Positions 1 to 62,347 of a DNA stretch of 62,347 nucleotides are shown here, one piece after another (position 1 is the first letter of the stretch; every line of letters begins with the position of its first letter). Location of the stretch: positions 1 to 62,347 of the forward strand of contig SGYL01000010.1 in assembly GCA_004213885.1 (NCBI GenBank). The letters are read 5' to 3'. The DNA is from Alphaproteobacteria bacterium. GTDB taxonomy: Bacteria > Pseudomonadota > Alphaproteobacteria > Puniceispirillales > Marisalimonadaceae. The position numbers and the translations under genes were made by a program. The notes under the pieces are model-generated. The model did not search any database. It saw nothing but the letters and a program-made list of their open reading frames with translations, and was not told the origin of the DNA.

Positions 1-1
1 A

Positions 2-490
2 AAAGATAAACAATTAGCTAATAGTTACCCATCTTTAGATTTAGATTTATATATAAAAAGCAGTGAATCTGATTCTAATTCCTCAGTTAACGATTATTCA
101 AGTTATGGAACAACGCTTACTTTCAAATCTTCACTATTTAGGAATAAATCTGAAACATCATTAATCTTAAGCTTAGATAATGATTATAATAGTGTTTTAG
201 AAGAAGAAAAAGAACTAACTAGAGTAAGTAAATTAAAAACTCTTTCTTTATATAACAATTATATAAATTCTGATTTTAGCGTCATTGCCGCTAATAAAGA
301 ATATAATGCATCTAAATTAGCTTTGGATGGTGTTAAAAAAGAAGAAGAGTTTGGATTAAGAACTTTATTAGATGTTTTAGATATAGAAGTTGATGTTATG
401 AATTCAGAAGTGCGATTATTAAAAAGTAAATCTGATCAATTGCTTAATAAGTACAAACTTTTGATAGATATTGGAAAACATAACTTTTAG
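2..490 (+). CDS. tolC: TolC-family outer-membrane efflux protein, C-terminal fragment
   Basis: An open frame runs from the window edge to TAG at 488-490, about 162 codons, with the start lying upstream of the window. The translation is helical and polar and ends in a TolC-like repeat tail: A-x3-L-A-L-D-G-V-x3-E-E-x-G-x-R-T-L-L-D-V-L-D, then a final helix ending L-L-I-D-I-G. In TolC proteins the motif G-x-R-T-x-L-D-V-L-D/N marks the last coiled-coil hairpin of the periplasmic tunnel, and the family forms outer-membrane exit ducts for type I secretion and drug efflux. The tail lacks the long C-terminal extension of E. coli TolC. valS starts 10 bases downstream, which matches the usual alphaproteobacterial order. 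The family call is firm; the specific partner pump is unknown. Confidence 0.8.
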   Translation, partial: KDKQLANSYPSLDLDLYIKSSESDSNSSVNDYSSYGTTLTFKSSLFRNKSETSLILSLDNDYNSVLEEEKELTRVSKLKTLSLYNNYINSDFSVIAANKEYNASKLALDGVKKEEEFGLRTLLDVLDIEVDVMNSEVRLLKSKSDQLLNKYKLLIDIGKHNF

Positions 491-500
491 GCAATATTTA

Positions 501-3128
501 ATGGATATATTTAATCATAAAGATTATGAAAAATTGTGGTATGATCGTTGGGTTGAAAAAGGTTGTTTTAAATCTGAGGTAAGTAGTAAAAAAGAACCAT
601 ATACAATAATGATGCCTCCACCAAATGTTACTGGTTCACTACATATTGGGCATGCATTAACTTTTACTCTTCAAGATATTTTAATTAGGTATTTTCGTAT
701 GAAAGGTCGTGATGTTCTTTGGCAACCAGGAACAGATCATGCTGGTATTGCGACCCAAATGGTTGTTGAAAGGCAATTAAATGAAAAAGGCATTGATAGA
801 AGAGACATTGGTAGAGATGAGTTTTTAAATAAAGTATGGGAATGGAAAGAGCATTCTGGAGGTCAAATTACTAATCAACTTAGGGCACTTGGAGCTTCTC
901 CAGATTGGGATAAAGAAAGATTTACTATGGATGATGGTTTGTCATCTGCAGTTAAAAAGGTTTTTGTAAAACTATTTAATGAAGGTTTAATTTATAAAGA
1001 TAAAAGGTTAGTAAATTGGGATACAAAATTGTTAACAGCTATTTCTGATTTGGAAGTAGAACAAAGAGAAATGAAAAGTAAATTTTGGTATATAAAATAT
1101 CCATTAGAAAATACAAAAAATTTTATTATTGTTGCAACTACTAGGCCAGAGACAATGTTAGGGGATGTAGCTGTTGCTGTTAACCCCAAAGACGAAAAAT
1201 ATAATCAATTTATTGGAAAAAATTTAATTTTGCCAATTTCAAATAGAAAAATACCTATAATTTCAGATGATTATACTGAAATTGAAAAAGGTACTGGTGC
1301 AGTAAAAATTACTCCTGCACATGATTTTAATGACTTTGAGGTTGGGAAGAGGCATGGTTTAAAAAATATAAATATATTTGACCAAAATGGATGTTTAAAT
1401 GAAAATGTACCACCTGAATTTGTAGGATTAGACAGATTTGTTGCAAGAGAAAAAATTATTGAATTATTGAAACAAAATAATTTAATTGAAAAGATAGAGA
1501 CAATTAATAACGTTGTTCCGCATGGTGATAGATCTGGAACAATTATTGAACCTTGGCTTATGGATCAATGGTATGTTAATGCAGAAGCATTGGCAAAACC
1601 CGCTTTAAATTCTGTTAAATCTGGTGAAACTAAATTTGTGCCGAAGAGTTGGGAAAATACTTTTTTTGATTGGATGGAAAACATTCAGCCCTGGTGTATA
1701 TCTAGGCAACTTTGGTGGGGCCATAGGATACCAGCTTGGTATGGGCCAGACAATAAAGTATTTGTTGCTGAAAACTCTAAAGACGCACAAAAATCTGCTG
1801 ATTTATTTTATGGAAAAAAAGTTTTTCTAAAACAAGATGAAGATGTTTTAGATACATGGTTTTCTTCTGCTTTATGGCCGTTTTCTACACTTAATTGGCC
1901 TGAAAAAAGTGATTTATTGGAAAAATATTACCCATCAGATGTCTTGGTAACAGGATTTGATATAATATTTTTCTGGGTAGCTAGAATGATGATGATGGGT
2001 ATTCATTTTATGAAAGGTGTATCTCCATTTAAAGAAGTTTACATCCATGCTTTGGTTAGAGATGAAAAAGGGCAAAAAATGTCCAAGTCAAAGGGTAATG
2101 TAATGGATCCTCTAGATTTATTAGAAAAATATAGCGCTGATTCTTTAAGGTTTACACTTTGTGCAATGGCTGCACAAGGTAGAGATATCAAATTATCCGA
2201 AGAAAGAATTATTGGCTACAGAAATTTTTCAACCAAAGTAATTAATGCATGTAAATTTTTGAAACTAAATGATTGCTATAATTTTCATGATATAGATCTT
2301 AGTGATATTAAATTACCAATTAATATTTGGATATTAAACAAACTTATTGATGTATATGATAATGTAGAGAAAGCCATGATTAATTACAAATTTAATGAGT
2401 ATTCTGATAGCATTTATAAATTTGTTTGGGGAGATTATTGTGATTGGTATTTAGAATTCTTAAAACCAGTTTTTAAGTCAAAAGTTTTAGAAGATATAAA
2501 TGAAGTTAAATATGTATCTTCATTTATAATGAAATCAATTTTGAAGTTATTGCATCCCATAAAACCATATTTAACAGAAGAATTAAATTTAAAGTTTTTT
2601 GATGATAGTGAAATGCTTATAAATTCAAGTTGGCCAAAAAAGTTTAAATTAGATGTTATAGATTTATCAATTGAACAGTTGATTGATATAATAACTGCAT
2701 TAAGAGCTTACAGAGTCAAAAATAAAGTTTCATTTAAAAACACTTTAAAGATTCATATCAAATCAAATAATTCGAAAAATATTAAATTAGTCAAAAAAAA
2801 TGAATTTTTACTTCAATATATCGGAAAATTAAATGAAATTATTTATGTAAATGACAATAAGTTTCTCGAAGATAATTTAGATTTTATTCAAACAGAAAAA
2901 TTTATTTTAGGGATCGAAAAACAATCTAATAATTTAGATGAAAATCAAATAAAACTTCTTATTGAACAGAGAAGTAAAGCTGAAGAAGATTTAACTAAAA
3001 TTGAGAAGCTGTTATCTAATGCGTCATTTTTAGATAAAGCACCTAAAAAGGTTATCATAAAAAATGAAAATTTAAAAAAACAATTTTTAACTAAAATTAA
3101 AGAAATAAATGAGATAATATCAAATTAA
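501..3128 (+). CDS. valS: valyl-tRNA synthetase
   Basis: Class Ia aminoacyl-tRNA synthetase that charges tRNA-Val in the cytoplasm. At 875 aa it has the normal bacterial length. The ATP-binding HIGH motif is at about residues 48-51 (P-N-V-T-G-S-L-H-I-G-H) and KMSKS is near 525. The editing domain shows A-T-T-R-P-E-T-M-L-G-D, and the C-terminal 65 residues form the coiled-coil arm typical of ValRS. I chose ATG 501 because the upstream TTG at 471 lies inside the TolC-like gene and would add ten residues absent from the family. The gene follows the tolC-like stop by 10 bases and is followed by ilvD after 13 bases, so all three may share a transcript. Confidence 0.97.
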   Translation: MDIFNHKDYEKLWYDRWVEKGCFKSEVSSKKEPYTIMMPPPNVTGSLHIGHALTFTLQDILIRYFRMKGRDVLWQPGTDHAGIATQMVVERQLNEKGIDRRDIGRDEFLNKVWEWKEHSGGQITNQLRALGASPDWDKERFTMDDGLSSAVKKVFVKLFNEGLIYKDKRLVNWDTKLLTAISDLEVEQREMKSKFWYIKYPLENTKNFIIVATTRPETMLGDVAVAVNPKDEKYNQFIGKNLILPISNRKIPIISDDYTEIEKGTGAVKITPAHDFNDFEVGKRHGLKNINIFDQNGCLNENVPPEFVGLDRFVAREKIIELLKQNNLIEKIETINNVVPHGDRSGTIIEPWLMDQWYVNAEALAKPALNSVKSGETKFVPKSWENTFFDWMENIQPWCISRQLWWGHRIPAWYGPDNKVFVAENSKDAQKSADLFYGKKVFLKQDEDVLDTWFSSALWPFSTLNWPEKSDLLEKYYPSDVLVTGFDIIFFWVARMMMMGIHFMKGVSPFKEVYIHALVRDEKGQKMSKSKGNVMDPLDLLEKYSADSLRFTLCAMAAQGRDIKLSEERIIGYRNFSTKVINACKFLKLNDCYNFHDIDLSDIKLPINIWILNKLIDVYDNVEKAMINYKFNEYSDSIYKFVWGDYCDWYLEFLKPVFKSKVLEDINEVKYVSSFIMKSILKLLHPIKPYLTEELNLKFFDDSEMLINSSWPKKFKLDVIDLSIEQLIDIITALRAYRVKNKVSFKNTLKIHIKSNNSKNIKLVKKNEFLLQYIGKLNEIIYVNDNKFLEDNLDFIQTEKFILGIEKQSNNLDENQIKLLIEQRSKAEEDLTKIEKLLSNASFLDKAPKKVIIKNENLKKQFLTKIKEINEIISN

Positions 3129-3141
3129 ATTGGAGTGCATC

Positions 3142-4989
3142 ATGAAAAAAAATAAATCAGTTTTAATAGATAAAAATCCTGGAAGAAACGCTCAAACATT
3201 TGGAATTGCAAGAGAATTAGGAACTAACCTTGATTATATTCATAACCCATCTGTTGGTGTAATCGGAAATGGTGGAGACTCACAATGTTATTTAGGAGTA
3301 AAACTAAAAGTTGATACAATTCACGATGCTCTTAAAAATAGAATTGATGAAAAAAATAGTGACTTCAAAATGCGGCTTGTTGCTCCAGAGTTTACAATCG
3401 CAACATCAGACGGAATGAGAAATGGAACACGTGAAATGCGATATTCTCTTATTGGTCGAGAAGTTACTAATGATGCTATTTGCGAACATTTAAGTGCTAG
3501 TGGTTTAGAAGGAACGATTGCTGTAGTTGCATGTGACAAACCTCCTGTCGGTACTTTGTCGGCTTTGTTAGAGCATAACAGGCCTGCAATTATAATGTCA
3601 GATGGAACTATCAGACCAGGAACTGATTCCATAACAAAAGAACCTTTAGATATCATATCAAGTTTTCAATTAGCAGGAAGTGACGATGAAGACTTAAAAT
3701 GTAGGATTGCTATAGAATCTTGTCCTGGATATGGTAGTTGTGGAGGTATGTTCACCTACAATACTATGCAGACATTCATAGCTGTAGTTGGCATGCAACC
3801 TCTCCATATGGTTTCACCAGCTTCTGATGACTCTAGAAGGTTAAAAACCTTTCCAAATGAATTAGTAGATCTTCTTGTTAATATGATCAAAAAGGATATT
3901 AAGCCACGTGATTTAGTAACTAGAGAATCTATAAGAAATGCAATGATTGTTTCAATGGCAGTAGGTGGTTCAACAAATGTTTTACTTCATGCCCCTGAAA
4001 TTGCAAGATCAGCAGGATATTCTGACTTTGAAAGAGACATCATGAATATGAAAGAGTTTAATGATTTATCTCAAAATATTGTTCCAGTAGTTATAGATGC
4101 AAGGCCCTTTGGTAAATACTCTATGGTTGATATTGATGAAAAAGGTGGGATACAGGTAATAATTAAAAACTTATTGGATTCTGGCTTGTTAAATGGCGAT
4201 ACTTTAACTTGTACAGGTGAAACGCTAAATGAACAAGTACTAAGTTTAAATCCAGATAGCCCTGACAATGAAGTAATATATCATGTTAAGAGACCATTCA
4301 AAAAAACTGGTGGATTAAGACTTCTTGGTGGAAATTTGTCACCCGAAAATACAGCTATACTTAAATTAGCTGGTGTTGAAAGAGGGCTTGAAAATAACAT
4401 CTTCAAAGGGACAGCAAGAATATTTAATGGTGAGAAAAAACTGTTAGAAAAATTAGATAATAATCCCGATTTTTTTAATGACTTAGATATGATTATTGTA
4501 AGATATGAAGGACCTGTAGGTGCGCCTGGCATGCCCGAAATGTTGGATCCAACCTCTAGAATAACTACCTTATGTAGAGAAAGAGATATAACATTAGCTT
4601 TAATGACAGATGCTAGATTTTCTGGTGGTTCTGTTGGTTTAGTTATTGGTCATGTTGGTCCTGAAGCTGCTTTAGGTGGACCAATTGCTTTAGTTGAAGA
4701 GGGTGACACAATTGAAGCAAATTTGAATACAAATGAACTTAATTGTGTTGAACTTCAAGATAAAGAAATATTTTTATCTAGAGAAAAAAAATGGAAAGAT
4801 GAAGTTGAGAAAAATGGTGGAATTCATCCTTTAGTTGGAGAAGTAGATACTCGTTTATTAGCTAGAATGAGAAATTTAGCAGTATCAGCTGTTTATGGCG
4901 CTGGAATGCACCCTAATGGTAAAGTTTGGGTTCATAATCCAAGGAAAAGTGGTCCTAATGCATTTAAACCAAAAAATAAATATTTGTAG
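3142..4989 (+). CDS. ilvD: dihydroxy-acid dehydratase (IlvD/Edd family, divergent subtype)
   Basis: Fe-S dehydratase of 615 aa. The likely reaction is 2,3-dihydroxy-acid to 2-keto acid in valine, leucine and isoleucine synthesis. Start ATG 3142 follows GGAG by six bases; a TTG at 3130 is less likely. The three expected cluster cysteines are visible: G-G-D-S-Q-C near residue 46, A-C-D-K near 130, and S-C-P-G-Y-G-S-C-G-G near 197. The C-terminal G-A-P-G-M-P-E-M and D-A-R-F-S-G-G signatures are present. Odd points are CDKPPVG instead of the usual CDK-x-x-P-G and GDSQC instead of the usual P-C-N-x-H context. IlvD paralogues that dehydrate sugar acids share this fold, so substrate is less certain than family. 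No other branched-chain gene is adjacent. Confidence 0.85.
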   Translation: MKKNKSVLIDKNPGRNAQTFGIARELGTNLDYIHNPSVGVIGNGGDSQCYLGVKLKVDTIHDALKNRIDEKNSDFKMRLVAPEFTIATSDGMRNGTREMRYSLIGREVTNDAICEHLSASGLEGTIAVVACDKPPVGTLSALLEHNRPAIIMSDGTIRPGTDSITKEPLDIISSFQLAGSDDEDLKCRIAIESCPGYGSCGGMFTYNTMQTFIAVVGMQPLHMVSPASDDSRRLKTFPNELVDLLVNMIKKDIKPRDLVTRESIRNAMIVSMAVGGSTNVLLHAPEIARSAGYSDFERDIMNMKEFNDLSQNIVPVVIDARPFGKYSMVDIDEKGGIQVIIKNLLDSGLLNGDTLTCTGETLNEQVLSLNPDSPDNEVIYHVKRPFKKTGGLRLLGGNLSPENTAILKLAGVERGLENNIFKGTARIFNGEKKLLEKLDNNPDFFNDLDMIIVRYEGPVGAPGMPEMLDPTSRITTLCRERDITLALMTDARFSGGSVGLVIGHVGPEAALGGPIALVEEGDTIEANLNTNELNCVELQDKEIFLSREKKWKDEVEKNGGIHPLVGEVDTRLLARMRNLAVSAVYGAGMHPNGKVWVHNPRKSGPNAFKPKNKYL

Positions 4990-4997
4990 CTTAAATA

Positions 4998-5753
4998 TCA
5001 TAATTCGACCCATATTGGTGTATGGTCACTAGGTTTAGTTTGTCCTCTAACATCTTTGTGTATACCTGAATTTTTTAATTCGTCTATAACATTTGATGTT
5101 AATAATATTAGATCAATTCTAATACCGTTATCTTTCTGCCAAGCACCACTTTGATAATCCCAATAACTAAATGCTTTTTTTAAATTGTTTTTTGCTCTAA
5201 AGGAATCATGAAAACCTAGGTGTAAAATCTGTCTTAATTTTTTTTTAACTTCTATTGTAAACAAAGCATCATCAGTCCAATCATCCTCATTATGACAATC
5301 ACGGTTTGATTGAATTATATTGAAATCCCCTCCAATAACGATTTTTTTATTGGTTTTAATTAGTGTTTTGCAATAGGAATAAAAATTTTCTAACCAATTT
5401 AACTTATAAGTGTATTTTTCAGTATTTACTGGATTTCCATTAGGTACATAAACACAAATTATTTTATAATCTAAGATATCTACTTCTAAAAATCTAGCTT
5501 GAGTATCTTCAAAAAAACTAAATTTTGGACTAGTCATTTCAAATTTACTTAAGACAGCAACACCATTATAAGATTTTTGACAATTTGCATAGATATTATA
5601 TCCAAGATCTTCAAAAGTTTTGTACGGAAAATTTTCTTCAACTGATTTTAATTCCTGTAATAGAATTACATCTATTTGGTGATTATTAAGATAATCAATT
5701 AAGTTATTTATTCTTGCATTGATAGAATTGACATTAAAACTGGATATATACAT
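4998..5753 (-). CDS. xthA: exodeoxyribonuclease III (AP endonuclease family)
   Basis: Protein of 251 aa in the endonuclease/exonuclease/phosphatase superfamily, which nicks DNA at abasic sites and removes 3' blocking groups in base-excision repair. Visible motifs are S-F-N-V-N-S at the N-terminus, the metal-ligand L-L-Q-E-L-K near residue 38, G-G-D-F-N-I near 142, and the catalytic S-D-H-T-P-I at the C-terminus. Length is normal for XthA. It is the second gene of a two-gene minus-strand unit, six bases after erpA, and is convergent with ilvD with only eight bases between the stops. The ExoA/XthA subtype is assigned from motifs only. Confidence 0.93.
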   Translation of the reverse strand: MYISSFNVNSINARINNLIDYLNNHQIDVILLQELKSVEENFPYKTFEDLGYNIYANCQKSYNGVAVLSKFEMTSPKFSFFEDTQARFLEVDILDYKIICVYVPNGNPVNTEKYTYKLNWLENFYSYCKTLIKTNKKIVIGGDFNIIQSNRDCHNEDDWTDDALFTIEVKKKLRQILHLGFHDSFRAKNNLKKAFSYWDYQSGAWQKDNGIRIDLILLTSNVIDELKNSGIHKDVRGQTKPSDHTPIWVEL

Positions 5754-5759
5754 TTTAAA

Positions 5760-6086
5760 TCAAATAGAAAAACTAGTGCCACATCCACAACTTGCAGTTG
5801 AATTAGGATTTTCAATTTTGAAAAAAGAACCACCTAATTCTTGAACAAAATCTAAACTACCTTCTTTAATGAATTCAATTGATGTTTTATCAATTAAATA
5901 ATTTACATCAAAATCACAAAACGTAATGTCGTCATTATTTATTTCTTTTGCAAAAGAAAAATCATATTGAAATCCTGAACATCCACCACCAAGAACTGAA
6001 ATACGAAATAAAGAGCCAATTTCTTCGTTTTTTTGGAGCTCTTTAATTCTAGTAGCTGCATTTTTTGTGAGTTTAAAATTATTCAT
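5760..6086 (-). CDS. erpA: iron-sulfur cluster insertion protein (HesB/ErpA/IscA family)
   Basis: A-type carrier of 108 aa that passes Fe-S clusters to apoproteins. The three conserved cysteines are visible: one in G-G-G-C-S-G-F-Q-Y near residue 36 and two in the terminal C-G-C-G-T-S-F. The E-F-x-x-E-G-S-L-D-F region matches the family. It starts the minus-strand erpA-xthA pair. In many alphaproteobacteria erpA sits beside dgt, as here, divergent across a 57-bp gap that must hold both promoters. ErpA versus IscA cannot be separated by motif alone; the dgt/xthA context favours ErpA. Confidence 0.9.
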   Translation of the reverse strand: MNNFKLTKNAATRIKELQKNEEIGSLFRISVLGGGCSGFQYDFSFAKEINNDDITFCDFDVNYLIDKTSIEFIKEGSLDFVQELGGSFFKIENPNSTASCGCGTSFSI

Positions 6087-6143
6087 ATGATATTATACTT
6101 AATGCATATATATTTATAAACAACTTTACACCAGATTTATTTT

Positions 6144-7319
6144 ATGAACAAGAAATATGAAGACCGGCAACTTTCTAATATCGCTTCTCATGGGAATTAT
6201 AGCAAAGGAAGAAAATATAAAGACAGTAAGCTTCAATTTAATAGAACAGAATATCAAAGAGATAGAGACAGAATTTTATATAGCGATGCATTTAAAAGAC
6301 TTAAACACAAAACTCAAGTCTTCTTTAACACCAAAAATGATCATGTCAGAACTAGATTAACACATACTTTAGAGGTCGCGCAATTAGCAAGGTCTGTTTC
6401 ACGTTATTTAAATTTGAATGATGATCTAGCAGAGGCAATTTCTTTAGCCCATGACCTTGGTCATCCACCATTTGGTCATGCAGGAGAGGATGTTTTAAAT
6501 GATTTAATGAAAAATTATGGAGGATTTAACCATAATTTACATACATTAAAAATTGTGACCAAAATTGAAAAAAAATATTTAAACTTTGATGGTTTAAATT
6601 TAACTTATGAAACTTTGGATGGAATTATTAAACATAATGGTCCATTTAAATCAATGAGTAATGTTCCAAAGTTAATTAAATCTCTAGAAAAAGATTTTAA
6701 TTTTGAAATTAATAAATATTCCTCATTAGAAGGGCAAATTGCCAATATTTGTGATGATATTGCTTATGTTTCGCATGATTTAGAAGATGGTTTAAGATCA
6801 AAAATTATTAAAGTAAGAGATTTAATTAATTTACCAATAATTGATATTTTTTTACAAAAATTTAAAAATAATAAAATTAATGATGATAAACTTTTAATTT
6901 ATTATTTAACAAATAATCTATCCAATTATTTTATTAATGATTTGGTTGAGAATTCAAAGTTTAATATTATTAAAAATGAAATTAAAACTATTGATGATGT
7001 TATTAATTATGGTAAACAAATAATTGAAATGAAATCTAATACATATAAAGAACTTCTCTCAATAAAAAAATTTTTATTTCAAAATATGTATAGTAATAAA
7101 GAAATTTTGAAACAGTACTCACTAATTGACAAAAAATTTAGATTTTTGTTTGATATGTATACTAATAATCCAAAAATGCTTCCTTTAAAGTGGCAAACTT
7201 CAGATTATAAAACAAAAAAAAATGTAACAGATGCAATTATAGCTACAGATGTTTGTGATTATATTGCAAGTATGACTGACAGTTATTTCGAAATGAAATC
7301 AAATGATTTAAGATCATAA
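6144..7319 (+). CDS. dgt: deoxyguanosinetriphosphate triphosphohydrolase-like protein
   Basis: HD-superfamily phosphohydrolase of 391 aa. Dgt enzymes split dGTP or other dNTPs to nucleoside and tripolyphosphate, affecting dNTP pools. The metal-binding HD site is clear: R-L-T-H-T-L-E-V-A near residue 73, H-D-L-G-H-P-P-F-G-H near 103, and a downstream D-D-I-A-Y-V-S-H-D. The N-terminal D-R-D-R-I-L-Y-S-D-A-F-K-R-L-K-H-K-T-Q is characteristic of the type 2 subfamily. It opens the long plus-strand operon that continues with argS six bases later. The middle third is unusually rich in Asn, Lys and Ile, as expected from the A+T bias. Confidence 0.93.
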   Translation: MNKKYEDRQLSNIASHGNYSKGRKYKDSKLQFNRTEYQRDRDRILYSDAFKRLKHKTQVFFNTKNDHVRTRLTHTLEVAQLARSVSRYLNLNDDLAEAISLAHDLGHPPFGHAGEDVLNDLMKNYGGFNHNLHTLKIVTKIEKKYLNFDGLNLTYETLDGIIKHNGPFKSMSNVPKLIKSLEKDFNFEINKYSSLEGQIANICDDIAYVSHDLEDGLRSKIIKVRDLINLPIIDIFLQKFKNNKINDDKLLIYYLTNNLSNYFINDLVENSKFNIIKNEIKTIDDVINYGKQIIEMKSNTYKELLSIKKFLFQNMYSNKEILKQYSLIDKKFRFLFDMYTNNPKMLPLKWQTSDYKTKKNVTDAIIATDVCDYIASMTDSYFEMKSNDLRS

Positions 7320-7325
7320 TAAATT

Positions 7326-9062
7326 ATGAATATATTTAACACTTATTTACAATATATAAATGAGACAATTCTTATTTTGTTAGAAGATAATAATATTGTT
7401 TTAGAGAATGATAATTTGTTAGAAAAAATTGTAGTTGAAGTCCCAAAGGACAAAAAATTTGGTGATTTGTCAACTAATGCAGCTTTAGTTTTATCTTCTA
7501 CGTTTAAAACCAAACCACTTGATGTTGCTAAAAAATTAAAATTAAAATTTGAAAATCACCATGATTTCTGTGATGTTTGCATTGCAAATCCTGGTTTTAT
7601 AAATTTTACTTTACAAGAAGATGTATGGCAAAAATTATTATTTAATTTACTGGAAACTGGCGAATGGAAGTATGAACAATTTGGTAAAAATAATAACTTA
7701 AACTTAGAGTTTGTGTCTGCTAATCCTACAGGACCTTTACATGCAGGTCATGCGAGAGGTGCTGTGGTAGGGGATTGTTTGGCAAGAATACTTAAATTAG
7801 TAGGTTTTAATGTTACTCGTGAATACTATATAAATGACGCCGGCAATCAAATTGATGTTTTAATTAAATCCGTTCAGTTGAGGTATTTAGAACAATTATC
7901 TGGGATAAATGCAAATATTCCTGAAAACTTTTATCCTGGTGCTTACTTAATTAGGATCGCTAAGAAAATAAAAAATCAATATGATGATACTTTAGAAAAA
8001 TTAGATTACGAAAATTTTTTTTTAAAGGTTAATCAACTCGTAATTAATGAGATTTTAAATTTAATAAAAAAAGATTTATTAAATCTTGGAGTTGAAATGG
8101 ACATCTTTAGTAGTGAAAAGTCAATAATTGAAAAAGGATTTTTAGATAAAGTTTTAAATATTTTAAAAGATAATAAATTAATTTATGAGGGAATATTAGA
8201 AAAGCCAAAAGGTAAAGCTGATCTTGATGAATGGGAACCAAGACCACAACTTTTATTTAAGTCTTCTTTATTTGGAGACGATAGTGATCGTGCATTAAAA
8301 AAATCAGATGGTTCTTGGACATATTTTGCAAATGATATGGCTTATCATTTATATAAAATAGAAAAAACTAAAGGAAATTTAATTAATGTTCTAGGTGCAG
8401 ATCATTTAGGTTATTTAAAAAGAATTGAAAGTGCAGTAAAAGCATTATCTTCAAATAAAATAAAACTTGTAAATAAAGTTTGCGCAATTGTTCATCTTAT
8501 GAATGATGATAAAAAAATAAAGATGAGCAAAAGAAGTGGTAATTTTATAATGTTATCTGACCTAGTTAATGATTTAGGAAAAGATGTAATTAGATTTATC
8601 ATGTTAACTAGAAAAAATGAACAGGTTTTAGAATTTGACTTTAAAAAAGCATTGGCTCAAAATAAAGATAACCCAGTCTTTTATGTTCACTATGCTTATG
8701 CAAGATGTAAATCAATAGTTAAAAACTCTAATATATTTGATCAAAAATTTTCTTTTGAAGAAATTAAAATGTTAAAAGATAATAATGAATTATCTGTAAT
8801 CAAACTAATTTCGCAATGGCCAAGAGTTGTAGAATTGTCAGCTAAACATATGGAGCCACATCGTATTTGTTATTACTTAATAGAATTGGCATCTGAATTT
8901 CATTCATTATGGAACAAAGGTAAAGTTGATGAAAATTTAAAATTCATTCATATAGATGATACATTTATTACAAAATCAAAATTAGCTTTAATTAATTCTA
9001 TAATGTTAACAATAAAAAGCGGTTTAAATATTTTATCTATCAATCCTATGGAAGAGATGTAA
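7326..9062 (+). CDS. argS: arginyl-tRNA synthetase
   Basis: Class Ia synthetase of 578 aa that charges tRNA-Arg. The HIGH-type motif S-A-N-P-T-G-P-L-H-A-G-H-A-R is near residue 130, and a KMSKR loop (K-M-S-K-R-S-G) is near 398. The N-terminal Arg-specific additional domain and the C-terminal anticodon-binding helical domain are both in place. It sits between dgt and a SPOR-domain gene, the conserved alphaproteobacterial order. Start ATG 7326 follows the dgt stop by six bases. Confidence 0.97.
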   Translation: MNIFNTYLQYINETILILLEDNNIVLENDNLLEKIVVEVPKDKKFGDLSTNAALVLSSTFKTKPLDVAKKLKLKFENHHDFCDVCIANPGFINFTLQEDVWQKLLFNLLETGEWKYEQFGKNNNLNLEFVSANPTGPLHAGHARGAVVGDCLARILKLVGFNVTREYYINDAGNQIDVLIKSVQLRYLEQLSGINANIPENFYPGAYLIRIAKKIKNQYDDTLEKLDYENFFLKVNQLVINEILNLIKKDLLNLGVEMDIFSSEKSIIEKGFLDKVLNILKDNKLIYEGILEKPKGKADLDEWEPRPQLLFKSSLFGDDSDRALKKSDGSWTYFANDMAYHLYKIEKTKGNLINVLGADHLGYLKRIESAVKALSSNKIKLVNKVCAIVHLMNDDKKIKMSKRSGNFIMLSDLVNDLGKDVIRFIMLTRKNEQVLEFDFKKALAQNKDNPVFYVHYAYARCKSIVKNSNIFDQKFSFEEIKMLKDNNELSVIKLISQWPRVVELSAKHMEPHRICYYLIELASEFHSLWNKGKVDENLKFIHIDDTFITKSKLALINSIMLTIKSGLNILSINPMEEM

Positions 9063-9063
9063 A

Positions 9064-9624
9064 TTGTATAGAATTTACTTTTATCTTTTTGTAAGTATTA
9101 ATTTTTTGGCAATGACTTGCTTGTTTATAGTAACCTTTGTAAATATAATTTTCATAAGAGAAGAATTTGTTGAAATCCCAGAAATTAAATCAAGTAATAA
9201 TGAAAATTTTATTATCCCAAATGAAGTAAAAAATAACGACTATAATTTTAAAATTCTAAATCATGGTAATGATAATATCTCAGAAAACATAGATTCAAAA
9301 AATATTGTTGATAAAAAAAATAAAGATAATATAGATAAAAATTTATTAGATAAAAAAAATAATTCAGAAAAGGTAATTAAAAAGTTTATAGTTCAATTAG
9401 GTGTATTTAAAAATAAAAAGAATGCAGATAAACAATTGTTAATTGTTAACAAACATAAAGCGCCCCAATTTAAAGAAGTTGAAATAAAATTATTTAAAAC
9501 AAAAAATAAAAATAATTCACTTTATACCATTGAAACTAAAGCAATTACAAAAATAAATGCTATAAATTTATGTAATGTTTTTAAAAACAAAAAAATAAAT
9601 TGTCTTATAAAAATAAGAAAATAA
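9064..9624 (+). CDS. SPOR-domain membrane protein
   Basis: Small protein of about 186 aa with an N-terminal membrane segment at about residues 4-30, a low-complexity linker rich in Asn, Lys and Asp (about 38-105), and a C-terminal SPOR fold beginning K-K-F-I-V-Q-L-G-V-F near residue 107. SPOR domains bind septal peptidoglycan lacking stem peptides and recruit proteins to the division site. The start is taken as TTG 9064, one base after the argS stop; the next in-frame ATG at 9112 would cut into the membrane segment. The scpA ATG follows its stop directly. In related genomes nagZ lies between this gene and scpA; here it is missing. The family call rests on position plus the SPOR-like tail. Confidence 0.75.
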   Translation: MYRIYFYLFVSINFLAMTCLFIVTFVNIIFIREEFVEIPEIKSSNNENFIIPNEVKNNDYNFKILNHGNDNISENIDSKNIVDKKNKDNIDKNLLDKKNNSEKVIKKFIVQLGVFKNKKNADKQLLIVNKHKAPQFKEVEIKLFKTKNKNNSLYTIETKAITKINAINLCNVFKNKKINCLIKIRK

Positions 9625-10374
9625 ATGACTCAAAATTTCCTTAAACATAATATTTTAGAATTAAAGCTTGAAGGATTTGAAGGTCCTATAGATCTTTTAT
9701 TATCACTAGTAAAAGACCAAAAAGTTGATATTTTAAGAATCAAAATTTTGCCTCTTGCAGAACAGTATTTAGAATTTTTAAAAAAAATAATTAAAAATGA
9801 TATAGAGATCGCTGCAGAATATTTAGTAGTTGGTTCAATTTTAGCTTTTATAAAATCAAGAGAACTCCTACCTAAGGATGAAAATGAAAATGAAAATGAT
9901 GAAATAGATGATTTATCTGAAAAACTTAAATTTCAAATTTTAAAATTAGCTGAATTTCAAAAATTATCAAAAAATTTACTTTTGAGAAAACAATTAGGAA
10001 TTGATTTCTTTAAAAGAGGTGAGCATGAAATTTTTAGTAAAAAAATCAAGTATAAATATGAAGTGTCTCTTTATGATTTAACAAAAAGTTATGCCAAGGC
10101 TATAAGCCATGAAGATAACTCTAAAATGACCATTGCATATAGTAAATTATTTACGGTAGAAAAAGCTTTAACAAATTTAAAAAATTCTCTTTGTTTTTTT
10201 AAAGACTGGAATTATTTATTTACCTTTTTACCAAAAGAAATAAAAGATACTTTGGAAATAAAATCTGCATACGCCTCACATTTTGTTGCATCTTTAGAGT
10301 TGGCAAAAGAAGGCCATGTTTCTCTGAAACAAAATCCTAAGATAAATGATTTACAAATGATAAAAAATGATTAA
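9625..10374 (+). CDS. scpA: segregation and condensation protein A
   Basis: Kleisin subunit of the bacterial condensin (SMC-ScpAB), 249 aa, which bridges SMC heads and compacts the origin region. The N-terminal family signature F-E-G-P-I-D-L-L-L-S-L-V is near residue 18, and A-A-E-Y-L-V-V-G-S-I-L-A-F-I-K-S-R near 70 begins the SMC-neck-binding helix. The C-terminal winged-helix region includes an F-L-A-type F-V-A-S-L-E-L-A-K-E-G motif. The ATG follows the SPOR stop with no gap. scpB comes next and smc is not in the window. Confidence 0.93.
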   Translation: MTQNFLKHNILELKLEGFEGPIDLLLSLVKDQKVDILRIKILPLAEQYLEFLKKIIKNDIEIAAEYLVVGSILAFIKSRELLPKDENENENDEIDDLSEKLKFQILKLAEFQKLSKNLLLRKQLGIDFFKRGEHEIFSKKIKYKYEVSLYDLTKSYAKAISHEDNSKMTIAYSKLFTVEKALTNLKNSLCFFKDWNYLFTFLPKEIKDTLEIKSAYASHFVASLELAKEGHVSLKQNPKINDLQMIKND

Positions 10375-10386
10375 TTGTGTTCTGAA

Positions 10387-10983
10387 ATGAATGATAATAC
10401 TAAATTAGATCATAATCTTAAATTAAAGTTGTTAGAGGCATTCATTTTTGCATCTCCTGAACCTGTGAAATTCAATTTACTTAAACAGTTTGAAGATAAT
10501 GAAGATAATTTAATTAAGTTACTTGAAGAATTGGATTTAAAATTTCAAAATTTTGGATTTAATCTAATAAATATAAATAATACATATTGTTTTAGAACTT
10601 CTGAAGAAGTTTCTAGCCTTTTAAATATTGAGCAGGAAGCTTCAAAACAACTCTCTAGGGCAGCAACAGAAACCTTGGGTATAATTGCATACCACCAACC
10701 TATAACTCGTTCTCAAATCGAAGAGATTAGAGGGGTGAGTTTAAGTAAGGGAACATTAGATATTCTTTTTGAAATTGGATGGGTAAAACCCGGTAAGCGT
10801 TTAGAACTACCTGGAAGACCATCAACTTGGGTGACGACAAATAAATTTCTAGATCATTTTGGATTATCTAATGTTAATCAATTGCCGGGTTTAGATGAAT
10901 TAAAAGAAGCAGGGTTGTTAAATTTTGATAATAAAGTTTTTAAAGATCCTTCTGAATTAACTAACTTAAATAACAATGATTAA
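10387..10983 (+). CDS. scpB: segregation and condensation protein B
   Basis: Protein of about 198 aa with two winged helices that dimerises and holds ScpA in the condensin. Family motifs are A-T-E-T-L-G-I-I-A-Y-H-Q-P-I-T-R near residue 92, I-R-G-V-S, and a C-terminal P-G-R-P-x-T-W-V-T-T near 139 followed by F-L-D-H-F-G-L. I chose ATG 10387; a TTG at 10375, directly after the scpA stop, would add four residues and could support translational coupling. The last eight bases overlap the start of the ABC ATPase gene. Confidence 0.92.
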   Translation: MNDNTKLDHNLKLKLLEAFIFASPEPVKFNLLKQFEDNEDNLIKLLEELDLKFQNFGFNLININNTYCFRTSEEVSSLLNIEQEASKQLSRAATETLGIIAYHQPITRSQIEEIRGVSLSKGTLDILFEIGWVKPGKRLELPGRPSTWVTTNKFLDHFGLSNVNQLPGLDELKEAGLLNFDNKVFKDPSELTNLNNND

Positions 10984-12049
10984 AATCAATAATGTCAATC
11001 ATCTTTTTAAGAAAAAACAAATACTTAAAGACTTTTCTTTAAACATTAACTCTAACTCAGTTACTTCTATTCTTGGGCCATCAGGATCAGGTAAAACAAC
11101 TCTTCTAAGATTGATTAGTGGTTTGGAAAATTTACAATCTGGAAATATTCAAATTGATAATAATAATGATATTTCTGGTTCAAAAATTAATAATCAAATG
11201 AATAATGTTTCATTTGTATTTCAAGACAGTGCATTATTTCCACATCTAACTGTGATTGAAAATATTTATTATGGTTTATCTAAATTAGATAATAATAAAA
11301 ATAAAATTGATAGTTTGATGAATGATTATAATATAGATAAAATAAAATTTTCATATCCTCATCAATTATCCAGTGGTCAAAAACAATTAGTTGCTTTGAT
11401 TAGAGGGCTAGCCTCTAATCCTAAAATTATTTTATTAGATGAACCATTTGCAAATCTTGACACTAGATTAAGAGAGAAATTAAGAGATCAAGTTTTACAT
11501 ATTTTAAAAGATAATAACATAACAAGCATAATTGTTACGCATGATGCAGATGAAGCAATGTTTTTATCTGATTACATAGCTATTTTACAAGATGGACAAA
11601 TTCAACAATATGGCAAACCCGTTGAGTTGTATACTAGACCAAAAAATAGATTCGTAGCTGAGTTTTTTGGTGAAATTAATGTTATTACTGGTAGAAAAGT
11701 TAATAACGAATTACATACGCCTTTAGGAAATTTTTATTTAAATAAGAATAATTTAAAAGAAAATTATTCCTTAGTTGTAAGAAGTGAAGGAATTAAAATA
11801 ATTAAATCAACAGAAGATGACAGTATAATTTCTAACAAAAGAAATAATAATTTAGTCAAATCTCCGAATAATGGAAGAATAATAGAAGCAAAGTTCTTAG
11901 GTGGAAGTACAATTGTTCATTTAACTTTAAAGGGAATGAAAGATAACGATCATTTGCACATTAAAATACCAGGGATTAATTATTTTGAAAAGAATCAAAT
12001 TGTAAACTTGTATACAGATGTTAATTATAGTTATATATTTGAAACTTAA
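10976..12049 (+). CDS. ABC transporter ATPase, FbpC/PotA-like, orphan
   Basis: ATP-binding subunit of 357 aa. It shows Walker A (G-P-S-G-S-G-K-T-T, near residue 35), Q-loop (F-Q-D), signature L-S-S-G-Q-K-Q near 122, Walker B (I-I-L-L-D-E-P) and H-loop (V-T-H-D-A). After the ATPase core it has a Y-T-R-P-K-N-R-F-V-A-E-F-F-G-E segment and a C-terminal TOBE-like region, the layout of iron(III), sulfate or polyamine importers. No permease or binding-protein gene is next to it. It overlaps scpB by eight bases and precedes tatA, so it is inserted in an otherwise conserved block. LSSGQ replaces the usual LSGGQ. Substrate is unknown. Confidence 0.85.
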   Translation: MIKINNVNHLFKKKQILKDFSLNINSNSVTSILGPSGSGKTTLLRLISGLENLQSGNIQIDNNNDISGSKINNQMNNVSFVFQDSALFPHLTVIENIYYGLSKLDNNKNKIDSLMNDYNIDKIKFSYPHQLSSGQKQLVALIRGLASNPKIILLDEPFANLDTRLREKLRDQVLHILKDNNITSIIVTHDADEAMFLSDYIAILQDGQIQQYGKPVELYTRPKNRFVAEFFGEINVITGRKVNNELHTPLGNFYLNKNNLKENYSLVVRSEGIKIIKSTEDDSIISNKRNNNLVKSPNNGRIIEAKFLGGSTIVHLTLKGMKDNDHLHIKIPGINYFEKNQIVNLYTDVNYSYIFET

Positions 12050-12074
12050 ATAGTAGTTGATTTATGGAGATTAT

Positions 12075-12299
12075 ATGGGATTTACTAGTATTTGGCATTG
12101 GGTCATAGTATTAATAGTTGTTTTAGTATTATTTGGTGGAAAAGGTAAATTATCAGCATTGATGGGTGATTTTGGAAAAGGTTTAAAAAACTTTAAAGAT
12201 CAAATCAAATCTAAAAACGAAAAAATTGAAGAAAAACCTTTTAAACGAGCAAATAGAACTAAATCTACAAAAGCCAAAAAGTCTAAGAAAAAAACTTAA
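12075..12299 (+). CDS. tatA: Sec-independent protein translocase TatA
   Basis: Membrane protein of 74 aa: one N-terminal transmembrane helix (about residues 6-20), then the hinge F-G-G-K-G-K-L, an amphipathic helix with [13 protein letters not shown], and a Lys-rich tail. TatA forms the size-adjustable pore that carries folded twin-arginine proteins across the inner membrane. ATG 12075 is preceded by GGAG at good spacing; the TTG at 12057 would put residues before the helix that the family lacks. First of the tatABC run. Confidence 0.92.
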
Positions 12300-12319
12300 A
12301 TTTAAAAGAATAATAAAGT

Positions 12320-12637
12320 ATGCTTGATATTGGATGGCAAGAATTCACTCTGGTAGCATTTATTTTACTTATAATTGTGGGACCAAAAGATTTGCCAAAA
12401 GTTTTGAAATCTATATTCAAATTTATTGATAAAATTAAAAATTATGCTTATGACTTCAAAAGTTCTGTAAGTGAAATGAATGATGAATTGGAACTTTCTG
12501 AATTAAGAAAAGATGTTTTAGAAATTAAAAAAGATAATACAATTTTAGAAGCAAAAAAAACTGTTATTGAAACAGAAAACGAATTTAAAAATTTAAAAAA
12601 AACACTTAAACCAAAAAAAAAAGTTAAAAACAAATAA
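12320..12637 (+). CDS. tatB: Sec-independent protein translocase TatB
   Basis: Protein of 105 aa with the TatB N-terminus M-L-D-I-G-W-Q-E-F and the helix/hinge I-I-V-G-P-K-D-L-P-K-V-L. The polar glutamate and G-P motif separate TatB from TatA. A charged helix and a Lys-rich tail follow. TatB works with TatC as the twin-arginine signal receptor. It lies 20 bases after tatA and 9 before tatC. It is shorter than the roughly 170 aa of E. coli TatB, which is common in small genomes. Confidence 0.92.
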   Translation: MLDIGWQEFTLVAFILLIIVGPKDLPKVLKSIFKFIDKIKNYAYDFKSSVSEMNDELELSELRKDVLEIKKDNTILEAKKTVIETENEFKNLKKTLKPKKKVKNK

Positions 12638-12646
12638 CTATATCAT

Positions 12647-13423
12647 ATGACAAAAGATGAAAATGATTTAGAAAAAATGTCTTTATTAAGTCATTTGATA
12701 GAACTAAGGAAAAGACTATTAACTGTAACAATAGTATTTTTGTTATTATTTTTTCTTTGTTTTATAAAATTCACTGATAATAACCAAAATTTTGCAGATT
12801 TAGTTTATGTTTTTTTACAACAGCCTTTGGCTGATAAGATAGCTCAAACAGGTGGAAGAATGATATTTACAGCTTTGCATGAAGGTTTTTTCACTCAAGT
12901 TAAAGTTGCTTTCTTTATTTCTATGACAATTGCATTTCCAATATTATTAATTCAATTATGGAAATTTATTGCACCTGGTTTATACAAAAATGAAAAAATG
13001 ATGTTTTTGCCATTTCTTATTGCTACACCGATTTTGTTTTTATTAGGCGGATGTATGGTTTATTATATTGTGATACCATTAGCTTGGGATTTTTTTATTT
13101 CATTCCAAATCACAGGTATAGATGGATCTTTACCAATAGAATTAGAACCAAGGATTTCAGAATATTTGTCCTTAGTAATGAAGTTAATATTTGCATTTGG
13201 AATATGTTTTGAATTACCAGTTCTACTACTACTTTTAACTAAAAGTGGTATTATGACCCCTGAAGATTTAGCAAACAAAAGAAAATATGCAATATTAATA
13301 TCTTTTGTTGTTGCAGCTATACTAACGCCACCTGATGTAATTTCACAGGTTTTGTTGGCTTTGCCAATGATTGTTTTGTACGAATTTTCAATCTTACTAT
13401 CTAAAATCAATTATAAAAAATAA
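12647..13423 (+). CDS. tatC: Sec-independent protein translocase TatC
   Basis: Polytopic inner-membrane protein of 258 aa with six predicted transmembrane helices. It has the N-terminal S-H-L-I-E-L-R-K-R-L motif (residues about 15-24) that recognises the RR signal, and a conserved F-x-x-E-L-P-V near residue 192. The stretch A-I-L-T-P-P-D-V-I-S-Q near 225 is a TatC hallmark. TatC is the core receptor of the twin-arginine system. It completes tatABC and is followed by serS after 15 bases. Confidence 0.95.
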   Translation: MTKDENDLEKMSLLSHLIELRKRLLTVTIVFLLLFFLCFIKFTDNNQNFADLVYVFLQQPLADKIAQTGGRMIFTALHEGFFTQVKVAFFISMTIAFPILLIQLWKFIAPGLYKNEKMMFLPFLIATPILFLLGGCMVYYIVIPLAWDFFISFQITGIDGSLPIELEPRISEYLSLVMKLIFAFGICFELPVLLLLLTKSGIMTPEDLANKRKYAILISFVVAAILTPPDVISQVLLALPMIVLYEFSILLSKINYKK

Positions 13424-13438
13424 AAATAAGAGACGATT

Positions 13439-14722
13439 ATGCATGATATAAAATTTATTAGAGATAATCCAAAAATATTTGACAAAAAAATGAATATTAG
13501 AAATGCAGATATTAGTTCAGAAAATATATTAAAAATTGATAAAAAAAATAGAGAATTAATTTCAAATCTTCAAATCTTTCAAGAAGAAAGGAATTTACTT
13601 TCAAAACAAATTGGAATTCTTATAAAGGATGGAAAAGATGCCACCAAAGTTCAAGAGAGTGTAAAAAAATTAAAAGATCAAATTTCTTTAGCAGATGAAA
13701 AAATAAAAGAAAGTGAAAATAAATTAAGAGATATTCTTATTAATTTGCCAAATATTTTAGATGATGATGTGCCAACTGGGGTTAATGAAAATGATAATAA
13801 GGTTATAAGATCCTGGGGTAAAAAACCTAAATTTTCTTTTGTCCCAAAAGATCATGTTGATTTAACAACCAATGATAAATTAAATTTTGAATTAGGAGCT
13901 AAAATTTCTGGAAGTAGATTTGTTGTAATAAAAAATGATTTAGCTTTACTAGAGAGAGCTCTAATTAATTTTATGCTTGATATAAATACTATTAAATTTA
14001 AAAGAGAAGAAATCTCTCCACCATATATAGTTAATTCAAAATCATTATTTGGTACAGGTCAATTACCAAAATTTAAAGATGATCTATTTGAAACAGACCA
14101 AGATAAGTGGCTAATCCCAACATCTGAAGTGCCTTTAACAAATATTGTAAGAGATGAAATTTTAAATGATTTTGATTTACCATTAAATTTTGTAGCTTAT
14201 TCACCATGTTTTAGATCTGAAGCTGGTGCAGCAGGAAAAGATACAAGAGGCATGATAAGACAGCATCAATTTTCAAAAATTGAGATGGTTTCAATTGTTC
14301 ATCCAAAAGATTCTGATTCTAAACTTGAGGAAATGACAAATCATGCAGAGCATATTTTAATAGAATTAAATTTACCTTATAGAGTAATGTTATTATGTAG
14401 TGGTGATACTGGCTTTTCTTCAAAAAAAACATATGATATTGAAGTTTGGTTGCCTGGACAAAATAGTGGATTGGGTCAGTATAGAGAAATATCATCTTGC
14501 TCAAACTGTGGGGATTTTCAATCAAGAAGAATGAATGCAAGGTTTCGAGATAAAGAAAATAAATTATTAAACTTTTTGCATACCTTGAACGGATCTTGTC
14601 TTGCAGTTGGCAGAACAATGATAGCAATAATAGAAAATTATCAAGATCAACATGGTGATATTATTATTCCAGAAGTTTTAAGGCCTTATATGCAAAATAA
14701 ACAAAAAATTAATTTTAAATAA
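13439..14722 (+). CDS. serS: seryl-tRNA synthetase
   Basis: Class II synthetase of 427 aa that charges tRNA-Ser and tRNA-Sec. The N-terminal antiparallel coiled-coil arm spans about residues 25-105. Motif 2 appears as F-R-S-E-A-G-A-A-G-K-D-T-R-G near 259, and motif 3 as N-G-S-C-L-A-V-G-R-T near 385. A putative RBS (AAGAGACG) lies just upstream of ATG 13439. Its TAA shares one base with the surE ATG, suggesting coupled translation. Confidence 0.96.
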   Translation: MHDIKFIRDNPKIFDKKMNIRNADISSENILKIDKKNRELISNLQIFQEERNLLSKQIGILIKDGKDATKVQESVKKLKDQISLADEKIKESENKLRDILINLPNILDDDVPTGVNENDNKVIRSWGKKPKFSFVPKDHVDLTTNDKLNFELGAKISGSRFVVIKNDLALLERALINFMLDINTIKFKREEISPPYIVNSKSLFGTGQLPKFKDDLFETDQDKWLIPTSEVPLTNIVRDEILNDFDLPLNFVAYSPCFRSEAGAAGKDTRGMIRQHQFSKIEMVSIVHPKDSDSKLEEMTNHAEHILIELNLPYRVMLLCSGDTGFSSKKTYDIEVWLPGQNSGLGQYREISSCSNCGDFQSRRMNARFRDKENKLLNFLHTLNGSCLAVGRTMIAIIENYQDQHGDIIIPEVLRPYMQNKQKINFK

Positions 14723-15459
14723 TGCAAATTAATAAGGTTTTAGTTACGAATGACGATGGATATAATTCATTTGGTATTAATTTATTATCAGATATTCTTA
14801 AAAACTTTACAAATGAAATATATGTAGTTGCGCCTAAAAAAAATATGTCTGGCTCAAGTAGATCTATATCTTTAAAAGAAGAAATTAAATTTAAAAAAAT
14901 AACTCCAACATCTTGGGTTGTTAATGGAACACCAACTGATTGTGTTATGTTTGCACTTAATCATATTTTTAAAAATGATAAACCTGATTATATTTTTTCT
15001 GGCATTAATGCTGGAACAAATATTGGTGACGAAATTACATATTCAGGAACTGTTGGAGCTGCTTTTGAGGGGGCTTTGAGAGGAATTCCTAGTTTAGCTA
15101 TAAGTCAAATGACTTCAAATAAAGGTAATGACTATATAATTTCAAACAATAATTTGCCAATTATTTTACCAAAAGTATTGAAATATTTTTCAAAAAATAA
15201 TTTGTTATTAAATTTAAATTTTCCAAATTGTAAGCAAAATAATATTAAAGGTTTAAAAATAGTAAATTGTTCTAATCAAAAATGCTCAGATGAAATTATT
15301 ATTGATAACAAACAATCAACTTTTAAAATTGGAAAAATGAACATACTTAACAACCAAAACGTCGATGATTTAAATGCTCTAAAAAATGGCTACATAACTT
15401 TAAGTTCTTTGCTAATAAATTTAACTAACAAAAATTTTACAAATTATTATGAATTATAA
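14722..15459 (+). CDS. surE: 5'/3'-nucleotidase SurE
   Basis: Metal-dependent nucleoside monophosphatase of 245 aa. The N-terminal signature V-T-N-D-D-G-Y (residues 8-14) supplies two aspartate metal ligands. Ser and Asn ligands follow in G-S-S-R-S-I-S and in the V-N-G-T-P-T-D-C motif, with G-I-N-A-G-T-N-I-G near 94. SurE-pcm-nlpD is a conserved stationary-phase/repair cluster in proteobacteria and is intact here. The gene overlaps serS by one base and pcm by eleven. Confidence 0.93.
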   Translation: MQINKVLVTNDDGYNSFGINLLSDILKNFTNEIYVVAPKKNMSGSSRSISLKEEIKFKKITPTSWVVNGTPTDCVMFALNHIFKNDKPDYIFSGINAGTNIGDEITYSGTVGAAFEGALRGIPSLAISQMTSNKGNDYIISNNNLPIILPKVLKYFSKNNLLLNLNFPNCKQNNIKGLKIVNCSNQKCSDEIIIDNKQSTFKIGKMNILNNQNVDDLNALKNGYITLSSLLINLTNKNFTNYYEL

Positions 15460-16078
15460 AAATAATCTTGAATTAAGCATTTATTTAAGATCATTTGGTA
15501 TTTTTGATACAAATATAATTTCTGCAATTGAAGAAATACCATTTGAATTTTTTAAAACCAGAAACATAAATAAAAATGTATCAAAAAAACAAATATTTAA
15601 AAATAAATTTGATAAACAATTTAATGATGTTTATTTAGCAGCTGTTATTGCGCAGAAATTCCAATTAAAGTCTAATGAAAAAATATTAGAAATTGGAACG
15701 GGAAGTGGTTATTTAACAGCAATTTTTTCACGTTTATGTAGAAAAGTTTACACTATAGAAAAATTTAAAACATTATATGTTTTAGCTAATAATAATTTTA
15801 AAAAATTAAAATTAACCAATATTAAATCTAAATGTGAAGATGGATTTAATGGTTGGAAAGAAGAATCTCCATTTGACAAAATATTTGTCTCTTTTGTTGT
15901 TAATCAAATAAATGATAATTTAATTAAACAAATTAATTGCAATGGTAAATTTATTTCTCCAAAACTGTCATCATCTGGTGTTCAAATTTTACAATTATTT
16001 AAAGTTGATAAAAATAAATCATTGTCTAAGATTGAAGATATTTGTGAAGTTAATTTTGATTCATTTAAAACATTATAA
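15449..16078 (+). CDS. pcm: protein-L-isoaspartate O-methyltransferase
   Basis: SAM-dependent methyltransferase of 209 aa that repairs isoaspartyl damage in proteins. The SAM-binding motif I-L-E-I-G-T-G-S-G-Y near residue 73 and the upstream P-x-x-x-A-A-V-I-A-type stretch fit the family. It overlaps the 3' end of surE by 11 bases, and the LysM/M23 gene starts three bases after its stop. Sequence is divergent and Lys/Asn-rich in the C-terminal half, so a general PCMT-family call is safest. Confidence 0.85.
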   Translation: MNYKNNLELSIYLRSFGIFDTNIISAIEEIPFEFFKTRNINKNVSKKQIFKNKFDKQFNDVYLAAVIAQKFQLKSNEKILEIGTGSGYLTAIFSRLCRKVYTIEKFKTLYVLANNNFKKLKLTNIKSKCEDGFNGWKEESPFDKIFVSFVVNQINDNLIKQINCNGKFISPKLSSSGVQILQLFKVDKNKSLSKIEDICEVNFDSFKTL

Positions 16079-16081
16079 TAT

Positions 16082-16951
16082 ATGAAATTTTTATTAAATA
16101 TTTTTCTTCTAATTATAATTACTGGATGTAATCCAGACCCAATTTTCCCTTTGCCAAAAAAAAATATTTCTAATGTTGTAGTAAATAATTTCTTCATCGC
16201 AAAACTTGATTTTCCTAAAGATGGTTATGTCAGTGTGGATGACAATCAAACTATTTATGATATAGCAAACACATATAACATTTTGCCCCAAGAAATCATA
16301 AGGGCTAATAATCTAAAACCTCCATATGAACTTTCAAAAGGTCAAGAAATTTATTTGCCCTATCCGTTAATGCACAAAGTAAAGAAAAATCAAAATATAT
16401 ATAATATTTCTCTGATTTATGCTGTTTCTCAATCTGATATTGTAGAATTAAATGGTTTACGAAAGCCATATAAATTAATTCCAGATGTTGAGTTAAAAAT
16501 ACCTTTAAATAAAGATTATTCTGTTATAGGCTTAATAAATAAAACTAAGCTTTCTAAGCAAGCAAATACCCTTCCAATTTCTAAAATTAATCAAAAATTT
16601 CTCTTTCCTGTAAATGGTAAAATGGTTAAAGACTTTGGTCCATTTGATAATGGAAATCAACATAACGATGGAGTTGATATTTTGGTTTCCACTGATCAAT
16701 CAATTAAAGCCTCTATGAGTGGTAAGGTTGCTTTTGTTGGATCTAATTTAAAATCATTTGGTAAAATGATTTTAATTAAACACGACAGTCAATTTGTAAC
16801 AGCTTATGCTAGAATTAATGAATTTAATGTAACGGAAGGTGACTTAGTTAAAAAAGGACAAGTAATAGGAAAAATTTATAAAAATAATTCTGTGCATTTT
16901 CAGATTAGAAAATCAAGAAACCCAGTTAATCCAAATTTGTATATTAATTAA
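16082..16951 (+). CDS. nlpD: LysM/M23-domain lipoprotein (NlpD-like)
   Basis: Envelope lipoprotein of 289 aa. The signal peptide ends in an I-T-G-C lipobox with Cys near residue 16. Two LysM-like segments follow: one beginning D-D-N-Q-T-I-Y-D-I-A near 57 and one beginning K-V-K-K-N-Q-N-I-Y-N-I-S near 98. A C-terminal M23/LytM domain starts near residue 178. The M23 motif reads H-N-D-G-V-D-I where active enzymes have H-x-G-x-D, and a late V-H-F-Q-I-R replaces H-x-H, so at least one zinc ligand seems lost. Like NlpD and EnvC it is probably a non-catalytic amidase activator at the division site. Position after surE-pcm supports this. It converges with the DUF815 gene, overlapping by eight bases. 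Confidence 0.85.
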   Translation: MKFLLNIFLLIIITGCNPDPIFPLPKKNISNVVVNNFFIAKLDFPKDGYVSVDDNQTIYDIANTYNILPQEIIRANNLKPPYELSKGQEIYLPYPLMHKVKKNQNIYNISLIYAVSQSDIVELNGLRKPYKLIPDVELKIPLNKDYSVIGLINKTKLSKQANTLPISKINQKFLFPVNGKMVKDFGPFDNGNQHNDGVDILVSTDQSIKASMSGKVAFVGSNLKSFGKMILIKHDSQFVTAYARINEFNVTEGDLVKKGQVIGKIYKNNSVHFQIRKSRNPVNPNLYIN

Positions 16952-17804
16952 GATTAATTTTTTTATTTAAGTCTCCAGCTAACTGAAGAATAAATTGCCA
17001 TGCTACTCTTCCTGATCTTGCACCTCTAGTTATCGACCATTCAAGTGCTTTAAATCTCAGAGTTGTATTGTCAATGTTTAATTCAAATTCTTTGACGTAA
17101 CCATATATGATATCTAAATATATATCTTGAGATATATTATGAAAACCAATCCATAGGCCAAATCTATCAGACAATGAGACTTTCTCTTCAACTGCTTCAG
17201 AAGGATTTATAGAGGTAGATCTTTCGTTTTCAATCATATCTCTTGGCATAAGATGACGTCTGTTAGATGTTGCGTAAAATATTATATTATCTGGTTTTCC
17301 TTCAATGCCACCATCTAGAACAGATTTTAAACTTTTGTATGTATTTTCTCCAGCATCAAATGATAAATCATCACATAAAAGTATGAACTTGTTTTCGTTG
17401 TAATCAGCTAGTTTTGATAATAAGTATGGTAAGTTATTAATGTCTTCACGATGTATCTCAATCAGTTTAATTTTTTTATTATTTTGGGTATTTATTTCTG
17501 CGTGTACTGATTTAACAAGAGAAGATTTCCCTGTACCTTTAGCACCCCATAATAGTGCGTTATTTGCTGGTAAGTTTTTTGCAAAATTTTGTGTATTTTT
17601 TAATAAAATATCTTTTTGATTTTCTAATCCTTTTAAAAGTTGAATTGGAACTCTGCTAATTTTCTTAACTGGTTTAAGGTTTTTTAAACTATCATCATAT
17701 ACAAACCCATCGGATTTAGATAAATCAATTTTTTCATCAATGTTAGGGGATATTCTTTCAAGAGCTTCTGCAATTCTATTTAAAATTTCTTGGTTACTGT
17801 CCAT
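16944..17804 (-). CDS. DUF815-family AAA ATPase
   Basis: Protein of 286 aa with Walker A (G-A-K-G-T-G-K-S-S, near residue 89) and Walker B (F-I-L-L-C-D-D-L-S-F). Sensor-like features include A-T-S-N-R-R-H near 186 and S-D-R-F-G-L-W-I-G-F near 218. This matches the DUF815 P-loop family, whose cellular role is not established. In alphaproteobacteria it lies between the LysM/M23 gene and yajC-secDF, as here, always on the opposite strand. It overlaps the LysM/M23 3' end by eight bases, so opposing transcription through this point is likely. Confidence 0.88.
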   Translation of the reverse strand: MDSNQEILNRIAEALERISPNIDEKIDLSKSDGFVYDDSLKNLKPVKKISRVPIQLLKGLENQKDILLKNTQNFAKNLPANNALLWGAKGTGKSSLVKSVHAEINTQNNKKIKLIEIHREDINNLPYLLSKLADYNENKFILLCDDLSFDAGENTYKSLKSVLDGGIEGKPDNIIFYATSNRRHLMPRDMIENERSTSINPSEAVEEKVSLSDRFGLWIGFHNISQDIYLDIIYGYVKEFELNIDNTTLRFKALEWSITRGARSGRVAWQFILQLAGDLNKKINLN

Positions 17805-17912
17805 ATCATACCTTTTATTGGTAATATAATATTATTTTTAATAAAAACCATTACCAATATTGTTTTTTTTTAAAAATGTATTAAAACAATAGTAATTATT
17901 TATGAGGTTATT

Positions 17913-18227
17913 ATGATTAGCACAGCTTTCGCACAATCTGCCGGTTCGGCAAGCGGTTTTTCTCTTGGGGGATTGATCCCTTTTATTTTAATTTTTGTTA
18001 TTTTTTATTTTCTTTTAATTAGGCCACAACAAAAAAAAGTTAAAGAACATAAAAACATGGTTCAGAATTTAAAAAGAGGTGACTCAATTGTCACCGCTGG
18101 CGGCATTGTTGGAAAAATTGTAAAAGCGACTGAAAATTCTGAAGAAATTACTGTAGAGATATCAAAAGGTGTCAATGTCAATATGATAAGAAGTATGGTG
18201 TCAGACGTAAAAGCCTCAAAAAAATAA
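17913..18227 (+). CDS. yajC: Sec translocon accessory subunit YajC
   Basis: Membrane protein of 104 aa with one transmembrane helix (about residues 20-38) followed by the family motif R-P-Q-Q-K-K-V-K-E-H and a small cytoplasmic domain containing G-D-S-I-V-T-A-G-G-I-V-G. YajC associates with SecDF-YidC. Start ATG 17913 follows GAGG. The secD ATG directly abuts its stop. The 108-bp gap upstream holds the promoters of yajC and the divergent DUF815 gene. Confidence 0.94.
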   Translation: MISTAFAQSAGSASGFSLGGLIPFILIFVIFYFLLIRPQQKKVKEHKNMVQNLKRGDSIVTAGGIVGKIVKATENSEEITVEISKGVNVNMIRSMVSDVKASKK

Positions 18228-19778
18228 ATGTATTTTTCTAAACTTAATTCATTATTAATACTTTTTGTTTCTGTAATTGCAGTTCTTTATGCTTTACCAA
18301 ATGCAGTAAAAAAATTTAATTTTAATGAAATTTCTACTTATCTCCCAGGTAAAAAAGTTAATCTTGGATTAGACTTAAAAGGAGGATCATACATTCTTCT
18401 TCAAGCTGAAATGAAAACATCAGAAATAGAGTTTATAGATAATACTGCTAATGCAATAAGAAATGATCTTAGAAAAGAAAAAATTAGATACAAAGGTCTT
18501 AATAGCAATAATGGAAAAATAACTTTTAGAATTAGAAAAAAAGAATTAATTAATAGAACCAAAAATCTCTTAGAAAAATATCAAATTAATTTTGATATTT
18601 CAAATATTGAAGATAGATTCATATTAGATTTTTCAGAAAATGGTCGCAGTTCTTTGTATGCATCAACTTTAAAAAAAGCTCTTGAAATTGTTAGAAGAAG
18701 AATCGATGAAAGTGGTACAAAAGAACCTTTAATACAATCACAAGGTCTCGACAGAATTCTTGTTCAGCTTCCAGGGGTTGATGACCCTGATAGAATTAAA
18801 CGTTTACTTGGAAAGACAGCAAAACTATCTTTTAGATTCACTCATCCTAGAATTGAGACTAATGAACTAACAAATTCCAGTCCAGTTCCTCCAGGTTATA
18901 TTTTAATGAATTCAGAAAATGATAGAGATGTTTACTATCTTATCCAAAAAAGAGTTATGATTAGTGGTGAAGAATTAATTGACGCTAACCCTGGCTTTGA
19001 TCAAGATGGAAATCCAGCAGTTATGTTTGCATTAAGTACATTAGGCGGAAAAAAATTTGGAAGGATTACTGGTAAAAATATTGGAAAGCCATTTGCAATT
19101 GTTTTAGATAATAAAGTTATTAGTGCTCCAGTTATTCAAGGTCAAATTTTTTCAAATGGTCAAATTACTGGAAACTTTTCTGTTCAAGAATCTAGAGATT
19201 TAGCTCTAGTATTAAGAGCTGGAGCTTTACCTGTCCCATTAACAATACTTGAAGAAAGGTCTGTTGGTCCAGGGTTAGGTAAAGATTCTATAGAAGCAGG
19301 TAAATTTGCAAGTATAATTGCCATTGTCGTTGTGATGATCTTTATGCTTATTTATTATGGAATATATGGTTTGTTTGCGAATGTTTCATTAATTATGAAT
19401 ATGATTTTTTTAATATCAGTTTTAACAATTATTCAAGCAACATTAACTCTACCTGGTATAGCTGGAATTGTTCTTACTATTGGGATGGCAGTTGATGCTA
19501 ATGTATTAATCTTTGAAAGAATAAGAGAAGAGAATTTATTAAGAAAAAATATATTAGAAGCTATTGATCAAGGTTTCAAAAGAGCAGTTTCAACAATTGT
19601 TGATGCAAACCTTACTACTTTTATAGCTGCATTGGCACTTTTTATTTTTGGAAGTGGTCCCATTAAAGGCTTCTCAGTTACCTTAATGATTGGATTAATT
19701 ACATCAATGTTTACAGCAATAATAATAACAAAATACCAAATAATTACATACGCCAAACGTCAAACAAGGAATATTTAA
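18228..19778 (+). CDS. secD: protein-export membrane protein SecD
   Basis: RND-type subunit of 516 aa that uses the proton gradient to pull exported proteins through SecYEG. It has an N-terminal transmembrane helix, the L-G-L-D-L-K-G-G-S motif near residue 42, a periplasmic P1 domain, and five C-terminal transmembrane helices starting near 360. The helical region carries G-M-A-V-D-A-N-V-L-I-F-E-R-I near 421, the conserved RND Asp/Arg region. It starts directly at the yajC stop and is followed by secF after two bases. Confidence 0.96.
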   Translation: MYFSKLNSLLILFVSVIAVLYALPNAVKKFNFNEISTYLPGKKVNLGLDLKGGSYILLQAEMKTSEIEFIDNTANAIRNDLRKEKIRYKGLNSNNGKITFRIRKKELINRTKNLLEKYQINFDISNIEDRFILDFSENGRSSLYASTLKKALEIVRRRIDESGTKEPLIQSQGLDRILVQLPGVDDPDRIKRLLGKTAKLSFRFTHPRIETNELTNSSPVPPGYILMNSENDRDVYYLIQKRVMISGEELIDANPGFDQDGNPAVMFALSTLGGKKFGRITGKNIGKPFAIVLDNKVISAPVIQGQIFSNGQITGNFSVQESRDLALVLRAGALPVPLTILEERSVGPGLGKDSIEAGKFASIIAIVVVMIFMLIYYGIYGLFANVSLIMNMIFLISVLTIIQATLTLPGIAGIVLTIGMAVDANVLIFERIREENLLRKNILEAIDQGFKRAVSTIVDANLTTFIAALALFIFGSGPIKGFSVTLMIGLITSMFTAIIITKYQIITYAKRQTRNI

Positions 19779-19780
19779 AA

Positions 19781-20725
19781 ATGTTTAGATTTAATATAAT
19801 TAGTCAAAATTTAAATATTAATTTTTTAAAATTTAAATTTTTTGCATTATTATTTTCCTTAATTTTAATAGTTATAACTTTTAGCTCTTTATTTTTAAAT
19901 GGATTAAACTTAGGTATTGATTTCAAAGGTGGCATTTTAGTTGAGTTTCGAAGTATTGAAAATAAAGTTGTTAATATATCTAATTTTAGAAAAGATGCAA
20001 AATCGTTGGGTTTAGGTGAAGTATCTGTGCAAGAGTTTGGAAAAAATACGGATGTATTGTTAAGAGTTCAAAAACAAGAAGGTGGAAATAAAGAAGAGGT
20101 TGAAGCATTAAATAAAATAAAATCTTTTTTTAAAGATGAATATACTATTAGAAGAACAGAGTTTGTTGGTCCTGTTGTTGGCGAGGAGTTAAAAGAGGCT
20201 GGAATAACTGCAGTATTGTTATCACTTTTTTTAATTTTAATTTATATTTGGTTCAGATTTGAGTGGCAGTTTTCAATAGCTGCAATTTTTGCCTTATCAC
20301 ACGATGTTTTAACAACAATAGGTTTGTTTTCTCTTTTAAATTTGGAGTTTAATCTTGCTATTGTTGCAGCTTTACTTACAACAGCAGGTTATTCAATCAA
20401 TGATACTGTAGTTGTATTTGATAGGGTTAGGGAAAATTTAAGAAGATATAAATCACAGCAAAATATAGTTATTTATAATAAATCAATTAATGAAACTCTT
20501 TCACGAACTGTAATCACATCTTTAACAACGTTATTAGCATTATTTGTTATATATTTTTTTGGTGGGGCTGTTTTAAAGGATTTTGCTTTAGCTATGATTT
20601 GGGGTGTTGTTATAGGAACATACTCTTCAATTTTTATTGCTGTTTCTTCTTTAACTTTTTTTAAGATTTATAAAGGGTCTGAAGATAAGGATAAATCTAA
20701 ATCAGTGCTAGAGCATGAGTTATAA
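19781..20725 (+). CDS. secF: protein-export membrane protein SecF
   Basis: Partner of SecD, 314 aa, with an N-terminal helix, the L-G-I-D-F-K-G-G-I-L-V-E-F motif near residue 44, a short periplasmic domain and five transmembrane helices. The conserved N-D-T-V-V-V-F-D-R-V-R-E-N near 207 is the SecF counterpart of the RND transmembrane motif. The last 11 bases overlap the Mth938-like gene, so the two are probably translationally coupled. Confidence 0.96.
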   Translation: MFRFNIISQNLNINFLKFKFFALLFSLILIVITFSSLFLNGLNLGIDFKGGILVEFRSIENKVVNISNFRKDAKSLGLGEVSVQEFGKNTDVLLRVQKQEGGNKEEVEALNKIKSFFKDEYTIRRTEFVGPVVGEELKEAGITAVLLSLFLILIYIWFRFEWQFSIAAIFALSHDVLTTIGLFSLLNLEFNLAIVAALLTTAGYSINDTVVVFDRVRENLRRYKSQQNIVIYNKSINETLSRTVITSLTTLLALFVIYFFGGAVLKDFALAMIWGVVIGTYSSIFIAVSSLTFFKIYKGSEDKDKSKSVLEHEL

Positions 20726-21134
20726 AAGTAAGAAAGCTCAAGGTTTATCATTAACATTTAAAGAAGAATTTGACTTATCAAAACTTTTTATTAGCAGTTA
20801 TGCAGATAACAAAATTAATATAAATAATATTAATTATGATTTTCCAATATGTATTTTTGGACAAAAAATATTTGAAATAAGTTTAAATGATTTAAAAGCT
20901 TTCACATCAGATCATATAAAATATTTAAATTCTAAATATTTTTCTTTAAATTCATCTTATCCTGAATTAATTCTTATAGGTATTAAAGATTATAATTTTC
21001 ATGACATTTTAAGATTAAGAGATATTTCTGAAAAAAACAAAATTGGTTTAGATTTAATGAAAATTGGCCAAGCATGTGGAACTTTTAATTTTTTAACACT
21101 TGAAAAAAGGGATTTTATTACTATTTTCATTTAG
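20715..21134 (+). CDS. Mth938-like domain protein (DUF498)
   Basis: Protein of 139 aa in the Mth938/DUF498 family, recognised from the I-D-Y-like N-terminal strand region, P-E-L-I-L-I-G near residue 90, and G-L-D-L-M-K-I-G-Q-A-C-G-T-F-N-F-L near 114. The latter matches the usual E-x-M-x-T-x-A-A-C-x-T-Y-N-x-L pattern. The human relative is a mitochondrial complex I assembly factor (NDUFAF3), and bacterial members sit after secDF in alphaproteobacteria. Function in bacteria is not settled. Convergent and directly adjacent to trmFO. Confidence 0.8.
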   Translation: MSYKSKKAQGLSLTFKEEFDLSKLFISSYADNKININNINYDFPICIFGQKIFEISLNDLKAFTSDHIKYLNSKYFSLNSSYPELILIGIKDYNFHDILRLRDISEKNKIGLDLMKIGQACGTFNFLTLEKRDFITIFI

Positions 21135-22466
21135 TTAGTTAGTTTGTTTTTTAATCCAATTTCTAAAATCTTTAATTGCCTTTCTTGTTTTAAGTGCTTT
21201 TCTTTCTCTACCTTTAACTTTGATATTTTTATTAAAGCTATCTATTATACCAAAATTAATATTCATTGGTTGAAAAGTATTAACGTTTGCATTTTTTGTA
21301 ATATGTTTGTGTAAAGAGCCGTGTGCAGTTGATTTTGGTGCAGAAATAAATTTTTTATTAAGTGTGATTGAAGATAATATTCTAGCCAATAAATTTCCAA
21401 TTGCAGTAGATTCAACATACCCTTCAACTCCAGTTATTTGACCAGCAAAAAAAATATTTTTATTAGTTTTTAATCGTAAGCATTTATCAAGCACTTTTGG
21501 TGATTTAATGAATGTGTTTCTATGAAGACCTCCAAATCTAGCAAATTTTGCATTTTGTAAAACAGGTATATTTTTAAAAACATTTTGCTGTGCTCCATAA
21601 GTCATTTTTGTTTGAAAACCAACTATATTATATAAAGTACCTAATTTGTTATCTTGTCTTAATTGTACTACAGCATAAGGTTTTTCATTAGAATGCTTGT
21701 TAGTTAAGCCTACTGGTTTCAAAGACCCATATCTTAATGTTTCAGGCCCTCTTCTAATCATCTCTTCAATAGGTAAACAACTTTCAAAAAAGGGTGTATT
21801 TTCAAAATCTTTAAACTCTGTTTTTGGAGAATTTTTTATATTTTCGATTAATTTAAAATATTCTGACTTTGTTAAAGGGCAATTTATATAATCGTCTCCG
21901 TCACCCTTGTCGTATCTAGATTGTTTCCATGCAATATTCATATCAACACTCTCATAGTATACGATAGGGGCTATAGCATCAAAAAAATCTAAAGACTTTT
22001 TTGAAGTTAATTTTTCAATTTCTTCAGATAATTTTTTTGAGGTTAATGGTCCTGTGGCAATAACTACAATGTCATCATTAAAAATTTTCAAGGATGTAAT
22101 TTCTTTATTAATTACTTTGATATATTTGTTAGATTTAATTTTTGTATCTATGTATTTTGAGAACATGTCTCTATCAACTGCAAGTGCACTTCCAGCAGGC
22201 ACTTTGTTTTTATCTGCAGCTTCCATTATCAACGAATTAGATAATCTTAGTTCTTCATGAAGAAGGCCAACAGCATTATAAACGCCATCATCTGACCTAA
22301 ATGAATTTGAACAAACTAATTCTGATAAATGCCCTGTTTGATGAGCATCAGTTCTCACTTTTGGTCTCATCTCATATAAATGTGTAAAAATTTTATTTAA
22401 AGACAATTGATAAGCTAATTCACAGCCGGCTAAACCTCCACCAATGATGTGAATTTTTTTTTTCAT
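21135..22466 (-). CDS. trmFO: methylenetetrahydrofolate-tRNA-(uracil-5-)-methyltransferase
   Basis: FAD- and folate-dependent enzyme of 443 aa that makes ribothymidine-54 in the T-loop of tRNA. The N-terminal dinucleotide-binding motif I-I-G-G-G-L-A-G-C-E near residue 6 and the family block L-S-E-L-V-C-S-N-S-F-R-S near 48 are diagnostic. Other conserved stretches are E-E-M-I-R-R-G-P-E-T-L-R near 233 and F-F-A-G-Q-I-T-G-V-E-G-Y near 340. It begins seven bases after uvrA on the minus strand, probably one transcript. Confidence 0.96.
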   Translation of the reverse strand: MKKKIHIIGGGLAGCELAYQLSLNKIFTHLYEMRPKVRTDAHQTGHLSELVCSNSFRSDDGVYNAVGLLHEELRLSNSLIMEAADKNKVPAGSALAVDRDMFSKYIDTKIKSNKYIKVINKEITSLKIFNDDIVVIATGPLTSKKLSEEIEKLTSKKSLDFFDAIAPIVYYESVDMNIAWKQSRYDKGDGDDYINCPLTKSEYFKLIENIKNSPKTEFKDFENTPFFESCLPIEEMIRRGPETLRYGSLKPVGLTNKHSNEKPYAVVQLRQDNKLGTLYNIVGFQTKMTYGAQQNVFKNIPVLQNAKFARFGGLHRNTFIKSPKVLDKCLRLKTNKNIFFAGQITGVEGYVESTAIGNLLARILSSITLNKKFISAPKSTAHGSLHKHITKNANVNTFQPMNINFGIIDSFNKNIKVKGRERKALKTRKAIKDFRNWIKKQTN

Positions 22467-22473
22467 AAAACTA

Positions 22474-25335
22474 TCAGAAAATCTTGCTTAAAAAATGACC
22501 TGTGTAGCTTGATTTTATTTTACTTAATTCCTCTGGAGTTCCACACCCAACGATCTTTCCACCTTTATCACCACCTTCGGGACCAAGATCTATAACATAA
22601 TCAGCTACTTTTATCACGTCTATATTGTGCTCAATAACAATTACAGTATTTCCATTGTCAACCAATCTTTGTATTACCTCAATCAATTTTTTAATATCAT
22701 GAAAATGTAGTCCTGTTGTAGGTTCATCCAATATATATATTGTTTTACCAGTTCCTCGTTTAGACAATTCTTTTGATAGTTTTATTCTTTGTGCTTCTCC
22801 GCCAGAAAGGGTTGTAGCTCTTTGACCAATTTTAATATAACCTAAACCAACCTCTTTTAACGTTTCTAATTTTTCTCGGATCATTGGGACTGCATTAAAT
22901 AACTCTAATCCTTCTGATACTGAAAGATCTAACACATCAGATATAGATTTATCTTGCCATTTAATTTCTAAAGTTTCTCTGTTATACCTTTTTCCATTGC
23001 ACTGATCACATTTAACGTATACATCAGGCAAAAAATGCATTTCAATTTTGATTACACCATCACCTTGGCAGTTTTCACATCTCCCTCCTTTTACATTAAA
23101 TGAAAATCTTCCTGGAAGATAACCTCTTGCTTTAGCTTCTGGAAGGCCTGAAAACCAATCTCTTATAAATGAAAAAGCACCAGTATAAGTTGCAGGGTTA
23201 GATCTTGGTGTCCTTCCAATAGGTGATTGATCAATATCAATTATTTTATCAATAAGATACAATCCTCTTATTTCATCATGAGGTGAAGGAATGCTACTCG
23301 CTCCATTTAAAGATTTTGATAATGCTTTTTGAAGTGTTTCTATGATAAGTGTTGATTTACCACCTCCAGAAACACCAGTAACACAAGTAAGAACTCCTAG
23401 TGGAAAATCCACGGTAATATTTTGTAAATTGTTTCCATAAGCATTAACAACTGTTATTTTTTTATTTGCATTTATTGTTCTTCTTTTTGATGGTGTTTCA
23501 ATAAATTTTAGTCCACTTAAATAGTTTCCAGTGATACTTTTTTTATTAATTTTTATAGTTTCAGGGGTTCCTTCAGCAATGATGTGCCCCCCATCTATTC
23601 CAGCACCTGGTCCAACATCAACTATGTAATCAGCTGCTAACATAGCTTCATGGTCATGTTCTACAACAATTACTGTATTACCCAAATTTTTTAATTTTTG
23701 TAAAGTTTCTAATAGTTTTTCATTATCTCTTTGATGTAGACCAATACTTGGCTCATCCAGTACGTATAATACGCCTGTTAATCCGGAACCAATCTGACTT
23801 GCTAATCTTATTCTTTGGCTTTCGCCCCCTGATAAAGTACCACTTTTTCTGTGAAGACTAAGATATCCTAGTCCAACGCTTGTCAAAAAACCTATTCTAT
23901 CATTAATTTCTTTTAGGATTTGATTAGAGATTTTTTGTTCTTGGGGATTAAGCTTCGATCTTAATTTATTGAACCATTTTTCTGTTTCAATTATTGATAA
24001 GCTTGTGATTTCAGATATATCTTTTTTATCAATTTTTACTGCTATAGCTTCCTCTTTTAATCTCTTTCCTTTACAAAGAGGGCAAGCTTGTTCAGATTGA
24101 AATTTGGTTAATTCTTCTTTTACCCATTTGCTATCACTTTCTTTAAATCTCCTAATTAAATTTGGAATAATACCTTCAAATACTTTTTTTGATTTAAAAA
24201 CTCTTGTTCCATCATTGTAGATTATTTCAATTTTTTCGTCTTTCGAACCATATAGCAACGATTCTTGAGTTTTATTATCTAATTTATTAAATGATGTATC
24301 TAAATCGAACCCATAATGTTTTCCTAATGATTCTAGAGTTTGCGTATATAATTTACTAGTATTATTTGCCCAAGGAGCAATCACACCCTCTCTAAAGGAT
24401 AACTTTTTATTTGGAATAATTAATTCTTCAGTAAATACATTTGAATATCCTAGCCCATCACATTCTTTACAAGCTCCAGCTGGATTGTTAAAAGAAAATA
24501 ATCTTGGCTCAATTTCATCTATTGTAAAACCGGTTTCAGGACACGAAAAATTTGATGAAAACACAATTTTTTCATTTGTGTCATTATTTATTAAATATAA
24601 TAAACCATCAGATAAATTTAATATTATTTCTATTGAATCTGCTAGTCTTTGTTTAAGTTCTGACAACTTTTCTTCATTACTTTTATTTATAATTATTCTG
24701 TCAACTAAAACTTCTATATCATGTTTTTTATATCTATCTAATTTTGGTATTTCCTCTATTTCATAAAACTCATTATTAATTCTAAATCTTTGAAAACCTT
24801 TTTTTGATAAATCTTGAAATTCTTTTCTGTATTCTCCTTTTTTTCCTCTGACAATTGGTGATAATAAATTGAATCTAGTTTTTTCTGGGTACTCAATTAT
24901 TTTGTCTACCATTTGTGAAATAGTCTGACTTACAATTGGCAAACCAGTGGTTGGAGAGTAGGGTATACCAATTCTAGACCACAACAGTCTCATATAGTCA
25001 TAAATCTCTGTGACAGTTCCAACTGTAGATCTCGGATTTTTACTTGATGTTTTCTGTTCAATAGAAATTGCTGGAGAAAGACCCTCTATTAAGTCTACAT
25101 CCGGTTTATGCATCATTTGTAAAAATTGCCTTGCATAAGCAGATAAAGATTCAACATATCTTCTTTGACCTTCTGCATAAATTGTATCAAAAGCAAGAGA
25201 ACTTTTTCCTGATCCGGACAATCCAGTTATTACTATTAATTTGTTTTTTGGTAAATCTAAGTTAACATTTTTTAAATTGTGTTCTCTTGCACCTCTAACT
25301 TGCAAGTATTTGCTAGGAAGTAAATTTTTTGACAT
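22474..25335 (-). CDS. uvrA: UvrABC excinuclease subunit A
   Basis: DNA damage recognition ATPase of nucleotide excision repair, 953 aa. Two ABC ATPase modules are clear: Walker A copies G-L-S-G-S-G-K-S-S near residue 36 and G-V-S-G-G-G-K-S-T near 645, signature motifs L-S-G-G-E-S-Q-R and L-S-G-G-E-A-Q-R, and two L-D-E-P Walker B boxes. The second zinc module (C-E-N-C ... C-D-Q-C) is complete. The first has C-P-E-T-G where E. coli has C-P-x-C-G, so that site keeps three of four cysteines. It is divergent from ssb across 74 bp, where both promoters must lie. Confidence 0.97.
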
Positions 25336-25409
25336 AAGTTTTGATTTATAGGTTGTATATAATTGTTATAGATTTATTATATTTAGTATCAAAGTTTAGG
25401 AGCGTCAAG

Positions 25410-25874
25410 ATGAGTGGAAGTATTAATAAAGTTATTCTAGTTGGAAACTTGGGTAGAGACCCAGAAGTTGGAGCATTACAAAATGGGGATAGGGTTGTTA
25501 GATTAAGTATAGCAACATCAGAAAAATGGAAAGATAAATCATCAGGTGAACCTCGAGAAAGAACAGAATGGCATCGTGTTGTAATTTTTAATGAACCTGT
25601 TGGAAGAATAGCTGAACAATATTTACAGAAAGGGAGTACAGTTTATATTGAAGGACAACTTCAAACAAGAAAATGGACAGACCAAGAATCTGGGCAAGAT
25701 CGCTGGACAACAGAGATAGTGTTGCAAAGGTATAAAGGTGAATTAACCTTATTAGGTTCAAGAAATCAATTACCTAATAACAATAACGAACAAGTGTCTT
25801 CAAATAATGAACAAGAAAAACCAAAAGTTTTAGATGAACCATTATCTATTGACGATGATGAAATACCTTTTTAA
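25410..25874 (+). CDS. ssb: single-stranded DNA-binding protein
   Basis: OB-fold protein of 154 aa that coats single-stranded DNA in replication, repair and recombination. N-terminal family signature [16 protein letters not shown] is at residues 4-19. The C-terminal acidic tip ends D-D-D-E-I-P-F, the docking peptide for partner enzymes. ATG 25410 follows AGGAG by seven bases. An upstream in-frame ATG at 25341 would add residues the family does not have. Genes uvrA, ssb and gyrA are neighbours in many alphaproteobacteria. Confidence 0.96.
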
Positions 25875-25937
25875 TTTTAAATATATGTAGTATCTTGTTA
25901 AGAAATGTCTTACGATATATTGTATTAAGGTCATAAT

Positions 25938-28544
25938 TTGGAAAACAATTCAGAAAACCCCTCTAAAGAAAATATATCATCTATATCAATAAGTGATGAG
26001 ATGAAAAAATCTTATCTAGACTACGCGATGAGTGTAATTGTTTCTAGGGCATTGCCAGATGTTAGAGATGGTCTGAAGCCAGTCCATAGAAGAATTTTAT
26101 ATGCCATGTACAAAGGTGGTTACGATTGGTCTAAACCCTACAGAAAATCAGCAAGAATAGTGGGTGATGTTATGGGTAATTATCATCCTCATGGAGATTC
26201 TGCAATATATGATTCGATGGTTCGTATGGCTCAAGATTTTTCAATGAGAGTTGAATTAGTTGACGGACAAGGAAATTTTGGTTCTGTTGATGGCGACCCC
26301 CCAGCAGCCATGAGATATACTGAATCTAGACTTTCAAAATCTGCAGAATTGTTATTACGTGATATTGACAAAGAAACAATTTCTTTTGTTCCAAATTATG
26401 ATGAATCTCAACTAGAGCCATCTGTTCTTCCTGCAGAATTTCCAAATATATTAGTAAATGGTGCTGGAGGTATAGCTGTAGGTATGGCGACTAATATTCC
26501 TCCTCATAACCCAGTTGAAGTTATTAATGCTTGTAAAGCACTCATTAATAATATCGATTTAACAATTGAAGATCTAATGGAATATGTTAAAGGCCCTGAT
26601 TTTCCTACATCTGGCTTCATTCTTGGAAAATCTGGTATAGTTGCTGCCTATAAAACTGGAAAAGGCGGTATAGTAATGAGGGCTAAAGTTGAAGTTATTA
26701 GCAATGACAGCGCAAAAGATAAGATAATTATTACGGAAATACCGTATCAAGTTAATAAATCTCTATTATTGGAAAAAATAGGCGAATTAGTAAGAAGTAA
26801 AACCATTGAAGGAATATCCGATTTAAGGGACGAGTCTGACAGGAATGGTATGAGAATTGTAATTGATATAAAAAAAGATACCCAAGGGGATGTGGTACTT
26901 AATCAACTTTGGAAACATACTAGGCTTCAATCTACTTTTTCAATAAATATGTTAGCTCTGGACAATGGTCAACCAAAACAGATGAATTTAAAAGACATCT
27001 TATTGTCTTTCAATAAATTTAAAAAAGAAGTTGTTTTAAATAGAACCAAGTTTTTATTATATAAAGCTAGAGATAGAGCTCATATTTTAACTGGTTTGCT
27101 AGTAGCACTAAAAAATATTGATGAAATCATCAAAATTATTCGTAGTTCCAAAGATGGCGATGAGGCTAAATTAGAATTATGTAATAAATTTTGGAAAGCA
27201 AATGATATTGAAAAATATATTGAACTGATTGATGACCCTGATAATAAAGTTATTGACGGCAAATATAAATTATCTGAATTGCAAGCGAAGGCTATTTTAG
27301 ATCTTAGGCTACAAAGATTAACTGGGCTTGAATCTGAAAAAATAACATTGGAAATCAATGATTTATCAGATAGTATTAATCAATATCTTTCAATTATTTC
27401 TAATGATGATGTGTTGAAAAATTTAATTATATCTGAATTTGATGAAGCAATAAATAAACTTAATTATGAAAGAAGAACCATCATAACTGATAGTTATGTG
27501 GATCAAGAAGATGAAGACCTTATCCAAAAAGAAGATATGGTTGTAACAGTAAGCCATCGCGGATATATTAAAAGGGTTCCGTTATCAACATATAAAGCTC
27601 AAAGAAGAGGTGGTAAGGGCCGTTCTGGCATGAAAATGAGAGATGAGGATATGGTTACATCTTTATTTGTAACAGATACTCATACACCTATTTTATTTTT
27701 TACTTCTAAAGGTATGGTCTATCAATTAAAATGTTATAAATTGCCAATTGCAGCACCTCAGGCACTTGGAAAAGCAATGGTAAATATGCTGCCAATTGAT
27801 TCAAGTGAAAAGATACAAACAGTAATGCCGATGCCATCTGAAAAAGATAGCTGGAATGATTTACAAATTTTATTTGCTACAAAAAACGGAAATGTTAGAC
27901 GAAATCAACTAAACGATTTTGTTAATATTAGGCAAAATGGTAAAATTGCAATGAAGTTACATAATGATGATGAATTAGTTTCTGTACTTCCATGTAATGC
28001 AACTGATAATTTTTTTCTAGCTACAAGACTTGGTAAAGCTATAAGGTGTGATATAAATGACGTTAGAATATTTGTTGGACGTGATTCATCCGGTGTAAGG
28101 GGAATTAAACTTAAACCTAATGATTATGTTGTTTCAATGTCTATTGTAAACCCAGACATGAAGCAATATGTTTTATCGGTAACTGAAAATGGTTTTGGCA
28201 AGCGAACATTAGTTGATGACTATAGAATCACTAATAGAGGTGGGCAAGGTGTTGCTAACATTGAATGTTCTGATCGAAATGGTCCAGTTGTATCTTCATA
28301 CATAGTTTCATCTGATGATGAAATTATGCTTGTGACTAATGTTGGAAAATTAATTAGATTAAAGGTTCATGAAAACGAAAATAATTCAATTAGAGTAACT
28401 GGTAGAAAAACTCAAGGTGTTAAGCTTTTTGACGTTTCTGAAGAAGAAAAAGTTGTTTCTGTAGCTTTATTGCTTGATAATGATAATGATGATAGTTCAA
28501 ATGAGATAGGCATAGACATAGATTTAGACAAAAATACAGAATAA
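25938..28544 (+). CDS. gyrA: DNA gyrase subunit A
   Basis: Type II topoisomerase breakage subunit of 868 aa. The N-terminal block [22 protein letters not shown] begins near residue 25. The catalytic tyrosine is in R-Y-T-E-S-R-L near 136. The [17 protein letters not shown] block has Ser and Asp at the two main quinolone-resistance positions, the sensitive-type state. The Q-R-R-G-G-K-G GyrA-box near 555 identifies gyrase rather than topoisomerase IV ParC. Start is TTG 25938, with AAGG upstream; no ATG gives the conserved N-terminus except one 21 codons in. The acidic C-terminal tail is gyrase-like. Confidence 0.96.
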
Positions 28545-28567
28545 TCTTTTAGTATGAAATTTTGGTT

Positions 28568-29065
28568 ATGAAAATTGGTTTATACCCTGGGACATTTGAT
28601 CCTTTAACAAATGGTCATTTAGACATTATTGTCAGATCATCAACGTTATGTGATAAATTAATAATTGCTGTTGCAAAAAATCCATCAAAAAACCCATTTT
28701 TTTCTATTAATAAAAGGATTGATTTAATTAATGAAGCGTTACTTTTAAATAAAATTGACACTAAATTAGTATATGCTGAATATTTTGATAATTTATTAAT
28801 TGATTTTGCTAAAATTAATTCTGTTTCAATTATAATCAGAGGATTGAGAGTAGTTTCCGACTTTGATTATGAATTTCAAATGGCAGGAATGAATAAAAGA
28901 TTAAACTCTGATATAGAAACTATTTTTTTAATGGCATCGGAAACTAATCAATTTATAGCTTCAAGATTTGTTAAAGAAGTTGCTTCATTAGGAGGTGATG
29001 TTTCTTCTTTCGTGCCAAAAAATGTTAATAATGAAATAATTAAAAAATTTAGCTTGATAAAATAA
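28568..29065 (+). CDS. coaD: phosphopantetheine adenylyltransferase
   Basis: Enzyme of 165 aa for the fourth step of coenzyme A synthesis, 4'-phosphopantetheine plus ATP to dephospho-CoA. The N-terminal nucleotidyltransferase motif Y-P-G-T-F-D-P-L-T-N-G-H-L-D contains the T/HxGH site. I-I-I-R-G-L-R near residue 88 and S-R-F-V-K-E-V near 134 are the expected ATP-binding elements. I used ATG 28568; TTG 28562 would add two residues. gyrA-coaD adjacency is common in alphaproteobacteria. Confidence 0.95.
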   Translation: MKIGLYPGTFDPLTNGHLDIIVRSSTLCDKLIIAVAKNPSKNPFFSINKRIDLINEALLLNKIDTKLVYAEYFDNLLIDFAKINSVSIIIRGLRVVSDFDYEFQMAGMNKRLNSDIETIFLMASETNQFIASRFVKEVASLGGDVSSFVPKNVNNEIIKKFSLIK

Positions 29066-29093
29066 TTGATTTAAAATACTTTCAGCAATATAT

Positions 29094-29169
29094 GGGCCCG
29101 TAGCTCAGTTGGTAGAGCAACTGACTTTTAATCAGTGGGTCGCAGGTTCGAATCCTGCCGGGCTCACCA
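29094..29169 (+). tRNA. trnK-UUU: tRNA-Lys (anticodon UUU)
   Basis: A 76-base cloverleaf with the 3' CCA encoded. The acceptor stem GGGCCCG pairs with CGGGCTC (one G-T), followed by discriminator A and CCA. The D-arm is GCTCAGTTGGTAGAGC, the anticodon stem ACTGA/TCAGT, and the loop CTTTTAA puts TTT at 29127-29129. The T-arm contains GGTTCGAATCC. It sits right after coaD and marks the change from conserved housekeeping genes to accessory genes. Confidence 0.98.
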
Positions 29170-29229
29170 CTTCTAATTTGAATTACTTATTATTATGTAT
29201 TACTGAATTACTTTGTCTTAAGACAATAT

Positions 29230-29685
29230 ATGTGTGATTATAATTTTATGGATAATAACTTTAATCTTGCAAAAATAATTAAACCAATTGAAAAGATATT
29301 ACTGGGTGTTATTGCTGTTTTGACTGTTATTGCCGTTTTACAAGAAATCTATTCAATTTATATAAATGGAAAAGTACAATTAGCTGATTTGTTATTATTA
29401 TTCATCTATACTGAGGTTTTAGGAATGATTGGTATTTTTTATGTAAGTAACAAAATACCAATTACTTTACCTTTATTTATTGCAATGACAGCTATCGCAA
29501 GACTTATAATATTACAAGGAAAAGGAATGGATCCTATAATTCTCATATATGAAGCTGGTGCTATATTGATAATAGCTGTAGCATGTTTAGTGATTAGATA
29601 TAAACCTAAAAACAGCTATGTCTACCAATCTGAAGATGAGAATACTTCTGCAACTTTGGTACATAATAAAATTAATAAAAAATAA
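29230..29685 (+). CDS. PsiE-like integral membrane protein
   Basis: Membrane protein of 151 aa with four predicted helices at about residues 22-42, 55-73, 82-98 and 103-122, and a polar C-terminal tail. The helix pattern and L-L-L-L-F-I-Y-T-E-V-L-G-M-I-G near residue 56 resemble the phosphate-starvation-inducible PsiE family. ATG 29230 is used; ATG 29248 six codons later is equally possible, and neither has a clear Shine-Dalgarno sequence. It stands alone between tRNA-Lys and the TRAP operon. Family call is moderate and the physiological role unknown. Confidence 0.65.
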   Translation: MCDYNFMDNNFNLAKIIKPIEKILLGVIAVLTVIAVLQEIYSIYINGKVQLADLLLLFIYTEVLGMIGIFYVSNKIPITLPLFIAMTAIARLIILQGKGMDPIILIYEAGAILIIAVACLVIRYKPKNSYVYQSEDENTSATLVHNKINKK

Positions 29686-29774
29686 TTAATAATTTTTAAA
29701 CTAGTCATTTATTCTTTTTGAATTTAAGTCTATAAATAATATATTAAAAAAATTTTAAATTTAGGGGAGTATTT

Positions 29775-30770
29775 ATGAAATTATTTTTAATAAGAATGTC
29801 TTCTTTTGTTGTTTTGTTTTTTAGCTCAATAACGTTTGCTTATTCTGCAGAAACAACAATGAGAATTTCATTACAATTGCCTTTAAAATCTCATTTAGGC
29901 CAAAACTTGTTACTTTTTAAGAAAGAAGTTGAAAATAGATCAAATGGTGAGATTAAAGTTGAAATCTATGATTCTGCACAACTTTATAAAGATAAAGAAG
30001 TTCCTGCAGCTGTTGGCGCTGGCTCAATTGAATCTGGAGTAGCATCATTAACTAGATATGTTGGAGACATCCCTGCAGTTGATTTATTTTATCAGCCATT
30101 TTTATTGAATACAGATAAAAAAGTAAGAAAAGCTGTTTCTAAAGGTTCTTCAATAAGAGGTCCTATAGACAATGCTATAAAAGATACAGGGTCAACTGTA
30201 CTTTGGTGGCAAGCTTATGGAAATGCAATTATGTTATCAAATGGTCAAGCTATAAAAAACCCTTCAGATATGAAAGGAAAAAAAGTTAGAGTATTTGGTA
30301 AAACTTTAGGAACTTTTGTTAAAGCGGCAGGTGGAGCTCCTACTTTAATTTCTGGATCTGAGCAATATCTTGCTTACCAAAGAGGAACAGTTGATGTAGG
30401 TATGACTGGTGTATCTGGGGTTAAATCTAGAAAGCTTTTTGAGGTCATGGACACAATTACTAAAACTAATCATGGTGTGATTGAATTTATAGTTGTTACT
30501 AACACTAAGTGGTTTAATAGCTTAAATTCGAAGCATAAAGAAATTATTATTAAGTCAGCTGAAATTGCAGAAAAAGATGTTCGAGATAACGTTGCTAAAA
30601 TTGAAGATGATGCTTATAAATTAGCTAAAGAGAAGGGTATGAAGATTATTACTCCAAGTAAGTCTGATATTGATGCGTTTAAAGCAGCATCTAAGCCAGT
30701 TTATGATGACTACAAGAAAAATGCTGGTTCATTAGGTGCACAACTTTTAGATGCAGCATCAAAGCTATAA
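29775..30770 (+). CDS. dctP: TRAP transporter solute-binding protein, DctP family
   Basis: Periplasmic binding protein of 331 aa with a signal peptide of about 25 residues ending A-Y-S-A. The mature part has DctP features: an early L-Q-L-P-L-K-S-H strand, G-S-I-E-S-G near residue 75, G-K-K-V-R-V-F-G near 170 with the Arg that normally contacts the ligand carboxylate, and a Y-L-A-Y-Q-R-G-T-V-D-V-G motif near 205. A strong RBS, AGGGGAG, precedes ATG 29775. It heads an operon with dctQ, dctM and a lyase, which implies a carboxylate ligand that the lyase can cleave. Exact ligand unknown. Confidence 0.9.
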   Translation: MKLFLIRMSSFVVLFFSSITFAYSAETTMRISLQLPLKSHLGQNLLLFKKEVENRSNGEIKVEIYDSAQLYKDKEVPAAVGAGSIESGVASLTRYVGDIPAVDLFYQPFLLNTDKKVRKAVSKGSSIRGPIDNAIKDTGSTVLWWQAYGNAIMLSNGQAIKNPSDMKGKKVRVFGKTLGTFVKAAGGAPTLISGSEQYLAYQRGTVDVGMTGVSGVKSRKLFEVMDTITKTNHGVIEFIVVTNTKWFNSLNSKHKEIIIKSAEIAEKDVRDNVAKIEDDAYKLAKEKGMKIITPSKSDIDAFKAASKPVYDDYKKNAGSLGAQLLDAASKL

Positions 30771-30783
30771 TTTAATAAATAAA

Positions 30784-30806
30784 AGAGAGAGCTTATAACT
30801 CTCTCT
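30784..30806 (+). promoter_or_regulatory. intercistronic stem-loop between dctP and dctQ
   Basis: AGAGAGAG (30784-30791), a seven-base loop, and CTCTCTCT (30799-30806) form a perfect eight-base-pair stem in the 47-bp gap. There is no T-run after it, so it is probably not a simple terminator. In transport operons a hairpin just after the binding-protein gene commonly protects that message and raises its level over the membrane subunits. The hairpin lies where the dctQ ribosome site would be expected, 11 bases before the ATG, and no Shine-Dalgarno is visible, so it may also limit dctQ translation. Confidence 0.7.
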
Positions 30807-30817
30807 ATAATTTCATT

Positions 30818-31309
30818 ATGAATATCTTTGAAAAATTTATAGATTATATAGCTTGGCTGTCAGCTTGGTTATTTTGTGTTGCTGGTTTTATGCTTTCTTA
30901 TGAAGTAATAGCAAGATATTTTTTCTTGTCACCAACAATATGGGCGGCAGAACTAAGCCAAATTTCATTAATATATGGAACGTTATTAGCTATGCCATGG
31001 GCTTTAAAAGCTAGAAAGCATATCCAAATCAATCTTGTTATTAATCAATTATCAAAAACTAATAAAAAATTTATAAATATTTTTATTATGATCATTTTAA
31101 TAATTTTTTCTGCTTATGTAATGATTTATGGATTTGATATATTTTATGACTCTCTAATAAGAGGTAGAACAACTGGTAGTTTGCTTAATCTACCTTCATG
31201 GATAGCGGAATTATCTGTACCTTTTTGTTTTTTGTTATTATTAATTCAATCATTCATTGAAATATTTAAATTATTACAAAATATAGAGCCACCTGAAAGC
31301 GATCATTAA
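30818..31309 (+). CDS. dctQ: TRAP transporter small permease subunit, DctQ family
   Basis: Membrane protein of 163 aa with four predicted helices (about residues 12-32, 45-62, 83-105, 122-145). The motif Y-E-V-I-A-R-Y-F-F near residue 28 and W-A-A-E-L-S near 42 are typical of DctQ. The small subunit couples the binding protein to the large permease. It lies between dctP and dctM and ends one base before the dctM start. Confidence 0.9.
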   Translation: MNIFEKFIDYIAWLSAWLFCVAGFMLSYEVIARYFFLSPTIWAAELSQISLIYGTLLAMPWALKARKHIQINLVINQLSKTNKKFINIFIMIILIIFSAYVMIYGFDIFYDSLIRGRTTGSLLNLPSWIAELSVPFCFLLLLIQSFIEIFKLLQNIEPPESDH

Positions 31310-31310
31310 T

Positions 31311-32585
31311 ATGACAATTCTAATAGTTTTAACATTAATGTTTATTTTACTATTATCAGGTCTTCCTGTGTCTTTCTCTTTAGGTTTTCTTGGTCTTGCA
31401 ATGTTAATTTTTGGGGGATTTTCTCCATTAATGGCACCTCAAGCTATTTTGTCTACATTAGACGGCTTTATATTGCTTGCTGTTCCTCTTTTTTTGTTAA
31501 TGAGTAACGTTCTTTTAAAGGGTGGTTGCGGCAAAGATTTATTTAATGCTGTTCAAGCCTGGGTGGGGCATTGGCCTGGGGGTTTAGCTGTAGCTACAAT
31601 AATATCTTGTGGAATTTTTTCTGCAATATCAGGTGTTTCTGTTGCAACTGCGGCAACAATTGGAGTTGTTGCTATCCCTGAAATGATTAAAAGAGGATAC
31701 AATAAAAATTTTGTTTATGGACTTTTGGCAGCTGGCGGAACTCTAGGAATTTTAATACCTCCAAGTTTACCAATGATCGTTTATGGTTTTATTACAGAGG
31801 AATCAGTGATAGCTTTGTTTCTTGCTGGTATAGGTCCAGGAATTTTTTTAATATCTTTATTTATAATTTATTCAATAATTTACTCAAAATTTTTTGGAGG
31901 TTTTAAAAAACTAGATCCTAGTTCATGGGAAACAAAAAAAAATACATCTAAAAAAGTTATACCTACAATAATACTTGCTATTTTAATTCTGGGTGGAATT
32001 TATACTGGTGTTTTTACTCCTACAGAAGCCGCAGCTGTTGGTTTTTTTCTATCATTAATAATTACTGTTTTTATTTTGAAGACATTATCTTGGAATGATT
32101 TTAAAGATGCAGTTTTTGAATCCATGGTAACAACGGCAGCCATCTTAATCATAGTCGCATGTGCAAAGACTTTTGGTAAAGCAATTGCACTATATAGGAT
32201 TCCTCAAGATATTTCTTATTTCATTAGTTCGAACATAGATACAAAAGCTTTCTTTATGATTGTAGTTTGTTTAATTTTAGTTGCAATGGGGTTAGTTTTT
32301 GAAACTTTGTCAATGGTTATTATAATGGTTCCTGTTTTATTACCAGCTGCAATGTCTATGGGTGTAGATCCTATATGGTTTGGAATTTTTATGGTAATTA
32401 TGGTTGAATGTGCTCTCATAACTCCTCCTGTTGGCTTGAATCTTTATGTAATACAATCTGTTGCAAAAACACAATTGGGAGAGGTAGCAAAAGGTGTTTT
32501 TCCATTTTTAATAATGATGATATTCACGGTTTTTATAATGTATATTTGGACTGATTTAGCTTTGTACATTCCTTTTAAACTCTAA
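31311..32585 (+). CDS. dctM: TRAP transporter large permease subunit, DctM family
   Basis: Permease of 424 aa with about twelve transmembrane helices. Family signatures are A-V-P-L-F-L-L-M-S-N near residue 57, A-A-G-G-T-L-G-I-L-I-P-P-S near 140, the repeat-related T-P-T-E-A-A-A-V-G near 235, and L-I-T-P-P-V-G-L-N near 364. DctM carries out Na+-coupled solute import. The lyase gene follows 13 bases later with its own RBS (AAGG), consistent with co-transcription and a shared substrate. Confidence 0.94.
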   Translation: MTILIVLTLMFILLLSGLPVSFSLGFLGLAMLIFGGFSPLMAPQAILSTLDGFILLAVPLFLLMSNVLLKGGCGKDLFNAVQAWVGHWPGGLAVATIISCGIFSAISGVSVATAATIGVVAIPEMIKRGYNKNFVYGLLAAGGTLGILIPPSLPMIVYGFITEESVIALFLAGIGPGIFLISLFIIYSIIYSKFFGGFKKLDPSSWETKKNTSKKVIPTIILAILILGGIYTGVFTPTEAAAVGFFLSLIITVFILKTLSWNDFKDAVFESMVTTAAILIIVACAKTFGKAIALYRIPQDISYFISSNIDTKAFFMIVVCLILVAMGLVFETLSMVIIMVPVLLPAAMSMGVDPIWFGIFMVIMVECALITPPVGLNLYVIQSVAKTQLGEVAKGVFPFLIMMIFTVFIMYIWTDLALYIPFKL

Positions 32586-32598
32586 TTAAGGTGTTGAA

Positions 32599-33468
32599 AT
32601 GAAACAAAAAAAATCAAAAATTTTAAGAGATTTATTAAAAAGTAATAAATTTTTACCTGTGCCATCTTGTTTTGATGCTCTTTCAGCTAAGTTAATTGAG
32701 CAAGTTGGTTTTAAATTAATGTTTATGTCAGGTTTTGCAGCATCTGCCTCAAGAATTGGTCAACCAGACTTAGGTGTTATGACACTTACTGAAGTTTTGG
32801 ATCAATTAAATAGTATTACGGATGCATCAACTATACCGCTTATTGGTGATGGTGATACCGGGTACGGTAATGCTATGAATGTTATCAGAACAGTAAAAAG
32901 TTTTGCTAAAATTGATTGTGCCGGAGTGCTTATTGAGGATCAATTGTCTCCAAAAAGATGTGGCCATACTCCAGGGAAAGATGTTGTTTCAAGAGATGAA
33001 GCTTTTGATAGGATAAAAGCTTCAGTTGATGCAAGAGAAGAAAATGATATTTTGATCATGGCTAGAACTGATGCTAATTATACTCATGGTATTAAAGAAG
33101 CTATTGAAAGAGCTCAAAAATTTTATGAATTAGGCGCTGATATCTTGTTTGTTGAAGCTCCAAAATCAGAAGATGAAATGAGACTTGTTTGTAAAGAAGT
33201 TCCTGGTTATAAAATTGCAAATATTGTTGAGGGTGGATTAACTCCAAATCTAAGTATGAAAGAATTAGAGGGTATAGGTTATAATTTAGCAGTTTACCCA
33301 TTGACAGCATTAAGTTCGGCTATGAAAGCTATGGTTGACAGCCTTACTAAACTTAAAACTGATTCAGATAGATCTAATAATTTAATGAGTTTTGAAGAAT
33401 TAAGAAAAAGAGTTGGTTTTGATGAATATTATGAAACTTCTTCAAAATACGAAACTTCAAAAAGATAA
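32599..33468 (+). CDS. isocitrate lyase/PEP mutase superfamily C-C lyase
   Basis: TIM-barrel enzyme of 289 aa. It has D-G-D-T-G-Y-G-N near residue 85, E-D-Q-L-S-P-K-R-C-G-H near 115, and A-R-T-D-A near 155. The K-R-C-G-H motif supplies the catalytic cysteine of methylisocitrate, isocitrate and 2,3-dimethylmalate lyases, so this is more likely a C-C bond lyase than a phosphonate mutase or an oxaloacetate decarboxylase. No prp or glyoxylate-cycle gene is nearby. Its place as fourth gene of the TRAP operon suggests that it cleaves the imported acid, probably a substituted malate or isocitrate analogue. The precise substrate cannot be read from sequence. Confidence 0.82.
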   Translation: MKQKKSKILRDLLKSNKFLPVPSCFDALSAKLIEQVGFKLMFMSGFAASASRIGQPDLGVMTLTEVLDQLNSITDASTIPLIGDGDTGYGNAMNVIRTVKSFAKIDCAGVLIEDQLSPKRCGHTPGKDVVSRDEAFDRIKASVDAREENDILIMARTDANYTHGIKEAIERAQKFYELGADILFVEAPKSEDEMRLVCKEVPGYKIANIVEGGLTPNLSMKELEGIGYNLAVYPLTALSSAMKAMVDSLTKLKTDSDRSNNLMSFEELRKRVGFDEYYETSSKYETSKR

Positions 33469-33476
33469 ATTTTTTT

Positions 33477-33623
33477 ATGCTCTCACCATGTAAAAAAATT
33501 TGTAAAATAAAAAAGAATGTATGTATTGGCTGTGGGCGCTCTAAAGAACAAATTAGTAATTGGTTAAAATATTCTAATTATCAAAGAAAAAAAATTATGA
33601 AAGAATTAAAATCTTTTCAATAA
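33477..33623 (+). CDS. DUF1289 cysteine-motif mini-protein
   Basis: A 48-aa protein with the DUF1289 pattern: S-P-C-K-K-I-C near residue 3, then V-C-I-G-C-G-R-S and I-S-N-W. Four cysteines (C-x3-C-x6-C-x2-C) suggest a metal or Fe-S site. The ATG is eight bases after the lyase stop and the 3' end overlaps the convergent hydrolase gene by seven bases. Proteins of this family are widespread in proteobacteria and of unknown function. Confidence 0.8.
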   Translation: MLSPCKKICKIKKNVCIGCGRSKEQISNWLKYSNYQRKKIMKELKSFQ

Positions 33624-34444
33624 GACAATTTATATCCAGTGCCAGATTTTTCTATATAACAAAATTTTGGCTCTAGCATGTGTCCACTTGAACATAAAAT
33701 TTTATCTTTTGAAACCATATCAAACATCATCTTTCTTGTTTTTAATCCTTGTTCCATATCTACATCAAAAACTAATGATACATCAGGATTTTCAAGTTGT
33801 AATCTAGGTGTATGTAAAATGTCACCTAAATGTATAAAACTATTATCCCCATTATCAATTCTAAAACCCGAGTGCCCAGGAGTATGCCCAGGTAAACTCA
33901 TAACATGTACATCAGGAATTATTGCTTCTTGATCTTTAATTGTTTCAATTTTATCATAGGCGTTAAGAACACTTTTAGCTAAATTAGCAAAATCTTCCCC
34001 GTTAACATCAACTTTTTCAAATTTACCATCTCTCCAAAAATCAATTTCTAAACCAGATATCTTTATAGTTGCATTTTTAAAAACAACTTCACCATTTTCA
34101 GTTATAGCCCCGCCAACATGATCTGGATGAAGGTGAGTAAAAAAAAGATCAGTGATGTCATCAGCATTAATCCCATTATCATTTAACTTGTCCATAAGAA
34201 AACCACAAGATGCCCCAAACAAATCTCTACAACCTGCATCAATCAAAAGGTTTTTGTTTCCATTTTTGATTAGAAAGGCGTTAATATTTGATAGGGTTAA
34301 TGGATTTTCTTCAGGTTTTGAGTTTAGTTCTTTAGTCTGATTTTCATCTAAATTTTTTAAAACCTCTATTGGAAGATTTAGTTTACCGTCTTGAAGAGCT
34401 ATAATTTCTACATTACCAATTGATACTTTGTTATTATCTTCCAT
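33617..34444 (-). CDS. MBL-fold metallohydrolase
   Basis: Cytoplasmic metallo-beta-lactamase-fold hydrolase of 275 aa. The zinc motif F-F-T-H-L-H-P-D-H-V-G-G is near residue 103, a further ligand lies in S-L-P-G-H-T-P-G-H near 183, and H-L-G-D near 204 supplies the bridging Asp. The layout resembles lactonase and arylesterase-type members, but no substrate-specific signature is evident. It is divergent from the peroxiredoxin-like gene across 243 bp and could share the operators described there. Confidence 0.85.
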   Translation of the reverse strand: MEDNNKVSIGNVEIIALQDGKLNLPIEVLKNLDENQTKELNSKPEENPLTLSNINAFLIKNGNKNLLIDAGCRDLFGASCGFLMDKLNDNGINADDITDLFFTHLHPDHVGGAITENGEVVFKNATIKISGLEIDFWRDGKFEKVDVNGEDFANLAKSVLNAYDKIETIKDQEAIIPDVHVMSLPGHTPGHSGFRIDNGDNSFIHLGDILHTPRLQLENPDVSLVFDVDMEQGLKTRKMMFDMVSKDKILCSSGHMLEPKFCYIEKSGTGYKLSY

Positions 34445-34579
34445 ATCAACTCCAATTTAAATTATTTAAAATTTTATTTATTAATCTATCTTATTATAAT
34501 TGTGTTTATATATAAATACTTTTTTAATTGTACATTTTTTTCTATAACTTATTTTATCTATTGTTTTAAAATTGTATAC

Positions 34580-34604
34580 TTAGCATCATAATCTTATGCG
34601 ATTA
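34580..34604. promoter_or_regulatory. operator-like near-palindrome, copy 1
   Basis: The 25-bp element TTAGCATCATAATCTTATGCGATTA contains imperfect inverted arms around a CATAATC centre. It matches the complement of copy 2 (34623-34647) at 21 of 25 positions. The two centres are about 43 bp apart, close to four helical turns, which is the usual arrangement for a cooperatively bound regulator. It lies in the gap between the metallohydrolase and the peroxiredoxin-like gene. Confidence 0.55.
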
Positions 34605-34622
34605 ATAAAATTAAATAATTTT

Positions 34623-34647
34623 TAATTGTATCAGATTATGATACTAA
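34623..34647. promoter_or_regulatory. operator-like near-palindrome, copy 2
   Basis: The core is the perfect inverted repeat GTATCA-N5-TGATAC (34628-34644), extended by TTAAT-like flanks. It lies 40 bp before the ATG of the peroxiredoxin-like gene, where a repressor or activator would act. Together with copy 1 it forms a repeated site not otherwise seen in the window. The regulator is not identified; no regulator gene is adjacent. Confidence 0.6.
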
Positions 34648-34687
34648 ATAAATTTTCACTATTATAAATTTTATAAAGGATTAAATA

Positions 34688-35206
34688 ATGACAAATATGA
34701 TTAAACCAGGTGAACAAGCTCCTAATTTATCTTTTAAAACTGTTAATGGAAGCACATGGTCTCTACATGATAATTTATCAAATGAAATGAATATTATAAT
34801 CTTTTATAGAGGGTTACATTGTCCGGTTTGCAAAGAGTATTTGGTATCTATTCAAAATCAATTAGATGATTATTCTGATGCAAATGCTTCAGTTATTGTG
34901 GTGTCAATGGATAGTGAAGATAAAGCAAAAAAAACTCAGTTGGATTGGGGGTTAGATAAATTAAATGTGGGCTATAACTTATCTCTAGAAGATGTAAAAA
35001 ATTGGGGACTATTTATTTCTAAATCAATTAAAGAAGTTGAAAGTGATATTTTTTGTGAACCAGGATTATTTATTATAAAAAAAGACGGCTCTATCTATAT
35101 GGTAAATATTAGCAATATGCCTTGGGCAAGACCTGATCTTTCCACTTTTCCAGCTAAGTTAAAATTTGCTCAAGATAATAAATATCCAGTAAGAGGCAAT
35201 TATTGA
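34688..35206 (+). CDS. peroxiredoxin-like AhpC/TSA-family protein
   Basis: Thioredoxin-fold protein of 172 aa. The active-site region reads F-Y-R-G-L-H-C-P-V-C near residues 38-47, so the expected peroxidatic position carries a C-P-V-C pair rather than the usual single cysteine of P-x-x-x-T/S-x-x-C, more like a thiol oxidoreductase. A late cysteine in S-D-I-F-C-E-P-G-L-F may act as a resolving residue. The RBS AAAGGA precedes the ATG. Its stop overlaps the MAPEG gene (TGATG). It probably reduces peroxides or protein thiols; context and operators fit an inducible stress gene. Confidence 0.8.
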   Translation: MTNMIKPGEQAPNLSFKTVNGSTWSLHDNLSNEMNIIIFYRGLHCPVCKEYLVSIQNQLDDYSDANASVIVVSMDSEDKAKKTQLDWGLDKLNVGYNLSLEDVKNWGLFISKSIKEVESDIFCEPGLFIIKKDGSIYMVNISNMPWARPDLSTFPAKLKFAQDNKYPVRGNY

Positions 35207-35619
35207 TGATTGATGACTTTTTGTTAACAAAACTATCTGCTGGTTTTTTAACATTATTTTATTTATTTTTATCTTTTCGTATTGGTTACTTTAGAGGTAG
35301 TCCAGTTATGAAATTAATATTTAAAATGGATAAAGATATTTCAGAAAAAAAATTAGAAAGAAATGTAAGAGCCCATGGTAATTTTTCTGAATATGTTCCA
35401 CTTTTTTTAATTTTACTATTTTTAATTGAATATTTTAAGTTATTAAATTTTATGCATTTATCAATTTTATGTTTGATTTTTATATATGGCAGATTAGCTC
35501 ACGCTATTTGTTTTGCATTCTATGATCATAATCCATTTCTAAGAATTTCAGGTATGATATCAACTTATTTAGTACTTTTTATATTGTCTGTAATCTTGTT
35601 ATCTAACTCTATGATTTGA
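35206..35619 (+). CDS. MAPEG-family membrane protein (YecN-like)
   Basis: Membrane protein of 137 aa with four predicted helices. It has the MAPEG signature E-R-N-V-R-A-H-G-N-F-S-E-Y-V-P near residue 50, which holds the glutathione-contacting Arg and Asn, and a late G-R-L-A-H-A near 95. Human relatives are microsomal glutathione transferases; bacterial members are poorly characterised. ATG 35206 shares two bases with the preceding stop, so it is coupled to the peroxiredoxin-like gene, which suggests a glutathione-linked role. Confidence 0.85.
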   Translation: MIDDFLLTKLSAGFLTLFYLFLSFRIGYFRGSPVMKLIFKMDKDISEKKLERNVRAHGNFSEYVPLFLILLFLIEYFKLLNFMHLSILCLIFIYGRLAHAICFAFYDHNPFLRISGMISTYLVLFILSVILLSNSMI

Positions 35620-35663
35620 ATTATTAATTTGAATTAGATAACAATATATATTTAAATGATAAT

Positions 35664-37640
35664 GTGAAATATCTATTGTCAATTATATTAATTTTAATTT
35701 CTCATACATCAAAAGCTGAATGGACTTATTTAACTAAAAATACATCAGGTGTAGAATTTTTTTTAGATTATTCCAACGTTAAAGAAAAAAACAGTAATTT
35801 ACTTTTTAAGCATCTTCAAAATAGAAAAACTCCTGATAAATGGGGGTCTTTATCTACAACAATTTTAAGAGAAGTTAATTGTAAAACTAACAAATACAAA
35901 AACTTAAAGTTCGCTTATTATTATGGAGAAATGGGTACAATTTTAGAAAAAGAAGTTAAATCATTATCATTGGATTGGTATTTTGCAAAACCTAAATCTG
36001 TTAACGATTTAATGATTAAATCAGTTTGTAGAAAACATTATACCAATTCAAATAAATCTAATTTCGCTAATAATGAAAATTTTAAATCAAATAAAATTTG
36101 TAATGTTACAGATGGTAAAAATTGGACAAACTGCACCTCATTTAAAAATTATGAAAATGATATTTATGTAGGACAATTTAAAAACAACAAAAGAAATGGA
36201 TTAGGTTTTTACAAGTTTTTTAATACTAATAAAAAATTTTTTGGAACTTGGAAAAATGGAAAAACACATGTTAAGGGTGTATGGATCTTTCCAAATAATG
36301 ATATTTATATTGGTGGAAATAATAACAGTAAAAATGAAGGTGTAGGTTTTTATAAATGGTCAAAAGGTGATGTGTTTTTAGGGACATGGAAAAATAATTT
36401 TAAAAATGGGCCAGGTGTATACATCTATCAAGATGGGAAAATAAAAACAGGTATTTGGGAAAATGATAAGTTCATATCAAGATCCATTAATAATTCATTA
36501 AAACGAAAATTAATAAACTTGATATGTGATGATAATTTAAATTCTAATAGTTGGGATAAATGTATTGGATCTAAAACTTATAATAATGGGACTTATGTCG
36601 GGTATTTTAAGCAAGGTAAAAGAGGTGGGAAAGGTGTATATAAATGGAATTCAAAAATAACTTATGTTGGTTTCTGGAAAAATGGTGTTGAGCATGGGGA
36701 AGGATTCTATGAATGGCCAAACGAAGAGTTATATATTGGAGATGTAAAGTTTGGAAAAAGAACAGGTGTAGGCTTTTATAAATGGACAAACAATGATGTT
36801 TATCTTGGGGATTGGAAAGAAAACTCCAGAACAGGTTATGGCACTTATTTATATAGAAGTGGTAAAATAAAAGCTGGAATATGGAAAAATAGTAAGTTCA
36901 TCTCAGCAAAAGATAAAAAAGATCAAAAATCTGTCATTTTAAATAATGATAAAAAACTTTTTCAAGTTGGCTCTGGTACAGGATTTAGTGTCTCTTCTAA
37001 TGGTCATATAATTACAAACCATCATGTCATCAATGGTTGCCAAAAGGTAAATGTTTTTACAAAAGAAAACTCATATAATTCTAAAATAGTTGCTAGTGAT
37101 ATTAAAAACGATTTATCATTATTAAAAGTTAACTTTAAACCTGAATTTGTATTTCCTATAACAAATACATCTCCACAACTAATGGATGAGATCTATGTGG
37201 CTGGTTTTCCATTTGGTAATAGAATCAGTTCAAGTATAAAGATCACTAAAGGGATTATAAGTTCACTCACAGGTTTTGGTGATGATTATACAAGAATGCA
37301 AGTTGATGCAGCTATGCAACCGGGAAATAGTGGAGGACCAGTTTATAGTAAATTTGGAAATATTTACGGAGTTGCTGTAGCTAAGTTAGATTATAAATAT
37401 TCAATTAAAAAACTAAATACTATTCCTGAATTAACAAATTTTGCAATAAAGGCAAGTATGTTGAAATCTTTTCTTGAAGCATCGAATGTTAAAATCAGAC
37501 CTGAAGTTTCTGAACCCTTTAAAAATTTAGGAAAAAAAATACAACAAGGGACTTTTTATATTTCATGTATGATGATTAGAGGAAAGTATGATCAAATGAA
37601 ATCTAAAAAAGTTTTATTTGATAAAGATAAATTTAATTAA
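35664..37640 (+). CDS. secreted MORN-repeat and trypsin-like serine protease fusion
   Basis: Exported protein of 658 aa with a GTG start and a signal peptide of about 18 residues ending S-K-A. After a short N-terminal domain come two similar modules, about residues 144-272 and 285-413. Each opens with a C-x-n-W-x2-C element, carries several MORN-type repeats (such as Y-V-G-Q-F-K-N-N-K-R-N-G-L-G-F-Y) and closes with G-K-I-K-x-G-I-W-x-N-x-K-F-I-S. A trypsin/HtrA-like protease domain follows from about 430, with H in I-T-N-H-H-V-I near 454, D in K-N-D-L-S-L-L near 483 and S in G-N-S-G-G-P near 556. All three catalytic residues are present. No PDZ domain is seen. It is probably periplasmic; substrate unknown. 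Confidence 0.88.
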   Translation: MKYLLSIILILISHTSKAEWTYLTKNTSGVEFFLDYSNVKEKNSNLLFKHLQNRKTPDKWGSLSTTILREVNCKTNKYKNLKFAYYYGEMGTILEKEVKSLSLDWYFAKPKSVNDLMIKSVCRKHYTNSNKSNFANNENFKSNKICNVTDGKNWTNCTSFKNYENDIYVGQFKNNKRNGLGFYKFFNTNKKFFGTWKNGKTHVKGVWIFPNNDIYIGGNNNSKNEGVGFYKWSKGDVFLGTWKNNFKNGPGVYIYQDGKIKTGIWENDKFISRSINNSLKRKLINLICDDNLNSNSWDKCIGSKTYNNGTYVGYFKQGKRGGKGVYKWNSKITYVGFWKNGVEHGEGFYEWPNEELYIGDVKFGKRTGVGFYKWTNNDVYLGDWKENSRTGYGTYLYRSGKIKAGIWKNSKFISAKDKKDQKSVILNNDKKLFQVGSGTGFSVSSNGHIITNHHVINGCQKVNVFTKENSYNSKIVASDIKNDLSLLKVNFKPEFVFPITNTSPQLMDEIYVAGFPFGNRISSSIKITKGIISSLTGFGDDYTRMQVDAAMQPGNSGGPVYSKFGNIYGVAVAKLDYKYSIKKLNTIPELTNFAIKASMLKSFLEASNVKIRPEVSEPFKNLGKKIQQGTFYISCMMIRGKYDQMKSKKVLFDKDKFN

Positions 37641-37641
37641 A

Positions 37642-38430
37642 TCACACTTTTACTTTTTTAAATATTTTTATCAATTCTTCTAGACCATCTGTTAGGGCTG
37701 CAGGTCCAGGTTGAAGTATTTTAGATGATTTGATTTCAAAAATATTATTATTTTTTACTGCTTTGATATTGTTCCAATTTGGTCTTGAGATGATTTCTTT
37801 AAAATTAACTTTTTTGCCGCACCAAGATCCAATAATTAAATCTGGATTAGCTTTTATAATTTGTTTATCACTAATAATTCTATTTTTCGCAGCTTCATTT
37901 GATGATATGTTTTTAAAAATATCTTTACCCCCAGCAATTTCTATGAGTTCGGATACCCACTTTATTGCCGTTATGTATGGGTCATTCCATTCTTCAAAAT
38001 AAACTTTTAACTTATTGTTATTATTGTTTATTTGTTTAACAGATTCTAAATTTATTTTTAAATTTTTAACAAGTTTATCAGATTTTAATTTAACATTTAA
38101 TATACTGCCTAGCATATCAATCATATTAAAAATTCCATTTATATCTCTTTGATTAAAACATAAGACAGTAAAGTTTTTTTTAATTAATTCCGAAGTAATA
38201 TCAGCTTGAATATCTGAGAATGCCAACACAAGATCTGGTTCTAAATCAATAATTTTATCTATATTAACTGATATAAAACTTGATATTCTTGGTTTTTCAT
38301 TTCTTACCTGTTTAGGTCTTGTAGCATAGCCAGTCACACCAACTATTCTTTTTTCTTCGCCTAATAAATAAATTGTTTCTACGGTTTCTTCTGTTAGGCA
38401 AACAATTCGCTCTGGAGGAAATTTTTTCAT
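37642..38430 (-). CDS. BtuF-like ABC-type metal/cofactor-binding protein, no signal peptide
   Basis: Protein of 262 aa in the periplasmic-binding-protein family of BtuF and siderophore receptors. It opens with E-R-I-V-C-L-T-E-E-T-V-E-T-I-Y-L-L-G, then R-I-V-G-V-T-G-Y near residue 28, D-L-V-L-A-F-S near 64, and P-D-L-I-I-G-S-W-C near 190. There is no signal peptide or lipobox, and no permease or ATPase gene beside it, so it may be cytoplasmic. Signal-less homologues of this type are common in proteobacteria and called cobalamin-binding, but ligand is unproven. Starts seven bases after the 51-aa gene upstream. Confidence 0.8.
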   Translation of the reverse strand: MKKFPPERIVCLTEETVETIYLLGEEKRIVGVTGYATRPKQVRNEKPRISSFISVNIDKIIDLEPDLVLAFSDIQADITSELIKKNFTVLCFNQRDINGIFNMIDMLGSILNVKLKSDKLVKNLKINLESVKQINNNNNKLKVYFEEWNDPYITAIKWVSELIEIAGGKDIFKNISSNEAAKNRIISDKQIIKANPDLIIGSWCGKKVNFKEIISRPNWNNIKAVKNNNIFEIKSSKILQPGPAALTDGLEELIKIFKKVKV

Positions 38431-38437
38431 TTAAAAT

Positions 38438-38593
38438 TTAAGGTTTAATTTTTTTTAAAATTTTTGCTATCTCTTTACCCATTCTAGGGTTTCCGAAAAA
38501 GGGTGCATTCTCACATGCTTCAATTAAATATTTTAACTCTTTAGTTTGTTGATATTTATTCCATAGATTTTTCATATATGTTTCTTTGTCCAT
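38438..38593 (-). CDS. 51-aa hypothetical protein upstream of the BtuF-like gene
   Basis: An ATG-initiated frame of 51 codons that ends seven bases before the BtuF-like start, giving an operon-like spacing. The product is charged and helical, opening M-D-K-E-T-Y-M-K-N-L-W-N-K-Y and containing A-C-E-N-A-P-F-F-G-N-P-R near residue 26. Such a composition is not what random A+T-rich DNA gives. I do not recognise a family; it may be a small domain found beside BtuF-like genes. Confidence 0.6.
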   Translation of the reverse strand: MDKETYMKNLWNKYQQTKELKYLIEACENAPFFGNPRMGKEIAKILKKIKP

Positions 38594-38669
38594 ATCAGTA
38601 CTTTACAAATTTTTTCATTTAAAAACTAATTATATTAATTAAAGTAAACATATTTAAAGAAGTGCAAAT

Positions 38670-39872
38670 ATGACATATTTCCAATTTGAAAAATTAATGC
38701 AGGGTAACCCAGTAGATATAAGTCACCAAGTTACATTAGAAAACTGGAGAAAATATCCTTTTACAAAATGGTCTTTTGTAAATGTTAGAAATGTAATACC
38801 TACTGCTGAAGTACGAACTTGCAATAATCAAACACCAAATTTTGATAAAAAAAACCAAAATCTTTTAGATCTTCAAATTAATAACGACGGAAAGACTAAA
38901 GATTTGTCAGAAGTATTAAAACTTTGTGATACTGATGCTTTTTTGGTGATGTCAAAGGGAAAATTAATTTTTGAATACTTTGATCAATTTACTAACTATG
39001 ATACACCTCATATTGTTTTTTCTATTTCTAAATCAATTACTTCACTACTTCTCGGAGTTTTATCTAGAGAAATTAATTTAGATTTAAACACTAAAATTTC
39101 AAAAATAATTCCTGAAACTAAAGGTTCAGCATATGAAAACGCAACAGTTAGAAATGTATTAGATATGAATGTTTCTTCAGGTTTTATTGAAGATTATACC
39201 GGTGAAGCTGAAATATTTAAAAAATATAGATCTTGTACAGGTTGGGATTTAGTTGATGGTTCAATAAAAAATTTACCTCAAGGCATGTATGACTTTCTAT
39301 CTAATTTACCATCTTCCAAGTTATTTCATGGTACAAAATATCATTATTCTTCACCTCACAGTGATTTATTAGGTTGGGTCATTGAAAGATTAACCAATGA
39401 TAAATATTACAACGTTTTATCAAAATTACTTTTTATTCCCTCACAATTACAATTTTCCTCAAATGTAACATTAGACAGGTTAGGTGCCTCTAGATCTGCT
39501 GGAGGAATAAGTATTACTCCATATGATTTATTATCTCTTGCTGAATTAACAAGGTGTGAAGGCTCTAATAATAATGGAAATATTATTCCTGAAACATGGA
39601 TAAAAGACTTTATTAATCCAAGAGATAATTCATGTTATTTAGCTCAAGATAATTTAGAGAGGTTTCCTAAAGGAAATTATAGATCAAAATGGTATCAAAC
39701 TGGTTTTGGTGAAAATCAATTTTGTGCAATAGGTATACATGGTCAAAATATATGGGTTAACCCTAAAAAAGAATTGACGATTATAAGGATGTCTTCAGCA
39801 TCAGATCCAATTAATATAAAAACTGAAGAATTAATGTTCTCTGTTTTTGATGAGATAGGTAATTATTTATAA
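38670..39872 (+). CDS. serine hydrolase, beta-lactamase/6-aminohexanoate-dimer hydrolase type
   Basis: Protein of 400 aa in the class C beta-lactamase/DD-peptidase fold. The nucleophile motif S-I-S-K (SxxK) is near residue 120, the second motif Y-H-Y-S-S-P-H near 226 replaces Y-x-N with Y-S-S as in NylB-type esterases, and I-G-I-H-G-Q near 350 fits the third. There is no signal peptide, so it probably acts in the cytoplasm on small esters or amides. It stands alone, convergent with zur1, with no antibiotic-resistance context. Confidence 0.85.
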   Translation: MTYFQFEKLMQGNPVDISHQVTLENWRKYPFTKWSFVNVRNVIPTAEVRTCNNQTPNFDKKNQNLLDLQINNDGKTKDLSEVLKLCDTDAFLVMSKGKLIFEYFDQFTNYDTPHIVFSISKSITSLLLGVLSREINLDLNTKISKIIPETKGSAYENATVRNVLDMNVSSGFIEDYTGEAEIFKKYRSCTGWDLVDGSIKNLPQGMYDFLSNLPSSKLFHGTKYHYSSPHSDLLGWVIERLTNDKYYNVLSKLLFIPSQLQFSSNVTLDRLGASRSAGGISITPYDLLSLAELTRCEGSNNNGNIIPETWIKDFINPRDNSCYLAQDNLERFPKGNYRSKWYQTGFGENQFCAIGIHGQNIWVNPKKELTIIRMSSASDPINIKTEELMFSVFDEIGNYL

Positions 39873-39894
39873 TTTTTTGGATTAGAATTAAAAA

Positions 39895-40278
39895 TTAATT
39901 ACAGTTTGAACAAGTGCCAGATATTTCTATAGTATGATTTTTATATGTACTTCCAAATTTTTCGCAAGTTTTATTTAACTGGTCTGTAATTTTTTGATCT
40001 TCAAGTTCAATAATATTTTCGCAATCATCACATATTAAAAAAAATGTAGAGTTTTGATTTGAGCAATTAATTTTACTGCATGCAACAAATGCATTTTTAC
40101 TTTCAATTTTATGAACCTTGCCTAATTCAATTAATTTATCCAACGCTCTATAAACTTGAGTAGGGGACTTAATTCCTAATTTTTGAGTTTCAAATAGAAT
40201 ATTATATGCTTTTAAAGGTTTATCAGATGCCTGTAGAAGTTTGTGAACCGTTTCCTGATTAAATGATAATTCTAACAT
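39895..40278 (-). CDS. zur: Fur-family zinc regulator Zur, paralogue 1
   Basis: Fur-family repressor of 127 aa: N-terminal winged helix with S-P-T-Q-V-Y-R-A-L-D-K-L near residue 38, and a C-terminal dimer domain with two CxxC pairs (C-D-D-C and C-S-N-C) forming the structural zinc site. Against E. coli Zur the regulatory zinc site keeps the hinge His (V-H-K-I-E-S) and Cys (F-V-A-C), but the later His is replaced around C-S-N-Q-N, and the conserved E-A-H-G becomes E-I-S-G. It may sense with altered affinity. Third gene of znuC-znuB-zur1, 12 bases after znuB. Confidence 0.85.
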   Translation of the reverse strand: MLELSFNQETVHKLLQASDKPLKAYNILFETQKLGIKSPTQVYRALDKLIELGKVHKIESKNAFVACSKINCSNQNSTFFLICDDCENIIELEDQKITDQLNKTCEKFGSTYKNHTIEISGTCSNCN

Positions 40279-40290
40279 TTATTTAAAATA

Positions 40291-41106
40291 TCAAATTTTA
40301 GATTTTTGTACAATAGTCATTCCTTTTTTAAAAAATAAAGACATTACAAATAACATTAATGAAGTAACTATAATACTAGGTCCTGATGGAGTATTAAATT
40401 CTAAGGAACAAAATAAACCTATTACGACAGATAATATGCCACCAATAATTGATATTAACATCATTTGAATAGGGCTTGTGCTAAAATTTCTAGACATAGC
40501 TGGTGGTATCAATAGCAAACCTGTTATTAATAAAACACCGATCATTTTGATAGATATGGCAATAATACCAGCCAAAATCACAGTGAATATATAATTTGAA
40601 ATTTCTGGATTCATTCCCTCAGCTTTTGCCAAGTCATAACTCACTGTTGCAGCAAATAAACTTTTCCAGATATAAAATAATACTAAAAGAATTAAACTTC
40701 CTCCAAACCAAATAATGATAATATCACTTATTGTTACCGAAAGAATGTCACCAAGTAATAGTCCCATTAAATCAAAACGTATTGTTGTAAGTATTGCAAT
40801 AAAAACAAGGCCAATTGCGAGCGAGGAATGAGCAAGCAAACCTAACAGAGCGTCACCAGCTAATTTAGTTTTCTTTTGTAAAACTATGAGAAGTAAGGCA
40901 ATAATTCCAGAAATTACAAAAACTGATAAGGATAAATCAATATTTAGAATAAAACCTATCGTTACTCCTAACAAACCTGAATGAGCAAGAGTATCACCAA
41001 AGTAAGCTAATCTTCTCCATATAACAAAACATCCTAGTGGACCGGCTACAATTGCTATACCAATTCCAGCAATAAGAGCTCTTGTAAAAAAATCATCAAA
41101 GATCAT
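40291..41106 (-). CDS. znuB: zinc ABC transporter permease ZnuB
   Basis: Membrane protein of 271 aa with eight to nine predicted helices, in the ABC-3 metal permease family. Signatures are G-P-L-G-C-F-V-I-W-R-R-L-A-Y-F-G-D-T near residue 22 and H-S-G-L-L-G just after, with K-M-I-G-V-L-L-I-T near 184. It imports zinc with ZnuC and ZnuA. The ATG overlaps the znuC stop by four bases. Manganese or iron members of the family look similar; the Zur context decides for zinc. Confidence 0.93.
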   Translation of the reverse strand: MIFDDFFTRALIAGIGIAIVAGPLGCFVIWRRLAYFGDTLAHSGLLGVTIGFILNIDLSLSVFVISGIIALLLIVLQKKTKLAGDALLGLLAHSSLAIGLVFIAILTTIRFDLMGLLLGDILSVTISDIIIIWFGGSLILLVLFYIWKSLFAATVSYDLAKAEGMNPEISNYIFTVILAGIIAISIKMIGVLLITGLLLIPPAMSRNFSTSPIQMMLISIIGGILSVVIGLFCSLEFNTPSGPSIIVTSLMLFVMSLFFKKGMTIVQKSKI

Positions 41107-41843
41107 TTCGAAATACTTCCATCTTCATTGTGAGTATGATTATGATCATGTCTATATAATGAGATTGCTGAAGCTGCAGTTTCACCAAACAATTCAATAT
41201 ACGCTGGATTTTTTGCTACGTCGTTTGGTGTTCCAGAGCAACAAACATGTCCATTTAGGCAAATAACGTGATCTGTTGATGACATAACAAAGTGAATATC
41301 GTGAGATATAAGTAATATGCCACATTTAAGTTTATCCGAAATTTCTTTAATCAAATTGTATAATTTTATTTCACCATTAAAATCAACACCTTGAACAGGT
41401 TCGTCTAAGATTAGTAATTCGGGTTTTTTTGCAATCGCTCTTGCGATCATAACTCTCTGAAATTCCCCACCAGATAAGTTCAAAAGATTTTTATGAATCA
41501 AGTGATCAACACCTGTTAATCCTAAACTTTCAACTATTTTTGATTTGTTGAGTTTCGAGGTAATGTTCATAAAATCTATTACCCTTAATGGTATTGCCCA
41601 ATCAATATTAATCTTCTGAGGAATATATGAAATTTTTTTGGTATTTAAAGTTACACTTCCTTCGTCAGGTTTAAGTATATCTAAAATTAATTTACCTGTA
41701 GTTGTTTTTCCAGATCCATTTGGCCCTATTAAAGTTACAATTTCTTGTTTATTAATTTCTAATGAAACACCTTTAACTAGCCATTTTTCATCTCTATAAA
41801 CACCTGCGTTATTTAATTTTACTAAAGGTTTATTTTTTTTCAT
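41103..41843 (-). CDS. znuC: zinc ABC transporter ATPase ZnuC
   Basis: ATPase of 246 aa with Walker A (G-P-N-G-S-G-K-T-T near residue 38), signature L-S-G-G-E-F-Q-R near 124, Walker B (L-L-I-L-D-E-P) and H-loop (I-S-H-D). The tail carries a short His-rich patch, H-D-H-N-H-T-H, that could bind zinc. It opens the minus-strand znuC-znuB-zur1 operon, divergent from znuA across 101 bp that holds a Zur-box-like site. Confidence 0.95.
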   Translation of the reverse strand: MKKNKPLVKLNNAGVYRDEKWLVKGVSLEINKQEIVTLIGPNGSGKTTTGKLILDILKPDEGSVTLNTKKISYIPQKINIDWAIPLRVIDFMNITSKLNKSKIVESLGLTGVDHLIHKNLLNLSGGEFQRVMIARAIAKKPELLILDEPVQGVDFNGEIKLYNLIKEISDKLKCGILLISHDIHFVMSSTDHVICLNGHVCCSGTPNDVAKNPAYIELFGETAASAISLYRHDHNHTHNEDGSISK

Positions 41844-41870
41844 TTTAATGTTGCTATTATAATTTTAATA

Positions 41871-41887
41871 ATGTAACAATATAACAT
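41871..41887. promoter_or_regulatory. Zur-box-like site between znuC and znuA
   Basis: ATGTAAC-AAT-ATAACAT fits the 7+3+7 palindrome ATGTTAT-N3-ATAACAT with two mismatches in the left arm. That is the same core as the known E. coli Zur box. It lies 28 bp before the znuC ATG and 58 bp before the znuA ATG, so one bound Zur could repress both directions. Confidence 0.75.
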
Positions 41888-41944
41888 TACATGTTTTTAA
41901 GTAAACAGTATTTTAACAAATTAAATATAATAAGAGGGTAAATT

Positions 41945-42946
41945 ATGTTTAAGTCAAACAAAATTAAAATTTTTTTTAAATATTTAATTCTATCAATAAT
42001 TCCAATTAATTTTATTACTGGAGTTAATGCTGAAATTAAAGTTGTAACAACAATACAGCCACTACACTCTCTTATATCAAATGTAATGGGAAATAAAGGT
42101 AAGTTAGATCTTATTTTAGAGGGAACAGCATCCCCACATAGTTTTACTTTAAAACCTTCACATGCAAAAATGCTTGAAAATGCAGATGTGATTTTCTGGA
42201 TTGATAAAGATTTAGAAAGTTTTTTAGAAAAACCACTTAAATCAATACCAAAAAAAGCTAAGGTTGTTCATTTAATGGACATAAGTGGTTTGGAAATACA
42301 TAAATTTCGAGAAAAAAATATCTATGCTGGTCATGATGATCATGACAAGCACGATCATAAAGAAGATAAGCATGATGATCATGGCAAGCATAGTCATAAA
42401 GAAGATAAGCATGATGATCATGACAAGCATGGTCATGCTCATGGTGAGTTTGACGTGCATATATGGTTGGATCCAAATAATGCAAAAGTTATAGTTAAAG
42501 AAGTTGCTAATCAATTAGCTACTTTAGATTCAAAAAATTCAGATTTTTATAAGGAGAATTCAAAAAAAACAATAAACAAACTTGATAATCTAATAAACAA
42601 AATTAATAAATCTATAAATAAAAAAGCAAGCTTTGTAACATTTCATGACGCTTATCAATATTTTGAGAAAAGATTTGGTGTTGAGGCATTAGGAGCACTT
42701 ACTATCAATACTGATATTCAACCTGGTGCAAAGCAAATTGAAGAGATACAACACCTTGTTGAAGATAAGAATATAAAATGTATATTTTCTGAACCACAGT
42801 TTAATCCAAAACTTATTAATATGATTGCCAAAAGCTCAGGAGCTAAAACTGGTGTATTGGATCCTCATGGTTCATCTTATAAACCTGGGAATGATTTATA
42901 TTTTAATTTAATAAATGATTTATATGAAAATCTAAATAAGTGTTAG
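41945..42946 (+). CDS. znuA: zinc ABC transporter periplasmic binding protein ZnuA
   Basis: High-affinity zinc-binding protein of 333 aa with an N-terminal signal region ending near V-N-A (residue 29). Zinc ligands of the family are visible: H in A-S-P-H-S-F-T-L near residue 62, H in D-V-H-I-W-L-D-P near 171, H in F-H-D-A-Y-Q-Y near 235, and the late Asp in L-D-P-H-G-S. A very His/Asp-rich loop (about 129-167) made of repeated 13-residue units lies between the first two, as in other zinc-specific ZnuA proteins. A GAGGG ribosome site precedes ATG 41945. Confidence 0.95.
   Translation: MFKSNKIKIFFKYLILSIIPINFITGVNAEIKVVTTIQPLHSLISNVMGNKGKLDLILEGTASPHSFTLKPSHAKMLENADVIFWIDKDLESFLEKPLKSIPKKAKVVHLMDISGLEIHKFREKNIYAGHDDHDKHDHKEDKHDDHGKHSHKEDKHDDHDKHGHAHGEFDVHIWLDPNNAKVIVKEVANQLATLDSKNSDFYKENSKKTINKLDNLINKINKSINKKASFVTFHDAYQYFEKRFGVEALGALTINTDIQPGAKQIEEIQHLVEDKNIKCIFSEPQFNPKLINMIAKSSGAKTGVLDPHGSSYKPGNDLYFNLINDLYENLNKC
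42332..42436 (+). repeat. 39-bp in-frame tandem repeat coding the ZnuA His-rich loop
   Basis: Two full 39-bp units (42332-42370 and 42371-42409) and a partial third encode 13-residue blocks of the pattern H-D-D-H-x-K-H-x-H-K-E-D-K. Unit 1 and 2 differ at only a few bases, so the loop can grow or shrink by unequal exchange. The period matches whole codons, which keeps the frame. Confidence 0.9.
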
Positions 42947-43018
42947 TGTGTTGACACTTAGCAAATAATTGCAAGTTCATTTCAAACAAAACTAATTATA
43001 TAAAATTTATTAGGATTT

Positions 43019-43035
43019 TTGTTATGTTATAACAT
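43019..43035. promoter_or_regulatory. Zur-box-like site upstream of zur2
   Basis: TTGTTAT-GTT-ATAACAT fits ATGTTAT-N3-ATAACAT with one mismatch and contains the perfect 12-bp palindrome ATGTTATAACAT (43024-43035). It lies 48 bp before the zur2 ATG, so zur2 and the cobW operon behind it are probably under zinc control, with zur2 autoregulated. Confidence 0.75.
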
Positions 43036-43083
43036 TGCGTTTTGTTATTTAATTTTGTAAATTAATAGTAATATGGGTATTTT

Positions 43084-43470
43084 ATGTCTTTAAAAAAAAA
43101 TAACGAAACTCACGCGAATAAAGTTTATAATTTTTTAAAAAAAAAGAAAAAACCGTTATCTGCATATGAAATACTTAAAGAATTAGCTTCTGAGGGTATT
43201 TCTGCTCCGACAACAATTTATAGAGCTCTTAATAAACTTGTATCTAATGGTCTGATTCATAAGATTGAATCATTGAACGCGTGGACTGTGTGTTATGGTA
43301 ATCATGATAATAAAGTTCCAATTTTTGAAATTTGTAAATCGTGTGGAAATGTAACTGAGCATCTAGATATAAATATTGCTAACAGTTTAAAATCATTATC
43401 TGAAAAAACAGGATTTTTAGCTGATAACCCAATTTTTGAAATACATGGTCAATGTAATAATTGTATTTAG
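43084..43470 (+). CDS. Fur-family zinc regulator Zur, paralogue 2
   Basis: Fur-family repressor of 128 aa: winged helix with A-P-T-T-I-Y-R-A-L-N-K-L near residue 45, then hinge I-H-K-I-E-S, a Cys in W-T-V-C and a nearby His in G-N-H-D that can complete the regulatory zinc site. Structural cysteine pairs are C-K-S-C and C-N-N-C. It keeps E-I-H-G where paralogue 1 has E-I-S-G, so it looks like the more canonical Zur. It precedes the cobW gene by 24 bases and follows a Zur-box-like site. Confidence 0.88.
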   Translation: MSLKKNNETHANKVYNFLKKKKKPLSAYEILKELASEGISAPTTIYRALNKLVSNGLIHKIESLNAWTVCYGNHDNKVPIFEICKSCGNVTEHLDINIANSLKSLSEKTGFLADNPIFEIHGQCNNCI

Positions 43471-43494
43471 AATTTGTAATTGAAAGGATAATAT

Positions 43495-44463
43495 ATGCAA
43501 ACTGTGGAACAAGTACCAGTAACAGTTTTAACAGGTTTTTTAGGTGCTGGTAAAACAACTCTTTTAAATCGTATACTGACTGAAAACCATGGACGTAAGT
43601 ATGCCGTTATAGTTAATGAATTTGGTGAACAAGGTATTGACAATGATTTAGTTGTTGATGCTGACGAAGAAGTTTTTGAAATGAATAACGGATGTATTTG
43701 TTGTACAGTTCGTGGTGATTTAATAAGAATACTAGGTGGCTTGATGAAACGGGCTGATCAACTAGATGCTATCATAGTTGAAACAACTGGTCTCGCAGAT
43801 CCTGCACCTGTAGCACAAACATTTTTTGTAGATCAAGATGTTGCAGATAAAACAAAATTAGATGCTATTGTCACAGTAGCAGATGCAGTTCATTTAAACT
43901 CTCAACTTGGTGAACATCATGAAGCTGAGGAGCAAATTGCGTTTGCTGATGTTGTTTTACTTAATAAAGTAGATTTAGTAGATGAAAAAGGGTTAGAAAA
44001 CGTTAAAGCAAGAATAAAAAAAATTAATCCTTACGCAAAAATTATTAAAACCACACGTTGTGCTGCACCATTAGATGAAATACTCGGATTAAATGCATTT
44101 AGTTTAAAACGTGTTTTAGAGGTAGAACCTGACTTTTTAGAATCTGATCATGACCACGATCATGATGATGACGTAACAAGTATTTCATTTGTTTCTGAAA
44201 CTCCACTAAATATGGACAAGTTTCAAACTTGGTTTGGAAATCTATTACAAACTCACGGACAAGATATTTTAAGATCAAAAGGCATTTTAAATTTTGCTGA
44301 GAAAGATGAACGTTATGTCTTTCAAGGTGTACATATGTTAATGGATGCTTCCCCAATGGGGCCATGGCCAAAAAATGCTGAAAGAAACTCTAGAGTTGTT
44401 TTTATAGGAAGAAATTTAGAAAATATGGGACTTCAAGAAGGATTTGAAGGTTGTAAATCTTAA
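43495..44463 (+). CDS. CobW/COG0523-family zinc-associated GTPase
   Basis: G3E P-loop GTPase of 322 aa. Walker A is [10 protein letters not shown] near residue 17; the COG0523 metal motif C-I-C-C (G-C-I-C-C-T-V) is near 76; N-E-F-G-E-Q-G and the base-recognition L-N-K-V-D are present. A His/Asp patch (D-H-D-H-D-H-D) near 218 may store zinc. Members under Zur control are thought to deliver zinc to client enzymes when it is scarce. The AAAGGA RBS precedes the ATG. Its stop overlaps the WD40 gene ATG by one base. Confidence 0.93.
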
Positions 44464-45500
44464 TGAATATAGATTTGCAAACTAAAAATATTGTAAAAAC
44501 AAAATTAGAACAAAGAGGTAACGAATATAAAATTAAGGCACCAGTCACTGGATCAGTTGTCCTTAACAATGCAGTTGTAGCTAGTTTTGGTGATGGATCA
44601 TTACGTTTTTTTGGATTAAATCAAGAACCGTTTGAAGTTAAAGCTCATAAAGGAGTTATACTTACAATGAGTTCGAATGGTCAATTTGTTTATACAGGTG
44701 GAGATGATGGAAAGTTTCTTAAAATATCATGCGATGGACAAATAAATGAGATTTACAATTTTGGTTCACAGTGGGTTGATTGTGTAGCATCAACTGAAAA
44801 CTACTTTGCATGTTCATCAGGTAAAAAAGCATATCTTTGGGTTAAAGACGACAGCAAACCTCTAATCATGGATAATTCAAGCACTGTTGGAGGTCTTTCT
44901 TTTGATTTAGACGGAAATAAGTTAGCTGTGTCGTCATATGGAGGTGTTACAGTTTGGCAAAGGGGTGACCGAAGATGGAAATCATCTCGATTTGTATGGA
45001 AGGGTTCTCATGGAAAAGTTACTTTTAGTCCTGATGGAAAGTATCTTGTTTCAGCCATGCAAGAGAACGAAGTACATGGATGGCGTATCAGAGATAAAAT
45101 TGATTTAGCGATGGCAGGATATCCCGCTAAAATCAAAAGCTTTACTTGGGCAGGAAACACGCCTTTTTTGGTAACTTCTGGAGCTAGTGAAGCTATATGC
45201 TGGCCTTTTGATGGAAAGGAAGGGCCACTTGGAAGAAAACCAACCTGTGTTGCGAATGGAGGTAAGCAAAATGCAACTTTTGTTGAAAACTTACCTCAAG
45301 AAAATGCTGTTTTTGCAGGTTTTCAAGATGGATCAGTAGTTTTGTCAGAAATTGATGAAACCAAAAAATCATATCTTGTTAGAAATGCAACTGGCTCTGA
45401 GGTTACCGCAATTTCTATTTCTAATGATAAATCTCATATACTTATTGGTGACGCGATGGGTAATATACTCTGGTCACCGTTATGGGCTGGAGATAATTAA
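44463..45500 (+). CDS. WD40/beta-propeller repeat protein in the zinc operon
   Basis: Protein of 345 aa made of repeated blades; recognisable units include F-G-D-G-S-L-R-F-F near residue 39, Y-T-G-G-D-D-G-K-F near 76, F-S-P-D-G-K-Y-L-V-S near 195 and F-A-G-F-Q-D-G-S-V near 281. There is no signal peptide, so it is probably cytoplasmic. It overlaps the cobW stop by one base (TAATG), and its own stop overlaps the next gene the same way, showing tight coupling. A propeller commonly serves as a scaffold; here a docking role for the CobW chaperone or its client is a reasonable guess. No catalytic motif is seen. Confidence 0.82.
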   Translation: MNIDLQTKNIVKTKLEQRGNEYKIKAPVTGSVVLNNAVVASFGDGSLRFFGLNQEPFEVKAHKGVILTMSSNGQFVYTGGDDGKFLKISCDGQINEIYNFGSQWVDCVASTENYFACSSGKKAYLWVKDDSKPLIMDNSSTVGGLSFDLDGNKLAVSSYGGVTVWQRGDRRWKSSRFVWKGSHGKVTFSPDGKYLVSAMQENEVHGWRIRDKIDLAMAGYPAKIKSFTWAGNTPFLVTSGASEAICWPFDGKEGPLGRKPTCVANGGKQNATFVENLPQENAVFAGFQDGSVVLSEIDETKKSYLVRNATGSEVTAISISNDKSHILIGDAMGNILWSPLWAGDN

Positions 45501-45763
45501 TGGTTGGGATGTTTGATAATAAAAAAACAAATCCAGAGATTATTAGAAATCTGAAAACTGTGTTTACTGAAAAATTTTCTGTTTCAAAGGATTCAACAAT
45601 TAGTGTTGCTGAACTTCGTTGTCATGAACCTAATTGTCCTCCAGTTGAGACAGTATTTACTGTAAGAACATCTGATGGTTCAATTAAAGATTGGAGAATA
45701 TCAAAGTCTGCGGGTGAAATTCAAATAAAAGATATTGAAATTCTATATGATAAAGAGAAATGA
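45500..45763 (+). CDS. 87-aa hypothetical protein in the zinc operon
   Basis: Small protein coupled by a one-base overlap to the WD40 gene and followed by DUF1826 seven bases after its stop. It carries R-C-H-E-P-N-C-P-P near residue 46, a His and two Cys that could bind metal, then V-E-T-V-F-T-V and D-W-R-I-S-K. No transmembrane segment or signal peptide. I do not recognise a named family. Position inside the Zur-controlled cobW cassette suggests a zinc-linked role. Confidence 0.75.
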   Translation: MVGMFDNKKTNPEIIRNLKTVFTEKFSVSKDSTISVAELRCHEPNCPPVETVFTVRTSDGSIKDWRISKSAGEIQIKDIEILYDKEK

Positions 45764-45770
45764 ATAAATT

Positions 45771-46406
45771 ATGAGTTTAATTTTAGCTAAAAATATAAGC
45801 GAGTTTAAAAACTTTTCTCATACTGATAGTAAATTGATAATATATGAAAGGAGAGCACCCGAAGGTTCAGCAAATTTTTTTAAAAAACTTATTAAAATTG
45901 ATTTCTCAGTCAATGCAGAAATAAGTAAATTTGATACAAAAAATAATATTAAATCAGCCTTATCAGACGTTTTCTCTTTTGATATCAAATCTTCCATTTT
46001 TTATGAAATTTGGATAAATGATATTACTCATGTGTGCGAAATTTTTTGTGATATTCAAAATACCAGTTCAATAAGTATGTGGATAGGCTCAAAAAGAGGA
46101 TGTAAACGTTTCCATATTGATAATGTACCACAAAGATTACTGGTAACTTATTCTGGAAAAGGTACAGAGTGGCTGCCTGATGCTGCTGCAGATAAATCGA
46201 CTTATTTAAATGGCGAGCCCAATGAAAAAATATTAAAATTTCCTCAAAAAAAACAATTCGTTAATGAATGGGACATAGCCATTTTTAAAGGTGGCTCACA
46301 AGGCCTTCTTCACAGAACTCTAGATTCTGCCTTAAAAAAAAATTCTATTTTACTTAGATTAGACCACGCTGACTATTGGAAAAATATTTACAATAATATT
46401 TCATAA
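45771..46406 (+). CDS. DUF1826-family protein
   Basis: Protein of 211 aa matching DUF1826 by C-K-R-F-H-I-D-N-V-P-Q-R-L-L near residue 112 and G-K-G-T-E-W-L near 131. The H-x-D, a second His about 62 residues later (L-L-H-R-T near 180) and an Arg further on (L-L-R-L-D) have the spacing of the Fe(II)/2-oxoglutarate oxygenase triad. That is my inference; the family is officially uncharacterised. DUF1826 genes recur beside Zur-regulated cobW genes. Ends the cobW-WD40-87aa-DUF1826 cassette. Confidence 0.82.
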   Translation: MSLILAKNISEFKNFSHTDSKLIIYERRAPEGSANFFKKLIKIDFSVNAEISKFDTKNNIKSALSDVFSFDIKSSIFYEIWINDITHVCEIFCDIQNTSSISMWIGSKRGCKRFHIDNVPQRLLVTYSGKGTEWLPDAAADKSTYLNGEPNEKILKFPQKKQFVNEWDIAIFKGGSQGLLHRTLDSALKKNSILLRLDHADYWKNIYNNIS

Positions 46407-46469
46407 AATACCAATGTTATTTAATTTCAATGTTTTCTACTAAGAATACGTTTACTATTTAAAACTGTA

Positions 46470-46486
46470 ATGTTATAAAATAACAT
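46470..46486. promoter_or_regulatory. Zur-box-like site upstream of the zrgA-like gene
   Basis: ATGTTAT-AAA-ATAACAT is a perfect 7+3+7 match to the palindrome ATGTTAT-N3-ATAACAT. It is 39 bp before the ATG of the His-rich DUF2796 gene, the first gene after the DUF1826 stop. This site makes the five-gene zrg-like operon a likely part of the zinc regulon. Confidence 0.82.
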
Positions 46487-46525
46487 ACATAAAAAAAATA
46501 AATTATTTATTAAGGATATTTTAAA

Positions 46526-47104
46526 ATGCGTTATCTAATTATTATCATTTTTATATTATTTTCTTTTAATTCATTTTCCTCTGGCGATCACAAACATGAT
46601 CATGACCATAAAGAAAAAAAGGTTATGAAAAAAAAACATGACCATGATAAAAAAGGATCTTTAGATGCACATGTACATGGACTAAGTGTAATTAATGTAG
46701 TTCAAGAAAAAAACAAAGTTCTTTTTGATATTGAAATGCCTGGTTTTGACACAGTTGGATTTGAATATAAGGCCAAGTCACAAAAAGATAAAGATTTAGT
46801 CAAAAATGCTTTAAATATGTTAAAGAATCCAGCTAATTTATTTTCCATACCATCTGCAGCAAATTGCAAAATGTCAAATAACACATCAACAATTTTAGAA
46901 GAAAAAAATCATACTGAGTTTAGAGCAAAATATGAATACAATTGTTCAAATATAACTAAGTTTTCTTTTATAACTTTCAATATTTTTGATAGTTTTAAAA
47001 ATAGCAAAGATTTAGAACTCAATATTATTGGAAAAAAATCTACTACAAAACATAAAATAAATAAATTTACAAAAAAACTAAGTTTGTATAACTTTTCTAA
47101 TTAA
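46526..47104 (+). CDS. zrgA: ZrgA-like His-rich DUF2796 periplasmic protein
   Basis: Protein of 192 aa with a signal peptide (about residues 1-18) and a His-rich stretch (H-K-H-D-H-D-H near 22 and H-D-H-D near 39) that suits zinc binding. DUF2796 hallmarks follow: L-D-A-H-V-H-G near residue 47, E-M-P-G-F-D-T-V-G-F-E near 72, and a late C-x-n-C pair. It matches ZrgA of the Vibrio zinc system, where the zrg operon supplements ZnuABC. Coupled to the ABC ATPase gene by a one-base overlap. Confidence 0.85.
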   Translation: MRYLIIIIFILFSFNSFSSGDHKHDHDHKEKKVMKKKHDHDKKGSLDAHVHGLSVINVVQEKNKVLFDIEMPGFDTVGFEYKAKSQKDKDLVKNALNMLKNPANLFSIPSAANCKMSNNTSTILEEKNHTEFRAKYEYNCSNITKFSFITFNIFDSFKNSKDLELNIIGKKSTTKHKINKFTKKLSLYNFSN

Positions 47105-47781
47105 TGAATTCAAAGAATCTTATAGAGATTAAAAATTTAGAATTTTATTGGAATAATCAAGATGAATTTAAGATTCAAATAAATGATTTTTCAATTCAAA
47201 CTAATGAAAAAAAACTTATATTAGGTAAAAGTGGCATTGGTAAATCAACTTTTCTCAATCTAATTTGCGGTATGATTTCTCCAAGAGCAGGAGATATTTA
47301 CATTTTATCTCAAAATTTAAGTTCTCTTAAAGCTTGGGAATTGGATAAATTTAGATCTGAGAATATTGGAGTTATATTCCAAGAATTTAATTTACTTGAT
47401 CATTTGTCACCTTTAAATAATATTTTATTACCATGTTATTTTACAAATAAAGATTTAAATAAATCTAAAGAAAGAGCGTTTTTATTCGGAAAAAAACTAA
47501 ATTTAAACAAAGACTTATTAATAAAATCTAATTCTAAAGATTTATCTACAGGACAAAAACAAAGAATTTCCATAATAAGATCTATCATCAATAAACCAAA
47601 AATTATTCTAGCAGATGAACCAACTTCATCTTTAGATTTTGATAATAAAAATTCTTTTTTAAAGTTACTTTTTGATATTTGTAATGCAGAAAAAATTTCA
47701 TTACTGATGGTATCTCATGATTTAAATCTTAAGAATAAATTTAAAGATGTAATAGCATTCGAAAGTTTTTATAAATCATGA
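47104..47781 (+). CDS. ABC transporter ATPase, LolD/MacB-like, Zrg system
   Basis: ATPase of 225 aa: Walker A (L-G-K-S-G-I-G-K-S-T near residue 40), Q-loop (V-I-F-Q-E-F), signature L-S-T-G-Q-K-Q-R near 144, Walker B (I-I-L-A-D-E-P-T-S-S-L-D) and H-loop (V-S-H-D). The A-D-E-P-T-S/G-x-L-D pattern marks the LolD/MacB/FtsE branch that works with FtsX-type permeases. Overlaps the permease gene by four bases (ATGA). Probably energises transfer of metal from the His-rich protein; direction of transport unproven. Confidence 0.88.
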   Translation: MNSKNLIEIKNLEFYWNNQDEFKIQINDFSIQTNEKKLILGKSGIGKSTFLNLICGMISPRAGDIYILSQNLSSLKAWELDKFRSENIGVIFQEFNLLDHLSPLNNILLPCYFTNKDLNKSKERAFLFGKKLNLNKDLLIKSNSKDLSTGQKQRISIIRSIINKPKIILADEPTSSLDFDNKNSFLKLLFDICNAEKISLLMVSHDLNLKNKFKDVIAFESFYKS

Positions 47782-49019
47782 AAGTTTTATTATCTTTAGC
47801 TTTTTATTCTCTTTTTAGCAGAAAAGTCTCTGTTTTTTTAACTATTTTATGTGTTTCTCTTTCTATAATTCTTTTTTCATCAATTGATAATTTTAGAAAA
47901 AGTGCAAAAAAAACATTCTTTTCTAATGCAAAATCAGGTGATTTAATAATCTCTTCAAGGTCTGGAGAGATAGAAGCTCTATTATATTTAATTTTCCAAA
48001 TTGGAACACCAACTAATAATATTAGATGGAAATCTTTTAAAGATATTCAAAATCATCCTGATGTAAAATGGGCAATTCCAATTTCACTAGGCGATAGCCA
48101 TAAACAGTATAGAGTGCATGGAACCTCATCTGATTATTTTAAAAAAATAAAAATAAAAAATAAAAAGTTAGAATTTTATAAAGGTGAACATTTCAAAGAT
48201 ATTTTTGACGTTGTTATCGGTTATGATGTAGCTAAGACGCTAAATTATAAATTAAATGATAAAATCATAGTCGCTCATGGAATATCATCTCAAGATTTTC
48301 ATGATGAGTTTCCATTTAGAATAAATGGTATATTAAAAAAATCAGGATCGAATACTGATAAGTTAATTTTTGTTAGTTTAGAAGCATTAGAAGCAATTCA
48401 TAAAGATTGGCAAGGTGGATTTAAATTACCAAATGTCAAATCTAATCCAACATCATTTAATGAAAGTGATTTAGTTCCAAAGGAAATTACAGGTGCTATA
48501 ATAAAATTAAATTCAAAGATAAAAATATTTCAATTTAAACGAGATTTGCATAAATATAAAAGTGAACCTATTCAAGCTATTATACCTGGCTTAGCATTAA
48601 CAAAATTATGGCAAATAGTGTCGTTTGTAGAGCAGATACTTTTTTTAATATGTTATTTTGTTATTTTTATAACCTTACTTGGGATGGCCGCTTCAATTTA
48701 TACAAATGTAAACCAAAGAAATAAAGAAATTGCATTGTTGAGAGTTGTAGGGGCTTCTCCAAGATCAATTTTTTTAATTTTGATATTAGAGGGAATTATG
48801 ATTTCTCTGACAAGTATATTAATATCTATATTATTAATGCTCCTTTTAAATATCATTTTAAATCCTATATTAGATACAGAGTATGGTATTTATTTAGAAT
48901 ATAATTTCTTATCTGCCTATAATGTAATTTTTTACTGTTCAGTGATATTGATATCAATACTAGTCGGGTTAATTCCAGCTTTTAGAGGATATAAAAAATC
49001 GCTGAATTCTGGAATTTGA
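47778..49019 (+). CDS. FtsX/MacB-type ABC permease, Zrg system
   Basis: Permease of 413 aa with the four-helix FtsX layout: one N-terminal helix (about residues 13-33), a large periplasmic domain (about 35-270) and three C-terminal helices (about 275-300, 330-355, 375-405). Between helices the motif N-Q-R-N-K-E-I-A-L-L-R-V-V-G-A-S near 312 is the ATPase coupling loop of this family. LolE-like proteins share it, but the partner genes point to zinc handling. Stop TGA is followed after 21 bases by DUF3299. Confidence 0.88.
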   Translation: MKVLLSLAFYSLFSRKVSVFLTILCVSLSIILFSSIDNFRKSAKKTFFSNAKSGDLIISSRSGEIEALLYLIFQIGTPTNNIRWKSFKDIQNHPDVKWAIPISLGDSHKQYRVHGTSSDYFKKIKIKNKKLEFYKGEHFKDIFDVVIGYDVAKTLNYKLNDKIIVAHGISSQDFHDEFPFRINGILKKSGSNTDKLIFVSLEALEAIHKDWQGGFKLPNVKSNPTSFNESDLVPKEITGAIIKLNSKIKIFQFKRDLHKYKSEPIQAIIPGLALTKLWQIVSFVEQILFLICYFVIFITLLGMAASIYTNVNQRNKEIALLRVVGASPRSIFLILILEGIMISLTSILISILLMLLLNIILNPILDTEYGIYLEYNFLSAYNVIFYCSVILISILVGLIPAFRGYKKSLNSGI

Positions 49020-49040
49020 TATATTGAAAAGTTAAAGGAT

Positions 49041-49583
49041 ATGATTAAAAGATTATTTTGTTTTTTCTTAATATTTTTTTTTCTTATAAGTAACTCTTTT
49101 GCTAAGGAAAATTTTATCTTAAATTGGGATAAGTTAATTCCTTTAAATGCTTACGACTTCGTTCCGAAAACAGGGATAACATTTGAAATGTGGGATGATA
49201 AAAATTTTGTAAAAAAATTAAATGAAGCAGGACTTAAATCTAATAAAAAAATTATAGGTAAAAATATCAAGCTATATGGTTTTATGGTTCCTTTAGAAAT
49301 GGATTATCATGAAGATTTAATAGTTAATGAATTCATTTTAGTTCCAAGTGCTGGAATGTGTATACACGTTCCTCCACCACCACCAAATCAAATGGTGTTG
49401 ATTAAGTTAGATAAACCACAAAAAGCCAGATATATGTACCAGCCTATCTCTGTGGAAGGAATTTTAAAAAATACTCCACCTATTAAAGATTCATTTGATA
49501 GTATTTATGAAATTAATACTAACAATATCATTAACATTGATAATGATGAATTCATTAAGCATTTTGAAGAAAGTCAAAAATGA
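49041..49583 (+). CDS. DUF3299-family periplasmic protein
   Basis: Protein of 180 aa with a signal peptide of about 21 residues. The core has G-F-M-V-P-L-E near residue 79, then F-I-L-V-P-S-A-G-M-C-I-H-V-P-P-P-P-P-N-Q near 99, the DUF3299 hallmark with a Cys-x-His pair that may bind metal. DUF3299 genes accompany zrgA-type operons. It overlaps the peptidase gene by four bases. Confidence 0.82.
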   Translation: MIKRLFCFFLIFFFLISNSFAKENFILNWDKLIPLNAYDFVPKTGITFEMWDDKNFVKKLNEAGLKSNKKIIGKNIKLYGFMVPLEMDYHEDLIVNEFILVPSAGMCIHVPPPPPNQMVLIKLDKPQKARYMYQPISVEGILKNTPPIKDSFDSIYEINTNNIINIDNDEFIKHFEESQK

Positions 49584-50257
49584 TTTTATATTTAATATTC
49601 TTATTTGTATTATTTGTAGCGCCAATAATTTGGTATAATTACATTTTCAAAAAAAATGATGAAGTATTGATAAATATGCCATTTAATGGTTTGGAATTTG
49701 GTCAAGAGTTGCTTCAAGAATATAGTCTTAATGACGTTAGTATAGAAACAACTAAATTAGGTGATCATTATGATTTGACTAATAAAAAGGTCATGGTATT
49801 AGAAGATAGACTTGGAAAAAAAAGTTTAACTTCTATAACAATTATATGTCATGAAATTGCTCATGCAATTCAGCATAAAGAAAATTATAAACCGCTTCAA
49901 AGAAGAAATGTTATAGTAAAAAGTACTGCTTGGATTACACAACTTGGTAGTGCTATTTTATTAATTGGTTTTCCAATAATCTTTGCTACTGGTTCATATG
50001 GATTTATAAAAGTATGCTTAGCTATAGCAGCTTTATCATTATTAATTAGTGCATTTATCCATTTAATTACTCTTGACGTTGAGATTGATGCTAGCTTTAA
50101 TAAAGCATTTCCAATTATTAAACAAAAAGTTCCAGTAGAATATCATCAAGCATGTAAATCAATATTATTAGCTGCAGCATTAACTTATGTAATAGGTGTT
50201 TTTAGAAGTTTTTTTTCTTTAAGGTTTATTTGGATGCTAATTACAAGAATGAGATAA
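49580..50257 (+). CDS. membrane zinc metallopeptidase (YugP/Zn_peptidase_2 family)
   Basis: Membrane protease of 225 aa. The active site H-E-I-A-H (in I-C-H-E-I-A-H-A-I-Q-H) is near residue 92, and the glutamate of D-V-E-I-D-A-S near 170 is the likely third ligand. It has helices at about residues 3-20, 116-136, 140-160 and 190-215. It is the last gene of the zrg-like operon. A zinc enzyme in a zinc-shortage operon might cleave other metal proteins or act in envelope repair; neither is shown. Confidence 0.85.
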   Translation: MILYLIFLFVLFVAPIIWYNYIFKKNDEVLINMPFNGLEFGQELLQEYSLNDVSIETTKLGDHYDLTNKKVMVLEDRLGKKSLTSITIICHEIAHAIQHKENYKPLQRRNVIVKSTAWITQLGSAILLIGFPIIFATGSYGFIKVCLAIAALSLLISAFIHLITLDVEIDASFNKAFPIIKQKVPVEYHQACKSILLAAALTYVIGVFRSFFSLRFIWMLITRMR

Positions 50258-50262
50258 AATTC

Positions 50263-50451
50263 TTATATATGTTTAAAATATAGTTCTTTTATTTTTTTTC
50301 TAAATTTTTCATCAACTGTAAAAAAGTATCCATTTTCTTCATGAACTGATATGCCAGATGCATGATATTTAAAAATATGAGAATAAAAACTTTTAATGTC
50401 TTGAATAATATACGTTCTATCATGATTATCTTTTAAATAAATTTTTTCCAA
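50263..50451 (-). CDS. 62-aa hypothetical protein
   Basis: Small charged protein opening M-E-K-I-Y-L-K-D-N-H-D, with an alternating aromatic and His pattern (Y-S-H-I-F-K-Y-H near residue 23). It lies one base after the 75-aa gene on the same strand and stops five bases from the convergent peptidase gene, so spacing supports a real gene. No family recognised; no membrane segment. Confidence 0.65.
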   Translation of the reverse strand: MEKIYLKDNHDRTYIIQDIKSFYSHIFKYHASGISVHEENGYFFTVDEKFRKKIKELYFKHI

Positions 50452-50452
50452 A

Positions 50453-50680
50453 TTAACCTTCTTCTTTTTTAATTAATTCTAAATAATGTATGATTATATC
50501 TAAGTCATAATCTGGCAAATCTTTATAACTTTTACCAAACTTAGTTTTTACTTTTAATGCTACATGAGCATAAGGGTTTCTGCCATTTGGATGATTTGGA
50601 TGTTCAGGTAGTTTATTTAATAGGTGATCTCCAGTTTTTTGGATGTATTTCCAAATATATTTTCTATTTTCCTCATTCAT
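50453..50680 (-). CDS. 75-aa hypothetical protein
   Basis: Small protein opening M-N-E-E-N-R-K-Y-I-W-K-Y-I-Q-K, with H-P-N-H-P-N-G-R-N-P-Y-A-H near residue 28 and D-L-P-D-Y-D-L-D near 54. The regular composition and adjacency to the 62-aa gene suggest a two-gene unit. Similar small proteins of unknown function occur in marine alphaproteobacteria, but I cannot name a family. Confidence 0.7.
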   Translation of the reverse strand: MNEENRKYIWKYIQKTGDHLLNKLPEHPNHPNGRNPYAHVALKVKTKFGKSYKDLPDYDLDIIIHYLELIKKEEG

Positions 50681-50811
50681 TATTAATGATACTAATCATT
50701 CACAAGAGTAAAATTCAAATAAATTTTATGTTTAATTACTTAGTTTGATATTTAAAGATAAGTATAGAAATAATAATTATTATATTAAAAAATTAGAAAC
50801 CACCGGATGAT

Positions 50812-50913
50812 ATGTTAAGTGATATACATGCTAAAGGGGATGATAGAGCACATTTAATTGTTGAAATGGTAATTGTTGAAATGGCAAAAAGGGCAGTAAA
50901 TACAGTACAATAG
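50812..50913 (+). pseudogene. possible coding remnant with a 15-bp tandem duplication
   Basis: The 242-bp stretch 50681-50922 holds only a 33-codon frame, from ATG 50812 to TAG 50911, with protein-like content (G-D-D-R-A-H-L-I-V-E near its middle, K-R-A-V-N-T at its end). It contains two near-identical copies of ATTGTTGAAATGGYA (50856-50870 and 50871-50885), which break its rhythm. It looks like the C-terminal piece of a lost gene rather than a complete one. Family not recognised. The remaining bases of the gap show nothing else. Confidence 0.4.
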
Positions 50914-50922
50914 TTATGTTAT

Positions 50923-51750
50923 TTATTGTGACATAACAAATCCACCATTTGGTGAAATTGTCTGTCCTGTCATAAATTTAGCTTCATCTGAAGCCAAATA
51001 TACTGCAGCCCATGCTATGTCTTCTACAACTCCAAATTTTTTCATAGGTGTTTGGCTTTTTACTATATCTTTAACGTATCCTAAACTGTTGGTCATATCT
51101 GTATCTATATAACCTGGTGCTATTGCATTAACTCTTATATTCCTACTAGCTAACTCTCTGGCTAGAGCTCTTGTATAAGCAAGAATTCCACCTTTTGCAG
51201 CAGAATAGTGAGGTGATGAAGGCCCACCAGTTGTTCCTAATACTGATCCCATGTTTATGATAGAGCCAGAATTAGATTTATTCATAATTTTTAAAGCTTC
51301 TCTAGTACAAAAAAATGTTCCAGATAAATGTGTATTTATCATTTTAAACCAGTCAAAGTCACTCATATTTACCGTTACATCGAAATGAGTATCAATAGTT
51401 TTATTTTCAGAATATTCTCTTATTTGTGCTTTGTTAATTCTATTTCTTTCTTCAATTATGTCTGGTCTATTTTCAAAGCCATTGATTCCAGCATTATTAA
51501 CTAATATATCTATTTTATTGTATAAATTATTGATATAATTAAATATTTCTAAAACTTGTTTTGAATCTGATACGTCTAATTCGAAAGATTTTCCTTTTAA
51601 ATTTTTAGCAACTTTTTGTGCCTCTGAAGATAAAACATCACAAATGATTATTTTACATCCTTCTTCATAAAATTTTTCAGCTATAGATCGTCCTAAGCCT
51701 TTAGCTCCTCCAGTTATAACTGCTATTTTACTATTTAATCTATTAGACAT
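50923..51750 (-). CDS. short-chain dehydrogenase/reductase with an inserted loop
   Basis: NAD(P)-dependent oxidoreductase of 275 aa. Cofactor motif T-G-G-A-K-G-L-G is near residue 13, the N-N-A-G motif near 88, the catalytic Y-S-A-A-K near 183, and A-P-G-Y-I-D-T near 211. The acidic D after the second strand (I-I-C-D) suggests NAD. An extra segment of about 30 residues (98-130) after N-N-A-G distinguishes it from typical 250-aa members. Divergent from the second SDR across 58 bp. Substrate unknown. Confidence 0.9.
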   Translation of the reverse strand: MSNRLNSKIAVITGGAKGLGRSIAEKFYEEGCKIIICDVLSSEAQKVAKNLKGKSFELDVSDSKQVLEIFNYINNLYNKIDILVNNAGINGFENRPDIIEERNRINKAQIREYSENKTIDTHFDVTVNMSDFDWFKMINTHLSGTFFCTREALKIMNKSNSGSIINMGSVLGTTGGPSSPHYSAAKGGILAYTRALARELASRNIRVNAIAPGYIDTDMTNSLGYVKDIVKSQTPMKKFGVVEDIAWAAVYLASDEAKFMTGQTISPNGGFVMSQ

Positions 51751-51808
51751 TACAAAATAATTTAAATTAATTTATATTATAATGAAATAGATTTTTTAAG
51801 AGGGTTTT

Positions 51809-52606
51809 ATGAAAGATAATCTTGATTTTGGTCTAAAAGATAAAGTGGCAATTGTAGCGGGCGGTGGATCAAATGGTGATGGAATAGGTAATGGTAGAGC
51901 TTCTTCAATTTTACTTGCAGAAGCAGGCGCAAAAGTTCTCGTTGTTGATTTAAACAAAAAGTCCGCACAAAACACAGTTGACTTAATTAAGAATAATGGG
52001 GGGGATGCTTTTGCTATTGATGCTGATTTGACTAGTTCTGTTCAATGCAAGAATGTTGTCAATGAAGTAATGAAAAAATGGAATAGACTTGATATTCTTG
52101 ATAATAATATAGGTATAGCTAGCAATACATCAGTTGTTAATGAAAATGAGAGATATTGGGATAAAGTAATGAATATCAACCTTAAACCAATGTTTTTAAT
52201 GTCTAAATATTCTATTCCTGCAATGATTAATTCAGGTAATGGTGGCGTAATTATTAATATTTCGTCAATTTCTGCAACTAGACCCAAGGGTTACACATCT
52301 TATTCAGCTTCAAAAGGCGCAGTAATCTCTCTTACTAAAGCAATGGCAGTTGATCATGGTACTGATGGTATTAGAGTCAACTGCATTTTACCAGGACCTG
52401 TTTATACTCCTATGGTTTATCAAGATGGAATGTCAGAAAAATTAAGAAAAATAAGAAAAGATGCTTCACTTTTAAACGTTGAGGGAGATGGCTTTGATAT
52501 TGGGAAAGCAGTAGTTTATTTATCATCTAATTGGGCAAAATATATTACAGGACAAACACTTGTAGTTGATGGCGGATGTTCTTTATCTTATAAATCACGA
52601 GGATGA
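51809..52606 (+). CDS. short-chain dehydrogenase/reductase
   Basis: Oxidoreductase of 265 aa. The cofactor loop is the variant A-G-G-G-S-N-G-D-G-I-G-N-G-R near residue 17. N-N-I-G replaces the usual N-N-A-G, the catalytic Y-S-A-S-K is near 168, and P-G-P-V-Y-T-P near 202 fits the family. The AGAGGG RBS precedes ATG 51809. Probably part of a small catabolic patch with the neighbouring SDR and two oxygenases. Confidence 0.9.
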   Translation: MKDNLDFGLKDKVAIVAGGGSNGDGIGNGRASSILLAEAGAKVLVVDLNKKSAQNTVDLIKNNGGDAFAIDADLTSSVQCKNVVNEVMKKWNRLDILDNNIGIASNTSVVNENERYWDKVMNINLKPMFLMSKYSIPAMINSGNGGVIINISSISATRPKGYTSYSASKGAVISLTKAMAVDHGTDGIRVNCILPGPVYTPMVYQDGMSEKLRKIRKDASLLNVEGDGFDIGKAVVYLSSNWAKYITGQTLVVDGGCSLSYKSRG

Positions 52607-52618
52607 TATTAGTTACAT

Positions 52619-53383
52619 TTAGAAATTTACAACCTCAAGACTATTTCTTTTTGACTTGTCACAACCTCTTGCAAGATAGATTTTTCTATTAGAGTATTTT
52701 GAAACATTTAAATTATTATATTTTTTTTTAGCCAAATTATGATCGAAAACACTTGTTGTAGGCATAAATCTCATTGTCATGCCTCTTCTAGATTTTGATG
52801 ATAAATTAGCATCAGATCCATGAACTAAGTATACATCATGCAATGAAATTTGACCTCTCTTCAATATTAAATTAACTGATTCTTTTTCATTAAATTCTGA
52901 TTTTAATAATTCTTGGTGTAATGTTAGATTTTTATCTTTATTAAATTCATGCTGTTTTAAATTTTTATCTCTATGTGAACCTCTAATAAATTTTAAACAT
53001 CCATTCTCTTCGTTAGCATCGTCAACAGCTAACCAAACCGTACATGTTGCTAACGGTCTGATTGGCCAATATTGACCATCTTGATGCCAAGGTGTTGCAT
53101 GTCCATTATATGCTGGTTTTGCAAAAAAGCTTGAGTTCCATAATGCAAAATTATTACCAACAACTTGCTCAACATAATTTAAAATTTTTTCATTAAAACA
53201 ATATTTTAAGAACTTTTCTTCATATTCAAGGACAGCTGGACAATAGTTTAAAAAATGTAGATAATTTTTAATTAATTTATCATGTAATTTTTCTATTTCT
53301 AAAAGATCATTTTCAGGCATTTGAAATTCTGGAATGATGTAACCATCTTCATGATATCTTTTTATTTCTTCTTTATTTAACAT
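52619..53383 (-). CDS. phytanoyl-CoA dioxygenase (PhyH) family protein
   Basis: Fe(II)/2-oxoglutarate oxygenase of 254 aa. The metal triad is visible as H-x-D in T-P-W-H-Q-D-G near residue 98 and the distal His in Y-L-V-H-G-S-D near 192, with the 2-oxoglutarate Arg in S-R-R-G-M near 203. PhyH members hydroxylate varied small molecules, so substrate cannot be given. It starts 17 bases after tauD-like on the minus strand, probably one transcript. Confidence 0.88.
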   Translation of the reverse strand: MLNKEEIKRYHEDGYIIPEFQMPENDLLEIEKLHDKLIKNYLHFLNYCPAVLEYEEKFLKYCFNEKILNYVEQVVGNNFALWNSSFFAKPAYNGHATPWHQDGQYWPIRPLATCTVWLAVDDANEENGCLKFIRGSHRDKNLKQHEFNKDKNLTLHQELLKSEFNEKESVNLILKRGQISLHDVYLVHGSDANLSSKSRRGMTMRFMPTTSVFDHNLAKKKYNNLNVSKYSNRKIYLARGCDKSKRNSLEVVNF

Positions 53384-53400
53384 AAATTCATAATTTAAAA

Positions 53401-54237
53401 TTAAATCGGTTTGTCACCTTTTATTGTGACTCTTCGTCCTTTTCTTTCATTTGGCCAATAATCCCATATAGCTCTGTGCATTGTGCATCTGTTATCCCAA
53501 AAGGCCATATCATTTTTGTTCCATCTGTATCTAATTTGAAAATTAACATGCTCACAATGCTCAAATAAAAATTCTAATATTGATGAACTTTCATTTTTAT
53601 TCATTCCTTCAATTCCAGTTGTAAAAGTTCTATTTACATAAATTGCCTTTTTACCAGTAATTGGATGTGTTCTAATTAATGGATGGTTTGCAACAGGCGT
53701 CTTTATATTATTTCTATTTACACCTCTATCTTCATACCTTCCACTGTAAAGGTGTTCTGATTCATGAATTGCAATTAATCCATCAAGTAAACTTTTATAT
53801 TTATCACTTAATTCATTATAAGCGCTATACATGTTAGAAAACATTGTATCTCCACCTGTTTCAGGAAGAATATGTAATTGGAGCATGGTTCCTAAGGGAG
53901 GCTTAATATCACAAGATACGTCAGAATGCCAAAATTCTCCATTTGCAACCTTACTATTTTTATGAGCGTGAATTTCAAAAATTTCTGGATATCCAGGCAT
54001 TGATGGAGCTGCTGGATGCATATGTAATTCACCAAACAATTTGCCTAATTTTAAGTGAACTTCTGGTGAGATTTCATTTTGATTTTGAAAAAATAAAACT
54101 TGATTATCTAAAAAAGCTTTATGAATATCCTTAAATTGATCTTCATTGATTTCCTTTGATAAATCGACCCCAGTAATGATAGCTCCTAAATTAGGAGAAT
54201 ACTTTTTAATTTTTATACCTGAACTAGTTATTGTCAT
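53401..54237 (-). CDS. TauD/TfdA-family dioxygenase
   Basis: Fe(II)/2-oxoglutarate oxygenase of 278 aa. H-x-D is in F-W-H-S-D-V near residue 102, the distal His in C-T-M-H-R-A near 253, and the 2-oxoglutarate Arg in G-R-R-V-T-I near 268. The family includes taurine, 2,4-D and alkylsulfate oxygenases; the sulfonate- or aryl-specific pocket cannot be judged here. No transporter for sulfonates is adjacent. First gene of the minus-strand tauD-phyH pair. Confidence 0.9.
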   Translation of the reverse strand: MTITSSGIKIKKYSPNLGAIITGVDLSKEINEDQFKDIHKAFLDNQVLFFQNQNEISPEVHLKLGKLFGELHMHPAAPSMPGYPEIFEIHAHKNSKVANGEFWHSDVSCDIKPPLGTMLQLHILPETGGDTMFSNMYSAYNELSDKYKSLLDGLIAIHESEHLYSGRYEDRGVNRNNIKTPVANHPLIRTHPITGKKAIYVNRTFTTGIEGMNKNESSSILEFLFEHCEHVNFQIRYRWNKNDMAFWDNRCTMHRAIWDYWPNERKGRRVTIKGDKPI

Positions 54238-54300
54238 ATTATAATTTCTAATGATATTGTTTTAAATTATATTTAACATTTTAATTATAAGAAAAATCGT

Positions 54301-55014
54301 ATGGAAACATCAAACAAATTTAATAAAAAAATAAAATTAATAATTTTTGATCAATATGGAACAATTGTTGATATGCAAAAGGGGTTAACAGAAGCTGTTA
54401 TTCCTTTTCTAAAGAAAAAGAAATGGGATGGGAACCCTAGTAGTTTTGTAACATGGTGGCGAAGAACTCATTTTGAAAATTCTATGATTGATGCATTAAG
54501 TAAAAACGATCACACAAATTATCGTATAATTGGACAAAACGCAGTTTCATATGTGATGGATAGATGTAATATTCAATACACAAAAAATGAGGTTAAATGG
54601 CTCATTAATCAAATCGAAACTTTAAAACCTTTTCCAGATGTTATTAAGTCTCTAAATAAACTAAGGATAAGTGGTTACAAACTTGCAATTCTATCAAATG
54701 GTGATGCTGATATGTTAAATAATGCAAAACCATATATTGGCTTTGATATGGATTATACAATTTCTGTTCAAGAAGCTGGTTATTTTAAACCACACTGGAA
54801 AACATATAGCTTAGCTTTGTTAAAGACTAAAACTAAAAAAGAAAATTGTTTATTTGTAGCTAACCATGCTTTTGATTGTATTGGCGCAAAATCTTTTGGA
54901 ATGTTGACTGCATTTGTTGATAGAAGAAAAAGACCATTTGGGCATACTCCGTTTCAACCAGACATAAATGTTAAGAATTTTGAAGAATTATCAGATTTAT
55001 TAACTAGATCTTGA
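54301..55014 (+). CDS. haloacid dehalogenase-type HAD hydrolase
   Basis: HAD-superfamily hydrolase of 237 aa. The nucleophile region F-D-Q-Y-G-T-I-V-D near residue 16 resembles the F-D-x-Y-G-T-L of L-2-haloacid dehalogenases rather than the phosphatase DxDGT. Later motifs are L-S-N-G-D near 139 and F-K-P-H near 166. The D-Q-Y form, with Tyr at the position of the second Asp, favours dehalogenase-like over phosphatase activity. ATG 54301 has a weak upstream signal. Confidence 0.82.
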   Translation: METSNKFNKKIKLIIFDQYGTIVDMQKGLTEAVIPFLKKKKWDGNPSSFVTWWRRTHFENSMIDALSKNDHTNYRIIGQNAVSYVMDRCNIQYTKNEVKWLINQIETLKPFPDVIKSLNKLRISGYKLAILSNGDADMLNNAKPYIGFDMDYTISVQEAGYFKPHWKTYSLALLKTKTKKENCLFVANHAFDCIGAKSFGMLTAFVDRRKRPFGHTPFQPDINVKNFEELSDLLTRS

Positions 55015-55051
55015 TGTGGGATAATTTACTTAATCTCATAATTATCCCACA
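55015..55051 (+). terminator. strong hairpin after the HAD gene
   Basis: TGTGGGATAATT (55015-55026) and AATTATCCCACA (55040-55051) form a perfect 12-bp stem with a 13-base loop, starting at the base after the HAD stop codon. No T-run follows, so it may be a factor-dependent terminator or a 3' stabiliser. The rest of the gap to 55269 (about 218 bp) is plain A+T-rich DNA; the only local feature is GAGG before the MAPEG ATG. Confidence 0.6.
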
Positions 55052-55269
55052 AACCTATCTAATATAGGGGAGGTGATTTATACATACTTAAAAAATTAAT
55101 TAATGTCTTAACTAATTATTGATGATAATTAATTATTATACCATTGCATAATTTATACCCCTTTTTTTAGAAAATGATTATTGTTTAAACAATTTTATGT
55201 TAAGAAATATATCTTACACAACATATGTATGATAGAACTTAAAAAATTATAATTATTAGTGAGGTTATT

Positions 55270-55647
55270 ATGGAAATTATAGCACTTTTATCATGTCTTT
55301 TAATAATTGTTCATATATTTTGTCCAATGTTTATAGGTTTGTTAACTACAAAAGATGTTTCAATTAATTATTTATTTTCTTCACGAGATGAAGAAATTAA
55401 ACCATCAATTTATTTAGAAAGATCAAAAAGAGCATTTACTAACTTATTAGAAACTTTTCCAATATTTATTATTTTATTTTTCTTATCAATGATAAAACAG
55501 GTTGACGTTACAAACTTAGGTCTATTTTGGTTGTTATTTAGGTTAATTTATATTCCATCATATATTTTTGGCCTTAAATATATTCGAACATTAGTGTGGA
55601 TGATAAGTTTTGTAATATTAATATTAATTGGAATTAAATTTATTTGA
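55270..55647 (+). CDS. MAPEG-family membrane protein, second copy
   Basis: Membrane protein of 125 aa with four predicted helices (about residues 5-22, 57-76, 82-100, 105-124). The MAPEG stretch around E-R-S-K-R-A-F-T-N-L-L-E-T-F-P near residue 50 keeps the Arg and Asn positions but differs from the copy at 35206, so they are not recent duplicates. GAGG precedes the ATG. Stands alone; substrate unknown. Confidence 0.82.
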   Translation: MEIIALLSCLLIIVHIFCPMFIGLLTTKDVSINYLFSSRDEEIKPSIYLERSKRAFTNLLETFPIFIILFFLSMIKQVDVTNLGLFWLLFRLIYIPSYIFGLKYIRTLVWMISFVILILIGIKFI

Positions 55648-55715
55648 TTATATTTTTTTAAATAATCATAAAATATTAAATAATATCTTTAACTCAATTT
55701 AAACTGGGAACTCAT

Positions 55716-56315
55716 ATGAAAAATAATATAAAAGACTTAAGTATAAGGAAATGGGTTGAGTATTATGAAGAAACTCTAGAAAATGAAACTGGAATTAAAT
55801 CTGATAAAGAGCCAATTAGAAAATTTGCAATTGGTGCTGTTATAAAAAATCCTTATGCTGGTAAGTTTTTTGAGAATTTGGATTTATTGATCAAGCCCTC
55901 TAAAGAACTTGGTGCTATTTTTGGAGAAAGATTATTAAGATGTTCAAATGGTTATCCTATATTGAGCTATGGTAAATCCTTCATAATAGGAAGCTTAGGT
56001 GAGTATGAGCACGGTAATGCTTGTTTAACTAACTTTTTTGCAGAACCGCTTAGAGATGCTATTGGTTGAGGAATAGCGTGGATACCTTCTACTGGAAAAA
56101 TTGGTGGACCGGGCACTGAAATAGATGTTCCTTTAGCGCATAAGAACGCACTTTATGCAAGATCTTTTTACGACACTTTAACTCTAGCTACAAACGATGC
56201 ACCAAAACCTGATGAAATTCTTATATTATTTGCTGCAGCTTCAAGATCTAGATTAAACGCTAGATTAGGTGGGCTTCAGGAGAAAGATATAATTGGTAAC
56301 GATGGTTTAAGATAA
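55716..56315 (+). pseudogene. amino-acid-synthesis family (DUF1185) gene with an in-frame TGA
   Basis: The frame opens at ATG 55716 and is interrupted by TGA at 56067-56069, yet the same frame runs on without gap to TAA at 56313-56315. The joined product would be 199 residues, the normal family length. The first part has F-A-I-G-A-V-I-K-N-P-Y-A-G near residue 36. After the stop the frame keeps G-I-A-W-I-P-S-T-G-K-I-G-G-P-G-T near 119, a conserved block, and A-A-A-S-R-S-R-L-N-A-R near 173. A single change GGA to TGA explains it. Either a recent nonsense mutation or a sequence error. The family's role is unclear. Confidence 0.8.
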
Positions 56316-56414
56316 TTGTAATATTAATTATAATTAAATTTACAAACATTAGAGTTTCATATACTAGTTTAGAAATCAATTTGATTGAATAATAATCAAA
56401 TTTTATGGGTTATT

Positions 56415-57821
56415 ATGTCAATATCAAAAATTAAAAATTCTATTATAGCCAATAATCTTTTATCCAGAGGATTTACTGAATTATCAGATATACAAAATAA
56501 GATATTAGATATTTATGAAAACAAAAAAGATTTATTAGTAACAAGTCAAACAGGTTCAGGTAAAACTATTGCTTATTTTTTATCAATACAAGATGAAATT
56601 TCATTAATAAAGATTAAAGAAAGTAGTTCACCATCTGTGTTAATTATAGCGCCAACTAGAGAGTTGGCTGTTCAAGTTTATGAAGAAGCACTTTGGGTTT
56701 TTAAAGGTGAAGAAATAAATGTAATAACTACAATTGGTGGAATGGACATTAAAAAAGAAAGAAAGAATCTTTTAACAAAATTTTCGTTATTAATTGGAAC
56801 ACCAGGAAGAATTCATGACCATCTAAGAAAAAATAAATTAATATTATCAAATATCACTACAGTAATACTTGATGAAGCTGATGAAATTTTAGATTTAGGT
56901 TTTAAGGAAGATCTAAATTCAATACTTTCTAAAATATCTAAATCAACAAGAATTTCAATGTTTTCAGCAACATTACCAAAAAAAATTATTGAACTAGCAA
57001 ATAAATATCAGAAAAAACCAATTAAAATAAATGTTGATAATAAATTATCTCAGCATAAAGATATTTCATACGATGCTTATTACCTAAATAGCAGGGATAT
57101 TGAAAATTTTACATTTAATTTAATTAGGTATTATTCAAATAAAACAATAATTGTTTTTTGTTCTACAAGAAATGAAGTTACAAGATTTCATTCAAGGTTA
57201 CATAATCGAGGAGTTAATGCAGTAGCTTTATCAGGTGCACTAAAACAAGAGGATAGATTTAAGGCACTTCAAAGCATTAAAAATGGAAGCTGTAAGGTAT
57301 GTATAGCAACTGACGTAGCGTCAAGAGGAATTGATATCATTGATTTGGATATCGTTATTCACGCAAATCTTCCAAGGAATTCTGAAATTCTTATTCATAG
57401 AAGTGGTAGAACTGGCAGAGCAGGTAAGCATGGTTTAAGTATTATACTTTTTTCTCCAAGCAGTATAAAGACATATTATAGAATAATAGAACATGCTAAA
57501 ATTGTTCCTAAACTAAGAAAAAATTTATCAAAAAAAATAATTGAGGATAATGAGAATACTCAATTTTTAAATAAAATCTCATCTATATCAAAATCTAAAA
57601 TAGAAGATAACTTAATTAATGAATTAATGGAAAATTATTCTTTATCAGATTTAGCTAAAACTTTAGTGTCTCTTTATAAATCTAATTTAGCACCAATAGA
57701 AGATATTGAGAATTTAGATTTAAGTCCAAAAAAAGAATTTAAGAAAGATAAATTTAATTCTTCAAAATCAAATAATAATAATTCAAAATTTAAAAGAAAA
57801 AAACGTAGAAGAAGAAAATAA
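56415..57821 (+). CDS. DEAD-box RNA helicase
   Basis: ATP-dependent RNA helicase of 468 aa. Motif I is S-Q-T-G-S-G-K-T near residue 45, P-T-R-E-L-A near 86, motif II V-I-L-D-E-A-D near 156, motif III S-A-T near 191, and motif VI H-R-S-G-R-T-G-R-A-G near 335. A basic, Lys/Asn/Ser-rich tail (last 40 residues) probably binds RNA. The closest types are DeaD/CsdA-like helicases of ribosome assembly and cold adaptation. ATG 56415 gives the family N-terminus; the TTG at 56385 is not needed. The 187-bp gap after it is plain A+T-rich DNA with an 18-bp palindrome at 57912-57929. Confidence 0.93.
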   Translation: MSISKIKNSIIANNLLSRGFTELSDIQNKILDIYENKKDLLVTSQTGSGKTIAYFLSIQDEISLIKIKESSSPSVLIIAPTRELAVQVYEEALWVFKGEEINVITTIGGMDIKKERKNLLTKFSLLIGTPGRIHDHLRKNKLILSNITTVILDEADEILDLGFKEDLNSILSKISKSTRISMFSATLPKKIIELANKYQKKPIKINVDNKLSQHKDISYDAYYLNSRDIENFTFNLIRYYSNKTIIVFCSTRNEVTRFHSRLHNRGVNAVALSGALKQEDRFKALQSIKNGSCKVCIATDVASRGIDIIDLDIVIHANLPRNSEILIHRSGRTGRAGKHGLSIILFSPSSIKTYYRIIEHAKIVPKLRKNLSKKIIEDNENTQFLNKISSISKSKIEDNLINELMENYSLSDLAKTLVSLYKSNLAPIEDIENLDLSPKKEFKKDKFNSSKSNNNNSKFKRKKRRRRK

Positions 57822-58008
57822 AAGAAATTACCAATTAAATTAATATTATAAGTATTTGTTATTATTATATAATTTATAAAAAACTTAGAAAGTGAATGTA
57901 TAAGAATTAATATTTATTTTAAAATAAATGTATCTATAATTAAAAATAACTTAGCTTATATAAATAGCATGAAAACTACTTAATTTAGTACTTTGAATAT
58001 AACAAATA

Positions 58009-58566
58009 TTAAATATCTTGTCTTTGCCCAAGCCAGACTTCTTGAGCTTGTTCTTTAATAATTTTAACTCTTTCCAAAACTTCATCACTTGTTATTGAGC
58101 TGACTGGATGATCTATAACTACAGGTCTTAAGTCAGGCATTCCAATCGCAACTCTTGTTAATTTTGTTTCATTTACAAATTCTGTAGTAATAATTGGAGC
58201 GGCTGGTATTCCTCTATCCTCTAATGCAACTGCATCTCTAATACAGCATGAACAACAAGATCCACAATCTCCAATTGCCGTTAAAACTATATCGTTATCA
58301 TTTGCAATTTCTTCAATCATTTCAATAGGTGCATCTGTTGAAAATCCATGCTTTTTTACATAATAATTTACTTTTGAGAATTTTATGTCTTTAGATAAAG
58401 CATCTGCTGATCCTCGTAAAATTTTATTTGCATTCCACTTAGAGTTATCAAGAATAGCTAGCCTTAGGCCTTCAAGTGTATTTTTTCTATTTGATAAATT
58501 TCTTTTTTCTAAAAGAATTTTTCCTCTTGGATCAAAAATTTGAAAAATATTTTTACTTTTGTTCAT
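58009..58566 (-). CDS. UGSC-family protein, cysteine form
   Basis: Protein of 185 aa. The core is G-D-C-G-S-C-C-S-C-C-I-R-D-A near residue 98, matching the U/CGSC motif of the UGSC (seleno)protein family; here the first position is Cys (TGT), not a TGA selenocysteine. Later M-P-D-L-R-P-V-V-I-D-H-P near 143 also fits. Five cysteines in eight residues suggest redox or metal chemistry. GGAG precedes the ATG, eight bases after the 369-aa gene, so the two are co-transcribed. No enzyme activity is established. Confidence 0.78.
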   Translation of the reverse strand: MNKSKNIFQIFDPRGKILLEKRNLSNRKNTLEGLRLAILDNSKWNANKILRGSADALSKDIKFSKVNYYVKKHGFSTDAPIEMIEEIANDNDIVLTAIGDCGSCCSCCIRDAVALEDRGIPAAPIITTEFVNETKLTRVAIGMPDLRPVVIDHPVSSITSDEVLERVKIIKEQAQEVWLGQRQDI

Positions 58567-58574
58567 AGTAGCTC

Positions 58575-59684
58575 CTATATTTCACACATTCCATCGTCAC
58601 AATTATCATCACTTAATTTATTATCATCATAAATTGTTTTTAAAACTGGATTACTCATATGTCCCCAACCTGGTATAAAAGCGGAAAATCTTCCAGCATC
58701 GCCACCTATAATAAATAAATGTATTCTCTCTGGACTTTCTACAATTGGTATCAAGCTGTCTGGATTACGTTTATACCATTTAGGTAAGTTTCTATTATAT
58801 ACTTTTCCATATTTGTCATTTCTTGTATGTTTGATAAATTTATTACCAGAATGCATGAATAGGTAGTTTTTAATATCATTTCTAGTCCAACCATATTTAG
58901 AAATTGTTTTAGCATGTTCAAGCCCAAGTGCCACAGTACAATGGCCATTTAGTACAGAAGTATTAGAAGCTATATTGCTCATAGCTGAGCACATTGTATC
59001 TAAAATACCTTCTGGATCATTACACAAGTGATCTGTAACACTGTGTGGAGCTTCTGCTGCAATTGCAAATACTGTAGAAATTTCAGCATCATAGCCTTTT
59101 TCCACATGATAGGGAGCAAATGGAGATGCATCTTCGTTTTCACATATACAATATGTATATTTTGCTGGATTTCCTAATGTACACTTATCTAGATCCGGTG
59201 CTTTTCCACCACCAACATTTAGCATTATTAATCGAATTGCTCTTCCGATTGTTGCGTTAGCTCTATTTCCAGATCCAAAAGCATTTGCTCCACCATTCAT
59301 ATTAATTTCTTTAGCAATTGGACCATTGACAATAATCAAAGGAGATGCCATGTGTGTGGTTGCTTGAACACCATTTAAATTAAATGTTCTTTCTGTAAGA
59401 GCTTTCATTGATGCACGAACTACAGGTCCATACTCAGGTTTGCATCCAGCCATAATCATGTTTATTGCTAATACTTCTCGTGTTAATGCACCCCATCTTG
59501 GTGGTATATTACATTCTACTAATTGTCCATTTCCACCAAGCGCCTTTACAAATAAATCTATTTTTTCTTCAGTAGGAGGGACTACAGGAAGTCCATCTGT
59601 ATATCCTAATTCATAGTATTTTTCTATGACATCATAATTTATTTCAGAAATTTTTGAATTATCAACCTTACGAACTTTATTCAT
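58575..59684 (-). CDS. 369-aa protein paired with the UGSC gene
   Basis: Protein of 369 aa opening with a Y-Y-E-L-G-Y-T-D-G-L-P-V-V-P-P-T block near residue 23. It is rich in Gly and Asn in the middle (G-G-A-N-A-F-G-S-G-N-R-A-N near 132) and carries scattered cysteines plus a terminal C-D-D-G-M-C-E-I that resembles a mobile thiol tail. No signal peptide or membrane segment. The T-D-G-L-P-V-V-P-P start is shared by proteins found next to UGSC genes. AAGGA precedes the ATG. I do not know its function; a reductase or lyase partner of the UGSC protein is a guess. Confidence 0.72.
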   Translation of the reverse strand: MNKVRKVDNSKISEINYDVIEKYYELGYTDGLPVVPPTEEKIDLFVKALGGNGQLVECNIPPRWGALTREVLAINMIMAGCKPEYGPVVRASMKALTERTFNLNGVQATTHMASPLIIVNGPIAKEINMNGGANAFGSGNRANATIGRAIRLIMLNVGGGKAPDLDKCTLGNPAKYTYCICENEDASPFAPYHVEKGYDAEISTVFAIAAEAPHSVTDHLCNDPEGILDTMCSAMSNIASNTSVLNGHCTVALGLEHAKTISKYGWTRNDIKNYLFMHSGNKFIKHTRNDKYGKVYNRNLPKWYKRNPDSLIPIVESPERIHLFIIGGDAGRFSAFIPGWGHMSNPVLKTIYDDNKLSDDNCDDGMCEI

Positions 59685-59788
59685 TTTTTTCCTTATTAAT
59701 AAAACAGTTTTTATTTTATTAATAAATTACATATTTTACAATCGTAATTATTTATTACATTCTCGTTAATTATTTACATAGTTCCAAA

Positions 59789-60343
59789 CTAAGGGGAAAG
59801 CCATTCTCCTTGCCAATTATTTGTTTTTTTGTAATTAGCACGAATATGTTTAACCCCTAAAAGCAATAGCTGAATTATCTCTATATGGCATACCAAAACG
59901 GCGAAACGTTTCTGATCTGGGGAATGATCATAGGCATTAGAACTTTCAATGACGGTTCCAGGGCTAGGAATGGTTCCATAAGTGACCCTAGAGTTAGTTG
60001 GAACATTATTCCAGTATGGAATTGTAATGTCACCAACCTTGATTTCAACAACAACGTTCATTTGAATTTGTAATTGGACTTTTGGTAGCCAAATGTGAAT
60101 TCCAGCACGAGGGTTTTTCTTAAGGTCCAACATTTTTGAAGATGCGGTATCAGTGTGGAACTCTATCTGATTATTTTTCCTATCACTTCGTCTCATCACT
60201 AAAGTACGAGCATTTGGAAAACCATCACCACTTGATGTCGCAAAAGTAGGGTACCTTGCGGGTGACTGTTTGTCAGCCTTTCCTCGATAAATCTGTGCCC
60301 AGCCAAAGTCCAAAAAATCATCTAATTTTTGAAAAATTTTCAT
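59789..60343 (-). CDS. pyridoxamine 5'-phosphate oxidase-like flavoprotein
   Basis: Split-barrel FMN-binding protein of 184 aa. Recognisable parts are Y-P-T-F-A-T-S-S-G-D-G-F-P-N-A-R-T-L-V-M-R near residue 31, E-F-H-T-D-T-A-S-S-K near 61, and a final W-Q-G-E-W-L-S-P like the C-terminal W-x-x-x-x-L-x-P of PNPOx. Substrate-binding Arg and His of true PdxH are not clear, so a broader family label is safer. Alone, divergent from the 78-aa gene. Confidence 0.85.
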   Translation of the reverse strand: MKIFQKLDDFLDFGWAQIYRGKADKQSPARYPTFATSSGDGFPNARTLVMRRSDRKNNQIEFHTDTASSKMLDLKKNPRAGIHIWLPKVQLQIQMNVVVEIKVGDITIPYWNNVPTNSRVTYGTIPSPGTVIESSNAYDHSPDQKRFAVLVCHIEIIQLLLLGVKHIRANYKKTNNWQGEWLSP

Positions 60344-60428
60344 TTATATAATACTTAAAATTGAATTGATGGATTGTAAACTAGATTTATTAAATAGATA
60401 AAAGCATTCCATAATTCTATTTATAGAT

Positions 60429-60441
60429 TATGATTATCATA
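60429..60441. promoter_or_regulatory. Fur-box-like palindrome
   Basis: TATGATTATCATA is a 13-bp palindrome in the stretch GATTATGATTATCATACAA, matching 13 of 19 positions of the E. coli Fur-box consensus. It is 17 bp before the TTG of the Cys-rich gene, so it could control the pair that follows. Weak on its own. Confidence 0.35.
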
Positions 60442-60458
60442 CAAGAAAAGGTGTATAG

Positions 60459-60695
60459 TTGTTTAAAAGAAATTCACATTGTGATGAATGTAATCATCCT
60501 TACAAAATAGTTTGGAATTGTAAGAGAAATACATTTGAAAAAAATTGGTTGTATCTATGTTACAATTGCATTTGTTTGAACAAATATCTTTATGGAAGAT
60601 ATTTTAAATCCCAATTTCAAAACATAAAAAGTTTTAGATGGTGTAAGTTAAAATTATCTAGAATAGAATTGCCATTATATGAGGTAAATATATGA
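60459..60695 (+). CDS. 78-aa cysteine-rich protein
   Basis: TTG-started frame with AAGG about eight bases upstream. Cysteines are arranged as H-C-D-E-C-N-H near residue 7, V-W-N-C-K near 18 and Y-L-C-Y-N-C-I-C-L near 32, a possible zinc ribbon. Its TGA overlaps the next ATG (ATGA), which supports translation. No family recognised. It may be a small metal-binding partner of the membrane protein encoded next. Confidence 0.5.
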   Translation: MFKRNSHCDECNHPYKIVWNCKRNTFEKNWLYLCYNCICLNKYLYGRYFKSQFQNIKSFRWCKLKLSRIELPLYEVNI

Positions 60696-61117
60696 CAAAA
60701 AATTTCTTTAAAATTATGGGTATTATTTTAGGTATCTTTATAATTGGAAATTTTATTTTTTATTATGGAGTAGATAAAACCTCTCCAGAATTCACTGATA
60801 TGGGGTGGTTCGAAACCCTTGTCCTGCTTATGAGTTTGGTTACTGGTTCAGCTGTTGATCAATTTATTATTTGTGGAATTGCATTTTATATTATTCAATT
60901 TTTAAATAACAAAGAAATTTTAAACTTTAATGATAAGATTAATATTATTTTAGGTTATGTATTAAGTGTGGTTATTAATTTTGGGTTTAGGTTTTTTTAT
61001 TTGGAAAGGATGGACAAAGAAATAATGAATTTTGAAAATATTTTTATTACTGTATTTGTACCAATTATCTATAGTTTTCTAATGTTTAGAATTGTAAAAA
61101 GATTTGTTAAAAAATAA
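60692..61117 (+). CDS. 141-aa membrane protein
   Basis: Protein of 141 aa with four predicted helices (about residues 7-25, 43-70, 83-105, 115-135). The loop T-D-M-G-W-F-E-T near residue 35 is notable. Overlaps the 78-aa gene by four bases. I do not recognise a family. Convergent with recQ, 20 bases between stops. Confidence 0.65.
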   Translation: MTKNFFKIMGIILGIFIIGNFIFYYGVDKTSPEFTDMGWFETLVLLMSLVTGSAVDQFIICGIAFYIIQFLNNKEILNFNDKINIILGYVLSVVINFGFRFFYLERMDKEIMNFENIFITVFVPIIYSFLMFRIVKRFVKK

Positions 61118-61137
61118 GGTCGTATAAAAATATTTTT

Positions 61138-62347
61138 TCAATAAATATGTTTATTTATTACATCAATAAATAATTCACCGTATTTTTTAAATTTTGTTGG
61201 TCCAACACCATCTATTTCAAGCATATCAATTTTGTTTGTTGGTTTGTTTTGTGACATTTGTATTAACGTACTGTCATGAAATACAGTGTATGCTGGTAAT
61301 CTTTGTTGTTTTGCAATATCAAGTCTTAATGATTTCAGCTCGTTTAACAAATTGTTGTCATCATTAGACAATTCTTTATTTAAATATTTTGGTGGTTTAA
61401 CAATATCTTTAACAGGTTTAGTTGGAATTTCTTTATACATAAACTTTTGTTCATTTTTTAAAACTTGTATACCAGTATTAGTTATCTCAATAGCACCATA
61501 TTTTTGAAAATTTATTTTTAGGTGACCATAAGCAAGCATTTGTCTTAAAAAAGATTGCCAAAATTCTTTTGTTTTATCCTTACCTAAACCATAAACTGAT
61601 AATTTTTGATGGCCTTTATCTAAAATTTTTTTATCTTCCGAACCCCTTAGCACATTGATTATATGTACCTGACCATAAAATTGACCAGTGCGGTATACTG
61701 TAGAAAGAAGTTTTTGGGCTAAAATAGTGCCATCAATTAAAGAAGGGGGATCAATGCAATTATCACAATTATTACAATTTTCTGATTCCTCATCAAAATA
61801 TGATAATAAAACTTTTCTTCTACATTCAGGCGTTTCACAATATGATAATAAATAATCTAATCTCTTATTTTCATGAAATTTGAATTTATCTTCAGAACTA
61901 TTTTCTTCGATCATTCTTCTACGAATAACCAAATCATCTAGTCCATAAATTAATAATGTATCTGAAGCAATTCCATCTCTGCCAGCTCTTCCAATCTCTT
62001 GAGAGTAAGCTTCTACACTTCCAGGGAGGTTTAAGTGTATAACAAATCTAATATCTGGCTTATCAATGCCCATTCCAAATGCAATTGTAGCCACAACTAT
62101 ATGAGCCTGCTCAGTCATGAAAGTGTCTTGAACATTCTTTCTAACCTGTCCATCTAAGCCTGCATGGTATGTGCTAGCATTAAAACCTTTATCATTTAGT
62201 AGCAAGGTTACTTCTTCTGTTTTTTTTTTTGATAAACAATAGATTATACCTGATTGTGATTTTCTATCTCTTAAATATTCAAGTAATTGAGACTTCCAAT
62301 TTGTTTTTTGGGTTATAGAAAGACTTAGATTTGGTCTATCTAAACTT
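61138..62347 (-). CDS. recQ: ATP-dependent DNA helicase RecQ, C-terminal part (5' end off window)
   Basis: The frame is open to the window edge, so the gene starts beyond 62347; the in-window ATG at 62205 is internal. Visible are the second helicase lobe (S-G-I-I-Y-C-L-S-K-K-K near the edge, T-Y-H-A-G-L, A-F-G-M-G-I-D-K-P-D), motif VI (Q-E-I-G-R-A-G-R-D-G), the zinc-binding cysteines (C-R-R ... C-N-N-C-D-N-C), the winged-helix RQC region and a terminal HRDC domain. RecQ unwinds recombination and replication intermediates. Confidence 0.94.
   Translation of the reverse strand, partial: SLDRPNLSLSITQKTNWKSQLLEYLRDRKSQSGIIYCLSKKKTEEVTLLLNDKGFNASTYHAGLDGQVRKNVQDTFMTEQAHIVVATIAFGMGIDKPDIRFVIHLNLPGSVEAYSQEIGRAGRDGIASDTLLIYGLDDLVIRRRMIEENSSEDKFKFHENKRLDYLLSYCETPECRRKVLLSYFDEESENCNNCDNCIDPPSLIDGTILAQKLLSTVYRTGQFYGQVHIINVLRGSEDKKILDKGHQKLSVYGLGKDKTKEFWQSFLRQMLAYGHLKINFQKYGAIEITNTGIQVLKNEQKFMYKEIPTKPVKDIVKPPKYLNKELSNDDNNLLNELKSLRLDIAKQQRLPAYTVFHDSTLIQMSQNKPTNKIDMLEIDGVGPTKFKKYGELFIDVINKHIY

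Follow-up and report, generated by a model that had tools for sequence, protein, structure and literature searches.

Four closely packed genes in an alphaproteobacterial genome encode a COG0523 GTPase (cobW), a WD40 beta-propeller, a protein of 87 residues that we call P87, and a DUF1826 protein. Do they form a single, hitherto undescribed system for allocating zinc, as was supposed in a first-pass annotation of the window (the whole stretch of 62,347 nucleotides analysed here), and if not, which of them belong together and which are new? The GTPase has a human relative: the human protein of COG0523 subfamily 5, later named ZNG1/CBWD, serves methionine aminopeptidase. The relevant passages of Haas 2009 (PMC2770081) assign most eukaryotic COG0523 homologues, human included, to this subfamily, and describe prokaryotic members whose genes cluster with WD40, znuABC and creatinase genes, several of them behind Zur sites; Figure 4 of the same paper, on Zur-regulated COG0523 clusters, mentions DUF1826 in its legend. 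The association of cobW and WD40 with znuABC, and the appearance of DUF1826 in such clusters, had thus been described, and the claim of novelty narrows to P87. We found no description of this protein in what our searches of open-licence PubMed Central papers brought up, which is no proof of absence, and the parts of PMC3223725 and PMC10642216 consulted hold nothing that bears on it. P87 seems to be the new, undescribed part of the locus.

A compact locus beside zinc uptake genes

The four genes lie between positions 43495 and 46406 (Table 1), exactly as first annotated: the cobW/WD40 and WD40/P87 junctions both read TAATG, with an overlap of 1 nt each, and 7 nt separate P87 from the DUF1826 gene. 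The CHEPNC motif ascribed to the small protein is indeed there, at residues 41-46 of 87. The zur gene ends 24 bp before the start of cobW, and the top NCBIfam match of its product is Zur (76.7 bits, under the cut-off of 167). In translation, cobW shows a Walker A motif (GFLGAGKT), the metal motif GCICC (CxCC) and an HDHDHDD loop, and the joint presence of the cobW nucleotide-binding and CobW_C domains makes it a COG0523 protein. Comparisons with three relatives (L008, L009 and L010) gave dN/dS values of 0.04-0.27 over the four genes (cobW 0.04-0.05, WD40 0.10-0.15, P87 0.20-0.27, DUF1826 0.19-0.22). Because these values are low, all four behave as genes; they are under purifying selection.

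Table 1. Features in and around the locus, with their positions in the window and the basis of their names.
Feature	Position	Strand	Basis or remark
Further Zur-like gene, with znuCB	39895-40278		
znuC-znuB, divergent from znuA	40291..41843	-	named from position and translation
znuA, zinc-binding protein, 5' of the operon	41945..42946	+	ZnuA, 231.2 bits
Zur box, between znuA and zur	43020..43034	+	perfect 15-bp palindrome, TGTTATGTTATAACA
zur (Fur family), likely the operon's first gene	43084..43470	+	FUR, 34.7 bits
cobW (COG0523 GTPase)	43495..44463	+	Pfam cobW, 204.1 bits; CobW_C, 88.2 bits
WD40 beta-propeller, 345 aa	44463..45500	+	Pfam WD40, 44.8 bits
P87, 87 aa, C-x4-C (CHEPNC) and ET motif	45500..45763	+	unnamed family
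DUF1826 protein, C-x3-H-x-D...H; accessory member	45771..46406	+	Pfam, 79.4 bits (cut-off 22)
Second Zur box, 5' of zrgA	46471..46485	+	perfect, TGTTATAAAATAACA
zrgA, zinc-uptake protein, 3' of the second Zur box	46526..47104	+	PF10986, 109.7 bits

Zur boxes and the probable operon

The search pattern for Zur sites, TGTTATNNNATAACA, was modelled on Caulobacter box sequences given in part of PMC4176598. Perfect sites occur exactly twice in the window, against 0.06 expected from first-order Markov simulation. With up to one mismatch there are 3 sites (1.05 expected) and with up to two mismatches 17 (14.6 expected), so that only the perfect sites stand out. A site that departs from the same 15-mer at no more than one position precedes cobW by up to 2.7 kb in 60 of 77 related loci that include the start of this gene, the chance expectation from the window's composition being about 0.05 sites per locus; 11 of the 17 loci devoid of a site have less than 700 bp before cobW. 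Placement differs among these relatives, the site standing before znuA, before zur or directly before cobW. The four genes had been placed under a Zur box, and a perfect box is present, but it precedes zur rather than cobW itself. The likely transcription unit is therefore zur-cobW-WD40-P87-DUF1826, and the box and the gene order together indicate that this operon is probably repressed by Zur.

A recurrent core of three genes

We examined the neighbourhoods of the best 80 of 171 confirmed relatives of P87. A match to AEL-x-C-[HR]-E was required by the scan, and the loci kept, with many near-identical single-cell genomes among them, collapse to 22 clusters at 88% identity, which makes this a biased and redundant set. 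By their labels, they come from SAR116, Pelagibacteraceae (SAR11), uncultured Alphaproteobacteria, Rhodobacteraceae and relatives, and Geminicoccaceae; one contig is labelled Anaerolineae. A WD40 gene lies directly 5' of P87 in all 80, and cobW lies 5' of WD40 in 77, the other three being at contig ends. Where the sequence upstream is longer than 2.5 kb (64 loci), zur, znuA or znuB is present at most 5.5 kb upstream in 60. We thus meet the core cobW-WD40-P87 repeatedly in SAR116, SAR11 and further Alphaproteobacteria, as a rule next to zur or znu genes.

In a sample of 190 whole genomes of the class, where the flanks of most loci extend about 1.5 kb, 5 genomes have P87 (E up to 0.001), 28 have a member of the WD40 family (E up to 1e-25) and 23 have DUF1826. 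All five genomes with P87 have the WD40 family (0.74 expected, P=5e-5), as do all four that remain when the window's genome is set aside (P=3e-4). The fetched stretch includes cobW at 25 of 29 WD40 loci (24/28 plus the window). With 28 of the 190 genomes against 5, the WD40 family greatly outnumbers P87, so the cobW-WD40 pair does not depend on P87. A wider sample of 398 genomes of the phylum gave 19 P87 loci in 16 genomes. Seventeen of them adjoin cobW or WD40 and two stand alone, and the arrangements are of three kinds: 1) cobW-WD40-P87; 2) cobW-P87; and 3) WD40-P87 with no cobW in 12 kb. The last was seen in 5 genomes, each of which has a cobW of the window's type elsewhere (61-62% identity). 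P87 was present in 14 of 41 near relatives of the host, many of them incomplete; 13 of these 14 show cobW-WD40-P87 and 7 have DUF1826.

Plasmids carry P87 as well (15 records), and a search of phages found none. Of the 14 plasmid records viewed, 8 have a COG0523 gene adjoining P87, several right after aztABC, and the 6 others have none; these include one cyanobacterium and a rhizobial subgroup in which CGLPGC replaces CHEPNC (as in L089 and L094). Free-standing copies, where no zinc gene is annotated nearby, point to a role of their own, and together with the tight coupling of the often overlapping genes they would suit an explanation in which P87, or the WD40 protein, is itself the client, a zinc protein loaded by the GTPase when zinc is low. 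However, the patchiness of P87, missing from 23 of the 28 class genomes with the WD40 family, argues against this, and COG0523 proteins usually serve housekeeping enzymes; we regard a client role as improbable.

The creatinase neighbours reported in Haas 2009 (PMC2770081) suggested another client, an M24 peptidase (MetAP/creatinase), and this candidate was rejected as a general link. M24 genes occur in 16/16 chosen genomes and lie near the cassette, within about 1.2 kb, in one alone (G163), which has 19 of them. In the family of this genome, P87 was found in 2 of 16 genomes.

DUF1826 is a lineage-specific accessory

The first-pass annotation had expected all four families to occur together. 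The three genes of the core do so across alphaproteobacterial lineages, but DUF1826 does not follow them. It adjoins P87 in 9 of the best 80 loci; of the 80, just one has less than 700 bp after P87. In the class sample it shares 2 genomes with P87 (0.6 expected, P=0.11), and one of four when the window's genome is left aside (P=0.39); with the WD40 family it shares 7 (P=0.03), or 6 on the same exclusion (P=0.07). Because DUF1826 is rarely beside P87 and does not track it, we reject the four-gene cassette as a single unit: DUF1826 is a lineage-specific accessory and not a core member.

What this accessory might do is suggested by its conserved residues. D84, C111, H115, D117, R122, G129, T132 and H181 are invariant in two sets of 19 and 7 members, and Y127 and R182 in the set of 19 alone. 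The motif HxD...H (H115, D117 and H181) is present in 19/19 aligned sequences, an alignment from which the fragments among 25 loci were left out; one such fragment (L119) is without the H. From sequence, the C-x3-HxD...H set looks like a metal site. HxD...H is also the motif of 2-oxoglutarate/Fe(II) oxygenases, and DUF1826 could be an oxygenase of this type, or a cupin, modifying a substrate when zinc is scarce and sharing with the zinc chaperone no more than its regulation. The invariance of H115-x-D117...H181 and of C111 in both sets agrees with this, as does a COG0523 gene near DUF1826 in 13 of 25 loci (about 1.5 kb fetched on each side, window excluded). Yet profile searches gave no relative in Pfam or PDB, sequence searches gave no convincing solved relative (best E 0.44 and 1.8), and the half of the structure model that holds C-x3-H-x-D...H is unusable (pLDDT about 30). 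We consider the oxygenase possible, if rather doubtful, and retain DUF1826 as an accessory with a putative metal site. In the Francisella paper PMC5786701, the RNA-Seq table on zur has five F. novicida genes, one of them a DUF1826 gene.

Phylogeny of the COG0523 GTPases

We placed the GTPase in a tree of 70 hand-chosen bacterial COG0523 rows, those shorter than 250 aa having been dropped beforehand; YjiA, YeiR and a few other rows have very long branches. The window protein belongs to a 38-row clade (91/56 support), and so do all 29 rows picked for having a WD40 gene immediately 3' of them. A second clade, of 16 rows (100/100), has 9 of the 10 rows picked as neighbours of DUF1826, and two of its members are ZigA according to NCBIfam (L097, 641 bits; L172, 617 bits; cut-off 600); the second GTPase of L087 is slightly under that cut-off. 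At 196.9 bits against the same cut-off (NF038288), the cobW of the window does not qualify as ZigA. A third clade, of 6 rows (100/99), consists of rhizobial GTPases. Adjacency was taken broadly, any gene up to 1.3 kb away being counted, and some of these labels are accordingly loose. Genes directly 5' of P87 are present in all three clades, and one of them is a ZigA (L172). It follows from this distribution that each accessory has its own link with COG0523, WD40 with the window's type, DUF1826 mainly with ZigA, and P87 with several, and the window locus combines all three.

Features of P87

Across 24 diverse members of the family, K19, C41, C46, P47, E50 and T51 are invariant, and C-x4-C is present in 24/24. 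In a wider set of hand-chosen tree rows P47 varies, one sequence (L124) has lost E50, and a weak copy (L187) has lost both cysteines. A four-ligand C-H-E-C zinc site in CHEPNC was considered as a general feature and rejected: H42 and E43 vary, which leaves the two cysteines as the likely ligands. Neither Pfam nor NCBIfam has a family that fits, none reaching beyond 2 of the 24 members (best E 0.012), and sequence searches gave no convincing solved relative (best E 0.23). The predicted structure is alpha-beta-beta-beta-alpha, and its comparison with known folds gave weak matches and no significant relative. Two rhizobial copies are annotated as 'nitrate reductase', for which we found no support.

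One further possibility comes from mycobacteria. There, MRF and MPY form a pair of a COG0523 GTPase and a ribosome protein, a relation with which the NCBIfam name agrees, and by analogy P87 might bind ribosomes or RNA, as proteins of the HPF/dsRBD kind do, and act together with the GTPase. Ribosome hibernation factors of the HPF/YfiA type have a basic, RNA-binding character, but the net charge of P87 is near zero (-3 to +5 in the 24 members), which speaks against such a role; we judge it highly improbable. A more serious contender is that P87 regulates the GTPase, as a nucleotide-exchange or GTPase-activating subunit whose cysteine pair is structural or redox and relays no zinc. P87 does track the GTPase rather than one client, being found with three COG0523 clades, with and without WD40, and its two invariant cysteines and Glu-Thr could equally belong to a docking face or to a metal site. 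On the other hand, no GTPase regulator was recognised among the fold matches shown, themselves weak, and in the 5 genomes with WD40-P87 the GTPase gene is distant, though present. We judge such a regulator unlikely; it is the chief rival for P87, ahead of the client role.

A candidate zinc-allocation module

We lean, by a little, towards a zinc-allocation module derepressed through Zur, in which CobW is the carrier, the WD40 protein a scaffold and P87 an accessory that docks on the GTPase and may hold or relay zinc. As zinc falls, Zur would leave the box at 43020 and, judging from the box and the gene order, Zur, CobW, WD40, P87 and DUF1826 would be made along with ZnuABC and ZrgA. If CobW behaves like other members of the COG0523 family, it would take cytosolic zinc at GCICC and, on hydrolysing GTP, deliver this to a priority protein. 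The propeller would most likely be the scaffold that joins the GTPase and this client. P87 would most likely dock on the GTPase, because it adjoins three different COG0523 clades, and its C-x4-C pair might hold or pass the zinc. DUF1826 would be a lineage-specific extra with a putative metal site. What survives of the initial proposal is a tightly coupled module whose zinc role fits its context; 'four-gene' (DUF1826 in 9/80 loci) and 'undescribed' hold only in part, and the scaffold for one client is a conjecture.

More tentatively, we suggest that P87 could found an undescribed family of small proteins that partner zinc COG0523 GTPases, recruited by several clades (WD40-linked, ZigA and rhizobial) to load, hold or pass zinc. 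If this is true, COG0523 chaperones work as complexes and not alone. For the question of how COG0523 proteins choose their clients, concrete partners are now at hand: a small protein found with three clades of the GTPase, and a propeller linked with one of these. The carriers of P87 include SAR11 and SAR116, abundant ocean bacteria that live where zinc can be scarce.

Comparison with known systems

Several known systems share parts of this locus. First, like COG0523 subfamily 5, the window cobW has WD40, znuABC and a Zur box close by; this likeness is one of neighbourhood, our tree being made of bacterial rows, and the passages of Haas 2009 (PMC2770081) on subfamily 5 mention neither P87 nor DUF1826. 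Second, the Zur-regulated COG0523 proteins of the ZigA type are those in whose clade most DUF1826 neighbours fall, whereas the window cobW lies outside it. Third, AztD, a periplasmic beta-propeller zinc chaperone, is like the window WD40 protein a beta-propeller of zinc import loci, but the latter has no signal peptide evident by eye, and no AztD model was among its NCBIfam matches. Fourth, in Paracoccus denitrificans the genes pden1338-1340, a COG0523 gene and two 'hypothetical' genes, are up 8.3-13.2-fold at low zinc and have a Zur motif before pden1338, according to the section of PMC5387054 that treats them. COG0523 in first place, two small unknowns behind it and the Zur motif are what likens these genes to our locus, the comparison of the genes being one of order. 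A Phyllobacterium plasmid extends the likeness: there cobW-P87 is followed by an ABC transporter (a substrate-binding protein, two permeases and an ATPase), as in pden1341-1344.

Neighbours of the zinc cassette and their conservation

The unit downstream of the cassette recurs in other genomes: all four of its genes were found again in three related loci (L007, titled SAR116 cluster, L009 and L010), and the ABC, permease and DUF3299 genes are also present on a Pelagibacteraceae contig (L029). Two Zur-like Fur-family genes share a zinc locus in the window.

Zur-like genes and second Zur-box unit in the window
Feature	Position	Strand	Context
Zur-like Fur-family gene	39895-40278	-	grouped with znuCB
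Zur-like Fur-family gene	43084-43470	+	probably first in cobW operon
zrgA, ABC ATPase, permease, DUF3299	46471-49583		perfect Zur box in front

A cysteine-rich protein of ~135-139 aa, which may correspond to the DUF1636 gene annotated in Gemmobacter, adjoins the cassette in 10 of 25 hand-picked loci, its gene lying either upstream on the opposite strand (L012, L014, L015, L019, L022, L023, L029, L052) or 3' of P87, the 87-aa C-x4-C protein (L067, L074).

DUF1826 is broken into two ORFs in L016, as is a cobW gene in L017 and L018, which is decay or assembly error. The cassette of L021, a record titled Anaerolineae, is alphaproteobacterial and closely resembles those of L024 and L073; the label is probably a binning error.

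P87 copies in unusual settings

Two P87 copies have neither cobW nor WD40 within 12 kb (L182, L187), and that of L187 is missing both cysteines. A lone-P87 subgroup (L089, L227) is flanked by alcohol dehydrogenase and amidohydrolase genes. On one Phyllobacterium plasmid (L229), ABC transporter genes follow cobW-P87, similar to pden1338-1344 in Paracoccus denitrificans (PMC5387054). On one contig (L188, G163 contig 53), the only case among 16 hand-picked genomes, P87 and an M24 peptidase gene lie ~1.1 kb apart, which agrees with the creatinase neighbours described by Haas 2009 (PMC2770081).
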